Assembly (NCBI GenBank): GCA_027310365.1 | Contig: DAIDAY010000003.1 | Coordinates: 1-52,927, forward strand | Length of the DNA stretch: 52,927 nt | Source: a bacterium | GTDB taxonomy: Bacteria; Patescibacteriota; Minisyncoccia; UBA6257; GWB1-50-10 | Direction of reading: 5' to 3' | The notes under the pieces: model-generated | What the model was told of the DNA's origin: nothing | What the model saw: the letters and a program-made list of their open reading frames with translations, nothing else | Databases searched by the model: none | Shown: positions 1 to 52,927 of the stretch, piece by piece | How positions within the stretch are numbered: the stretch's first letter is position 1 | How the letters are laid out: every line of letters starts with the position of its first letter | Made by a program: the position numbers and the translations under genes

Positions 1-67
1 CTCCCAAGATGTGGATGCGCTCTTTCCTGCATACCACGCAATCCTTCTTGACTTCGGTGTGTTTCAT
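1..67 (-). CDS. Partial small protein with CxxC (MKHTEVKKDCVVCRKERIHILG..., runs off window)
   Basis: ATG at 67 on minus strand preceded by strong Shine-Dalgarno AGGAGGTTAAA; open to window edge; C-x2-C motif. Confidence 0.5.
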   Translation of the reverse strand, partial: MKHTEVKKDCVVCRKERIHILG

Positions 68-297
68 TTTAACCTCCTATGTTTAAGAACTGGGCGTTGC
101 ACCGAGTTTCTCGATGCAACCCTCAATCCTCTATTGACGATTCAAGGGAGTCAAGGGAAGAGTAGGCTTAAAGAGATTGATCACTTTTCTTACCGCTCCG
201 ATAAGAAGACGCACACCGAGAATAGCTGAAAGCCCATAGTCAACCACTGTCGCCACTGCATCGCCAAACGTATTAAGATCGAATGACGGATGAATAC

Positions 298-417
298 CTA
301 TCGCCGGCAGGTAAGAACTTGCACTTTATTACCTTGCTTGATGTGCTTGTATAGAGTACCGCCAACCCCTATTATTTCGTCATCGGGGTGAGCCGCAATA
401 ATTAAGACTTTTTTCAT
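298..417 (-). pseudogene. Truncated PIG-L/LmbE-type deacetylase N-terminus
   Basis: Minus-strand translation MKKVLIIAAHPDDEIIGVGGTLYKHIKQGNKVQVLTCRR*; AHPDDE motif typical of PIG-L; ATG overlaps the dnaX stop (ATGA); stops after 39 aa. Confidence 0.7.
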
Positions 418-1532
418 GCTTTTGTTTTTTCCAGCCCTTCCACAATTGCAACCTCGAGGGGAATGCGGGGGAATTGGCTGTAGCGCATCTCGCCGTATGC
501 GGTGATGAGCGTTTTAATGAGGCCGACGTGGGCCGGCGTGAAGTTCTTCGCCTGGGCGAGGATCTTGCCGAGATGTTCGGCCATCATTTCTTTTTTGAAA
601 ACAGCTTCCATCTGCGGATTGGTGCGGAGAACGAGGATTCTCCGGAGATGCTGGATGACGTCGCGGAGGAACTGGCTCAAGCTGAACCCCCCGTCCGCGA
701 TCGACGAAACGAACTCCAGGGCTTTTGCTTGGTCGCCTTTCAAGAGGAACGCGACAAACTCATCAATTTTATCGAAGCCGATTTTCCCGACCGCTTTCTC
801 GATTTCCTCGACTTCGATGCTTTTGTCCCCGAGAGAGATCATTTGGTCGAGGAGGGATTCGGAATCGCGGAAGCTCCCTTCGGCGTAGTCGGCGATGAGA
901 TCGAGCGCCTCGTCGGAAATCTTGATTTTTTCTTCCTTCGCGATTTTCGTGAGCTTCTTCACGATTTCCTCGCGGGGAACGAGCTTGAAATAGAATTTCT
1001 GGGCGCGGGAGGCGATCGTCGCAGGAACTTTTTCCATTTCGGTCGTCGCGAGAATGATGATAATATACGAAGGCGGCTCTTCGAGCGTTTTCAAAAGCGC
1101 GTTCCAGGCGTCTTTCGTCAGCATATGCGCTTCGTCAATGATGTATACCTTGAAGCGGGAAGCCATCGGGGCGGTCCGGATGGATTCTTTGAGGTCGCGT
1201 ATCTCGTCGACGCCGCGGTTCGAAGCGCCGTCTATTTCGACGACGTCCAGGCTCTTCCCTTCGTCTATCGCGAGACACACCGTGCAGGCATTGCAGGGTT
1301 CTCCTTTTTCCTTGAACGCCGAGTCTTTCTCCCGTTTTTCGCAGTTCGCGATTTTGGCGAGGAGCCGCGCCGAGGTGGTCTTGCCGGTTCCGCGGGGGCC
1401 GGAAAGAATATAGGCGTGGGAAAGGCGATCGCGCTTGGCTTCCTCTTTCAATATCTTTACGATGGTCTCCTGGCCCAGAAGGTCCTCGAAGGTGGCCGGG
1501 CGGTATTTGCGGTAGATGGCCAAATGACTCAT
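414..1532 (-). CDS. dnaX: DNA polymerase III subunit gamma/tau (short form)
   Basis: MSHLAIYRKYRPATFEDLLGQE..., Walker A GPRGTGKTTSARLLAK, zinc cysteines CEKR..CNACTVC, DEAHML; start refined to MSHLAIY. Confidence 0.95.
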   Translation of the reverse strand: MSHLAIYRKYRPATFEDLLGQETIVKILKEEAKRDRLSHAYILSGPRGTGKTTSARLLAKIANCEKREKDSAFKEKGEPCNACTVCLAIDEGKSLDVVEIDGASNRGVDEIRDLKESIRTAPMASRFKVYIIDEAHMLTKDAWNALLKTLEEPPSYIIIILATTEMEKVPATIASRAQKFYFKLVPREEIVKKLTKIAKEEKIKISDEALDLIADYAEGSFRDSESLLDQMISLGDKSIEVEEIEKAVGKIGFDKIDEFVAFLLKGDQAKALEFVSSIADGGFSLSQFLRDVIQHLRRILVLRTNPQMEAVFKKEMMAEHLGKILAQAKNFTPAHVGLIKTLITAYGEMRYSQFPRIPLEVAIVEGLEKTKA

Positions 1533-1551
1533 AGTAATAGTATAAGTCTCG

Positions 1552-2034
1552 ATGAGTGAAAAACCAACCATGGAAAACAAAACAGATTTAACGCTCAAAA
1601 GTTCCGCCTTCAAGGAAGGGGATATCATTCCACGAAAGTTCACGTGCGACGGCGACAACGTGAATCCACTCCTCGAAATAAAAAACGCGTCGGCGGGGAC
1701 AAAAAGTTTCGCGCTCATCGTGGACGATCCCGATGCGACGCGTGGCAGGACATGGGATCACTGGGTGATGTGGAATATCGACCCGAAGACGCAGTACATT
1801 ATGGAAGACAATTTGCCCTCTGGAGCGGTGCAGGGCTTGAATAGCAGCAATAAAAATAAATATGCGGGCCCGTGCCCGCCACAGGGTGCGAAACCGCACC
1901 GCTATATGTTCAAACTTTACGCGCTTGATACACTTCTCGACATTCCGGCTTCTTCGACAAAAGCACAGTTGGAATCCGCGATCGCGGGGCACGTGATCGG
2001 GCAGACGACGCTCATGGGACTCTACGGAAGATGA
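1552..2034 (+). CDS. YbhB/YbcL family (PEBP/Raf kinase inhibitor-like) protein
   Basis: PEBP signatures: F(K)EGDIIPRKFTCDGDNVNP, VDDPDA, DHWVMWNI, GPCPPQGAKPHRYMFKLYALD. Confidence 0.93.
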   Translation: MSEKPTMENKTDLTLKSSAFKEGDIIPRKFTCDGDNVNPLLEIKNASAGTKSFALIVDDPDATRGRTWDHWVMWNIDPKTQYIMEDNLPSGAVQGLNSSNKNKYAGPCPPQGAKPHRYMFKLYALDTLLDIPASSTKAQLESAIAGHVIGQTTLMGLYGR

Positions 2035-2375
2035 TAGGGGTAAAAAAGAGATATCTTGAAAAGCCGTTCTTTCCGACGGCGGAGAAATATCTCTGGACGA
2101 TCCACTCGCGGTTCAAGATGAAGTATTATGGGATCGCCGAATCCCGCATGAAGCGCATCATCAGGTTCCCGGCGCGGTACGAGGAGGGGATAGTTCCGAA
2201 TACCGTTGCGGTCATGCAACCTGCCGGAACGAAGAAGTATTCCGAGATTTGGGCGATGTATAAGCTTGTCGGGAAGAAGTTGAAAGTAATAACGGTATGG
2301 CGCTACCCGGGTGTGAGCCCGAAGCGCGATCCCATCCCGCAGGAAATGTTGAAAGAAATCAGGAGCTTGCTATGA
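2031..2375 (+). CDS. Conserved hypothetical protein
   Basis: 114 aa ORF in a tight co-directional run; ATGA overlaps at both ends. Confidence 0.75.
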   Translation: MIGVKKRYLEKPFFPTAEKYLWTIHSRFKMKYYGIAESRMKRIIRFPARYEEGIVPNTVAVMQPAGTKKYSEIWAMYKLVGKKLKVITVWRYPGVSPKRDPIPQEMLKEIRSLL

Positions 2376-2947
2376 GGAAAATTCTCGGCGAGAAATTTTT
2401 CAACCGGCCGACGCTCAAAGTTGCCGAGAGTTTGCTCGGGAAATATTTAGTGAGAAAATACCGAGGCAAAACCATTGCGGCGATGATAATCGAGGTGGAG
2501 GCGTATGACGGGCCGAACGATAAGGCATCCCATGCTTCCCACGGCAAGACGGAACGGACGAAAATCATGTTCGGGCCGGCGGGACATTGGTACGTTTATT
2601 TCACTTACGGCATGCACTGGATCGTGAACATCGTGACCGGGAAAAAAGACTACCCGGCCGCCGTTCTCATCCGCGCTATTCAAACTATCGACGTCGGACG
2701 TCGATATGTTGGCGGGCCGGCGAGGGTGACGAAATTTTTCAAAATAGACAAAAAGTTCAATAGCAAGGCGGCGAACAAAAAAACCGGCCTTTGGATTGAA
2801 GACCGGGGAATCAAAATCAAGAAGTCTAAAATGCAAAGGGGTCCGCGCATAGGTATTAATTATGCCGGACCCGTTTGGTCCAAAAAAAAGTACAACCTCC
2901 ACCTTAAACCTCAGCTTTTTTGGTGGTGGGATGGCTTCAGTGAGTGA
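2372..2947 (+). CDS. DNA-3-methyladenine glycosylase (AAG/MPG family)
   Basis: ATG 2372; LLGKYLVRKYRGKTIAAMIIEVEAYDGPNDKASHA, YVYFTYGMHWIVNIVTG, PAAVLIRA; matches the AAG family. Confidence 0.92.
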   Translation: MRKILGEKFFNRPTLKVAESLLGKYLVRKYRGKTIAAMIIEVEAYDGPNDKASHASHGKTERTKIMFGPAGHWYVYFTYGMHWIVNIVTGKKDYPAAVLIRAIQTIDVGRRYVGGPARVTKFFKIDKKFNSKAANKKTGLWIEDRGIKIKKSKMQRGPRIGINYAGPVWSKKKYNLHLKPQLFWWWDGFSE

Positions 2948-3186
2948 TCTCTCCGACATTGCCGCCACTCTCGGAATGTCGTTGGGATCCGATGAATCCC
3001 GTAGATGAACCCGAAAAGGAGCAGTGCGATGTAAATTCCTCTTCGTTTCCATGATGGCCGATGATGGTCGCGTGAACGGTAGCCATACATGATGAAACCG
3101 TTGACCATCAGGACAAGCACTCCGATAACTAACACGACTGCGCGGAGTGCTTCTTGGTCCCTAAGTGTTTCAAAATGAAACTCCAT
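2911..3186 (-). CDS. Small membrane protein, unknown function
   Basis: 91 aa with two hydrophobic segments; SD AAAGGAGGGTAATAA upstream of ATG. Confidence 0.65.
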   Translation of the reverse strand: MEFHFETLRDQEALRAVVLVIGVLVLMVNGFIMYGYRSRDHHRPSWKRRGIYIALLLFGFIYGIHRIPTTFREWRQCRRDHSLKPSHHQKS

Positions 3187-3451
3187 TTATTACCCTCCTT
3201 TATAGTTTTTTTTAAAAACGACTTTCATTATAATCGCAGGACCAAACTCTTGTCAAATGCATAAATAAATGTTGTAAAGAAAACTTGCCGCCTATTCTGC
3301 CCCAACCTCAAATGTTTTTTGAGAGTAGTGCCGTAGATTCCCGCGTGCCGATGCAAGCCCGAGAATTTTCTCAGGTTTATGCATCCTGCATGAAAACTAT
3401 TCTGCGAAGGTATTTTTGAGATAGGTTCTCGTTGTTTTCCCGTTCCTTCCT

Positions 3452-3625
3452 CTTCGCTTGCCTCCTGTGCATGCGCAGGCGGGCATGAAGAAACGCTTGC
3501 CCCGCATCATGCAAGGCTTTGGCGCGGAGAGGACGAAGAGTGGTCCAGCCTTCGCAGCCGAAATAGCTTCGGCGGAGCAGGTAGCGCGAGTTCCACGCTG
3601 AGGAATGTGGTAGCGTGTTTGCGTA
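3452..3625 (+). repeat. Element B, degenerate copy downstream of dnaE
   Basis: GCATGCGCAGGCGGGCATG and CCAGCCTTCGCAGCCGAAATAGCTTCGGCGGAGCAGGTAGC...GGTAGCGTGTTTGCG align with the 29.8 kb copy. Confidence 0.55.
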
Positions 3626-3640
3626 TGAAAATCTCTTCCC

Positions 3641-6600
3641 TCACAATTCTTTTACTCGGTCGCAGATGAACTTGGTGTCGCCGTTTTTCCAGGAAACACA
3701 TCCCTCTACCATCACCACGTTGTTTTCTCGCCACGCGTTTTGGTTTTCGCGGAGGATACTATTGAAAACCAGGAGTTCTATGGAATCGTTGGTGTCTTCG
3801 AGCGTGACAAACATCATCGGCTGGCCGGTTTTCGTCACTATTTTCTGAACCTTGCTCACGACGCCCGCCAAGATGATTTTGGGAGACCGTTCGCCGTTTT
3901 TGGGAAGGGTAAGAGCGTATTTCACGTTTTTCACGATGCCGTTGCCGTTGAGTTTGTCGGCATGGCCGTTGATCGGGTGATCGGTCAGGAAGAGCCCCAA
4001 GAGTTCTTTTTCCCACGACATGATTGATCGCTTGTCGGCAAATTTTCCAGGGTTCAATTTTATTTTGCTGAACTGTTTTTCTCCCGAGAAGAGGGAAAAT
4101 TGGTTGCTCCCCGTATTTTTCTTTGCGGCTTGGTTGAAATCAATGAGGCGGTCCATATTGTCGAGGAGCTCGCCGCGGTCAAGGCTGAAAGAATCGAATG
4201 TGCCGACTTTCACGAGGCTTTCCAGCGATTTCTTGTTGAGGTCACGGTCTTGTACCCGCGAGAGAAAATCGCTCAAATCCTCGTAGGGGCCGCGGAGCGA
4301 CCGTTCTTCGATGATTTTCTCCACGATGTGGAGCCCGACGTTTTTCACGGCGGCAAGCCCGAACCTGATGTTTTCTCCGTCGACCGTGAAGCTCTGGAAA
4401 CTCATATTGATGTCCGGCGGGAGAACTTTGATGCCCAGGCGTTTCGTTTCACTGATCAAGAAGCTGATTCGTTCCACGTCAGCGCCGGAGGTATTGAGAA
4501 GGCTCGCCGCGAATTCCCGAGGATAGTGGGCTTTGAGATACGCCGTCTCATAGCTGATCATTGCGTAGCAAGCGGCATGCGATCGGTTGAATCCATAGCG
4601 GGCGAACGGGGGGAAGAGTTCCCAGATTTCGTTCGCCGTTTTTTTGTTGATGCCATTTTTCACCATGCCCTCGGTGAGCTTTTCTTTTTGTTCATCGAGC
4701 AGTTTCTTGATTTTCTTGCCGATGGCTTTCCGAAGCGTGTCAGCTTCGGCGAGCGTGTATCCCGCCAAGTCCCGTGCGATTCTCATCATCTGTTCTTGGT
4801 AGATGCCGACGCCGTAGGTGCTTTTCAGAATCGGCTCGAGTTTCGGATGGAGATAGGTTACTTCTTCCTTGCCGAACTTCCGGTTGATGTACGAAGGAAT
4901 CAGTTCCATCGGTCCCGGCCGGTACAGAGCCCCCATGACGATGATATCCTCGAGTTCCGTCGGCCTCAGTTCTTTCAGGTATCTCCGCATGCCGGACGAT
5001 TCCAGCTGGAAGATGCCCGTTGTTTCTCCCGATTGGAGAAGTTCGAATGTTTTCTTATCGTCAAGGGGCAAGCGTTCGATGTTTATGTCTACGCCGTGGA
5101 TTTCTTTCACGACGCGGAGCGTTTCTTCGATGGTACTGAGGTTCCTGAGTCCCAGGAAGTCCATTTTCAAAATTCCCAAGTCTTCGACGCTGTGCATTTC
5201 AAATTGCGTAATGACGGAATTTTCTCCTTGCGGCGCTTTTTGGAGGGGCATGAAGTTGGTCAAGGGTTCCGGCGCGATCACGACGCCGCATGCATGGACC
5301 GAAGCGTGCCGCGCGGTTCCTTCGAGTTTGATGGCCGAGTTGATGATTCTTTTGGCGTCAGGATCCTTGTTGTAAAGGGCTTTCAGTTCAGGAAGCGTTT
5401 CCAGGGACTGCTTCAAGTTCACATTGAAGGGGATGAGCTTCGCTATGTGGTCGCCCAGACTGTAGGGAAGGCCTAAAGCCCGTGCGACATCCCGCACGGC
5501 CGCTTTTGACATCATCATTCCGAACGTGATGATTTGAGCTACTCGGTCATCGCCATACTTGTCTTTGACGTACGACAAGACCTCGTCTCTCCGGAGGTCC
5601 GTAAAATCGATATCGATATCCGGTGCTTGGATTCTGTCGGGGTTGAGGAACCGCTCGAAGAGCAGATCGTATTTCAGGGGGTCTAAAGCCGTGATGCCGA
5701 GAATATAGGAAACGATGCTCCCCGCAGCGGATCCGCGGCCGGGGCCGACGACGATGCCGTGATCCTTGGCCCAGTTGACGTAGTCTTGAACGATGAGGAA
5801 ATAATCGGCAAATCCGGTTTTTTCGATGACACCGAGTTCCATCTCGACCCTCTTCTTCACCTCGTCGGTTATTTCTGAATATCTCTTGCTGATCCTCTCA
5901 TCCACCAATTCTTTCACGTATTTCATGGAGGTCTTTCCGTCGGGTACCGGGAATTTGGGAAGGTGGATTTTTCCGAGCTCGATTTCCAAGTTGCATTTCT
6001 CCGCGATCTTCATGGTATTTGCCACCGCTTCCGGAGCATCGGCGAAAAATTCCGCCATCTCGTCGCCGCTCCGGAAGTGCAAGTCGTAATTTTTTAAAGA
6101 CATCCGTTCGCCATCGGTCACTTTTGCATTCGTTTGGACGGCCAAAAGTATTTCATGTTCCGTTTTATCGGAGGTCTCGAGGTAATGGCTGTCCTGCGTC
6201 GCCACGACCGCGACGCCGATTTTTCGAGCAAGTGCAATTGCCCTCTTGTTTAAATCCGGGGTGTGCGGTTGGAGTTCGATATAAAAGTCTTCGCCGAAAA
6301 CTTTCCGATACCACAAGGCCGTCTCCTCGGCTTCGCGCAGCTTTTGGGATTCAAGGAGGCGCGCCATTTCTCCGGAAGAGCACCCGGAAATGCAGATAAG
6401 CCCTTCGTGGTATTTTTCCAAAATCTCTTTGTCGATTCTCGGCTTGTAGTAAAATCCTTCGATGTGGGAAGCGGTGACGAGCTTGATGAGATTCTTCCAG
6501 CCAGCGTCGTTTTTCGCGAGGAGAATCAGGTGATACCTCGTTTCATCGATTTTCGGCCGCTTATTGAGGCGGCCGTACGGCGCGACGTACGTTTCGACGC

Positions 6601-6790
6601 CGATGATCGGTTTGATGTTTTCTTTTTTCGCCTTTTTATAGAATTCTATCGAGGCATAGAGATTTCCATGGTCGGTGACTGCAAGCGCATCCATGTCGAG
6701 CGCTTTCGCTTTCTCCACGAGGCCGTCAACTTTCGAGAGGCCGTCCAAGAGGGAGAAATGCGAATGCGTGTGAAGATGAACAAATTTCAT
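3641..6790 (-). CDS. dnaE: DNA polymerase III subunit alpha
   Basis: 1049 aa; PHP start MKFVHLHTHSHFSLLDGL, GPGRGSAAGSIVSYILGIT, PDIDIDF, OB-fold near C-terminus. Confidence 0.97.
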   Translation of the reverse strand: MKFVHLHTHSHFSLLDGLSKVDGLVEKAKALDMDALAVTDHGNLYASIEFYKKAKKENIKPIIGVETYVAPYGRLNKRPKIDETRYHLILLAKNDAGWKNLIKLVTASHIEGFYYKPRIDKEILEKYHEGLICISGCSSGEMARLLESQKLREAEETALWYRKVFGEDFYIELQPHTPDLNKRAIALARKIGVAVVATQDSHYLETSDKTEHEILLAVQTNAKVTDGERMSLKNYDLHFRSGDEMAEFFADAPEAVANTMKIAEKCNLEIELGKIHLPKFPVPDGKTSMKYVKELVDERISKRYSEITDEVKKRVEMELGVIEKTGFADYFLIVQDYVNWAKDHGIVVGPGRGSAAGSIVSYILGITALDPLKYDLLFERFLNPDRIQAPDIDIDFTDLRRDEVLSYVKDKYGDDRVAQIITFGMMMSKAAVRDVARALGLPYSLGDHIAKLIPFNVNLKQSLETLPELKALYNKDPDAKRIINSAIKLEGTARHASVHACGVVIAPEPLTNFMPLQKAPQGENSVITQFEMHSVEDLGILKMDFLGLRNLSTIEETLRVVKEIHGVDINIERLPLDDKKTFELLQSGETTGIFQLESSGMRRYLKELRPTELEDIIVMGALYRPGPMELIPSYINRKFGKEEVTYLHPKLEPILKSTYGVGIYQEQMMRIARDLAGYTLAEADTLRKAIGKKIKKLLDEQKEKLTEGMVKNGINKKTANEIWELFPPFARYGFNRSHAACYAMISYETAYLKAHYPREFAASLLNTSGADVERISFLISETKRLGIKVLPPDINMSFQSFTVDGENIRFGLAAVKNVGLHIVEKIIEERSLRGPYEDLSDFLSRVQDRDLNKKSLESLVKVGTFDSFSLDRGELLDNMDRLIDFNQAAKKNTGSNQFSLFSGEKQFSKIKLNPGKFADKRSIMSWEKELLGLFLTDHPINGHADKLNGNGIVKNVKYALTLPKNGERSPKIILAGVVSKVQKIVTKTGQPMMFVTLEDTNDSIELLVFNSILRENQNAWRENNVVMVEGCVSWKNGDTKFICDRVKEL

Positions 6791-6949
6791 GGGATTTGGG
6801 AGCGGCGCCGTCTCGCCGTTTCGCGGCTTCCCGGACGGCGGAGTGCGTCTCTCCCGACGTTACCCCTTCATTATAGAGAGTTCAGTTTCAAAAACAATGT
6901 CTTATCCGCCGTTTTTTATAGCTTGCCCGATTGGGGTATAATCTTCGCA

Positions 6950-7543
6950 ATGCTCCAGCAATACATAATCGGAGTGGATGAAGTGGGACGAGGGCCTTTG
7001 GCCGGACCCCTTATGGTTTGTGCGGCAGCCATTCCGAAAGGGATGAGACTGAATTTTCTCCCGAACGGCGTGAAAATCAATGATTCAAAAAAGCTCACAG
7101 CGAAGTCGCGGGAGGCATGGGCAAAAAAACTGAAGGGAAGAGAAATCGTTTTTGCGATCTCAAGCGTTTCGCCCAATACGATTGACAAGATAAATATTTC
7201 TCGCGCCGCAAACCTTGCCGTCCGGAGATCCGTGGAGAAACTCTCCGCGAAAAACGGGATTCCGATCGAACACTCGGTGATTTTTTTGGATGGGGGATTA
7301 CATTTCCCCGGCGGGCGCACAGTCATTAAAGCCGATCAAAAAATCAAAGCCGTCATGGCGGCGTCAATTCTCGCGAAGGTAAGACGTGACAAATATATGA
7401 AAAAACTTTCCGTGAAATATCCAGTCTATGGATTCGAGAGACATGTGGGGTACGGAACGCGGGCGCACATTGCGGCGATCAAGAAACACGGCTTGAGTCC
7501 CGTGCACCGGAAAACGTTCTGCAGGTTTGTGGCAGGTCAATGA
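6950..7543 (+). CDS. rnhB: Ribonuclease HII
   Basis: IIGVDEVGRGPLAGPL, NDSKKLTAKSREAW, AASILAKVRRDKYM, GYGTRAHIAAIKKHGLSPVHRKTF; start refined to ATG 6950. Confidence 0.95.
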   Translation: MLQQYIIGVDEVGRGPLAGPLMVCAAAIPKGMRLNFLPNGVKINDSKKLTAKSREAWAKKLKGREIVFAISSVSPNTIDKINISRAANLAVRRSVEKLSAKNGIPIEHSVIFLDGGLHFPGGRTVIKADQKIKAVMAASILAKVRRDKYMKKLSVKYPVYGFERHVGYGTRAHIAAIKKHGLSPVHRKTFCRFVAGQ

Positions 7544-7653
7544 ATCACCGCACGCAAGCGATGGGGTATTGCCAAGGCAATCTCTCGACCCGCGGACTCG
7601 CTCGGGATTTTTAGCGCGCACACAACCTCCACGGGCACGCACCCGTGGGAAAT

Positions 7654-9183
7654 TCAGTCATCTGTCAATAAAGAGCCGGTGGAACGCTTTGACAGCAACT
7701 CATCGGTGTGGTCCGCGATCGTTCCCGCGCCCATCATGACTATCACAAACTTCTCCTCCTTCGCTGAAGTTCCGGAGAGCACGTTCTTCGGGGGTTTGGG
7801 GGGGGCGATGATCTCTCGAAGAATTTGCGGGAGCTTTTTGTAGTTGTTGCAGAACAAAACATCGAGATTTCTGTTCAGCCGCTTGATCTTTTTGGCTAAA
7901 TTTTCCGAGGTGTACGTCTTATTGACCTTATCCCGGCCGGCAACTTTATACGTCGGCATGAGAACAAGGCAATCAGCCCTGTCAAACGCAGTCAAAAATT
8001 CCTCAAAAAGGTTTTGGAGACGCTTGGCCTGGTGTGGTTCAAAAACACAGATGATTTTGTATTTCGGAAATTTCTCGCGGAATGCCGAAAGCGTCGCATT
8101 GATCTCGGTCGGATGATGGGCGTAATCGTCATACACCGGTATTTTGCATTTGGTATACCGTATTTTGTATTTTTTGACGTTCAAATCGCCGCGCTCCTCG
8201 AACCGACGCCATGCACCTTTGTACTCGCGGAAGGTTGAGAGGATCACTTTTTCTTCGATATCCAATTCTTTCGCGAGCATGAGAACCGCAAGCGCATTCA
8301 TGAGATTGTGTTCGCCGGGAATGGAAAGCGTTTTCTTCAGTTTCGACTTCAAGTCTGTCCGATCGGCAAGCGAGTACCAGATGACATTCGCAGACTTTTC
8401 CCTTGCGACTCTCTCGATGTCTTTCCTGATTTTTAAGAGATTCTCATTGTCCTTGTTCACCACGAGCGTTCCGCCGAGTTTCATGTTGGCAATGAATTTC
8501 AAAAATGTTCTCTCGACATTCTCAAAACTTTTGTAGAAATCCAAATGTTCCTTGTCGATGTTCGTGATGATGACGAAGGTGGGGGAATAGTTCAAGAACG
8601 CCGCTTTCCATTCATCGGCCTCAAGCACGAGATAGTCCCCCTGACCAAAACGGAAATTCGTGTCGCCAAATTCTTTGAGTTTTGTTCCCACGATAACCGT
8701 CGGGTCGAAACCCGCTTTCATCAAAACGAGAGACAAGAGAGAGGTGGTCGTACTCTTCCCGTGGGCTCCGGCGACGGCAAAGGTCTCATACCCGCGAGTC
8801 AGTTCTCCGACAGCCTCGGGGTAGGAGTAGGTCGGCAAACCCCGCTTTCTAGCTTCCAAAAGCTCGGGGTTCCCTTCGGGAATGGCGTTATTATAGATAA
8901 CCAGGCCTATTTTAGTCTCTAAATTGCCCTTTTTATGGCCTATTTTGACTTTTACGCCGTCTTTTCTCAGACCGAGGGTTATCTTACTTTCCGTGATATC
9001 AGACCCGGAAACAGCCCAATTTTGAGCCTTGAACCAACGGGCAAGGGAACTCATCCCGATTCCGCCGATGCCTATGAAATGAACGCTTTTTTCCTTGATA
9101 TGATCGAACACAAAAGTGGGGATAATTATGCTATAGGGTACTCCAAAAAGAACAGAAATTCCAGAGAGGGATGAAATAGCCAT
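7654..9183 (-). CDS. murC: UDP-N-acetylmuramate--L-alanine ligase
   Basis: HFIGIGGIGMSSLARW, GAHGKSTTTSLL, EADEWKAAFL, YDDYAHHPTEI. Confidence 0.95.
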   Translation of the reverse strand: MAISSLSGISVLFGVPYSIIIPTFVFDHIKEKSVHFIGIGGIGMSSLARWFKAQNWAVSGSDITESKITLGLRKDGVKVKIGHKKGNLETKIGLVIYNNAIPEGNPELLEARKRGLPTYSYPEAVGELTRGYETFAVAGAHGKSTTTSLLSLVLMKAGFDPTVIVGTKLKEFGDTNFRFGQGDYLVLEADEWKAAFLNYSPTFVIITNIDKEHLDFYKSFENVERTFLKFIANMKLGGTLVVNKDNENLLKIRKDIERVAREKSANVIWYSLADRTDLKSKLKKTLSIPGEHNLMNALAVLMLAKELDIEEKVILSTFREYKGAWRRFEERGDLNVKKYKIRYTKCKIPVYDDYAHHPTEINATLSAFREKFPKYKIICVFEPHQAKRLQNLFEEFLTAFDRADCLVLMPTYKVAGRDKVNKTYTSENLAKKIKRLNRNLDVLFCNNYKKLPQILREIIAPPKPPKNVLSGTSAKEEKFVIVMMGAGTIADHTDELLSKRSTGSLLTDD

Positions 9184-9744
9184 TGCTCAAGCCCAACGGA
9201 TAAGACCGGACAAGGGTTTGATTTTCTTCCCACTGATCCTGGAGGCGATACCGAAAACAGGAGGTGGCAAAGCACGCTTTTGGTCCACAACTTTGACCAT
9301 GAAATCTCGGAGGAAGCGGTACGATATTACCGTAAATGCGGGATTTTTCATCCGTCGTCCATTCCGGAAGCCATCTAGAGGGAACCCCTCATGAGTGGAG
9401 AAGGATAGAAGTTTTACGATAGGCGACAGCGATCCTGCCGCTTATCTCTTTATTCCTTATCTGTCGCACAAGGTATATTTTGCGCACCATCATCAGGCGT
9501 TGGGTCATTTTAACGGTGTTCGTTTTCTGTCACATCTTACGTCACGTCGAAAACCCAATGTAACGACGTGCTGGCGTTTCGAGCGTGAGAATTCTTTTTC
9601 CTGCATTGAAGTCAACCGCACAGCGATTTCCAATGACTCGGTATCCCACTTTGTTTTCCTTAATGTACAAAATAAAACCGCCCCGGAGGGCAGGTCTCGA
9701 AAGTTTTGAAATCCCAAACCTTCTCTTCGGGCCAACGAGGAAAG

Positions 9745-10113
9745 TTAGAGATATGAGAGGCCGACCTGCAGGAGTTTGATCACGAGTTCCCAAATCCAGA
9801 TCATGAAATTCACCGCAACTGTGATGATGTTGGCGAGACTGACGCCGATATTCGCCGAGAACCAGTTATTGACGTTTTGCCAAACGTTTCCCACGTCCGT
9901 CGTCACGCCCGTCCCCTGCCCAAGATTCAAGGAGTTGCCTCCCGCAGCATTCTCCCTTCCGTTGATGGAAGGAAGTTGGATTTTTTTGATGGTATTAAAA
10001 AGGTCGTTCACCGGCCCCGGCGTATTGTTGCCGTTCGGCGCGCCGAGCTGCGCTCCTGCCGCGAAAGGAACAAGAGATGCGACAATCGCGAAGATGAAGA
10101 TTTTTTTATTCAT
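9745..10113 (-). CDS. Hypothetical secreted/membrane protein
   Basis: Signal peptide-like N-terminus MNKKIFIFAIVASLVPFAAGAQ and hydrophobic C-terminus; co-oriented with neighbours. Confidence 0.7.
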   Translation of the reverse strand: MNKKIFIFAIVASLVPFAAGAQLGAPNGNNTPGPVNDLFNTIKKIQLPSINGRENAAGGNSLNLGQGTGVTTDVGNVWQNVNNWFSANIGVSLANIITVAVNFMIWIWELVIKLLQVGLSYL

Positions 10114-11422
10114 CGTAGGAAATTCCCGACTCCGGCAGATACGTCACGGGATCGACGGTGACGCCGACCGGTACCAAACCTTTTGCCGGCGGAATCGCTT
10201 TCAGTTCCACGTCCGGCGTGTAATAAACTCCGAAGTGCAAGTGAGGCCCGAAGGCGTATCCGGTGTTCCCAGAATAGCCGATGAGGTCTCCTCTTTTTAT
10301 TATATCACCCGCGCTCACCGCCGTCTTGGAAAGGTGTGCATAAAGAGTCGTGAGATTATTCACGTGATTGACGATGACATACCTCCCATACTGGTAGCGA
10401 TTCCACCGAGCGAAACCCCGGTCATTGTTGTCGACCCGCAAAACAACCCCGTCGGCGGCGGCGTACACGGGCGTCCCGATGCTGGCGCCGAAGTCAACGC
10501 CCGTATGAAAGTTGGTTTTGTACGCCCGTTCGGCGAACGTGGTGTAGCCATACCCTTGCGTAACCATCGGCGTATCGATGGGAAAGGATAGTATGCCGCG
10601 GATCTTGGAAGGCAAGAGATTTGGATTGAACGATGCCCTGAGATTGCCTTCGATTTCTTCGATAACCCGCGAGATTTGGAGCTGTTGTTTATTCAATTGA
10701 TCCATTTGGTCCTGATAGACCTGTGCCTGATTCCGCGTCGCCGAAAGGACGGCGTCTTTTTGCTGTTTTTGATCCCAAAGAATGCTTTGGGTATTCGCCA
10801 AGTTGATTTGAATTTCCTGCTTCTTTTCTTGTTCCGCGCTCGCCGTCGCGATATTGCCGTTCAATTGGTTTTCCAAATCGGCCAACTGGGATAGACTGTC
10901 GACGAGCGATTTATTCAAGAGATAAAGCGAATTCGTTTTATTCAAAGAATCGGCAAACGTATCGTTGCTCAAAACCGCGAAGAGAAGGCCCTGGTCGTTA
11001 TTCTGCTGAATTTCCACCATGAGTTTCGCGAGAGCTTCTTTTCGCCGGGTTATTTCATTTTGGATGTTCGCGATGGTCTCCGTCGATGATTGAATTTGCA
11101 GAGAAAGTTTCCGGGACGCCGCTTGATTGGATTGAATCTGCAAGTTAAGCTGCGAAATCTGGTAATTGAGGCCTTGAACTTCCTGACTCAGTGAGTTTTT
11201 GGATTCGCTGATTTGGTTCAGCTTTGCCTGCACGTCCTGCTTTTGCGTCTCTATTTGCTTGATTTGGCTGCTCCGTATTTCTATGAGTTGCTGAAGTGTT
11301 GCGGTCTCGCTTGATGTCGTCGCTGCATTGCTCGGTGCCGTCTGTGCCGAAATTGAAACGGCGAGTGACGCAAAAATGACAAAAGAAAACATCGCCGAAA
11401 TTTTCTTTGCATGGTTCTTCAT
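10106..11422 (-). CDS. M23 family metallopeptidase with coiled coil (EnvC/NlpD-like)
   Basis: Signal peptide, long coiled coil, LytM motifs NFHTGVDFG...GPHLHFGVYY; start refined to MKNHAKK. Confidence 0.9.
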   Translation of the reverse strand: MKNHAKKISAMFSFVIFASLAVSISAQTAPSNAATTSSETATLQQLIEIRSSQIKQIETQKQDVQAKLNQISESKNSLSQEVQGLNYQISQLNLQIQSNQAASRKLSLQIQSSTETIANIQNEITRRKEALAKLMVEIQQNNDQGLLFAVLSNDTFADSLNKTNSLYLLNKSLVDSLSQLADLENQLNGNIATASAEQEKKQEIQINLANTQSILWDQKQQKDAVLSATRNQAQVYQDQMDQLNKQQLQISRVIEEIEGNLRASFNPNLLPSKIRGILSFPIDTPMVTQGYGYTTFAERAYKTNFHTGVDFGASIGTPVYAAADGVVLRVDNNDRGFARWNRYQYGRYVIVNHVNNLTTLYAHLSKTAVSAGDIIKRGDLIGYSGNTGYAFGPHLHFGVYYTPDVELKAIPPAKGLVPVGVTVDPVTYLPESGISYDE

Positions 11423-11424
11423 GA

Positions 11425-12843
11425 TTACCGCGCCGAACCGAGTTTTTTCAAGGCTGTTTCCACCCGTGCCAGCGATTCTTCCTTGCCCAAAATATACAGA
11501 ATCTCGATGGGGCCGGGTGACGCTTCCCTCCCCGACAAAGCGACGCGGAGCGGCCACAAAACTTCTCCTCTGCCGCGCTTTTCGGCGACCGACATAACGT
11601 ACTTCTCGACCGCCTCCTTTGACCAGAGTTCGTGGTTCGGGATACCCCTCACGACATTCGCGAGGAAACTCAAATTGTCGGCGGCAATCATCTTCGACGA
11701 TCCGCGCCAAATCAAGAACGCAGGATCGTATTCGGGCAACGTGAAAAAGAACGACGCCAACTGTTCGAAGTCGGAAAGATGTTTCAAGCGTTCCTTTTCG
11801 ACAGCCAAAACTTTCTTTAATTTTTCTTTTTCCTGAAGCCACGCCGATGGGATAAAATCGGCCATCCGCTCAGCCAAAATATCCGCAGGAAGATTCTTGA
11901 TGTAATAAGCGTTCAGCCATTCCAATTTTTCGGGATTGAAAACAGCTCCCCCTCTCTGCACTTTTTTGAAACTAAAATCGCTGACCATCTCGGAAATTGA
12001 AACAACTTCCTTGTCCACCGTCGGATGCCACCCGAGAAGAGCCATGAAATTCAAGAGCGCTTCGGGGAGATATCCCTGCGCCCTGAAATCTTTGAGCGAA
12101 GCGTCCAAGTACCGCTTCGAAAGCTTCTTCCGGTCGAATCCCAGGATGAGCGGCAGGTGTGCATACACCGGCACCCTGAAACCAAGCGCTTCTTGCATGG
12201 CAACCTGTCTTGGGGTATTCGAGAGGTGGTCTTCGCCGCGGATCACGTGGGTGATGCTCATTTCTTCGTCGTCTACGACGACGGCGAAATTGTAGAGCGG
12301 CTCTTGGAATCCTTTCGCGATGATGATGTCACCGATCAAATCAAGATCGAAGGTCACTCTGCCGCGAATTAAATCAGTGAAGGAAATTTCATGCGAAGGC
12401 ATACGGAACCGGATAACGTGCTTTTCCAATTTCGCCCGCTTTTCAGCGACATCTCGCGGAATCGTTCCGCACTTGCCGCTGTATTTCGGCTGAAGTCCTT
12501 GGCTGAGCTGCGCCTGTCGTTCGGCTTCCAGTTCTTCGGGCGTGCAGAAACAAAAATAAGCCCTGTTTTCTCCAAGGAGGCGCTTTAAATATCTTTCATA
12601 GACGGGGAGACGTTCGCTCTGCCGTTCAAGATCGCCATCCCAGGTAATCCCCAGCCACCGTAACTCCTCGATGATGCTTTCTTCGTATTCCTTTTTCGAC
12701 CGTTCCTTGTCGGTATCCTCGATACGAAGCAGAAATTCTCCGCCCTCGTGTCTTGCAAACAACCAGTTAAAAAGCGCTGTTCTGGCGTTTCCCAGGCTCA
12801 AATATCCCGTTGGAGATGGGGCAAATCTGACCTTTATCGGCAT
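11425..12843 (-). CDS. gltX: Glutamate--tRNA ligase
   Basis: MPIKVRFAPSPTGYLSLGNARTALFNWLFAR, RIEDTD, RGEDHLSNTPRQV, FDRKKLSKR. Confidence 0.94.
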   Translation of the reverse strand: MPIKVRFAPSPTGYLSLGNARTALFNWLFARHEGGEFLLRIEDTDKERSKKEYEESIIEELRWLGITWDGDLERQSERLPVYERYLKRLLGENRAYFCFCTPEELEAERQAQLSQGLQPKYSGKCGTIPRDVAEKRAKLEKHVIRFRMPSHEISFTDLIRGRVTFDLDLIGDIIIAKGFQEPLYNFAVVVDDEEMSITHVIRGEDHLSNTPRQVAMQEALGFRVPVYAHLPLILGFDRKKLSKRYLDASLKDFRAQGYLPEALLNFMALLGWHPTVDKEVVSISEMVSDFSFKKVQRGGAVFNPEKLEWLNAYYIKNLPADILAERMADFIPSAWLQEKEKLKKVLAVEKERLKHLSDFEQLASFFFTLPEYDPAFLIWRGSSKMIAADNLSFLANVVRGIPNHELWSKEAVEKYVMSVAEKRGRGEVLWPLRVALSGREASPGPIEILYILGKEESLARVETALKKLGSAR

Positions 12844-12887
12844 GCGGAAAGTATACGCCAAAACGGCCGCCTTATAAAGCTGCGGCG

Positions 12888-13232
12888 TTATGCCTCAAGA
12901 TCAAGCTCTGCTCTCAACTTGATCCAATATTCCTTCTTCTTTTTCTCTTCAGTCCCCAAATTTTCTCCCTTTTGCACCTCTTCTTGTATCGCCCCGCCGA
13001 TGAACTTCCCTAAATCCTCTTTTGTCTTCGTCTCCATACACAGCTCATCCACACGGTTGAGGGCCCACTGAATAAACTCCCTTTCCTTTGATGGTATTGA
13101 CTGTCCCTTTTCGTCGATAACGGTCGCACTTTTCATTTCTCCTTCGGCCAACGAAAGCTTATCCCTCAACTGTTCCTTGATTTTTTCCCAATCCACGACG
13201 CGCTCTCCGTTGTCTATTTTTTCTCTCAACAT
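12888..13232 (-). CDS. Hypothetical protein
   Basis: 114 aa charged ORF between gltX and murG, co-oriented. Confidence 0.6.
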   Translation of the reverse strand: MLREKIDNGERVVDWEKIKEQLRDKLSLAEGEMKSATVIDEKGQSIPSKEREFIQWALNRVDELCMETKTKEDLGKFIGGAIQEEVQKGENLGTEEKKKKEYWIKLRAELDLEA

Positions 13233-13243
13233 GGCAAACCGAT

Positions 13244-14356
13244 TTACAAATTCATGATATCTCCCGCAATGAGATCAGCCGCGTCCGGCTTCGCGAAAGC
13301 TGATGCAGCGCTGCCCATTCTCGCAGAGTTGTTCGCATTTCCGAGAATGTCTCCCGTCTTCGTCGTGACGACGTCCAGTTTCAAATTGTTTTCCTCAATG
13401 ACAAAGGCAGCGCCGGTTTTCGCGTAAGCGTACGCATTGGTTCTTTGATGATCCCCTGCCGCCTCGGGCAGCGGAACCAAGATCGAGGGTTTCCCGAAGA
13501 ACGCAGCTTCGAAAATGGACGCCGATCCGGCTCGCGAAAGAATGACATCCGCTGCCGTATACGCCAATTTCATCTCCTCGGCAGTCATGAAACCGAACAG
13601 TTTGTATCGGGAAGAATATAACGAACCAACCTCCTTCGACAAGGAAGAGATGATGAGCTGCGCTTCATTGAGATTCGCCGCGCCGGCCTGGTGGCAAATC
13701 TGGAATTCCTTGAGAAGCGGCTCAAAATTGTCGAAGATGAACTGGTTGATCCGCATTGCCCCCTGCGATCCCCCGACGACAAAAACGAGCGGAAGCATCT
13801 TATCAAATCCTAACGCTGCCTTGGCATCGTCTTTTGGCATAACCCTCCCTTTAAAGGCGTCCCGCAAAGGATTCCCGACCAGTGTTATGTTTTTCTTCTT
13901 GTGGAAAAAGGCATACGACTCCTCGAACGATATTGCTATCTTTCTCGCGAATTTTCCGGAAATTCTGCTGGTAAGACCTGGAACGGTGTCGGATTCGTGG
14001 ATAACAACCGGGATCATGTAGAACCGGGCGGCGATGACAACTGGCAATGCGCCGGGGCCACCTTTCGAAAAAACGATATCTGGCATGAGAAAATACAATT
14101 TCGCGAGCGCTTCGATGAGACCGAGGAGAAATTTCGGGATGTCGATAAAATTCGAAAGGGAAAAATACCTCCGGAGTTTGCTCGTGATGATCGATGACAT
14201 CCGTATTTCCCGCCGCGCGAATTCATCGGCATACTGCCCGGCGGGGCCGAGATAAATAATTTCAACGCCTCCCGCTCGCATAAGCGCATCGGCAACGGCA
14301 AGCAATGGGTAAAAATGCCCGCCCGTTCCCCCTCCCGTCAAAACAATTCGTTTCAT
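13244..14356 (-). CDS. murG: UDP-N-acetylglucosamine--N-acetylmuramyl-(pentapeptide) pyrophosphoryl-undecaprenol N-acetylglucosamine transferase
   Basis: LTGGGTGGHFYPLLAVADAL, VVGGSQGAMRINQF, SRAGSASIFEAAFFGKPSILVPLPEAAGDHQ. Confidence 0.95.
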   Translation of the reverse strand: MKRIVLTGGGTGGHFYPLLAVADALMRAGGVEIIYLGPAGQYADEFARREIRMSSIITSKLRRYFSLSNFIDIPKFLLGLIEALAKLYFLMPDIVFSKGGPGALPVVIAARFYMIPVVIHESDTVPGLTSRISGKFARKIAISFEESYAFFHKKKNITLVGNPLRDAFKGRVMPKDDAKAALGFDKMLPLVFVVGGSQGAMRINQFIFDNFEPLLKEFQICHQAGAANLNEAQLIISSLSKEVGSLYSSRYKLFGFMTAEEMKLAYTAADVILSRAGSASIFEAAFFGKPSILVPLPEAAGDHQRTNAYAYAKTGAAFVIEENNLKLDVVTTKTGDILGNANNSARMGSAASAFAKPDAADLIAGDIMNL

Positions 14357-14361
14357 TGATG

Positions 14362-14997
14362 TTATTGTACCACCCGGCCAAGGGCTCTCAAAATTCCCAC
14401 GGCTGCCACGACGACGAGCTGAAGGATGATGTTGATAATAATGAGGCTCACGGCCACGAGGGCGAGGTTCCCGAGAAAATCAGAATTGATAAAGAACAGA
14501 GCGATAATGACAAGCCAGATGTTTTTCAAATCCTGGATCGAGGGGCCGATCATCGCGCCGACGTTGAAGAAAAGGAAAATCATCACCCAGCTCTGCCACG
14601 TCGCGAGGTTTATTTCCCCGACGAGAGTAAGTGTCGAAGCGGCCAGGCTCCCCAATCCGGAAAACTGCGGCACGATAAAGAAGTCCCCGAGAACAAACGC
14701 GTTCATGGCGTAGAGGAAAAATAATCCTCCAGCTATCGGCGCGAAGGATATGAGCGCTTCGCCGACAAACAACAGCTTTGATTTTTCATGTGTGACGTGC
14801 GGCTCACGGGAAAACACTTTGAACTCGCGGATTTTCGCGCCTGTCAAAACGCAAAAGGCCGCATGCGATGTTTCGTGGATAAACGCGCCGACATAGTACA
14901 AAAGATGCGTTATCCGGTAATTCAAATACCGCCAATTCAAAAAATTGCTGAAGTATCCCAGTGCCGTTATTGACAAGACAACCAATCCTAAATTCAT
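14362..14997 (-). CDS. Multipass membrane protein with HExxH (M50B-like metalloprotease candidate)
   Basis: YVGAFIHETSHAAFCVLTGAKI: HExxH in a hydrophobic helix, several TM segments. Confidence 0.7.
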   Translation of the reverse strand: MNLGLVVLSITALGYFSNFLNWRYLNYRITHLLYYVGAFIHETSHAAFCVLTGAKIREFKVFSREPHVTHEKSKLLFVGEALISFAPIAGGLFFLYAMNAFVLGDFFIVPQFSGLGSLAASTLTLVGEINLATWQSWVMIFLFFNVGAMIGPSIQDLKNIWLVIIALFFINSDFLGNLALVAVSLIIINIILQLVVVAAVGILRALGRVVQ

Positions 14998-16097
14998 GAC
15001 CTCCGTGAAATGTTCACGATGATTCCCGACATCGTGAGGAAAACGGCAAGCGCGGTGCCGCCGTAGCTTGTGAAAGGCAACGGAATGCCAGTGAAGGGTA
15101 ATAACCCCGAAACAGCTCCCATATGCACGAATGCCTGAAGGCCGATGACGGAAACAAACCCGACGACCGCAAGCTGGCTGAACAAGTCAGGGGCGCGCTT
15201 CGCGATCTTGATCCCCCGCCAGACAAAAAGCAAGAAGAGGGTGATAAAGCCGACCGAGCCGACGAATCCCAGCTCCTCCGCAATCACGGCGAATACGGAG
15301 TCTCCCGTCGGCTCCGGCAGATAGTGCAGTTTCGTCGTCGAACGGCCGTACCCGACACCCCAGGCCCCTCCTGATCCTATCGCGATCAAGGATTGATTGA
15401 TTTGATATGTTTTCCCGAGAGTATCGGAACTCGGATGAAGAAAGCTGAAAACCCGTTGGAAGCGGTACGGCGTCACGGCGATGAGGAGCGCAAGGGCGAG
15501 AACGCCGATGATGACGATGAACGCAAGCGATTTCAATTTCGCTCCGGCGATAAGGTACATGATGAGCGTGGAGCTTACTATGAGGACGACGGTCGTCGTG
15601 GCCGGCTGAAGGATAATCGGCAGGACTACCATAATGAGGATGATAAAAAACGGCAGCGTTCCTTCCCGGAAACGCTGGCGCCGGACAGATGCTTTCGAGA
15701 GCCATGATGCAACATAAAGAATGGCCGCGAGTTTCACAAATTCGGACGGCTGGAATCCGAAACCTGCAATCCGAAGCCAGCGGTCGGCGCCGTATGCCTG
15801 GTATCCCAAGGGCGTGAAGACCATGAGAAGAAAAGCCACGCCGACGATCAAGAGATACAGGCTGATTTTCTGCCATATTTTATAATCGAGAAAAACACCG
15901 AGGAGAAAACCGACGAGTCCCGGCAAAAGACCGAAGAGAATCTGGTGCGTAAGATAGTAAAAGCTGTTTCCGTATTGGACTTTCGCCACATCCGACGAGG
16001 CCGAGGTGAGCATGACAAGGCCGAAAACGACAAGCACCGTCAAAAGGAAGATGAAGACATAATCGGGAGATCTCCGCTGCGACAAAGATTTGCTCAT
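14994..16097 (-). CDS. ftsW: SEDS family peptidoglycan polymerase FtsW/RodA
   Basis: LVMLTSASS, FQPSEFVKLA, GYGRSTTKLHYLPEPTGDSVFAVIAEELGFVG, GIPLPFTSYGGTAL; start overlaps upstream stop (ATGA). Confidence 0.9.
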   Translation of the reverse strand: MSKSLSQRRSPDYVFIFLLTVLVVFGLVMLTSASSDVAKVQYGNSFYYLTHQILFGLLPGLVGFLLGVFLDYKIWQKISLYLLIVGVAFLLMVFTPLGYQAYGADRWLRIAGFGFQPSEFVKLAAILYVASWLSKASVRRQRFREGTLPFFIILIMVVLPIILQPATTTVVLIVSSTLIMYLIAGAKLKSLAFIVIIGVLALALLIAVTPYRFQRVFSFLHPSSDTLGKTYQINQSLIAIGSGGAWGVGYGRSTTKLHYLPEPTGDSVFAVIAEELGFVGSVGFITLFLLFVWRGIKIAKRAPDLFSQLAVVGFVSVIGLQAFVHMGAVSGLLPFTGIPLPFTSYGGTALAVFLTMSGIIVNISRRS

Positions 16098-17548
16098 TTT
16101 TCCGCGACACTCTTCAAAACCCGCCCGGCGAACTGCGGCCGCACCATTCCTCTTTCCATGATTATCCGGCCGTTTACGACGACGTACCACGGCTTCCCGC
16201 CTTTGAACACATTTATGTCGGCGAAATATCCCTCTTTGATCATTCCGCGCCTTGTGATGCCGTATTTCCTTGCCGGAAGAGCGGTGATTTTTTCGACGGA
16301 ACTTTCGGAAGAAAGAATTGTTGGAAAAAGCGATGCATTTTCCTCCTCCGCGCGGTGATAGTGGGCGGAGAGGAGCGCGTGCTTGCTCTTCATGAGTTCT
16401 TTGAGCGCTTCATCGCTGACCGACGGCGAAAAGAATCCTCCCCGCATCCGGGAAAGGATTGCGAGTTGGAAAAGAGTCTTCCCCAGAGAAAGTTCTTGGG
16501 AAGCGGCGACATCCGCAAGGCGCTTGCCTTCCAAAAATCGTAGTGGCTTCGGCATCGAAGCGACAACGATATTTTCCAAATTCAGCGTATCCAGGTAGGC
16601 AATGATTCTTTCCTGAAGATGCCGCGTTTTCGCGGCCGCAAGAACATCTTTCAACACTCCGCTCGCGATCCACGGCGGCAGAAAATCGTGCGCGGCCATC
16701 TTGATGACTGGTTCGGGAAAAACGTCGAAATGCAGGTGCTTCTCGGCGGCGTTTTCCTCGATATCTTTGGCTGCCTTCAAATATTCATACCGCACTTCTT
16801 CGAGTGGCTGGAAGTGATTGATCTCCGCGTTGAGATTGTGCGCGGCGGCGATGTCATAAATTTCCGCGAGCGATTCCTTCACCTTTCTTTCATCGCGGAG
16901 ATGGAACGTGAAAACATTCCTGAAACGGCCCGCAGCGTTCAAAACCCGGAGTATCTCTTGCCGGTTTACGCCGGAAAGATACGGTTCCGAAAGATCGAAC
17001 GCGGCGCCGAACGCTCCCTCCCGGATCGACTGGGACAAAACCCTTCCGGCGCTTTCCGTTTCCCCGATTGTTAAATCTCTCCCAAACCCTTCCATAAAAG
17101 CGCTTCGGAGTGTCGCATAGCCGACGAGTGTCCCGAAATTGATTCCCACTCCTCTCTTTTCCAACGCGGAAAGCAGTTCCCTCACCGACTGCCAATTCAC
17201 ATTCCACCGGAGGGAATACCGATCCCTCAAAAAAGCAGTCGTCCCGAAGAAAATCGGGGCGAGCGACAAGCCGTTCCCGCCAGCAATCGCGGTTGTGATG
17301 CCCTTGCGGATGAGGCGGGTTGAGAAGATGTCGTCGAATATCCCCCCTTCCTCCCCGGCGTCGAAATTAATCTCGATGAATCCGGGTGTCACGACCATCC
17401 CCTTTGCATCGATGATGTTCTTTCCGTATTTCCTCCCCGGCTTCGCGAAGCCGACGATGGCATCGCCCCTTACCAAAACGTCAAATTCCTCGGGCCCCGA
17501 TCCGTCTCCTTTGTGGACCAAACCGTTTTTGATGATAAGTTCGTTCAT
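16094..17548 (-). CDS. Amidohydrolase-superfamily protein related to N-acyl-D-amino-acid deacylase, probably lacking several metal ligands
   Basis: MNELIIKNGLVHKGDGSGPEEFDVLVRGDAIVGF, VVTPGFIEI, LSLAPI, ITALPARKYGITRRGMIKEGYFADINVF; canonical HxH replaced. Confidence 0.8.
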   Translation of the reverse strand: MNELIIKNGLVHKGDGSGPEEFDVLVRGDAIVGFAKPGRKYGKNIIDAKGMVVTPGFIEINFDAGEEGGIFDDIFSTRLIRKGITTAIAGGNGLSLAPIFFGTTAFLRDRYSLRWNVNWQSVRELLSALEKRGVGINFGTLVGYATLRSAFMEGFGRDLTIGETESAGRVLSQSIREGAFGAAFDLSEPYLSGVNRQEILRVLNAAGRFRNVFTFHLRDERKVKESLAEIYDIAAAHNLNAEINHFQPLEEVRYEYLKAAKDIEENAAEKHLHFDVFPEPVIKMAAHDFLPPWIASGVLKDVLAAAKTRHLQERIIAYLDTLNLENIVVASMPKPLRFLEGKRLADVAASQELSLGKTLFQLAILSRMRGGFFSPSVSDEALKELMKSKHALLSAHYHRAEEENASLFPTILSSESSVEKITALPARKYGITRRGMIKEGYFADINVFKGGKPWYVVVNGRIIMERGMVRPQFAGRVLKSVAEK

Positions 17549-17653
17549 CCTATGAGAAATAAACGTACCATCGCGGCTTCTTGAATATCCATACCTTAGG
17601 AAAAATCATTTTAGCTTCTATCACGGAGTATCTGTTCATTTCCCATGGGATTC
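17546..17653 (-). repeat. Element A1: inverted-repeat spacer from mraY stop to amidohydrolase start
   Basis: Left arm CATCCTATGAGAAATAAAC; reverse complement of right arm GAATCCCATGGGAAATGAAC. Confidence 0.75.
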
Positions 17654-18698
17654 ACGCAAAGTGCGCCAAGAAAAAGATAACGAGACCGAAAGCCGCGGCC
17701 ATGGCGCTTATGATCCAAAACCGCATCGTAATCTGACTTTCGGGCCAGCCAAGCCCCTGAAAATGATGGTGGATCGGCGCCGAAAGAAAAACTTTTTTCT
17801 TCCGCAATTTCTTGCTCGCCACCTGGATGATGACCGAACCGGACTCGACGAGGAAAGTGAAGGCGAAAAACGGCAGAAAGAGCGACGTGTCGGTTGTGAG
17901 CGCGATAACCCCCAGCGTAATGCCGAGAGACATCGAACCCGTGTCACCCATGAAAAATTTCGCCGGATGGATATTGAACCACAAAAATGCGAGAAGGGCA
18001 CCGATGATTGCGGCAATCATCGCGGCCAAGTCGTATTTATGGAGCGCGAAGGCGACGACATCAAGCGCCGCAAAGGAAAAGAGCGAAACGCCCCCGAGAA
18101 GGCCATCCAAACCATCCGTTTCGTTCGCTGAAAAGGCCGTCGCGACGATCACAAAAATGAAAAACGGGATGTACCACCATCCGAAATCGAGGGGGCCGAT
18201 GAACGGGAAATACACCGTATGCCAGCCGAGGCGAAAATAAAACCACCAGGCCCCAAGGACGGCTGCGAGGGTGTAGAGTATAAGCTTATGCTTTATTTTG
18301 AGACCGCCGCCGTGGGGGCCGATGCCTTTGATTCCCATTACATCGTCGAAGAGACCGATGAGCGCGGCAAATAAGAGCGCGAAGAGCGGAACGTATGTTT
18401 CTGATCGACTGACGAAGTTCAAATAACTGGAGAAACCGTCGAAGATGTTCCCCAAAATCAGGAATATGACGGCAAGTCCGATGACCGTCGCCCAAATGAT
18501 GATTCCGCCCATGGTCGGCGTCGAGGATTTATCCTTGTGATACTGGTAAAAAACGGGAGCGCTCTTTTCATCCCTGATGTTGTTTTTCCTCAGGTTGAAT
18601 TTTTGGAGGAAGGAGAAAACAAACGGCGTAATAATGAGTGCGGTCGTGAATGCTAACGCAAAAATCATGAGCACCCTCGTCGCGGAGAATACCGTCAT
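17652..18698 (-). CDS. mraY: Phospho-N-acetylmuramoyl-pentapeptide-transferase
   Basis: STPTMGGIIIW, LFDDVMGI, NETDGLDGLLGG, FMGDTGSMSLG, HHHFQGLGWPESQITMRFW. Confidence 0.96.
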   Translation of the reverse strand: MTVFSATRVLMIFALAFTTALIITPFVFSFLQKFNLRKNNIRDEKSAPVFYQYHKDKSSTPTMGGIIIWATVIGLAVIFLILGNIFDGFSSYLNFVSRSETYVPLFALLFAALIGLFDDVMGIKGIGPHGGGLKIKHKLILYTLAAVLGAWWFYFRLGWHTVYFPFIGPLDFGWWYIPFFIFVIVATAFSANETDGLDGLLGGVSLFSFAALDVVAFALHKYDLAAMIAAIIGALLAFLWFNIHPAKFFMGDTGSMSLGITLGVIALTTDTSLFLPFFAFTFLVESGSVIIQVASKKLRKKKVFLSAPIHHHFQGLGWPESQITMRFWIISAMAAAFGLVIFFLAHFA

Positions 18699-18840
18699 AT
18701 CGTTATTATTCTACCTCCCCATCCAAAGAGGAGCAACATAAAAACGCTTTGCATTGCAAACCTGAGATATTTTATGCGCACACGTCTGGGGATACTCATA
18801 TATCGCTGATTCGACCGCACTCCTCTCTGGGTATGAGAGT

Positions 18841-19764
18841 CTATTGGAATTTATAGGATTTGGAAACCCAATCGATGAGAGTATTCAAATCGTCGAACCG
18901 GGAGTCGCTTCCCATGATAACCGAGATCAATCTTTGATTCCCGATTTCAAGTACGGTGGCGAGGTTTTGCTTTGCAAGTGGCGAAGTGCCCGTTTTTCCG
19001 CCTAAAAAATCGATCCGGGCAACGATCGGATCGATGTTCGAAACCACATTGATCCGCGAAGAATTCAAGGGTTGCACGTTCTGAGTCGTGAGACGGGTCC
19101 ATGTCAGAATCTCCGGGTCTTTCTCGACGATGTACTTGAGGAGCATGTACATATCATTCGGCGTTCCCCTGTTGTTGTCGTCCAACCCGGAAGAATCATT
19201 GATGACAGTCTGCGTCATCCCGATTTCCGCCAGCTTGGCCCTCGCCATAGCCAAAAACCGATCATTGCCGATGTATTCCTCAAAGGCGGCAGCCGCCCGG
19301 TTGGAGGATTCCATGAGCATGATTTTTAAGAGATCTTCCGACTTATAGATTTCGCCGGCTCGGAAATTCCCCGCTTCGCCGTCGACGGTCATGGTTGTCG
19401 TGGAAATGGGTATTTTTTTGTCGAGGCCGACGTTCTCAACGACGACAACCGCCGTAATGAGTTTTGTGAGCGACGCCAAACGCCACGGCGCATACGCCTT
19501 GAGGCGATAGAGCGAGAAATTACCGTCGAGCGATTGCATCAAAACGCCCTCCGCCGAAAGTTTCGGGTCCAAAACGCTCCAGTCGCGGATCGGTATCCGG
19601 CCGGCCTCTGCATGGAAGGACACGGTGGTCGAAGAATTGCCCGGCGGCGCATCGGTTGGAACGGTACCTTCACCCCCCCTCAAGTTAAAAATCGGCACAA
19701 CGACCGTTATGAAAACGATCCCCAAGACAATAATGAGGGTGAATAAAAAAAAATTTTTTGTCAT
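18841..19764 (-). CDS. D-alanyl-D-alanine carboxypeptidase-like serine peptidase (S11)
   Basis: SxxK SLTKL, SxN MESSNRAAA, KTG GGKTGTS; N-terminal TM/signal. Confidence 0.88.
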   Translation of the reverse strand: MTKNFFLFTLIIVLGIVFITVVVPIFNLRGGEGTVPTDAPPGNSSTTVSFHAEAGRIPIRDWSVLDPKLSAEGVLMQSLDGNFSLYRLKAYAPWRLASLTKLITAVVVVENVGLDKKIPISTTTMTVDGEAGNFRAGEIYKSEDLLKIMLMESSNRAAAAFEEYIGNDRFLAMARAKLAEIGMTQTVINDSSGLDDNNRGTPNDMYMLLKYIVEKDPEILTWTRLTTQNVQPLNSSRINVVSNIDPIVARIDFLGGKTGTSPLAKQNLATVLEIGNQRLISVIMGSDSRFDDLNTLIDWVSKSYKFQ

Positions 19765-19778
19765 GAATCTTCTTTGCC

Positions 19779-20378
19779 TTAAGCCGCGTCGAAGGATTCA
19801 TCCTCCGGAGCTTCGGCGACGGAGGGTTTCCCTTCCATTTGCTCGAAGCTTTCCAAAATATGTTTGTATTTTTGATACTCGGGAAGATCCTCGACGCTCC
19901 GTATTCCCAAGTGCTTCAAGAAATCAAAACTCACGGTATATTCATAAATATTTTTCTTACCCTGCTGGAGCTGCCTCCCGATAAGCCCGCGGATTAAAAG
20001 ATTTCTCAAAATGAACGTCGCGTTGACGCCGCGGATGTAATCGATGACCGATCGTGTGATGGGCCCGAGATACGCAATGATGGAAATGGTTTCGAGCGCC
20101 GCGGGTGTCAGCTCCTCCTTGAATTCGTCTTCGCCGATCCTCTTTAAAATCCAGCTGAACGTTGTCTTTGTCGCGATCTGTACCTTGCCGTCATTTTTCA
20201 AAAGCATGAACCCGGATTCTTCGCGCGCTGCGAAACTCGCGGAAAGTTCGTCAATAAGCGCCGAGCATTCTTCTTCCTTGAATTCCAACAACTTCGCGAT
20301 TCTCTTAATCTCTATCGGCTCGCCGTAGTAAAAAAGCAATGCCTCGATCGCAGCTCTTTTCTGTTTTTCCTTGTCCAT
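19779..20378 (-). CDS. scpB: Segregation and condensation protein B
   Basis: MDKEKQKRAAIEALLFYYGEPIEIKRIA, ALETISIIAYLGPITRSVIDYIRGVNA. Confidence 0.92.
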   Translation of the reverse strand: MDKEKQKRAAIEALLFYYGEPIEIKRIAKLLEFKEEECSALIDELSASFAAREESGFMLLKNDGKVQIATKTTFSWILKRIGEDEFKEELTPAALETISIIAYLGPITRSVIDYIRGVNATFILRNLLIRGLIGRQLQQGKKNIYEYTVSFDFLKHLGIRSVEDLPEYQKYKHILESFEQMEGKPSVAEAPEDESFDAA

Positions 20379-20474
20379 TTTTTCCTTAAGAAGATTGGGT
20401 GAGGTGAAAAAGTGTGGAGGACGTGGACGATCGCTCTGGAGCATACACTTTTTTGACCTACCGAATTTTCTACT

Positions 20475-21170
20475 TCATATCTTCGAAACAATCATATCGG
20501 AAAACCGGCCCTCCTGTTCAACAGTTATAAGCTGTTGCCTGATCAAATGCAAGACGGCGAGAAAAAGCACGACAACCTCTTTCTTGTTTCCACCGTGCAG
20601 TTCCTTGAATTTCACGGGGGCTTGCGTCAGACGGCTGAAAACCTCCTCGATTTTCTTCTTCAAATTGATGATTTCATTCCGCACTTTTACCACCGGCTTC
20701 AAAAATTTTTCCATCTCGCCGATGAGCTTTTTCACGGCCGACTCGAAATCACTCACTGTGACTGATTTCGGCGGATAGAAAACTTCGGCCACACCCTTCA
20801 GATATTCCCGCGTCCCCATGACTTCAGTCGGTTTCCATACATCCTTGAGATAGAGCTTCGCCTGCTTGAATTCCCGGTAGACCTTGAGGCGGAGTTCCAG
20901 ATTCTTGATATCGGCTTCCTCTTCCTCGGAAAGCTCCAGGGACGGCAGAACCGATTTCGACTTGATGAGAAGAAGCTTCGAGGCAACTGAAAGGAAATCG
21001 GCCACGAGGGAATTCCCCACTCCCTGCTTTTCTATCTTTTCCAGATAATCAAAAAAGCCGCCGGTCACTTCGGCTAAGCTTACGATCGTTACCTCCAGCT
21101 TCTGATCTTCGATGAGCTCTAAAAGCTTCTCGATCGGCCCCTGATAGTATTCAAAAGACAGTTCATACAT
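20475..21170 (-). CDS. scpA: Segregation and condensation protein A
   Basis: YQGPIEKLLELIEDQKLEV, VADFLSVASKLLLIKSKSVLP, adjacent to scpB. Confidence 0.92.
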   Translation of the reverse strand: MYELSFEYYQGPIEKLLELIEDQKLEVTIVSLAEVTGGFFDYLEKIEKQGVGNSLVADFLSVASKLLLIKSKSVLPSLELSEEEEADIKNLELRLKVYREFKQAKLYLKDVWKPTEVMGTREYLKGVAEVFYPPKSVTVSDFESAVKKLIGEMEKFLKPVVKVRNEIINLKKKIEEVFSRLTQAPVKFKELHGGNKKEVVVLFLAVLHLIRQQLITVEQEGRFSDMIVSKI

Positions 21171-21208
21171 AGGAAATGCTCTTATATGATATAATACTTC
21201 TGAAGATT

Positions 21209-21592
21209 ATGAAATTGTTTGAGAACGATTTGAGGTATCTGTCTCCTTCGTTCATCCTCCGGCTCGGTGTCGGCTTCGTTCTGGTCTATGCGGCGATCGG
21301 CTCGCTTCTTGAACCGGAAGCATGGCTCGGTTTTGTCCCCCACTGGGTGAGTACTATCATCGCGCCGGCGACTTTCCTCCTCATCTTCTCGGTATTCGAA
21401 CTTATCCTCGGCTTTGCCATTTTTTTCGAGAGATTCCTCACGACCGCCTCCCTCCTCGCCTTCTGGGTTTTGATTTTCATTCTTATCTTTTACGGCGTGA
21501 ACGATATCACCTTCCGCGATTTCGGCCTCGCCCTTGCATCCCTCGCCCTCTTCTTCATCTCTTTAAGAGAACGAGAAAACAAACCTCACTAA
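21209..21592 (+). CDS. DoxX-like small membrane protein
   Basis: MKLFENDLRYLSPSFILRLGVGFVLVYAAIGSLLEPEAWLGF, four TM segments; TATAAT at 21190. Confidence 0.65.
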   Translation: MKLFENDLRYLSPSFILRLGVGFVLVYAAIGSLLEPEAWLGFVPHWVSTIIAPATFLLIFSVFELILGFAIFFERFLTTASLLAFWVLIFILIFYGVNDITFRDFGLALASLALFFISLRERENKPH

Positions 21593-21706
21593 CCTGAAGG
21601 TGCATCAATGGACTAAAGTGCAGGCAGCCAGCGCGTCGGTGCCGAGTTTTGGCAAAGCGTACGTGGTGAAGACGGTAAAGTAAACCGCTCGTTAGCAAAG
21701 GGGCTT

Positions 21707-21857
21707 GGTTTGTTGTTGAGGAAACCATCTCGCAGGACGACTTGCCTGCGCAAGCAGGGCGGGCACGATGTCTCGCTCTGCGAGACGAGCGAGTCCGAGA
21801 GCGAGCGCAAATCTCACGCTGGGGAATTCGATAGCGTGTTTACGAGACAATAAATCG
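21707..21857 (+). repeat. Element B1
   Basis: TCTCGCAGGACGACTTGCCTGCGCAAGCAGGGCGGGCA at 21727-21764; ends GATAGCGTGTTTACGAGAC. Confidence 0.75.
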
Positions 21858-21864
21858 AGTCCGC

Positions 21865-22872
21865 CTAGCCATGGCGAACCTCGATAACATCCCCGTCTTG
21901 AACGATATAATCCTTCCCCTCCAGTTTCAGCCATCCCCTCTGCTTCGCCTGCGTCCAGCCTCCCGCCGCGATGAGTTTTTGCCAGTTCACCACTTCCGCC
22001 CGGATGAATCTGTGCTCGAAATCTGTATGGATGACGCCCGCCGACTGCGGCGCTTTCGTCCCTTTCTCGATCGTCCACGCCCGCGTTTCGTCCTCCCCGG
22101 TCGTGAAGAAACTAATGAGATTCAAAATGGAGTAGGCGGCCTTGATCAAGTTGGGAACCGCATCGGTTTCGCTCAAATCCGCGATCAAATACTCGAATCC
22201 CATCTTCCTGATTTTTTCTTTCACGTCTTCTTGCACATCCTCCGGCTTCCCGTTCAAGAGGAATATCTGCGGCTTCGCGGTCAAAAGTTGAAGCTCCCCG
22301 ATTATTTTCTCGTTCTTCAGGGAAGTGAGGAGTTCGCCCTTCCCGAGCATCTCCTTTGCTTTTTTCAAAACCTCCAGATCAATCTTCGCCTCGCCTGTCT
22401 GCCCTGAGTTCGCCGAACGGGTCTCCGTCTCAAATTTCCTCAATCTCTTCTCGATGGTATCCAAATCCTTGAAGATGAGCTCCGCTTCGATCGTATCGAT
22501 ATCGCGGACGGGGTTCACGTTTCCCTCCACATGGACAATGTCGCCGTTCTCGAAACATCGCACGATGTGCGTTATCGCCTGGACGTTCCGGATGTGCGAC
22601 AAGAATTGATTTCCCAATCCCTCACCCTTGTATGCGCCTTTCACCAACCCTGCGATGTCGTAGAATTCGACGACGGCCGGGATTTTCTTTTTCGAATGCG
22701 TGAGATCAGCGAGCTTGTCGACCCGCTCGTCCGGAACGGGAACAACCCCCACGTTGGGATCGATCGTCGCGAACGGGTAATTCGCGATGTGCACCTCCTG
22801 GCTCGTTATGATTTTGAAAAGAGTGCTCTTTCCAACATTGGGTAAGCCGACTATTCCTACTTCTAATTTCAT
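21865..22872 (-). CDS. ychF: Redox-regulated ATPase YchF (Obg family)
   Basis: VGIVGLPNVGKSTLF, YPFATIDPNVGVVPVPDERVDKL, GLVKGAYKGEGLGNQFLSHIR, C-terminal TGS-like domain. Confidence 0.95.
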   Translation of the reverse strand: MKLEVGIVGLPNVGKSTLFKIITSQEVHIANYPFATIDPNVGVVPVPDERVDKLADLTHSKKKIPAVVEFYDIAGLVKGAYKGEGLGNQFLSHIRNVQAITHIVRCFENGDIVHVEGNVNPVRDIDTIEAELIFKDLDTIEKRLRKFETETRSANSGQTGEAKIDLEVLKKAKEMLGKGELLTSLKNEKIIGELQLLTAKPQIFLLNGKPEDVQEDVKEKIRKMGFEYLIADLSETDAVPNLIKAAYSILNLISFFTTGEDETRAWTIEKGTKAPQSAGVIHTDFEHRFIRAEVVNWQKLIAAGGWTQAKQRGWLKLEGKDYIVQDGDVIEVRHG

Positions 22873-22989
22873 CCCGTTAGAAATAAGACACAGACACGAA
22901 GAGTATGCCGTATCTTCTCTCCGACCATTATCGTTAATTTTACGCTTGTGGAATTACTCCAACGGTGTCTGTGATTTCGAATGGGATTC
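22870..22989 (-). repeat. Element A2: inverted-repeat ending on ychF start codon
   Basis: CATCCCGTTAGAAATAAGACACAGACAC vs reverse complement of right arm GAATCCCATTCGAAATCACAGACAC. Confidence 0.8.
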
Positions 22990-23245
22990 ATATGTCCTTT
23001 TCAACAATTTTACCTCGTGAGGAGCAAAATGCCCAGAGTGTTCTCCCCGTGTTGGGATGAATATCCGAACGGATGCGGACGCAGACCTTAATACCTCGTA
23101 CGGTTCTCTTGAAAATGGATTTAAACTGAAGTGCGGGGTTTTCTCCCCCAGCGAAGGCAAGAAAGATCCTGCTTGGTTTTATAGGCAGGAGAGCGTTGTT
23201 CGCAAACGACCCGATATCAAACATTCCGGAACTAATATGGAATCC

Positions 23246-23358
23246 GCCTCAAAAATCAGTAGGTACTGAATTTTGAGGCGACGGAGTGAAGCTCCGCATA
23301 TTCCGCTGCGGATGACGATGAGCGATGATGGAGGCCCTCCGGGCGAGAGTCGGGGGGA
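23246..23358. repeat. Element D1 (triple hairpin) overlapping the 3' end of the NUDIX gene
   Basis: GCCTCAAAAATCAGTAGGTACTGAATTTTGAGGC + GACGGAGTGAAGCTCCGCATATTCCGCTGCGGATGACGATGAGCGATGATGGA; first ~87 nt identical to D2. Confidence 0.9.
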
Positions 23359-23761
23359 AGATATCCCTCCTCGCAAGCTCAGTAAGAATCCCCCCAAAGG
23401 CTTTCTTATGATTGGGAAAGAAATCCTTGAGTGCGAGAATTTCCCGGGGCGAGAAAACCTTCACCTTCTCCCTTTCATCACCTCTGCTTTTCAGCTTTGG
23501 AAGTAAAGGCAACTTTGCCGTAAAGAGCGTTACGACGTGGCTTCCCTTATCCTCTTCTTGAACAACTTCAAGATTGCTTTCGCGCAAGGTCACGCCTATT
23601 TCTTCCTGCACCTCTCGGAAAGCGCATGCCTCGGCGGTTTCTCCGGGCTTGCTCCTGCCGCCGGGGAATTTCCAAAAAACCGGCGCCGGTTTTTTAGGAT
23701 CCCGCACCAGGGGAATTCCCTCCGGAGCGACAATCATGACAGCGACGGCGTGATCTTTCAT
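23249..23761 (-). CDS. NUDIX hydrolase; C-terminal ~36 codons and stop encoded by repeat element D1
   Basis: NUDIX box GGRSKPGETAEACAFREVQEEIGV; start refined to MKDHAVAV. Confidence 0.85.
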   Translation of the reverse strand: MKDHAVAVMIVAPEGIPLVRDPKKPAPVFWKFPGGRSKPGETAEACAFREVQEEIGVTLRESNLEVVQEEDKGSHVVTLFTAKLPLLPKLKSRGDEREKVKVFSPREILALKDFFPNHKKAFGGILTELARRDIFPPTLARRASIIAHRHPQRNMRSFTPSPQNSVPTDF

Positions 23762-23793
23762 GTTCCCATAATAGCATATATAATACATCTATC

Positions 23794-25530
23794 ATGGCGA
23801 ATATCGAAAAAATGAGACACTCGCTGGCGCACTTGCTTGCCGCCGCCGTCTTGAAGAAATTTCCCAAAGCGAAATTGGGCATCGGGCCGGTCATCGAGAA
23901 TGGCTTTTATTACGACTTCAAGCTTCCTCGTTCCCTGACGGCCGAGGATTTGAAAGCGTTTGAGCACACGATGCGCGCGCTTGTCATGCAGAAACTTCCC
24001 TTCCGGGGAAAAAAACTGACCCCATCGAAAGCAAAGAAATTATTCAAAGATCAGCCCTTCAAACTTGATCTCATTAAGGAATTCGTCAAAGAAAAGAAAC
24101 TGTTGACCGTCTACGAAACCGGCGATGTATTTCTCGATCTCTGCCGCGGTGGGCACGTAAAAAACACCTCGGAAATAAATACCGACAGTTTTAAGTTGAC
24201 GTTGATTGCCGGTGCGTATTGGCGCGGCGACGAGAAAAATCCGCAACTTCAGAGGATTTACGGACTGGCTTTTACCACGAAAAAGGAGTTGGATGAATAC
24301 CTCGCCATGCTCGAAGAAGCGAAAAGGAGGGACCATAAAATTCTCGGCCCGGCACTGGATCTTTTCACCTTTTCCGATCTCGTGGGAGCTGGTCTCCCTC
24401 TCTGGACGCCGCGGGGAACCCTCGTCCGGAACCTCCTCGACCGTTTCGTCTGGGAACTCCGGAGAAAAGCCGGCTACGAACAGGTAGATATTCCCCATAT
24501 CACGAAGAAGGATCTCTATGAACGAAGCGGCCACTGGGAAAAATTCAAGGAAGATCTCTTTAAGATCCAAACCCGCGAAGGGCACCTCTTCGTCATGAAA
24601 CCCATGAACTGCCCGCACCATACGCAGATCTATGCCCGGAAACTTTGGAGCTACCGCGATCTTCCTCAGCGCTATGCGAATACCACGAAGGTGTACCGCG
24701 ACGAGCAAACAGGCGAACTTGCCGGGCTTTCCCGCGTTCGAGCCATCACGCAGGATGATGCGCACGTTTTCTGCCGTCTTTCCCAAATCGAGGAAGAATT
24801 TTTGAAAATCTGGGATATTATTCAGACCTTCTACGGTTCGTTCGGTTTCAAGCTCCGCATTCGTATCTCGACGCACGATCCCAAGCATCTCGAAAAATAC
24901 CTCGGCGACAAGAAAAAGTGGAAATTCGCCGAAGATATGCTTTATAAAATAGCAAAATCCAAAAACGCCGATACCTTCAATGGCGCTGGGGAAGCAGCAT
25001 TCTATGGGCCGAAACTCGACTTCATGGCGAAAGATTCTCTGGGGCGCGAGTGGCAAGTAGCAACCATCCAGCTTGACGTCAACATGCCGGAGCGGTTCGA
25101 TCTCACCTGCACCAGCGAAGAAGGCAAACCCGAACGGATCGTCATGATCCACGCGGCGATCATGGGATCCATCGAACGATTCCTTTCGGTTATCATCGAA
25201 CATTTGGCCGGCGACTTTCCGGTCTGGCTCTCGCCCATCCAAGCACGCGTGATTCCCATCTCTGACAAACATCGTTCGTATGCCGAGACGCTTCAAAAAA
25301 AATTGAAAGCGTACAATCTGAGAGTTGATGTTGCTTCAACCGGCGAAACGCTCGGCAAGAACATCAGGCAGGGCGAAATCGAGAAGATCCCGTATCTTCT
25401 CGTCGTTGGAGACAGGGAAATGGAGAGCAGCTCTGTGAACGTCCGCGAGCGGCATAAAAAAGAAACCTCGATCGTTGCGATCGAGAAATTCATAGAAAAA
25501 ATAAAAAGAGAAAACGAGGAAAAGGTTTAG
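23794..25530 (+). CDS. thrS: Threonine--tRNA ligase (no N-terminal TGS domain)
   Basis: MRHSLAHLLAAAV, LCRGGHVKNT, MNCPHHTQIY, FKL..RISTHDP, GKNIRQGEIEKIPY. Confidence 0.95.
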   Translation: MANIEKMRHSLAHLLAAAVLKKFPKAKLGIGPVIENGFYYDFKLPRSLTAEDLKAFEHTMRALVMQKLPFRGKKLTPSKAKKLFKDQPFKLDLIKEFVKEKKLLTVYETGDVFLDLCRGGHVKNTSEINTDSFKLTLIAGAYWRGDEKNPQLQRIYGLAFTTKKELDEYLAMLEEAKRRDHKILGPALDLFTFSDLVGAGLPLWTPRGTLVRNLLDRFVWELRRKAGYEQVDIPHITKKDLYERSGHWEKFKEDLFKIQTREGHLFVMKPMNCPHHTQIYARKLWSYRDLPQRYANTTKVYRDEQTGELAGLSRVRAITQDDAHVFCRLSQIEEEFLKIWDIIQTFYGSFGFKLRIRISTHDPKHLEKYLGDKKKWKFAEDMLYKIAKSKNADTFNGAGEAAFYGPKLDFMAKDSLGREWQVATIQLDVNMPERFDLTCTSEEGKPERIVMIHAAIMGSIERFLSVIIEHLAGDFPVWLSPIQARVIPISDKHRSYAETLQKKLKAYNLRVDVASTGETLGKNIRQGEIEKIPYLLVVGDREMESSSVNVRERHKKETSIVAIEKFIEKIKRENEEKV

Positions 25531-25575
25531 GTGGTACACTTTAGTATGCAGCATACCACCCATTCGGAAATCCCC

Positions 25576-25704
25576 TCAGATAAACATATTCCCCTCATCC
25601 TCGTAGCTTTTTTGAAGTTGCCACGACGATGATCTTTTCTTCCTCTTAGTCGCCATTGATATAATCATGGCTACCAAGAGAAAAATAATCAGAATCTTTT
25701 TCAT
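25576..25704 (-). CDS. Small membrane peptide MKKILIIFLLVAMIISMATKRKKRSSSWQLQKSYEDEGNMFI
   Basis: 42 codons, very good SD (GGAGGTAAA) before ATG, hydrophobic N-terminal helix; below the ORF-track length cut-off. Confidence 0.55.
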   Translation of the reverse strand: MKKILIIFLLVAMIISMATKRKKRSSSWQLQKSYEDEGNMFI

Positions 25705-25781
25705 TTTACCTCCGGTTACCTCCGTTGGTTTTTATTTTAAAGTGCAAATTCTTTAGATAGAATATACAACAACAATCATTC

Positions 25782-26642
25782 ATGCGTCAAGAAAAGAAAA
25801 AGCTTCTGGTTATTGTGGGGCCAACGGCGTCGGGAAAAAGTGCGCTCGCCGTTATGTTGGCAAAAAAACTCGGCGGCGAGATTGTCTCAGCGGATTCAAG
25901 GCAACTATACCGCGGGCTTGAAATCGGATCTAATTACCCTTCGCAGAAAGAATTGCACGCTGTCCCTCATCATCTCATAGGAATCGTAAACCCCAAGAGG
26001 ATTTTCACTGTTGCTAAATACCAGAAATTGGCGAGAAATGCCGTCGAAAAAATCTGGAAGAGAAATAAGCTCCCCATTCTCGTCGGCGGAACCGGTCTCT
26101 ACATCCAAGCCGTCGTGGACGGTTTCGTCGTGCCGGAAGTGCCGCCAAACGAGCCATTGAGAACTGAACTGGAAAAGAAGACCGCCGAAACATTAGCTGG
26201 GCTTTTGAAAAAGAAAGACAAAAAAAGGTGGCGGGGCATAGACAAGAAAAACAAACGGCGTCTCATACGGGCGATCGAAGTGGCAGAGGCCCTCGGCCGC
26301 GTCCCAAAGCTTAAATTTAATCGCCTCAAAGCAGAAATTTCCTTTATTGGTTTGCGTCCCCCGAAGGAGATGCTGGAAAAATCGGTAAGAAAAAGAGCCG
26401 GGGAAATGATGCGGAGCGGTTTCATTAATGAAACCAAGAGGCTTTTGGGAAGCGGCGTAACGGAAGAAAGGATAAAAGAATTTGGGTTCGAGTATCGGAG
26501 AGCTCTTCAATATATCCGTGGGAAAATCAAATCCAAAAAAGAACTAGTGGATCTCATCGTAAGAGACACCCTGCGGTATGCGAAAAGGCAGATAACCTGG
26601 TTCAAGCGGGATAAGCGAATCCGATGGATTCGCAATGACTAA
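25782..26642 (+). CDS. miaA: tRNA dimethylallyltransferase
   Basis: LLVIVGPTASGKSALAVMLAKKLGGEIVSADSRQLYRGLEIGS, VGGTGLYIQAVVDGF. Confidence 0.95.
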   Translation: MRQEKKKLLVIVGPTASGKSALAVMLAKKLGGEIVSADSRQLYRGLEIGSNYPSQKELHAVPHHLIGIVNPKRIFTVAKYQKLARNAVEKIWKRNKLPILVGGTGLYIQAVVDGFVVPEVPPNEPLRTELEKKTAETLAGLLKKKDKKRWRGIDKKNKRRLIRAIEVAEALGRVPKLKFNRLKAEISFIGLRPPKEMLEKSVRKRAGEMMRSGFINETKRLLGSGVTEERIKEFGFEYRRALQYIRGKIKSKKELVDLIVRDTLRYAKRQITWFKRDKRIRWIRND

Positions 26643-26701
26643 TTATTCTCATTCCTCGTTACTCTCAACATGAGAACAACAAAGTTCATGAGAAATTCTA
26701 T

Positions 26702-26729
26702 TTGACTTCTTATCTCAATTCCCTATAAT
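26702..26729 (+). promoter_or_regulatory. Sigma70-like promoter for rpmF: TTGACT-N16-TATAAT
   Basis: TTGACT 26702-26707 and TATAAT 26724-26729, 16 nt before ATG 26746. Confidence 0.7.
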
Positions 26730-26745
26730 AAAGTTAAATAAAACG

Positions 26746-26940
26746 ATGGGTGGCGTACCGGTAAAACATCATTCAAAATCAAAGGTGGGAAGAAGGCGTT
26801 CGCAACTCGCCTTGAAGAAAGTGCGGGTGATCCCTTGCCCAAAGTGCGGAGGCCCGGCGTTACCCCATCGCATCTGCTCGCAATGTGGAACCTACGTCAG
26901 GCGGGAAAAATCCAAATCTCAAGCATCCAATCCCAAATAA
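26746..26940 (+). CDS. rpmF: Ribosomal protein bL32
   Basis: MGGVPVKHHSKSKVGRRRSQLAL, CPKCGGPALPHRICSQCGTY. Confidence 0.92.
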   Translation: MGGVPVKHHSKSKVGRRRSQLALKKVRVIPCPKCGGPALPHRICSQCGTYVRREKSKSQASNPK

Positions 26941-27028
26941 GTCAATGATCGCAATGCAAAACGTTTTGGATTCTGAGCATCGGAATTTGTTTGCCATTGG
27001 GAATCTGTAATTTTGCATTCTCACCGAT

Positions 27029-27463
27029 ATGGCAACCCGCCATTTGATCAGATCCATCGTCCTTCAGTCCCTCTATGAGTGGGATTTTTACGATAAGAAA
27101 GCTGATCTCGCCCGCATTATAGAGGACAACTTGAGCGAGTTCGGCCCCGGCATCGACGAGCCGGAATTTGCCTGGCGGCTTTTGAAAGGTATTATCGACC
27201 ATCTGCCCCAGCTTGATGAACTGATTAAAACATACGCCAACGAATGGCCGCTGGATCAAATAGCCATCGTCGACCGCAATATCCTCCGCATCGGACTCTA
27301 TGAACTCATCTACGCCAACCGGGACGAAGTGCCGCCGAAGGTTGCCATCAATGAAGCGATCGAGATTGCGAAGAACTACAGCGGGCAAAATTCGCCCCGT
27401 TTCATCAACGGGGTTTTGGGGACGATCTACAAAGAATTGGAGGAAGGCAGAATCAAACCTTAA
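27029..27463 (+). CDS. nusB: Transcription antitermination factor NusB
   Basis: [66 protein letters not shown]. Confidence 0.93.
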
Positions 27464-28139
27464 GGATTTTTTTCACTTCCCTCCAAACACGTTCATGAAT
27501 CTCCTTAATCGTGAGGAGTTTATTGTCTCCGACACACTCAACGACAACAAAATCTCCGGGGAACATTTTTGTTATCTCGAGATATGTTCTTTCCGCGCTC
27601 TTCAAATGCGATTGATCTTCTTCATGGATATCTCTCCTTTCTCCGTGAAGGTATTTTCTCGAATGTTTCTTGCCAATCAGATCATAGGCTATTCGAGAAG
27701 GAACATGGAGCAGAATCGAAACAGTGGGTTTCGGGATGTCCATCATGATGTATTCAAAATCATAAACCCATCGCAAGTACTTTTCCCGCGCACGCCTGTC
27801 CGTTATTTTCGCTCCCTGATGCCCCATGTTGGAAGAGACATACCGGTTGGAAACAACTATGTTCCCCGCATCGATCCATTCCTTTATCTTCGGTCCGACA
27901 TCAAACCGGTCCACGGCGTAAAACACCGAGGCTTTGTACGGGCCGACATCGCGCCATCCGCCATAGCGCCCGTTCAAATATTGTTCCACAAAAAAAGCCG
28001 ATGGCTTCCCGTACTGCGGGAAGTCGAACGTCGCCGTTTTGAATTTCTCCCTCTTTAATCTTTTCAGCAAAAGTTTGAACTGTTCTCCTTTTCCCGATCC
28101 GTCGATTCCTTCAATGACGATGAATTTTCCCCTTTTCAT
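27453..28139 (-). CDS. tmk: Thymidylate kinase
   Basis: [52 protein letters not shown]. Confidence 0.92.
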
Positions 28140-28388
28140 GCCTCGTAGTACAACCGCAAGCTATTTGTTGTTTGAATAATAAACCTTTGATTTCTTTTCT
28201 TTGCCACCCCCCCGCCCGGAAAGCCCCGCCGCAGTGCGACAGGAATGAACGGATGGCATCCCGAATCTCGTATTCCGCTTCCGGGAAGCTCCCGTGTAGG
28301 GGGCGGAGAGCTCTTCGCCGTACACTGTTCCATCCTCGCATACACGCCTTTGGCGACATCATTCGCAGTTGTACTACGAGGCATGAAT
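28137..28388 (-). repeat. Large palindrome flush with the tmk start codon, enclosing element E1
   Basis: CATGCCTCGTAGTACAACCGC (28137-) and GCAGTTGTACTACGAGGCATG (-28385), one mismatch in 21. Confidence 0.85.
28206..28320 (+). repeat. Element E1 within the tmk upstream palindrome
   Basis: CAGGAATGAACGGATGGCATCCCGAATCTCGTATTCCGCTTCCGGGAAGCTCCCGTGT (28240-28297). Confidence 0.85.
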
Positions 28389-28496
28389 TTTATTATACCA
28401 AAACTCTGTTCCGCATTTTCCGTTGCGAACGAAGAGGAACGAACAAAAAGCCACCCAAGCGGATGGTGGCTGATGAGCGGGAGAAAAATTTATGCT

Positions 28497-28922
28497 CTAG
28501 TCTATGACTTCTACACCCATATTTTTGGCGGTTCCCGCTATGATCTTCATTGCCGCCTCAACATCATTCGCATTCAAATCGATCATCTTCTTCTCCGCAA
28601 TTTTTCTCAAATCATCCTTCGTAATTTTTCCTGCCACTTTCTTGCCGGATTCTCCGGAAGCTTTTTCGATGCCGGCGGCTTTCTTGATAAGAGCGGATGC
28701 CGGCGGTGTTTTGAGTTTAAACTCGAACGACCGGTCTTCGTAGATGGTTATTTCCGCAGGAATCACGTCACCCCTCATGTCCTTCGTGGCTTCATTAAAC
28801 TGCTGCACAAAAGCGCCGATATTCACGCCGTGCTGGCCCAATGCCGGGCCGATTGGCGGGGCCGGAGTCGCTTCTCCTGCCTTGATCTGCAATTTTAACG
28901 TCGTTTTGATCGGTTTCGCCAT
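28497..28922 (-). CDS. rplK: Ribosomal protein uL11
   Basis: [37 protein letters not shown]. Confidence 0.97.
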
Positions 28923-28999
28923 TGTTTTTGTATTTTGTATTTCGTGGCTGGTGGCTGGTATTTGTGCACAACGCACAAAACGCCACACACTAAAAGTCA

Positions 29000-29554
29000 C
29001 TACAATTTTCTCACTTGCAATGAATCCAGCTCGACGACGGTATCTCTTCCAAAGATGGGAACGAGAATTTTGATCCTTCCCCGCTCGTCATCCACCTCAG
29101 AGATTCTTCCTTCTTGATCCTTGAACGGCCCATCGGTTATTTTTACCATTTCATCAACTCTGAAGTCAACTTTAAATTTTGGTTCAACTTCTCCAATCCT
29201 TGTCATGAGTTCTTCCACCTCTTTTTCGGAAAGCGGCATCGGTTTTGTCGAATCAGCACCGACGAATCCCGTGACGCGCGGCGTATTCCTCACAACGTAC
29301 CATGAATCATTATCGAGAATCATGTGGACGAGCACATACCCGGGATATATTTTTTCTTCCGTCTTCGTCCGTTTCCCGTTCTTGATTTTTATCTTCACCT
29401 CCTTTGGGACGACAACATCGAATATCTTGTCGTTCATGCCGAGTGAAGCAATCCTCTGCTTGAGGTATTTTGCCACGGCGTCTTCGTAACCCGAATAGGT
29501 ATGCACCGCATACCAAAACTTAGCCTTCTTGTTCGAACTGCTGTCCTGTTCCAT
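29000..29554 (-). CDS. nusG: Transcription termination/antitermination protein NusG
   Basis: [76 protein letters not shown]. Confidence 0.97.
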
Positions 29555-29556
29555 GA

Positions 29557-29742
29557 CTACAATACTATTCTCTGAAGAGCCTGCAGAAACACGAAATCGA
29601 CGATACCGAGGAAGAGCGACAAACCGATGGATAAGCTGATGACAAAAAGGGTGTACCGCACCGTTTCTTCCCTCGTCGGCCAGTTCACTTTTTTCAATTC
29701 CTGCCGGGATTCCTGTATGAAATTGCCGATTTTTTCAAACAT
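29557..29742 (-). CDS. secE: Preprotein translocase subunit SecE
   Basis: FIQESRQELKKVNWPTREETVRYT plus one TM helix; directly upstream of nusG. Confidence 0.92.
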   Translation of the reverse strand: MFEKIGNFIQESRQELKKVNWPTREETVRYTLFVISLSIGLSLFLGIVDFVFLQALQRIVL

Positions 29743-29778
29743 AACGAACGTCTTACTGTACCATGAAAACAACCCTTT

Positions 29779-29984
29779 TTGCAAGCAGGAATCTCAATTC
29801 CCCGATCAAAGCGTCTCGCAGGACGACTTGCCTGCGCAAGCGGGGCGGGCATGGTTGCCTGGAGGGCAGAGCGGGTCCGAGAACGTCCAGCCTTCGCGGC
29901 TGAAGCTGCTTCGGCGGAGCAGGCAGCATGAATTCCTCGGGGAGAATTTGACGGCGTGTTGAGAAGGAGAATCGCGATGCCTGC
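29779..29984 (+). repeat. Element B2
   Basis: TCTCGCAGGACGACTTGCCTGCGCAAGCGGGGCGGGCA at 29814-29851, one mismatch to B1 over 38 nt; imperfect terminal arms. Confidence 0.8.
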
Positions 29985-30138
29985 TTTTTTGTGGAAACTG
30001 CCGAGCAGACGATAGCCAGGAGCTCCTCATGCTGGCTTTTCAGCCTCACGAGTTCGCCGAGGGTGGGCATTCCTTTGACACCCCGCCCCAACCAGCCGCA
30101 TATCGTGGGAGAGCTCACTTTGGAGAAGTCCCGAACTC

Positions 30139-30252
30139 GCCTCAAAAATCAGTAGGTACTGAATTTTGAGGCGACGGAGTGAAGCTCCGCATATTCCGCT
30201 GCGGATGACGATGAGCGATGATGGAAGCTTCTCTGGGCGAGAGCCGGGGGGA
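30139..30252. repeat. Element D2 immediately downstream of tsaC
   Basis: Same ~87-nt block as D1, then related GGGCGAGAGCCGGGGGGA. Confidence 0.9.
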
Positions 30253-30255
30253 CGC

Positions 30256-30837
30256 TTACGAAAACTTATAGGCGCCTTGGCGCAGGATTTCAATTTTGCC
30301 TTCCTCCAACTTTATTACAGTCGAGGATTTTGATCGCAAGGTTCCACCATCAACGTAGAAGCCGACCCGATCACCAAAATACTTTTTTGCTTCTTGGATA
30401 TTCTTTGCCGGCTTGCCATTTTCTGGGTTGGCGCTTGGCGCAACAAGCGGCCCCGATTTTTTCAGAAATTTCCGAAGCCACTCTGGACGCGGGCACCGGA
30501 AAGCGAGACTGGCGCCTCCTCTCTTCAAGTAACCAAATTTCTTTCCCCCGACGGGCAAAACGACACTCACCGGTCCCGGCCAGATTTTTCTCAGGATCCT
30601 GCGATCCGCAGCAGTCAGGTGAACGTTGAATTTTCCGAGGTCGCGCGGCGAGGAAACGACGATGATAAAAGGCTTTTTCCGATTTCTCCCTTTCAATCGG
30701 TAAATACCGGAAACTGCTTTTTCTGAAAATGCCGATCCGACGACGCCGTATAAAGTATCCGTCGGCATGACGCCAAAGGCGCCACCACGCAAGACGAGCA
30801 CCACGTGGTTACTAAACTCCTTCGGGAATGATTTCAT
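30256..30837 (-). CDS. tsaC: L-threonylcarbamoyladenylate synthase (Sua5/YciO/YrdC family)
   Basis: GGAFGVMPTDTLYGVVGSAF, LKGRNRKKPFIIVV, PGPVSVVLP, ASLAFRCPRPEWLRKFL, GPLVAPSANPENGKPAKN. Confidence 0.9.
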   Translation of the reverse strand: MKSFPKEFSNHVVLVLRGGAFGVMPTDTLYGVVGSAFSEKAVSGIYRLKGRNRKKPFIIVVSSPRDLGKFNVHLTAADRRILRKIWPGPVSVVLPVGGKKFGYLKRGGASLAFRCPRPEWLRKFLKKSGPLVAPSANPENGKPAKNIQEAKKYFGDRVGFYVDGGTLRSKSSTVIKLEEGKIEILRQGAYKFS

Positions 30838-31297
30838 TTTTCTTCACGAACAACACCTTAAAGATAAAAAAGGAGATCGCCGCCAATGCAAGGCCACCGG
30901 CGATATCGGCGGGAGAGTCCGCGCCAACCATAATCAAACCCGCCGCATTGAGAAGAGAAAGGAGGGTAAAAAACATACCCCACTTTTTCCGGAAAATCCA
31001 CAATGCAAACGATATCGTGAAAAAGAAAGCGGCGGAGGCTGAAGGAAAACCAGTGCGGCCGGCGATCACGTCCGCAAGGGGAAAAAGAATGAAGCGCGAA
31101 AGAATACCAATGAAAATAATCTGCAAAAATGCGAGCGTTTTATCTCTTAACCCCTTTTTCTTGACTACGAAAAGAAGAACGCCGATTCCCATAAGGTACG
31201 GGAGATAGTACCCGAAAACGCTGCCGATAAAACTCAGAAGAGCGGACCCTGCCGCTAATCCGCGGAGCCATGAGAAAATTTCTTCGTTGAGATTCAT
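30812..31297 (-). CDS. PAP2-like membrane protein, probably catalytically degenerate
   Basis: GRTGFPSASAAFFF at the PSGH position; VGADSPADIAGG at the motif 3 position; multipass. Confidence 0.6.
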   Translation of the reverse strand: MNLNEEIFSWLRGLAAGSALLSFIGSVFGYYLPYLMGIGVLLFVVKKKGLRDKTLAFLQIIFIGILSRFILFPLADVIAGRTGFPSASAAFFFTISFALWIFRKKWGMFFTLLSLLNAAGLIMVGADSPADIAGGLALAAISFFIFKVLFVKKNEIIPEGV

Positions 31298-31416
31298 CCC
31301 GTTAGAAATAGTACGCCTACATGCCGCTTGATCTGCGTACCTTGTTCTTGACTCCTTCCCTTAATCTTTTACTCACGTTTTTATTATGATTTGCGCACGC
31401 GATTCTAACGGGATTC
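31295..31416 (-). repeat. Element A3: inverted-repeat ending on PAP2-like start codon
   Basis: CATCCCGTTAGAAATA vs reverse complement of right arm GAATCCCGTTAGAATC. Confidence 0.75.
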
Positions 31417-31550
31417 GTACCCTGTAGCACAACGTCGAGTTGTTTATTATCGCAAACAATACACCCTTCAACTCTCAGATCACGTTCAGCGCGGTTGCAC
31501 TCCAGATCAAGCTCCGGCATCGTTGCTCGATGTGTCCCTATGGGACACAT
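31317..31550 (-). CDS. Uncertain small protein with CxxC (EGCIVCDNKQLDVVLQGTNPVRIACANHNKNVS...)
   Basis: 77 aa ORF right after rpsR; C-terminal part overlaps inverted-repeat element A3, so the coding call is tentative. Confidence 0.35.
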   Translation of the reverse strand: MCPIGTHRATMPELDLECNRAERDLRVEGCIVCDNKQLDVVLQGTNPVRIACANHNKNVSKRLREGVKNKVRRSSGM

Positions 31551-31551
31551 C

Positions 31552-31767
31552 TTATTTCCTCACAAATGGCAAAAGGCCCATCACCCTTGCCTGCTTGATG
31601 GCTTTGGCCAGCCGCCGCTGATGCTTCGCGCAGATATGCGTATGTCGCGGATCAATAATTTTAAGTTGGCTGGAAACGAACTTTCTCAGCGTCTCCACAT
31701 CATGATAATCAATCACTCGCGAATTCTGCGAGCAAAAAAAGCACTGTTTTTGGGATAGTTTCGTCAT
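31552..31767 (-). CDS. rpsR: Ribosomal protein bS18
   Basis: VIDYHDVETLRKFVSSQLKIIDPRHTHICAKHQRRLAKAIKQARVMGLLPF. Confidence 0.95.
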   Translation of the reverse strand: MTKLSQKQCFFCSQNSRVIDYHDVETLRKFVSSQLKIIDPRHTHICAKHQRRLAKAIKQARVMGLLPFVRK

Positions 31768-31773
31768 AATCTT

Positions 31774-32214
31774 TTAAAAGGGAATGTCTTCCGGTTTTAT
31801 TTCGGAGTCCTCCAAATTGATTTCCGGCAACTCTTCTTTCGCGGAGTTTGTCTCTTCGCTCCGCTCTTCCGGCGTGACCGCGCCGCCCGCCCGCTGCCCA
31901 AGCTGCATGCGCTCGGCGACGACCTCGGTTGTCTTCCTCTGCACGCCCTGCTTATCTTGCCACGAACGCGTTTGGAGGTGCCCCTCAATCAAAACGGAGC
32001 TCCCCTTTTTCAGAAACTGGTTCGCAATCTCCGCTTGCCTTCCCCACATCACGATGTTGTGAAACTCGGTTTTTTTCTGGCGCTGCCCGGATCGGTCGGA
32101 AAAGAAACTGTTCGTGGCGACGCCGAACGAACATACCGATTGCCCCCCTGGCGTCTGCCGAAGTTCCGGATCCCGGGTGAGGTTGCCCACTATGAAGACT
32201 TTGTTGAGATTCAT
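31774..32214 (-). CDS. ssb: Single-stranded DNA-binding protein
   Basis: MNLNKVFIVGNLTRDPELRQTPGGQSVCSFGVATN; acidic tip DIPF. Confidence 0.96.
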   Translation of the reverse strand: MNLNKVFIVGNLTRDPELRQTPGGQSVCSFGVATNSFFSDRSGQRQKKTEFHNIVMWGRQAEIANQFLKKGSSVLIEGHLQTRSWQDKQGVQRKTTEVVAERMQLGQRAGGAVTPEERSEETNSAKEELPEINLEDSEIKPEDIPF

Positions 32215-32358
32215 CCTGCGCCTTTAAAGAATCATAGCCGTTCCGGCATATGAATCTTTGTTTTTTGTGTGACCTTTACAATTACTCATGCGATGGATGG
32301 TTTAAACTTTTGTTTTGCTATACCGCAATCCCTTACGAGTGCAGGATTCATGGCCTTC

Positions 32359-32749
32359 TTAATTCAGGATTTCTTCTATTTTCTTTTCCAAGCTTTCATT
32401 CGTCAGGATACCTTCCTCTTTTTTCTTGAACGAGGGCGCATAGGCCGACCGCTCCCGGAACGTCGAAAATTCAGACCGTTCCGCCGTTTTCCGCTCACCC
32501 GCCACGGTAATGATATACCGCAGAGTAAAATTCCCTGAGTTCAGCGTTTCGCGTATCTTTTGGACAGCTTCGGGATTGACGGAGAATTCAATAGTACCCA
32601 AAAACGCGTATGACTCTCTCCGGATCGGGTAGCCGAGCTGCATTTTACGCAATTCTTTCTCAGCGAAGATTTCAACTCCGTTCTTTTGGAGCGCTTCCTT
32701 GACGCCTGCGGTACTTTCGTCCTTCAGCCAAAAGGTTATTTCATATCTT

Positions 32750-32769
<20 letters not shown>
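32359..32769 (-). CDS. rpsF: Ribosomal protein bS6
   Basis: KRYEITFWLKDES, LGYPIRRESYAFLGTIEF; rpsF-ssb-rpsR order. Confidence 0.9.
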
Positions 32770-36433
<3,664 letters not shown>

Positions 36434-36440
36434 GGTAGCG

Positions 36441-39400
36441 CTATTCCTCGTTGTCCGTTCGTTCGTCTTCGCGGCCTTTTTCATATTCATAACTTACGTC
36501 GAGTCCGAGTGATTTCATTTCCGAAACCAGAACGTTGAACGAGGCGGGAACGTTCGGTTTCCTGATCTCCTGACCCCTGATGATTGCTTCAAAAGCAGCC
36601 GATCGTCCCAAGACGTCGTCTGACTTTATCGTCAGCATTTCCTGGAGCGTGTGCGCCGCCCCATATCCTTCCAAGGCCCATACTTCCATTTCCCCGAAGC
36701 GCTGTCCGCCGAGGTTCGCCTTTCCGCCCAACGGCTGTTGCGTTATCAGGGAATAAGGGCCCGTCGAGCGCACATGCATCTTGTCTTCCACAAGGTGATT
36801 TAATTTCATGATGTACATGTAGCCTACCGTGATCGGATCGGGAAAGGGCTGCCCCGTAAGGCCGTTGACGACTTTCATTTTCCCACTCGGATGATATCCA
36901 GCCGTCTTCAATTCTTCTTTGATGTCCTCTTCGGTCGCACCGACAAATCCCTGGACGATCGCCCGATAGCCGTGCTTCTTGGCTGCCAAACCGAGACTCA
37001 CTTCCATGATTTGGCCTAAGTTCATTCTGGTCACGACACCCAGCGGATTCAGGACGATGTCCACCGGCGTTCCGTCTTCTAGGTACGGCATGTCTTCAAT
37101 TCTTCTCACTTGGGCAATGACACCTTTGTTGCCGTAGCGGCCCGCCAGCTTGTCGCCGGCTTTTATTTTGCGGAGCTGCGCCACCTCGACTTGTATCTTC
37201 TTGATGATTCCCGGATCGAGCTTGTCGCCCTTGTCGCGGGAGAAAATTTTGATGCCGATAACCCTTCCCTCTTTGCCGTGCGGCAACGTGAGAGAGGTGT
37301 CTTTGATATCGCGCGCCTTCTCGCCGAAAATAGCCCGGAGCAGCCGTTCTTCCGACGTGAGCTCTGACTCGCCCTTCGGCGAAATCTTGCCGACCAGGAT
37401 GTCGTTCGCCCGCACTTCGGCCCCGATCCGGATGATGCCTTCCGCATCGAGGTTCCTCAGTTTTTCTTCCGAAACGTTCGGAATGTCGGGTGTCGTGATT
37501 TCAAGGCCCAGTTTCGTGTCTTTGACGAGGCAGGTATGCGTGTCGATGTACACCGAGGTAAACAAATCCTCGCGGGCGACCTGCTCGGAAATCACGATGG
37601 CGTCTTCGAAGTTCGCGCCGTAGAACGGAACGAATGCGACGAGAAGATTTTTCCCGAGCGCCAAAACGCCGTCCTCCGTCGCCGGACCATCGGCCAAAAC
37701 CATCCCCGGTTTCACCTTGTCGCCCGTAAGTACCCGAGGCTTCTGAGACATACAGGTCGAATTATTGGACCTCTTGAATTTATACAAACGATAAATCTTG
37801 TTCCCCTTTTCCGTTTTGACGGTTATCGAATCCGCATCGACTTCCGAAACGACGCCGGCGGCATCGGCGACGATGACTTGCCCTGAATCTCTGGCTGTTT
37901 TTTCTTCGAGTCCTGTGCAGACGAGCGGCGCTTCCGCCCGGAGCGGCGGCACCGCTTGGCGCTGCATATTGGAGCCCATAAGAACCCTGTTCGCATCATT
38001 GTGTTCCAAAAATGGAATGAGCGACGTCGCGATACTGACCATTTGATTCGTCGAAACGTCGATTAGATCGACTTCGCTGACGGGGCAAGTCGACGGATTG
38101 CCCTTCACTCGCGCCGGAACCACATTCTCCAAAATTCCCCCGTCTTCGCCGATCTTCACGTCGGCCTGCGTAATGTTGTACTTCTCCTCATCAAAAGCGT
38201 TGAGCCATATCAGCTTGTTGGTAATCTTCCCGTTTTCCACCTTGAAGTACGGCGTTTCCAAAAAGCCGAACTCATTGATGCGTGTGCAGATCGCGAACGA
38301 GTTGACGATACCGATGTTGGCGCCTTCCGGCGTTTGTATCGGGCAGATTTTTCCGTAGTACGACAGGTGCACATCCCTGACCTCGAAACCGGCGCGTTCC
38401 CTCGTAAGTCCGCCGGGGCCCATGGAAGATAATCTCCTCTTATGTTCGAGTTCGGCAAGGGGGTTCACTTGATCCATAAACTGGGAAAGCGTCGAAGCCG
38501 CGAAAAAATCTTTCACGACGGACGTCAGGAGCTTATAGTTGACGAGCTGCGCCGGTTGGAGTGTCGAGCGGTCAAGCGTCGACATTTTATCCTGGACGCC
38601 CCTCTTTAATCTCGCGAAACCGATCCGGAGGCGGAGCTGTACCAGCTCGCCGACCGATCTGATTCTCCGATTACCCAGATGGTCGATGTCGTCCGGCCTC
38701 GCGGATAAATCGTTGTTTAACCTGATGATTTCGGCAACCGTCAGGATCAGATCGTCCAAATCCAAAACGCGATTGTCTTTTTTCTGGAGAGCTAATCGTT
38801 GATTGAATTTATAGCGTCCGACGGGACTCAAGTCGTACCGGTCGAATCTCGAAAACATCGGTTCAATGAGAAATTTCGCGTTTTCGAGCGTCGCGAGCTC
38901 TCCGGGACGCAACCGCTTGTAGATTTCCAAGAATGATTCATCCCTCGTTTTTGCTTCATCTTTGCCGAGTGTGACGTCGATGTACTTCAGCTTGCCGGTA
39001 TCAACCCCGGCGAAAGCCTTCCTGATCGCTTCGTTGGTTTCCGCGCCGAATACCCGCAACAGTTCCGTTATCGGAGCTTTTCTCCTCCGATCGATCTTCA
39101 CGGTGATGATGCCGTCGGCTTCCGTTTCGAATTCGAGCCAAGCTCCCCGGTTCGGAATCACTTTCGCGCCGAAAAGCTGCCTTCCCCGCCATACGTTCGA
39201 CGTAAAATAAGCGCCCGGCGAACGGATGATTTGAGAAACGACGACGCGTTCCACGCCGTTCACGATGAACGTCCCCCGCTCAGTCATCACCGGAAAATCG
39301 CCGAGGTATACCTCCTGCACCCTGGTCTCCTTGGTCAACTTGTTCGCCAGCTTAATGTTCGCCCGGAGAGGGACTTCGTAGGTCAAGTCTTTCTCAAGCG

Positions 39401-39617
39401 ACTGCCGTTCCGTGTACTTCGGCTCGTCGAATTTATAATCGAGGAAACTCAACTCTAGTTCGCTCCCGCCGTGATCCTTGATAGGCGATATTTCGTCGAA
39501 GAGTTCGCGGAGGCCTTTTTCCAAAAACCACCGGTATGAGTCGATTTGGATTCCCAGCCAGTTCCCCGGCGCAAACGATGGACCTTTATAGTACGAAAAA
39601 ACTTTTGTTTTCGGCAT
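36441..39617 (-). CDS. rpoB: RNA polymerase subunit beta
   Basis: SSMGPGGLTRERAGFEVRDVHLSYYGKICPIQTPEGANIGIVNS, GRYGNKGVIAQV, GGQRFGEMEVWALEGYGAAHTLQEML. Confidence 0.98.
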   Translation of the reverse strand: MPKTKVFSYYKGPSFAPGNWLGIQIDSYRWFLEKGLRELFDEISPIKDHGGSELELSFLDYKFDEPKYTERQSLEKDLTYEVPLRANIKLANKLTKETRVQEVYLGDFPVMTERGTFIVNGVERVVVSQIIRSPGAYFTSNVWRGRQLFGAKVIPNRGAWLEFETEADGIITVKIDRRRKAPITELLRVFGAETNEAIRKAFAGVDTGKLKYIDVTLGKDEAKTRDESFLEIYKRLRPGELATLENAKFLIEPMFSRFDRYDLSPVGRYKFNQRLALQKKDNRVLDLDDLILTVAEIIRLNNDLSARPDDIDHLGNRRIRSVGELVQLRLRIGFARLKRGVQDKMSTLDRSTLQPAQLVNYKLLTSVVKDFFAASTLSQFMDQVNPLAELEHKRRLSSMGPGGLTRERAGFEVRDVHLSYYGKICPIQTPEGANIGIVNSFAICTRINEFGFLETPYFKVENGKITNKLIWLNAFDEEKYNITQADVKIGEDGGILENVVPARVKGNPSTCPVSEVDLIDVSTNQMVSIATSLIPFLEHNDANRVLMGSNMQRQAVPPLRAEAPLVCTGLEEKTARDSGQVIVADAAGVVSEVDADSITVKTEKGNKIYRLYKFKRSNNSTCMSQKPRVLTGDKVKPGMVLADGPATEDGVLALGKNLLVAFVPFYGANFEDAIVISEQVAREDLFTSVYIDTHTCLVKDTKLGLEITTPDIPNVSEEKLRNLDAEGIIRIGAEVRANDILVGKISPKGESELTSEERLLRAIFGEKARDIKDTSLTLPHGKEGRVIGIKIFSRDKGDKLDPGIIKKIQVEVAQLRKIKAGDKLAGRYGNKGVIAQVRRIEDMPYLEDGTPVDIVLNPLGVVTRMNLGQIMEVSLGLAAKKHGYRAIVQGFVGATEEDIKEELKTAGYHPSGKMKVVNGLTGQPFPDPITVGYMYIMKLNHLVEDKMHVRSTGPYSLITQQPLGGKANLGGQRFGEMEVWALEGYGAAHTLQEMLTIKSDDVLGRSAAFEAIIRGQEIRKPNVPASFNVLVSEMKSLGLDVSYEYEKGREDERTDNEE

Positions 39618-39649
39618 GTGTTATGGCGCTGCTTTTGCGACGATCGACG

Positions 39650-40666
39650 TTATAAATATTTTGCTTGTTTTTGGCTATTCTCCTGGAGCGTTTTCGAAAA
39701 GAAAACGGTTCCGGAAGCGTTGGAAAAATAGTAGAGGTAGGGCGTTGAAAGAGGCGCGAGGGCGGCTTGAATGGCGCCTCTGCCGGGATTTGCGATCGGC
39801 GTCGGCGTCAAACCGGCAAACGTGTAGGTATTATAAGGGGAATCGATTTTCTTGTCGTTTCCCGTGGGAACAACTGCGGGGCACGTGAGAAGCGTACCGT
39901 TGCACTTCGCGTAACTTAAGGTTGCGTCAACCTGAAGCGGCATGCCGATCGCCAACCGCTTGAGAAGGATGCCCGCCACCGTTTCCCGATCGCTCGCGCT
40001 CGCCACCTCCCGCTCCACGTAAGAAGCGAGAATAAGTCTGTCGTACCAATTTTTTCCATCCACGAGGAACGGCCACGCTTTCAATTCGAAGGTGTCGAGG
40101 AGCGTCCTGACGACATCGGCAGCATTGGCATTGAGATTGAAACTATAGGTATCGGGGAAAAGAAACCCCTCGAGGGAAGTCGCTCCCGCGAGGAATTGGT
40201 ACTGCGGGAAAAGATTTTGAAAATCGAAGTTGATCAAGGAACCCCTCGCAATGACTCCTTTCCCGGAAAGAATGGTGTCGATATCCTTGATGGTGGCACC
40301 CTCGGGTATTTGAACGGTCACGTCGTTCCTGACGCCCGCCGTGAGAATCCCCACGATCTGGGGAACGCTCATAGTGCCAGCCAGTTCGTATATTCCTGGC
40401 TTGAATTTTGTCGCCGAACCGGTCAGGAGTGAATAAATTTTGAAAACGACGATTGATTTTACGAGAGATGCTTGGGAAAGTTTCGCGCCGATTTCCCTGA
40501 AGCCTTCTCCTTTTTCAATGGAAATGCGCGCGGGCGCCATGACGGCAAATGAAGGTTCCAGGCCGTAGAAAAAGTAAGCCACCATAAGAATAAAAATTAA
40601 AAAAATTCCCGAAACGACGAGGAAACGCGAAGCGACTCGTCCTCTTTTATGTAAGGTTGGTTGCAT
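39650..40666 (-). CDS. mltG: Endolytic transglycosylase MltG (YceG-like)
   Basis: LEGFLFPDTYSF, LILASYVEREVAS, GMPLQVDATLSYA, SPYNTYTFAGLTPTPIANPGRGAIQAAL. Confidence 0.94.
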   Translation of the reverse strand: MQPTLHKRGRVASRFLVVSGIFLIFILMVAYFFYGLEPSFAVMAPARISIEKGEGFREIGAKLSQASLVKSIVVFKIYSLLTGSATKFKPGIYELAGTMSVPQIVGILTAGVRNDVTVQIPEGATIKDIDTILSGKGVIARGSLINFDFQNLFPQYQFLAGATSLEGFLFPDTYSFNLNANAADVVRTLLDTFELKAWPFLVDGKNWYDRLILASYVEREVASASDRETVAGILLKRLAIGMPLQVDATLSYAKCNGTLLTCPAVVPTGNDKKIDSPYNTYTFAGLTPTPIANPGRGAIQAALAPLSTPYLYYFSNASGTVFFSKTLQENSQKQAKYL

Positions 40667-40671
40667 TGGCC

Positions 40672-40683
40672 CTAACGGGATTC
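40672..40683 (-). repeat. Isolated copy of the element A terminal motif GAATCCCGTTAG at the rodA/mltG junction
   Basis: Minus strand GAATCCCGTTAG includes the rodA stop codon; identical to the A3 terminus; no partner arm found. Confidence 0.35.
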
Positions 40684-41751
40684 GATTTTAATATGTTGGA
40701 TTATACCGATAAGTACGGCGATAGTCAATATACTGGACCCCCCGTAGCTTACAAACGGCAGCGTGATGCCCGTAACCGGGAGGAGGCCGATATTGGCTCC
40801 GGTATTGATGAGTATTTGAGTGAGAAGAACTACGCTTGTCCCGAAAACAAGAAACTTAAAACTGTTGCTTTGGGCCCTCAATCCGATGTGTTCTAATCTA
40901 TAAAAAATGAAGAGAAAAGTCAACAAGAGCACCAGATCGCCGAATAATCCCCATTCCTCGGAGAAAGCGGCGAAAATAAAGTCGGCTTGAGCTTCGGGTA
41001 AAAAGCGGAATTGCGTCTCGGTGCCTTGGCCGAATCCCTTGCCCCAAAAGCCGGCCGAACCGATGGCAATCTTGGCCTGGATGACGTTGTAGTTGATTCC
41101 CAAAGGATCGCTTGCGGGAGAGAGGAAGGCGACGAGACGATCCCTCTGGTAGCCCTTCAGGAAAAAGCTCCACATAACGACAAATACCAGGAGAAAAACA
41201 AGGAGGCCGATGAAAAATCTCTTCTTATTGATGCCGCCGATCAGAATAAAACCGAGCCAAATATATCCCATGATGATGGTAGAACCGAAGTCGGGCTGGA
41301 TGGCCGTCAATGTTGCGGGGAGCAATGTCAAACCGAGCGATTCAAGGAGATACTTCGATCTCCAAGCGGCAACATAACGCCTCGCGAAGAAACCCGCCAG
41401 AACGAGAATGAGGGCGAGTTTCGCAAATTCCGCCGGCTCAAACTGAAGCGAGCCTATTGCGAGCCAGCTCGTGGTTCCGCGGATGAGACGTGATTGGAGA
41501 TCGGAGACGACCAGCATCAGAACGCTGAAAGCGTAAAAGCCGTAGGTAAAAACGGGCCATTGCAAAATCCAGTGCCAATTGATTCGGCTCCCTCCAACGA
41601 TTACCAGGAAACCGATCGCGTACCATATAATCTGCCGCTGGAAGAAGGTTTGGTTGTAGGGGGCCAAGACAACGAGGCTTACGGCCGCGAGAATAACCAA
41701 ACATCCCATCAAGACCCAATCCATTTTTTTCAGGTTATTTACAACATTCAT
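40672..41751 (-). CDS. rodA: SEDS protein RodA
   Basis: LQFEPAEFAKLALILVLA, QPDFGSTIIM, FLPEAQADFIFAAFSEEWGLFG, GITLPFVSYGGSS; start refined to MNVVNNLKK. Confidence 0.92.
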   Translation of the reverse strand: MNVVNNLKKMDWVLMGCLVILAAVSLVVLAPYNQTFFQRQIIWYAIGFLVIVGGSRINWHWILQWPVFTYGFYAFSVLMLVVSDLQSRLIRGTTSWLAIGSLQFEPAEFAKLALILVLAGFFARRYVAAWRSKYLLESLGLTLLPATLTAIQPDFGSTIIMGYIWLGFILIGGINKKRFFIGLLVFLLVFVVMWSFFLKGYQRDRLVAFLSPASDPLGINYNVIQAKIAIGSAGFWGKGFGQGTETQFRFLPEAQADFIFAAFSEEWGLFGDLVLLLTFLFIFYRLEHIGLRAQSNSFKFLVFGTSVVLLTQILINTGANIGLLPVTGITLPFVSYGGSSILTIAVLIGIIQHIKIESR

Positions 41752-41757
41752 GGTATT

Positions 41758-41920
41758 GAGATCGCATGTGACTGCGCACAAACGCGCTATGCTCAATCTC
41801 GGCGAGAGATTTGGCCGCTCGCTCTCCCGCCGGTCCGCGGACCGGCGGGAGCCATGTCCGCCCCGCTTGCGCAGGCAAGCCGTCCTGCGAGATAGTTTGT
41901 TGAACGGTCAAATGCGATCC
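41758..41920 (-). repeat. Element B3 just upstream of rodA
   Basis: Minus strand TCTCGCAGGACGGCTTGCCTGCGCAAGCGGGGCGGACA; internal hairpin CCGCCGGTCCGCGGACCGGCGG; arms GAGATCGCATGTGACTG / CGGTCAAATGCGATCCC. Confidence 0.8.
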
Positions 41921-41946
41921 CACTTCATTTTAAACGAATAACCAAG

Positions 41947-42085
41947 AAAATCCACGATATTCTCCGGCAGTTCTCGGAGGTGAGTGAGCTTGGTTCTCGG
42001 GAAAGAGGTCACAAGCCGAGAGCGCAGGGTGACGCTTGCCGCTGAAGCAAGCGAACGACCGGTGCCGGAGAGTATCGTGGATTTT
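41947..42085 (-). repeat. Element C1
   Basis: Arms AAAATCCACGATATTCTCCGGC / GCCGGAGAGTATCGTGGATTTT (one mismatch); core ...AAGCCGAGAGCGCAGGG...ACCGGTGCCGG. Confidence 0.8.
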
Positions 42086-42088
42086 CAC

Positions 42089-42871
42089 TCACTCTCCTGG
42101 TGATAAGAAGACTTGAGTCTTGACAGCGGCTAAATCGGTTCCGGCAAAGATGCTGGTCGGGAAATAAACCGAGAAGCTGGAGGTTGCAAAGCTCGCCAAA
42201 CTATTCAAGGTTGTATGGCCGGCGAAAATAGGATTGCCGTATTTATCGAGGATAAAGGCAACAACATCGACGGAGGGAACGCTGAAGGCGCTTCCATTTT
42301 GAACGATGCCGGAAACTTGGATCGCGTTGGTTGTCGTCGAAAGGGAAGGCCCTGTCGGCAGCGAAAGACTCGGCACAAGGAAATCGGAAGACCGCGTCCA
42401 CGATTCTCCTCCCAGGAGTCGAACCTCGGCATTCGATATTTTTCCAATGACATCCGAGGCGCCGTCATATTCGACAACGACATACTTCGATTCGCCCGGC
42501 ATCACGCCGCTCGAACCGTCCACGATCCCCACGGAGTTCCCGCTCTCATCAGAAAACGAAACGGAGTAAGGGAAACTCTGGAGTCCCAAATCCACATTGG
42601 CGTTCACGAAATTCACCACTGCGAACGCTTTTCCCAGATCGGCAGTTTTGAAAATCTGAGGCGTTCCCTGCATGCCGAGCGGCTTTGCATTCTTCAAATA
42701 GCAGGGAATGCAAGGTCCGCCACAGTCGACTCCGGTTTCCCCCTGATTCTGGATATTGTCGAAACAAGAGGGAGCGGGAGTGAATTTCGGCGCAAGGATC
42801 AAAAATAAAATCAAACCCACTATGATCACATAGGAAAAACCGTATATCAATTGTTTCGTGTTGCGAGACAT
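42089..42871 (-). CDS. Membrane-anchored extracytoplasmic protein with Cys-rich motif
   Basis: N-terminal TM then CFDNIQNQGETGVDCGGPCIPCY and beta-rich domain; start refined to MSRNTKQL. Confidence 0.75.
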   Translation of the reverse strand: MSRNTKQLIYGFSYVIIVGLILFLILAPKFTPAPSCFDNIQNQGETGVDCGGPCIPCYLKNAKPLGMQGTPQIFKTADLGKAFAVVNFVNANVDLGLQSFPYSVSFSDESGNSVGIVDGSSGVMPGESKYVVVEYDGASDVIGKISNAEVRLLGGESWTRSSDFLVPSLSLPTGPSLSTTTNAIQVSGIVQNGSAFSVPSVDVVAFILDKYGNPIFAGHTTLNSLASFATSSFSVYFPTSIFAGTDLAAVKTQVFLSPGE

Positions 42872-42912
42872 AGCAGGGAACGCCTCAAAAATCAAAGCTC
42901 AAAATGCAACGT

Positions 42913-43653
42913 TTAAGCTTGAAATCTACGAAGTTCTCGGTTTCGGTTTTGAGATGTCAGATGTGACCTTTGCACTTGGTTAAATATCTTTTTCAATTCC
43001 GTCTTATTGACGCTTGCCCCGCCGATGAGGACACCGTCGATTTCTTGGCGATCGAGAAAACGAAGAATGTTCTCCCCCTGAACCGATCCTCCATACAGAA
43101 CCCTCGCGCCCGTTATCCCCTTAATAAATTTTGTCATTGCGGCGCTCTCCTCGGGCACGTCCGATTTCCCCGTCCCGATGGCCCATACCGGCTCATAGGC
43201 GACGATCAAGCTGACGTTGCGAGGAACGCTTTTCAGTTGCCGGGCAACGAATTTTTTGGCTTCTTCGACGCCCTTCTTCCTTATCGACCACGGTTCGCCG
43301 ACGCAGAGGATTATTTTCAAACCCGCACGGGCAGCGGCTTCGAGTTTTTTCGCAACCACCTCGTCGGTTTCGCCGAAGTATTTTCTCCTCTCTGAATGAC
43401 CTACGAGAATCCACTCGGCGCCGACGCTCTTCACCATGGAGGCTGAAATTTCCCCCGTGAAAGCTCCCCGCTGTTCCCAAAATATGTTCTGCGCCCCGAG
43501 AGCCGCTTTTGTTGTCTTTTCGGCAATGCTGCCCAAAAAAATCGAAGGGGCAAAAAGCACGACTCCCTTCTTGTCGGAAAGGAGCGCGAGCCGTCGCGCT
43601 TCTTTTTCCGTTGCGGGGTTCAATTTCCAATTGAGAGCGATGATTTTCGCCAT
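42913..43653 (-). CDS. tpiA: Triosephosphate isomerase
   Basis: ALNWKLNP, GAFTGEISASMVKSVGAEWILVGHSERR, IVAYEPVWAIGTG, VLYGGSV, GVLIGGASV. Confidence 0.94.
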   Translation of the reverse strand: MAKIIALNWKLNPATEKEARRLALLSDKKGVVLFAPSIFLGSIAEKTTKAALGAQNIFWEQRGAFTGEISASMVKSVGAEWILVGHSERRKYFGETDEVVAKKLEAAARAGLKIILCVGEPWSIRKKGVEEAKKFVARQLKSVPRNVSLIVAYEPVWAIGTGKSDVPEESAAMTKFIKGITGARVLYGGSVQGENILRFLDRQEIDGVLIGGASVNKTELKKIFNQVQRSHLTSQNRNRELRRFQA

Positions 43654-43725
43654 TGAATAAATTTTACCTCCACACCTGGACGAGGGCAACATTCTTTTCC
43701 CGTACATTCTCGTTCCGGTGCGGGG

Positions 43726-44322
43726 TTAGCGCGGATACCGCTTAAACCAAACGTTCAGTTTTACCGCCAGCATATCGATGATGTCCTCCACCCCCGGCAA
43801 GCGCTTCGCGGCGCGGACGCTTTCCGGCGGCAATTCTTTTATCTTCAACCCCAAGAGTTCCGCCAACACGAGGGATTCAAATCTGAACCCCCGGCCATCC
43901 CGGGAAAGAAGACGGAAAATCTTCGCGGATGCCTCCTCGCTGAAACAGAGAAGCCCGCCGCGGGCGGCGACGATATCATAGCCTTCCTTGAAAGAGCGGA
44001 TAATGCCGTTGAATTTTTCGATTGACGCTCCTTCTCCATCCTCAAGAAGGAGGTGGTAGCTTCCCTTTGCTCCCAGCATTCCCGCCTTCACGGCATAGCT
44101 TTTTTTCCTCCCCTCCCGGCCATTCACGATCCTCAGGGAAGGAAGAAAGGCGCCTATTTTCTGAAGCATTTCAGCCGTTCCATCGCCGGAATTGTTATTC
44201 GCCACGACAATTTCAAAAGAACAGCCAAGAGATTTGAGGCGGCGATCGGCGTCGAAAAGCAGAAGCGGCAGCTGCTTGTCCTCGCCGGCAACGGGTATGA
44301 CAATCGATAGGAAGGGTTTCAT
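43726..44322 (-). CDS. Family 2 glycosyltransferase-like protein
   Basis: FLSIVIPVAGEDKQLPLLLFDADRRL, EIVVANNNSGDGTAEML, KSYAVKAGMLGAKGSYHLLLEDGEG. Confidence 0.75.
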   Translation of the reverse strand: MKPFLSIVIPVAGEDKQLPLLLFDADRRLKSLGCSFEIVVANNNSGDGTAEMLQKIGAFLPSLRIVNGREGRKKSYAVKAGMLGAKGSYHLLLEDGEGASIEKFNGIIRSFKEGYDIVAARGGLLCFSEEASAKIFRLLSRDGRGFRFESLVLAELLGLKIKELPPESVRAAKRLPGVEDIIDMLAVKLNVWFKRYPR

Positions 44323-44438
44323 TCCGTTAGAAGCAGAACACGAACGCACTTGGCGTTTCCGTATTCTCCCCGCTCTGTTTTTCCTGACCTTGTTTTTGGT
44401 ATTATCACCTGAATATGTGTTTGTGGCTTCTCACGAGC
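44320..44438 (-). repeat. Element A4: inverted-repeat ending on glycosyltransferase start codon
   Basis: CATTCCGTTAGAAGCAGAACAC vs reverse complement of right arm GAGCTCGTGAGAAGCCACAAACAC; interior shared with A5. Confidence 0.75.
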
Positions 44439-44446
44439 TCCATGGG

Positions 44447-46807
44447 TTAGTTCCGGAGGCGGCCGTAAATTTCCATTTCAACTGTTTCGCGCGGCCGTCC
44501 GTACTTTACCGACGAAATTTCCTTGAGTCCCTCGGCGCGCGCATCATCCCCTCTTTCGGCCCGCGGGACGAAAATATTGAAAGGTTTCGCGGTTTCTCCG
44601 TTGATCAGTATTCTCGCATAGGCGTTGAAATTGTCGATATTGACGAGATCGTTCTCCCCGAAAACCGGCTCGAATGTTTTCTGCAGGAATTCGGCATCTT
44701 TGGGGCCCACCCGGAACGAAATGACGGAGCCGACGTTGCCAAAAACGGAATCCCTGATTTTGTCGGAAAGTTGCCCCAAAAACTGGTGGGCGACCGTGAG
44801 ATTCAGCCGATACTTCCTTGCTTCGGAGAGGATGATGGAAATACTGTCGGTCGTGAAGTTTTGGAACTCGTCGATAAAGAGGTAAAAATCGTTCCGTTTC
44901 GCTTCCGGAATGTCGGCGCGCCCCAGGGAAGCCATGAGGATTTTCCCGACAAAAATCATGCCGAGAAGGTTCGCGTTCAAATCCCCTACGCGCCCCTTCG
45001 ACAGATTGACCAGGAGAATCTTTCCCTCATCCATGATTTCCCTGAAATTGAAAGCTGATTTCACCTGACCGACGATCGGACGCATGTAGTCGTTGGCGGT
45101 GAAATTGTTGAATTTCGAGGTTACGTAGGGCGTTATGTTTTGGAGCGCCGCCTCTCCGCCCGCCTTGATTGCTTCTTTTTCCCAGAAATCCTGGATGACC
45201 GGATTGGTGATTCTTCCCAGCTTCTTCCTTCGCCACTCGGTGTCCGAGAAGACTCGCGCAACCTCCATGAGCGTTGCCGGTTCGTTGGGCGCATCTTCCA
45301 TCAAGAGGAGGAGGGCATTTCGCATGTACTGTTCGAACATGGGGCCGCCGGTTGTTTTTAAGTCGTACAATTTGTCGAAAATCTGGAGCATCTCGTTCAC
45401 AATCGACGTTTTTTCCTCCGGTTTCTCGAAATCGTATTCCAACATATTGATGCCGATGGGCATTCTGAGATTCCCCGGATCAAAGAAAATGACGTCTTCG
45501 CGCCGGTTGTCGGGAATGACGCCTAAGACATCCTGGACCAAATCGCCGTGAGGATCGATAACCGCAACGCCCTTTCCTCTTTTGATGTCGCCATTGATGA
45601 TGTCCGCGAGAAAATTCGATTTCCCGGTACCCGTCTGACCGATCGCGTAGAGATGTCTCCGCCGGTCCTCGTCCGTGATTTTCACCTCTTTTTCTTCCCC
45701 CCGGAAACGGCTGAAACCGATGGTAACACCGTTCCGCGGCAGGTTGGGCGGCGGAGCAGCTTCGCGCGATTTCAGATATTTAATCCTCGGGATGTCGGTA
45801 AAAGGCGTCGGGAGATGCATGATGCTCGCGAGCTCGGCGCTCGACAAAACCATTTTCTCGGATGGATTGAATTCGCGGAAAGAGAATTCGCGGAAAAGCC
45901 GCTTCTGATTCCTGGGTTTCACGATTTCAAACTCATTTCTTGTCGGGGCGCCGAACTGCGAAAAACCGGCCGTGAGACTTTGCAGAAGTGAGTCCGTCTG
46001 GGGAAGCGTCGGAGACGAAACAACAATTCTGACGTTAACCTCGAAAAGATTTTTGGCGCCTTTCGCCGAGACAATTTTCAAACTATCCTCATCTACTTTC
46101 CGCTCCGTTTCCTTGATCTCGGGCATGCCTTCATTTGCCGCCTTGATGATATCCGAAGGACGTATCGCAAAAACATCATTCTTCAAGATATCCCTCATTC
46201 TCCAGCCGCTTTTCAAGACTTTCACCGCCGAATCCATTTCCTTTTTTTCCCTCTTGCGTGCCGGCCCGGCCACGATCTGCATGGCGCATCCTTCCCCGAT
46301 TTCTTCGACTTTGGACAAGCTCCCCAAGAACGGCAGGAAGGTATCCGCCTCCGCTTCCTCGTACGTCCGTATCGGCAGGATGAACTTTTCTTTTTCCTTG
46401 ATGTACACTCCTGCTGATACGCCGGCATAGTTGAAAATATTGTAATCGTCGGCTTTCTCCACCGAAGCGTCATGCCAGAACGACTGGACTTGCCGCGCGA
46501 AAACTTCGACGAATTTGCTTTTTACCGAAGCATAAAAGGAAATTTCCTGACCAACGTGCGGCACGGCGACTTCGAACACGAAGGGTTCCTTGAGGGAGGC
46601 GAGCGTCGCGAAAAGCTGTTCGGAGACCTCTACTTCTTTTTTCAAATCTTTGTTTTCTTTCGACGCTCTGGGGATCTTGATTAGAAGGAGAGATGCTTCC
46701 AATTCACCCAAGAGTCTTTGTCGTTTTTTTTTCTTCCAGAAAAAAGAGAACCCCACAGCGGCGAGCGCAAAAAGAATAATTATTGTGAAATTCACTAAGA
46801 CAGACAT
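44447..46807 (-). CDS. Type IV secretion-like DNA-binding ATPase (TraG/VirD4/HerA-type fold)
   Basis: Walker A LYAIGQTGTGKSNFLADII, VIDPHGDLVQDVL, Walker B NDFYLFIDEFQNF, SEARKYRLNLTVAHQFLGQL; N-terminal TM. Confidence 0.85.
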   Translation of the reverse strand: MSVLVNFTIIILFALAAVGFSFFWKKKKRQRLLGELEASLLLIKIPRASKENKDLKKEVEVSEQLFATLASLKEPFVFEVAVPHVGQEISFYASVKSKFVEVFARQVQSFWHDASVEKADDYNIFNYAGVSAGVYIKEKEKFILPIRTYEEAEADTFLPFLGSLSKVEEIGEGCAMQIVAGPARKREKKEMDSAVKVLKSGWRMRDILKNDVFAIRPSDIIKAANEGMPEIKETERKVDEDSLKIVSAKGAKNLFEVNVRIVVSSPTLPQTDSLLQSLTAGFSQFGAPTRNEFEIVKPRNQKRLFREFSFREFNPSEKMVLSSAELASIMHLPTPFTDIPRIKYLKSREAAPPPNLPRNGVTIGFSRFRGEEKEVKITDEDRRRHLYAIGQTGTGKSNFLADIINGDIKRGKGVAVIDPHGDLVQDVLGVIPDNRREDVIFFDPGNLRMPIGINMLEYDFEKPEEKTSIVNEMLQIFDKLYDLKTTGGPMFEQYMRNALLLLMEDAPNEPATLMEVARVFSDTEWRRKKLGRITNPVIQDFWEKEAIKAGGEAALQNITPYVTSKFNNFTANDYMRPIVGQVKSAFNFREIMDEGKILLVNLSKGRVGDLNANLLGMIFVGKILMASLGRADIPEAKRNDFYLFIDEFQNFTTDSISIILSEARKYRLNLTVAHQFLGQLSDKIRDSVFGNVGSVISFRVGPKDAEFLQKTFEPVFGENDLVNIDNFNAYARILINGETAKPFNIFVPRAERGDDARAEGLKEISSVKYGRPRETVEMEIYGRLRN

Positions 46808-46891
46808 GAGTGGATAAAAATGACTAATGACTGACTAACCTCATTCGACCTCATCAGTGACCAAGTATGAGACACGAGAGTAAATAAGAAA

Positions 46892-47314
46892 TTATTTAAT
46901 GATCCCCCTCTTTTTCAATTCCGGAATGAGTTTGTCGGTCAACGCGTCGTGAAGGGCGTCTTCGATGAAGGGGGGGTATCTCCTTGATTCCGCAAGCGCC
47001 TTCTCCACATCAAAGTTCAAGGCCACGCTGATAAGGTTTTCAACGATAGTCTTCGTTTGTTCGTCGCTTCCTTCCTCGCCCGACATGTACGACGGCAGGA
47101 AATTATCCAAGGGGTTTGCGGCAGTGCTCGCGAGCTTCCCGCCTTGAGGAGAAACCGGCGCGGGGGGGACCGGCATGTTTTTGATCGCTTCCTTGACCAC
47201 TTTTTCAATCGTCGCTTCCTTCAATTCAGGAGAACGCAAGCTTTTGGCAATCTCAACGCCCAGCCTATTCAAACTGCCCTCCAGCCCTTCGCTGAAATTT
47301 TGCACCTTAACCAT
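46892..47314 (-). CDS. Hypothetical protein
   Basis: 140 aa charged ORF downstream of the pilin-like gene. Confidence 0.6.
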   Translation of the reverse strand: MVKVQNFSEGLEGSLNRLGVEIAKSLRSPELKEATIEKVVKEAIKNMPVPPAPVSPQGGKLASTAANPLDNFLPSYMSGEEGSDEQTKTIVENLISVALNFDVEKALAESRRYPPFIEDALHDALTDKLIPELKKRGIIK

Positions 47315-47346
47315 TTTCTTTATTATACATCACTAATAAAATGACA

Positions 47347-47628
47347 GCAGCAACCGTAGCTCCGCTTCCCAAACACGCTATGCCAAACCCCAGCGAGGTT
47401 TGGCCGCTCGCTCTCGGGTTCGCTCGTGGGCGGAGGTACGCTTTCCGTGCGGGCAGTTCTCGGAGGCGAGCAAGCTCGGTTTCCGGAGGAATGGCGAGCC
47501 GAGAGCGCAGGGCGGCAGTGACCGCAGGAGTCACTGAACGCCCGGTGCCGGTAGGAGAGCGGAACTCCTCCCACACCCTGCCCGCTCACCCTGCGAGACG
47601 GTTTGATCAACGGAGCTACGGTTGCTGC
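47347..47628 (-). repeat. Composite element B4 with element C2 nested inside
   Basis: Perfect 18-bp inverted termini GCAGCAACCGTAGCTCCG / CGGAGCTACGGTTGCTGC; outer B sequence, inner C core GAGCCGAGAGCGCAGGG...CCCGGTGCCGGTAGGAGAG. Confidence 0.85.
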
Positions 47629-47640
47629 ATACCCTCCCTC

Positions 47641-48942
47641 CTACTGCGTAAGGTTTTGAATTTGTATCGAACCCAAGGGATTCGACGTTGTGATGTTCGT
47701 CGCTGAAGCGTATTGGTTTGAAGGGACGCTGAACACGCCTGTCGTGTTCGTCCCACCCGACCAATCACTCTGGTTGAATGTAAAGTTTGACCATCGCGTA
47801 AAGTAGTCGCTCAAACTAAAGTTCGACGTTTTCCCGGCCGCATCCCACTCCGTAACGGCGGTAACTGCTTGCGTCGAGGGGTCGTTGAAATCGTTGAGAT
47901 TGCTCGTGCAGGGCGGGGTGGTCGACGCATCAAGCGTACCGTTCGTGTTCCGGCAAACATCCCGAACGGAGAAATATCTCCGGAAAACGCTGCCGTTGTA
48001 GAGTTGCTTGATCTCGTCTGCCGAAAGAACTCGATTGTAAATGCGGACATCGTCAAGGTAGTCGGGGGTCGTCGTTGTCCCTCCTATTCCCCCATGAATG
48101 ATGAGATTGACGCCGGTCGGCGTCACGTAATTCCCCGTCGCGGAACCGCCGGTATTGCCGTTGACGTAAATAACCGCAGTGCTGCTCGCATACGTTACTG
48201 CGACTTGCGAAAATGCGTTTATCGATACCGGAAGAGCCGATATCAAACTTAAACTCCCCCCTGACTGGGTGGTCCAGAAGACCGGCTGACCGGAGGTTCT
48301 GAATCCCATTCTGAAACCGGAAACGAGATAGGATTCCCTGCCCACGATGATGTTGCCGTTTTGATCACCGGCTCCCAAAGCAATTGGCTTTACCCAGAAA
48401 ACTATCGAAAAGCTTGAGGAGTCGAACAGGGTATTGCGTCCCACGTTAACGCTCGAGCCAGTGTTGTTGTAACCGCCATTAAAATACAGGCAGTAGCTCT
48501 CTTTGCATGTTGATGCCGACTGCCATGTCGGATTATTTACCAGGCTTCCGTTATTCCCGTTGCCGCTCTCATCATAAGTTATGGTTCCCGTTTCCTCGTC
48601 AAATCCCCACCTTCCTACCAACCCATTTTTGATTTCATTGTCTATGACCCCCTCCTCTCCCGGCGTCGCGATGAAACCCGCGCCGGAAGCGACAAGAAAA
48701 TAAGGATTGATCGTGCTCGTGCTGCGCTGGAGATTGTACACGTTTCCCCAATTGGATGCCGAAAACGTTTTCACTTTATTCAAAAGATCCTGGCTGAATT
48801 GGGTTGCCGTATTGATCGTCTGGACGGTCGAACCGGAACGCAAAATGAATGCAATCGCGATACTCGCCGCACCGATCAAAAGCGCCCCGATCGCGAGCCC
48901 CATCAATACCTCGATCAAGCTCTGTCCGCTTCTTGAACCCAT
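47641..48942 (-). CDS. Type IV pilin-like N-terminus fused to LamG/concanavalin-like domain
   Basis: MGSRSGQSLIEVLMGLAIGALLIGAASIAIAFIL; NGLVGRWGFDEETGTITYDESGNGNNGSLVNNPTW...DDVRIYNRVLSADEIKQLYNG. Confidence 0.85.
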   Translation of the reverse strand: MGSRSGQSLIEVLMGLAIGALLIGAASIAIAFILRSGSTVQTINTATQFSQDLLNKVKTFSASNWGNVYNLQRSTSTINPYFLVASGAGFIATPGEEGVIDNEIKNGLVGRWGFDEETGTITYDESGNGNNGSLVNNPTWQSASTCKESYCLYFNGGYNNTGSSVNVGRNTLFDSSSFSIVFWVKPIALGAGDQNGNIIVGRESYLVSGFRMGFRTSGQPVFWTTQSGGSLSLISALPVSINAFSQVAVTYASSTAVIYVNGNTGGSATGNYVTPTGVNLIIHGGIGGTTTTPDYLDDVRIYNRVLSADEIKQLYNGSVFRRYFSVRDVCRNTNGTLDASTTPPCTSNLNDFNDPSTQAVTAVTEWDAAGKTSNFSLSDYFTRWSNFTFNQSDWSGGTNTTGVFSVPSNQYASATNITTSNPLGSIQIQNLTQ

Positions 48943-49252
48943 CTCGAAAATGCCCTTGCTACCGCAATCTCTCTGATTCAGTTGTTGCTTCGTTGTTCCT
49001 CCTCGCTGGATATGCCTTGCTGATACAGCTTCGTCATCGTTCCTTGTCTCACTCGCACTAAGAGTGATTTCGTGACGAAAAGCATCTTTTAGATGGGTTC
49101 TCTTCTTCATTGACTTCATTATAGCGAATAACAAAAAGAACCCCCAGAGACAAGCCAGGGGTTTCATATGTGCAGGGAGGAGTTAAACAACAGCGATTTG
49201 CTGTAGAGCGAATCGCTGTTGTAAAACCCCTCGGTCTTACTATTTCGTTTAG

Positions 49253-49335
49253 TGCGTCGGGAAGGACTCGAACCTTCGGTGCCCGATGGGCGGCGGATTT
49301 ACAGTCCGCTGGAATAGCCGCTATCCGACCGACGC
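49253..49335 (-). tRNA. tRNA-Tyr (GTA), class II, long variable arm, CCA not encoded
   Basis: GCGTCGG/CCGACGC acceptor, anticodon stem GCGGA-CTGTAAA-TCCGC, variable arm, T-arm GAAGG-TTCGAGT-CCTTC, discriminator A. Confidence 0.96.
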
Positions 49336-49351
49336 CTCTATAAACACGCAC

Positions 49352-49501
49352 TTACTCAGATTTTGCGGTTTGCAGCAAAAACTTTTCTTTGTACAGCATT
49401 ATAGAATTCTTTATCTCTAAGAGCAACTTTTTATCAGCGTATCTTATATGAATGAGACCGTGCGCCATTTTCCTTCCGTCCGGCAGATAATCTCTTCCCA
49501 T
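49352..49501 (-). CDS. Possible small protein or gene remnant (MGRDYLPDGRKMAHGLIHIRYADKKLLLEIKNSIMLYKEKFLLQTAKSE)
   Basis: 49-codon minus-strand ORF upstream of tRNA-Tyr; composition looks coding; no clear SD. Confidence 0.3.
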   Translation of the reverse strand: MGRDYLPDGRKMAHGLIHIRYADKKLLLEIKNSIMLYKEKFLLQTAKSE

Positions 49502-49547
49502 TATACGGCTGAGTGAACTGTTTCCGAATTGACGAGCTCTTTGCTAC

Positions 49548-49665
49548 CCCCCCCGCCCGTTCATTCCCGCCGCAGGTATGGCAGGAATGAACGGATGGCA
49601 TCCCGAATCTCGTATTCCGCTTCCGGGAAGCTCCCGTGTTTGAGGGCGGAGAGCTTCACTCCGGT
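49548..49665 (+). repeat. Element E2
   Basis: Identical 58-nt block at 49583-49640 plus related flanks (CCCCCCCGCCCG..., GGGCGGAGAGCT). Confidence 0.85.
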
Positions 49666-49994
49666 CACTAATCAGTTTATCGGCATTTTGATCGGAGTAA
49701 CAATGCAGCAATACTCGAAGTCCACCATTATCAAGTTCGTACGTGCCCCCGGAAGTATCTCAGAAACATAGCAGTCGTATCAGGATCGCTGTTGGCAGAA
49801 TTTATCCTCGACCCCTTATCGCTTTTATCGCCTTTTCCCCAATCAAGTATGGCAAAGCACAGAAAACTTTTCTCAGTGACTTACCTCTCCAGGGGGAAAT
49901 ACAATATTTACTGAGTGAACTATACAAACGTTTCAAAACCCCCGAGTGGGGAGGAGGAAATGAACACAACATCGCTTGTCTGAGTTCCAACCTT

Positions 49995-50028
49995 GCCTCA
50001 AAAATCAGCAGGTGCTGAATTTTGAGGC
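49995..50028. repeat. Element D3 hairpin with compensatory change
   Basis: GCCTCAAAAATCAGCAGGTGCTGAATTTTGAGGC. Confidence 0.85.
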
Positions 50029-50126
50029 AGCGATGCTGAGTTCGATATTTCGTGGCTTTATTCCGACGAAGAACGGGGAAGATTTTACGTTTTATATTCT
50101 CGTGAGCGAGGTGGAGATCGTGTTTC

Positions 50127-50438
50127 TTAACTCTCCTTCTTCTCCTCGGTCTCCGGTAACGTCGGCATCCTGCCGCTTTCCTTCCTCAGTTTCCCAAGCT
50201 TAGCCTCGATGAAATTATTGAGTTGCAGAAGCCACACCTTTACCCTCCGCAGAAACCTCTCCGAAAACGACTTCAAGGCGGCATCGCTTTTCTCAACATA
50301 GCCCATGAGGCGGGTGCTCCTTCTCGCCTTCATATCAGCAACTTCCTCGTCGCTGATCCTCGGCAGCGTTTCGGCCATAAGATACACGATGGCGGCCAGC
50401 GCAATCATGATAACGGTTTGGAGAATAAAACGAAGCAT
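50127..50438 (-). CDS. Hypothetical protein with N-terminal TM helix
   Basis: MLRFILQTVIMIALAAIVYLM... charged C-terminus; immediately follows tsf. Confidence 0.65.
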   Translation of the reverse strand: MLRFILQTVIMIALAAIVYLMAETLPRISDEEVADMKARRSTRLMGYVEKSDAALKSFSERFLRRVKVWLLQLNNFIEAKLGKLRKESGRMPTLPETEEKKES

Positions 50439-50439
50439 T

Positions 50440-50880
50440 TTACACCTCGTACCTGATGAACCTTTCCACTTGGATATTTTCCCCCACTTTCGCCATCGTG
50501 CCTTTCACGAGATCGGCAACGCCCATCGACTCGTTCTTGATATACGGTTGCCCTAAGAGTTCCTCTATATTCCCCGGGTTCATTGCCGCGATTTGCATGG
50601 CGAGCTCATGAACGAGGGATTGAAAAGGTTCCGACCGCACCACGAAGTCGGTTTCTGCCCGTACCTCCATCAAAACGCCGACGCGGCCGTTGTGGACATA
50701 GGCATACACCAAACCAGCACCGGTTTTCCGCTCTTTTTTGGACTCGGCTTTCGCAAGGCCTTGTTTCCTGATGATTTCGGTCGCCCCATCGAAGTCGCCC
50801 TTCGCTTCTTCAAGCGCCCGTTTGCATTCCATGACCCCCGCCCCCGTCATTTCCCGTAATTTTATGATGGTATTATCCAT
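50440..50880 (-). CDS. tsf: Translation elongation factor Ts (short form)
   Basis: IIKLREMTGAGVMECKRALEEAKGDFDGATEIIRKQGLAKA, VGVLMEVRAETDFVVR; 146 aa. Confidence 0.94.
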   Translation of the reverse strand: MDNTIIKLREMTGAGVMECKRALEEAKGDFDGATEIIRKQGLAKAESKKERKTGAGLVYAYVHNGRVGVLMEVRAETDFVVRSEPFQSLVHELAMQIAAMNPGNIEELLGQPYIKNESMGVADLVKGTMAKVGENIQVERFIRYEV

Positions 50881-50998
50881 CCTGTGAGAAGCAGAACACG
50901 AACGCGCTCGGCGTTTCCGTATTCTCCTTGTTTTGTTTCGGCAGTCTTGTTTTTTTGTATCATTGTTCGATTCCGTGTTTGTGGTTTCTCACGGGATC
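50878..50998 (-). repeat. Element A5: inverted-repeat from rpsB stop to tsf start
   Basis: CATCCTGTGAGAAGCAGAACACGAA vs reverse complement of right arm TGATCCCGTGAGAAACCACAAACACGGAA. Confidence 0.8.
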
Positions 50999-51683
50999 AA
51001 TTTCCTCTCAACTCCGCCTTGATAGAATTCAAAATCCAATCGATGCTTGCTTTTGCGTGGTCATTTGCCAAGATCGGGTACTGAACCAAATCCGGATTGT
51101 CGTCGGTATCCATGACGGCGATAAGTGGGATGTGCATCTTATTGGCTTCGCGCACGGCAGTTTTGTGGACAACCGAGTCAATGACAAAAACGACGTCGGG
51201 AAGCTTCACGAGATTTTTCAAACCTTCGAAGTTTCTCGAGAGCTTCGAAATTTCCTTCGAAAACTGGACCTGTTCTTTCTTCGTGTATCTCTCAAGTTCT
51301 CCCGTTTCCTTCTTCGCCTTGAGATTTTCGTAGTGGTCCATCCTCTTCTTGATGACGGAGAAGTTAGTTAGCGTCCCGCCGAGCCACCGGAAATCGACGA
51401 AAGGCATTTTGAGTTCTTCCGCCATCGCTCTCATCGATTCTTTGGCTGGAGCTTGGATGCCGACAAACAAAACCAAAGCGCCGGCGCCGAGTTTTTCCTT
51501 CAAGAAGGAAACAGCTTTGTTAAAACTCTGGACGGTCGCCTCCGGATCTAAAAGCTCGACTTCGTTCCTCCGCCCGCCGATGAAATTTTTCATCTTCGGA
51601 TGTGTCTTAGTTTTCTTGTGGCCGTAAAAAATTCCGAACTGGGCCATCTCGATAATTTTGTCTTTGTTTTCAACGCTCAACAT
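50997..51683 (-). CDS. rpsB: Ribosomal protein uS2
   Basis: FGHKKTKTHPKMKNFIGGRRN-type start, PFVDFRWLGGTLTNFSVIKKRM, PDVVFVIDSVVHKTAVREANKMHIPLIAVMDTDDNPDLVQYPI. Confidence 0.96.
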   Translation of the reverse strand: MLSVENKDKIIEMAQFGIFYGHKKTKTHPKMKNFIGGRRNEVELLDPEATVQSFNKAVSFLKEKLGAGALVLFVGIQAPAKESMRAMAEELKMPFVDFRWLGGTLTNFSVIKKRMDHYENLKAKKETGELERYTKKEQVQFSKEISKLSRNFEGLKNLVKLPDVVFVIDSVVHKTAVREANKMHIPLIAVMDTDDNPDLVQYPILANDHAKASIDWILNSIKAELRGN

Positions 51684-51725
51684 AAGTACGTACCATGGTA
51701 CAAAAAATGACTTCAAAAGTCAAAG
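51671..51725 (-). promoter_or_regulatory. Candidate promoter upstream of rpsB: TTGACT-N17-TACCAT
   Basis: Minus strand TTGACTTTTGAAGTCATTTTTTGTACCATGGTACGTACTTATG. Confidence 0.45.
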
Positions 51726-51736
51726 TACAATTCACT

Positions 51737-51872
51737 GAATACTTCTTTCCTACCGGTGTCGGTTCCTCTTAGCTTCCAGCGAGCGGAGCCAACTTGCGCT
51801 CTCGGCTCAAGACCCCCTTCCAGAGGACCAAGCTCGCTCGTCTCCGAGAGCCGCCGCACGGAAAGAAGTATC
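51737..51872 (+). repeat. Element C3 upstream of rpsB, opposite orientation to C1/C2
   Basis: Arms GAATACTTCTTTCC / GGAAAGAAGTATC; TACCGGTGTCGG...GCGCTCTCGGCTC...ACCAAGCTCGCTCGTCTCCGAGAGCCGCCGCACGGAAAG. Confidence 0.75.
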
Positions 51873-52008
51873 AACTCGCAACTAATAAGCTGCTGAGGGG
51901 ACGAATTCAGTACTGTTGCAAAGGCTAAGACTTGGGCGTTGCCCCGGAAACAGCCTGAGCAGCGGATACTGGGTGAACACTAGCGCGTTTAGAAGAAAAC
52001 AAGACTTC

Positions 52009-52686
52009 CTATTCCCCTCCTTCTTTCCGGCGCCAGCTTTCTATTTCCTTGTGGTTACCGGAGAGGAGAACCTGCGGGACTTTCCACTTCCCGAATTTTT
52101 CCGGGCGAGTGTACACCGGATATGATCCCTTGATATTCTCCAAAGATTCGTATTTTCCCAAGACTCCCGGCAGATAGCGACTAACAGCTTCAGTCACCAT
52201 CAGGGCTGGTAATTCCCCCCCCGAAAGAATAAAACCGCCGACGGAAATTTCTTCGTCGGCAACATGCGCCGCCACGCGCTCATCGACACCTTCATACCGC
52301 CCGCAAATAAAAATAATATCCTCGTATTTCAACAGGCGCGTTGCATCTTTTTGAGCAAATTCCTTTCCTCTGGTTGAAAATAAAATAATCCGCGTTTTCG
52401 CTTTTTTGGATTTTGATATTTTGATTTGTTGAGGATTTTGGATTTTGGATTGAGGGTTTAAAATCGAACTGATTGCCGCCACAAGCGGTTCAACCCTGAG
52501 AACCATCCCCGGACCGCCGCCGAAGGGGCGATCGTCAACTTTCTTGTGTTTCCCTAACCCGAACTTCCGGAGGTTCACCAAGTCAAATGTTATTATTTTT
52601 TTTTTCTCTGCCCGTCCCAAAATGGAACTATGCAGATAGTTGTCGATCGCCTCGGGAAAAAGCGTAATGATGTGGAAGGTGAGCAT
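52009..52686 (-). CDS. trmD: tRNA (guanine-N1)-methyltransferase with low-complexity insertion
   Basis: FHIITLFPEAIDNYLHSSILGRA, DDRPFGGGPGMVLRVEPL, ICGRYEGVDERVA, SVGGFILSGGELPALMVTEAV. Confidence 0.94.
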   Translation of the reverse strand: MLTFHIITLFPEAIDNYLHSSILGRAEKKKIITFDLVNLRKFGLGKHKKVDDRPFGGGPGMVLRVEPLVAAISSILNPQSKIQNPQQIKISKSKKAKTRIILFSTRGKEFAQKDATRLLKYEDIIFICGRYEGVDERVAAHVADEEISVGGFILSGGELPALMVTEAVSRYLPGVLGKYESLENIKGSYPVYTRPEKFGKWKVPQVLLSGNHKEIESWRRKEGGE

Positions 52687-52859
52687 GCAACCCTTATTCT
52701 AACCCGGATGGCGCGAGAGAGAAAGAGGCAGATGAAGAAAGTATTCCCAAACGAGTATTGCCGGAATAGGCATCATCACTGAGCCCGCCTGCGCAGGAAG
52801 GCGAAGAGGAAGAGGCGAGAAAACAACTGGGACTGGGACTGTGTTTGAATCCCGAACTC

Positions 52860-52927
52860 GCCTCAAAATTCAGTACCTACTGATTTTTGAGGCGACGGAG
52901 TGAAGCTCCGCATATTCTGCTGCGGAT
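52860..52927. repeat. Element D4 (cut by window end), hairpin in inverted orientation
   Basis: GCCTCAAAATTCAGTACCTACTGATTTTTGAGGC followed by the same GACGGAGTGAAGCTCCGCATATTCTGCTGCGGAT tail. Confidence 0.9.

Follow-up and report, generated by a model that had tools for sequence, protein, structure and literature searches.

A probable MITE-like mobile element located mostly at gene start codons in Patescibacteria

Inverted repeats at the start codons of unrelated genes

Why should the entire spacer between rpsB and tsf be an inverted repeat, and why should related repeats end on the start codons of other, unrelated genes? The question arises from a patescibacterial stretch of 52,927 nucleotides (contig DAIDAY010000003.1 of assembly GCA_027310365.1; hereafter the window), for which a sequence-only reading had offered two explanations: a cis-acting regulatory RNA, possibly of a common regulon, or a dispersed element adapted to intercistronic junctions. 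The second was right and can be sharpened, in that the start codon itself is the site and is duplicated as TGRR. The repeat is probably a MITE-like, non-autonomous mobile element of about 105-125 bp, which duplicates TGRR and inserts into (A)TGRR, mostly at the start codons of genes.

On the minus strand the spacer, which links the rpsB stop with the tsf start, reads TGATCCCGTGAGAAACCAC...CTTCTCACAGGATG, and Pfam identifies the upstream neighbour as ribosomal protein S2 and the downstream one as EF-Ts. Its arms, its extent (rpsB TGA through tsf ATG) and its coordinates (50878-50998) had been read correctly. The element copy, TCCCGTGAGAAA...CTTCTCACAGGA, occupies 50880-50996 (minus strand) between the flanks TTGA (50997-51000) and TGGA (50876-50879), and the rebuilt tsf start codon (50878-50880, minus strand) takes its A from the element's end and its TG from the right target-site copy. 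A mini-ORF of 33 codons (50862-50963, minus strand) has a stop that ends 19 nt past the A of the tsf ATG. The EF-Ts reading frame (50440-50880) is short: its 146 aa match the first 76 of the 204 positions of the EF_TS domain.

Four related elements had been described at other start codons, and all four, on the minus strand, end on an ATG at 22872, 31297, 44322 and 17548. The copy at ychF (22872-22986) has the target-site duplication TGAA/TGAA (22987-22990 and 22868-22871), its site is empty in genomes G001-G003, and its mini-ORF of 40 codons (22869-22991, minus strand) runs from the left ATG to a TGA that overlaps the ychF ATG (ATGA). The copy at a family 2 glycosyltransferase gene (44322-44438; flanks TGGA/TGAA) carries a mini-ORF of 29 codons with a GTG start (44319-44408, minus strand), the TGA of which overlaps the glycosyltransferase ATG, and the copy at an amidohydrolase-family gene (17548-17650) has the duplication TGAA/TGAA (17651-17654 and 17544-17547) and a mini-ORF of 29 codons (17550-17639, minus strand) that ends 1 nt before the amidohydrolase start. 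At the gene at 30812-31297 the element (31297-31413) is flanked by CGAA/TGAA, and the scan of the window copies for mini-ORFs found no coupled one there; such ORFs, of 29-40 codons, are present in four of the five copies. The gene names given earlier agree with Pfam for the amidohydrolase family, the family 2 glycosyltransferase, YchF, S2 and EF-Ts, whereas the gene at 30812-31297, previously called PAP2-like, matches no Pfam family.

The shared end that had been noticed before the ATG extends far beyond the window and far beyond chance: a scan of the 747 kb genome with the 14-nt right-end pattern TTTCTMAYRGGATG, allowing at most one mismatch, gave 31 matches, against 0 for the reversed control. 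Because RNAalifold found no pairs over 27 copies of this genome, the model used for whole-genome searches was built from the sequences of 27 own-genome copies without structure-based covariance. It recovered 30 full copies, of which the earlier reading had seen five. The position at start codons is consistent, with 29 of the 30 ending on the first codon of a gene in a single orientation; the remaining copy (C4:6418-6525) is inverted, flanked by ATGA...TGAA, and also lies at a gene start, that of a transporter-like gene. All copies share the terminal inverted repeats TCCCGTTAGAA...TTCTAACGGGA in the outline TCCC...GGGA, and the outer 14 pairs are 83% paired in the copies of this genome. Most copies measure 105-125 bp, short forms measure 47-91 bp, and no transposase gene lies within the element.

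The element's ends are shared across Patescibacteria, where it occurs patchily, and its interiors vary between subfamilies. A right-end scan of 84,980 species genomes returned at least 115 stretches, almost all of those listed in Patescibacteria records, and the carriers include Nomura-, Kaiser-, Zambryski-, Vogel-, Doudna-, Kerfeld- and Jorgensenbacteria, among others; one match in a Nitrospiraceae genome has the right end without a left partner. Model matches occurred in 49 of 149 relatives, and among 380 genomes sampled over the whole phylum 12 had the exact end followed by ATGRR. This distribution, together with the genome size, points to a patescibacterial origin of the window. Phage and plasmid collections held no match to the element, and viral contigs held a single unpaired end only.

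Empty sites, duplicated targets and the rebuilt start codon

Empty sites, target-site copies that covary and related copies dispersed through the genome demonstrate that the element is mobile. The clearest pair of empty and filled sites is at a pilC/gspF-like gene, where genome G002 has ggtataattaaggtaATGAAGTTC and the genome of the window (G000) has ggtataatgaaggtaATGA[110 bp]GAAGTTC. In G001 and G003, none of the 20 orthologous sites fetched from each was filled, the genes begin with a plain ATG, and the model search found zero copies in either genome. Within the genus the copy number ranges from 30 in the genome of the window and at least 25 in G002 to 2 in G005 and 0 in three others. Near-identical copies are located on unrelated genes, some copies are inserted in the regenerated ATGAA of earlier copies, and some elements are nested. 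At five loci (L302, L318, L259, L249 and L305) the elements look nested or fused, and one inner copy there has a TAAA-type flank.

The four bases that follow the A of the start codon are present on both sides of the element, and the commonest flank pair is TGAA/TGAA. Since genes often start with ATGAA, the duplication was tested on the TGGA and TGAG variants. A left TGGA was accompanied by a right TGGA in 16 of 19 copies and a left TGAG by a right TGAG in 14 of 19; the right flanks that did not match were TGAA, and crosses between TGGA and TGAG numbered 0. Matching variants without crosses establish a target-site duplication, whose length of 4 or 5 bp is indistinguishable because the flanking A is ambiguous. 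In genomes G037 and G016 a left flank of [GT]ATTTA recurs opposite a right flank of ATGAA, a pattern for which a simple target-site duplication does not account; in seven copies of these genomes (L359-L365, about 115-120 nt) the left target-site copy is replaced identically each time.

About half of the G000 sites tested are also filled in G002. Twelve alignable pairs of copies at the same site in the two genomes were no more similar to each other than random copies are, which is why simple vertical inheritance of the shared sites was rejected; these sites reflect either recurrent insertion into hot spots or gene conversion.

The genes that bear a copy at their start include rpoA, rplI, rpsE, rpsQ, rpmJ, secY, topA, eno, glyA, tsf and ychF. 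Pfam matches begin at residue 1-6 of the downstream proteins, as in L36 (1-38 of 38), L9, S17, topoisomerase and enolase, and these codons are therefore true starts, mostly of single-copy, essential genes; SecY, S5, RpoA, SHMT, ApbE, HrcA, AtpH and YchF were further downstream proteins identified by Pfam. Insertion at such a position leaves the host protein unchanged because the element ends in A: this last base and the duplicated TGRR together restore the ATG and codon 2 up to its second base. On the left side ATGRR persists after insertion, and the former start there has become the head of a new short ORF; in several copies this left ATG has been altered (to ACG, CTG and others).

In lying below about 600 bp in length and being transposase-free, with inverted-repeat ends, a target-site duplication, many dispersed copies and empty sites, the element resembles bacterial MITEs such as RUP, ERIC/RU-1 and Correia/NEMIS. 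Bacterial MITEs measure about 100-200 bp, their transcripts can form a long hairpin, and some contain short ORFs (PMC2229807, PMC10969869); those listed in one review mostly have TA at their termini and are intergenic or fused in frame to ORFs (PMC2229807). Unlike RUP, ERIC/RU-1 and Correia/NEMIS, the present element has the start codon as its site and rebuilds it, and its own ORF stops beside the rebuilt start. A text search of two reviews of bacterial MITEs found no mention of start codons (PMC2229807, PMC10969869), and the open-access literature yielded no paper on insertion at start codons or on MITEs of Patescibacteria. Rickettsia palindromic elements are likewise small, palindromic and mobile, and essential genes tolerate their ORF, but their insertions lie within genes and become a translated segment of the host protein (PMC2229807, PMC10969869), whereas here the host protein is intact and the element's ORF is separate.

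Mini-ORFs and the preference for start codons

Most copies carry a mini-ORF of 19-40 codons, with its stop at the rebuilt start or next to it. The right arm, TTTCTAACGGGATG, holds a TAA four nt before the ATG, and the adjacent frame terminates in ATGA. Among 113 non-redundant start-codon copies from many species, with dinucleotide shuffling of the element interior (200 shuffles) as the control, the TAA frame was open for a mean of 27.2 codons against 17.5 +/- 1.0 in shuffled sequences, and an ATG lay at least 8 codons upstream in this frame in 62% of copies against 23% (0 of 200 shuffles as high). The remaining two frames showed no enrichment in the same copies under the same control, nor was the TAA frame clearly enriched in 14 copies located away from start codons. 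When the stop was required to fall no more than 14 nt before or 40 nt after the host start, 25 of 28 copies in the genome of the window had an ORF of at least 23 codons, compared with 10.0 +/- 2.7 in shuffles.

In subfamily I, a frame of 35 codons is open in 20 of 20 copies. Variation was nearly equal over its codon positions (0.159/0.150/0.191) and its N/S ratio resembled that of other frames, which gives no support to a conserved function of the encoded peptide; in this subfamily it seems to be the open frame, not the peptide, that is kept. Shine-Dalgarno motifs were not clearly enriched at the starts of mini-ORFs (5/33 against 12/152).

In translationally coupled overlapping genes, which meet in TAATG or ATGA junctions, the stop lies a few nucleotides from the next start and the upstream ribosome melts the stem. 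The element resembles such pairs by position, as the upstream ORF ends within a few nucleotides of the start codon, and differs from them in that a mobile element bears the upstream ORF and distributes it among unrelated genes. The old left ATG would open, or be bypassed by, an element-borne ORF ending at TAA-CGGG-ATG or ATGA; ribosomes on this mini-ORF would enter the right arm and melt the hairpin of the two arms that may otherwise hide the AUG, then terminate beside the host AUG and re-initiate. Host genes probably stay translated through such stop-start coupling, as judged from the arrangement of the reading frames.

The association with start codons is strong, and was assessed in a tally of 124 ends that did not require a start codon at the flank. 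In 91 of the 124 right ends listed the element was followed by TGRR, and in 33 by other tetranucleotides (TAAA, TTGA, TTTA); the left end faced TGRR in only 5 cases, a bias of about 91:5 in favour of orientation towards the gene. Several copies outside start codons are flanked by TAAA/TAAA duplications, in G016, G037, G002, G059 and G137, and a TTTA/TTTA duplication occurs in G034. Start codons are strongly favoured and not obligatory. Two minimal versions of 47 nt (L373 and L378), in which the same ends surround a short hairpin, also lie off start codons, L373 with TAAA flanks.

Is this preference a property of the element, or of what survives? One answer, which we consider somewhat unlikely, is that the element has no adaptation to start codons and inserts at any T(G/A)AA-like site, its start-codon copies being the survivors in a gene-dense genome. 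The copies with TAAA, TTTA and TTGA flanks and the right ends in the tally that lack TGRR (33/124) would be expected of such an element. However, the window offers 40 intergenic ATGRR sites against about 19 start sites (by a rough gene call), and all 30 copies in its genome are at starts; the near-total bias is thus not explained by the lethality of coding insertions alone, and a choice of target, or else an advantage of coupled copies in survival, must have a part in it. The orientation towards the gene, and a mini-ORF frame clearly enriched only in start-codon copies, also argue against an element without adaptation. We see an even chance that the element is a lineage specialised on the start codon, which combines an ATGRR-favouring chemistry or target choice, a rebuilt codon and the mini-ORF as a 'passport'; if so, the mini-ORF would let even genes that are both essential and single-copy, among them rpmJ, rpoA and secY, tolerate insertion.

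The genomes of Patescibacteria are among the smallest and most gene-dense of bacteria, and insertion should usually harm them. The start codon may be a safe harbour in which selfish DNA persists where a genome has hardly any free space left. The element also provides some 30 genes per genome, many of them essential, with a hairpin and a short ORF upstream. Annotation may miss the mini-ORFs or report them as tiny hypothetical proteins, and the copies amount to a natural set of replicated constructs for the study of termination and re-initiation in uncultured bacteria.

RNA structure, candidate enzymes and other repeats

The alternative that the repeats are a family of cis-regulatory RNAs, hiding the start codons of a regulon in the outer stem and spread by duplication, is highly improbable. 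It would account for the constant position at the start codon, and the two arms can indeed pair in RNA around the AUG, as the sequence-only reading had claimed, but the same pairing is expected of transposon ends. The covariation for which it had proposed a test was found in part: the outer 14 pairs covary modestly above shuffles in the copies of this genome, whereas RNAalifold gave 0 consensus pairs over 27 of them, and an Rfam search of the window matched tRNA only and not the element. The arms also seem to co-evolve by subfamily, which is expected for transposase-bound ends and for a hairpin alike. In 156 element sequences the right arm often reads NNC-GCG-NNC-T, with the two triplets equal in 83 against 26 expected, and in the right-arm types listed, as read from the list itself, the left arm carries the matching complement. 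The stem triplet is often repeated in the bulge (NNC-GCG-NNC) and changes jointly between subfamilies (ATC, TCC, ACC, AAC, TAC).

Against regulatory RNA stand, in addition, the target-site duplications and empty sites, the inverted and non-start copies, and the patchy presence within one genus, in which the same genes of sister species are free of the element. Phylum-wide, a sample of 109 downstream proteins matched 103 Pfam families, none of them with more than three members; no common gene set was found among these genes, and the regulon was rejected because of this spread. As the main explanation, regulatory RNA is mostly refuted.

A mobile element of this kind calls attention to the enzyme that moves it, and among the fetched loci neither a transposase with these ends nor a long, autonomous element bearing them was found. 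DDE_Tnp_1 was present in 1 of 12 element-rich genomes and IS1595-type transposases in 0 of 12, and both were rejected as mobilisers because most rich carriers lack them. The absence of a resident DDE_Tnp_1 from most carriers would suit a cassette moved by site-specific recombination, of the tyrosine-recombinase type, in which TGRR would be the crossover overlap and not a staggered-cut DDE duplication. The orientation bias with an asymmetric core, the restriction of most flanks to TGRR-like tetranucleotides and the donor-like left flank of G037 and G016, [GT]ATTTA, are consistent with this mechanism; no recombinase is linked to the element, however, and we regard it as unlikely.

Y1_Tnp genes were commoner in carriers (23/49 against 22/100; odds ratio 3.1, p = 0.002), and the element, as a hairpin with a bulge, could be taken for a REP-like sequence moved by a resident Y1 transposase of the RAYT type. 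Yet 20 Y1 gene neighbourhoods from carriers contained different hairpins of their own and none of these ends, which led us to reject Y1/RAYT as the mobiliser, and several rich carriers have no Y1 gene. The element has a target-site duplication, which is not known as a feature of Y1 transposition, and this origin is very unlikely. Like REP/RAYT palindromes, the element is an imperfect palindrome dispersed in genomes, some of which possess Y1 transposases; unlike them, it has a target-site duplication, is much longer and is not linked to Y1 genes here.

Other repeats accompany the MITE-like element. In the genome of the window, a Y1 transposase gene (G000:C19:2500-4600, L389) lies amid repeated TTTACGAAGTCCAACTTCGTAA hairpins, a RAYT-like arrangement with its own palindromes. 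The window contains a second dispersed palindrome, CGCCTCAAAAATCAGTAGGTACTGAATTTTGAGGCG, at 23236-23313, 30129-30206, 49985-50062 and 52850-52927, with a 3' extension common to three of the four copies, and it looks like a separate REP-like family. A perfect direct repeat of 58 nt, CAGGAATGAACGGATGGCATCCCGAATCTC..., occurs at 28240-28297 and 49582-49639, 21 kb apart, and is likely a recent repeat or a mobile fragment.
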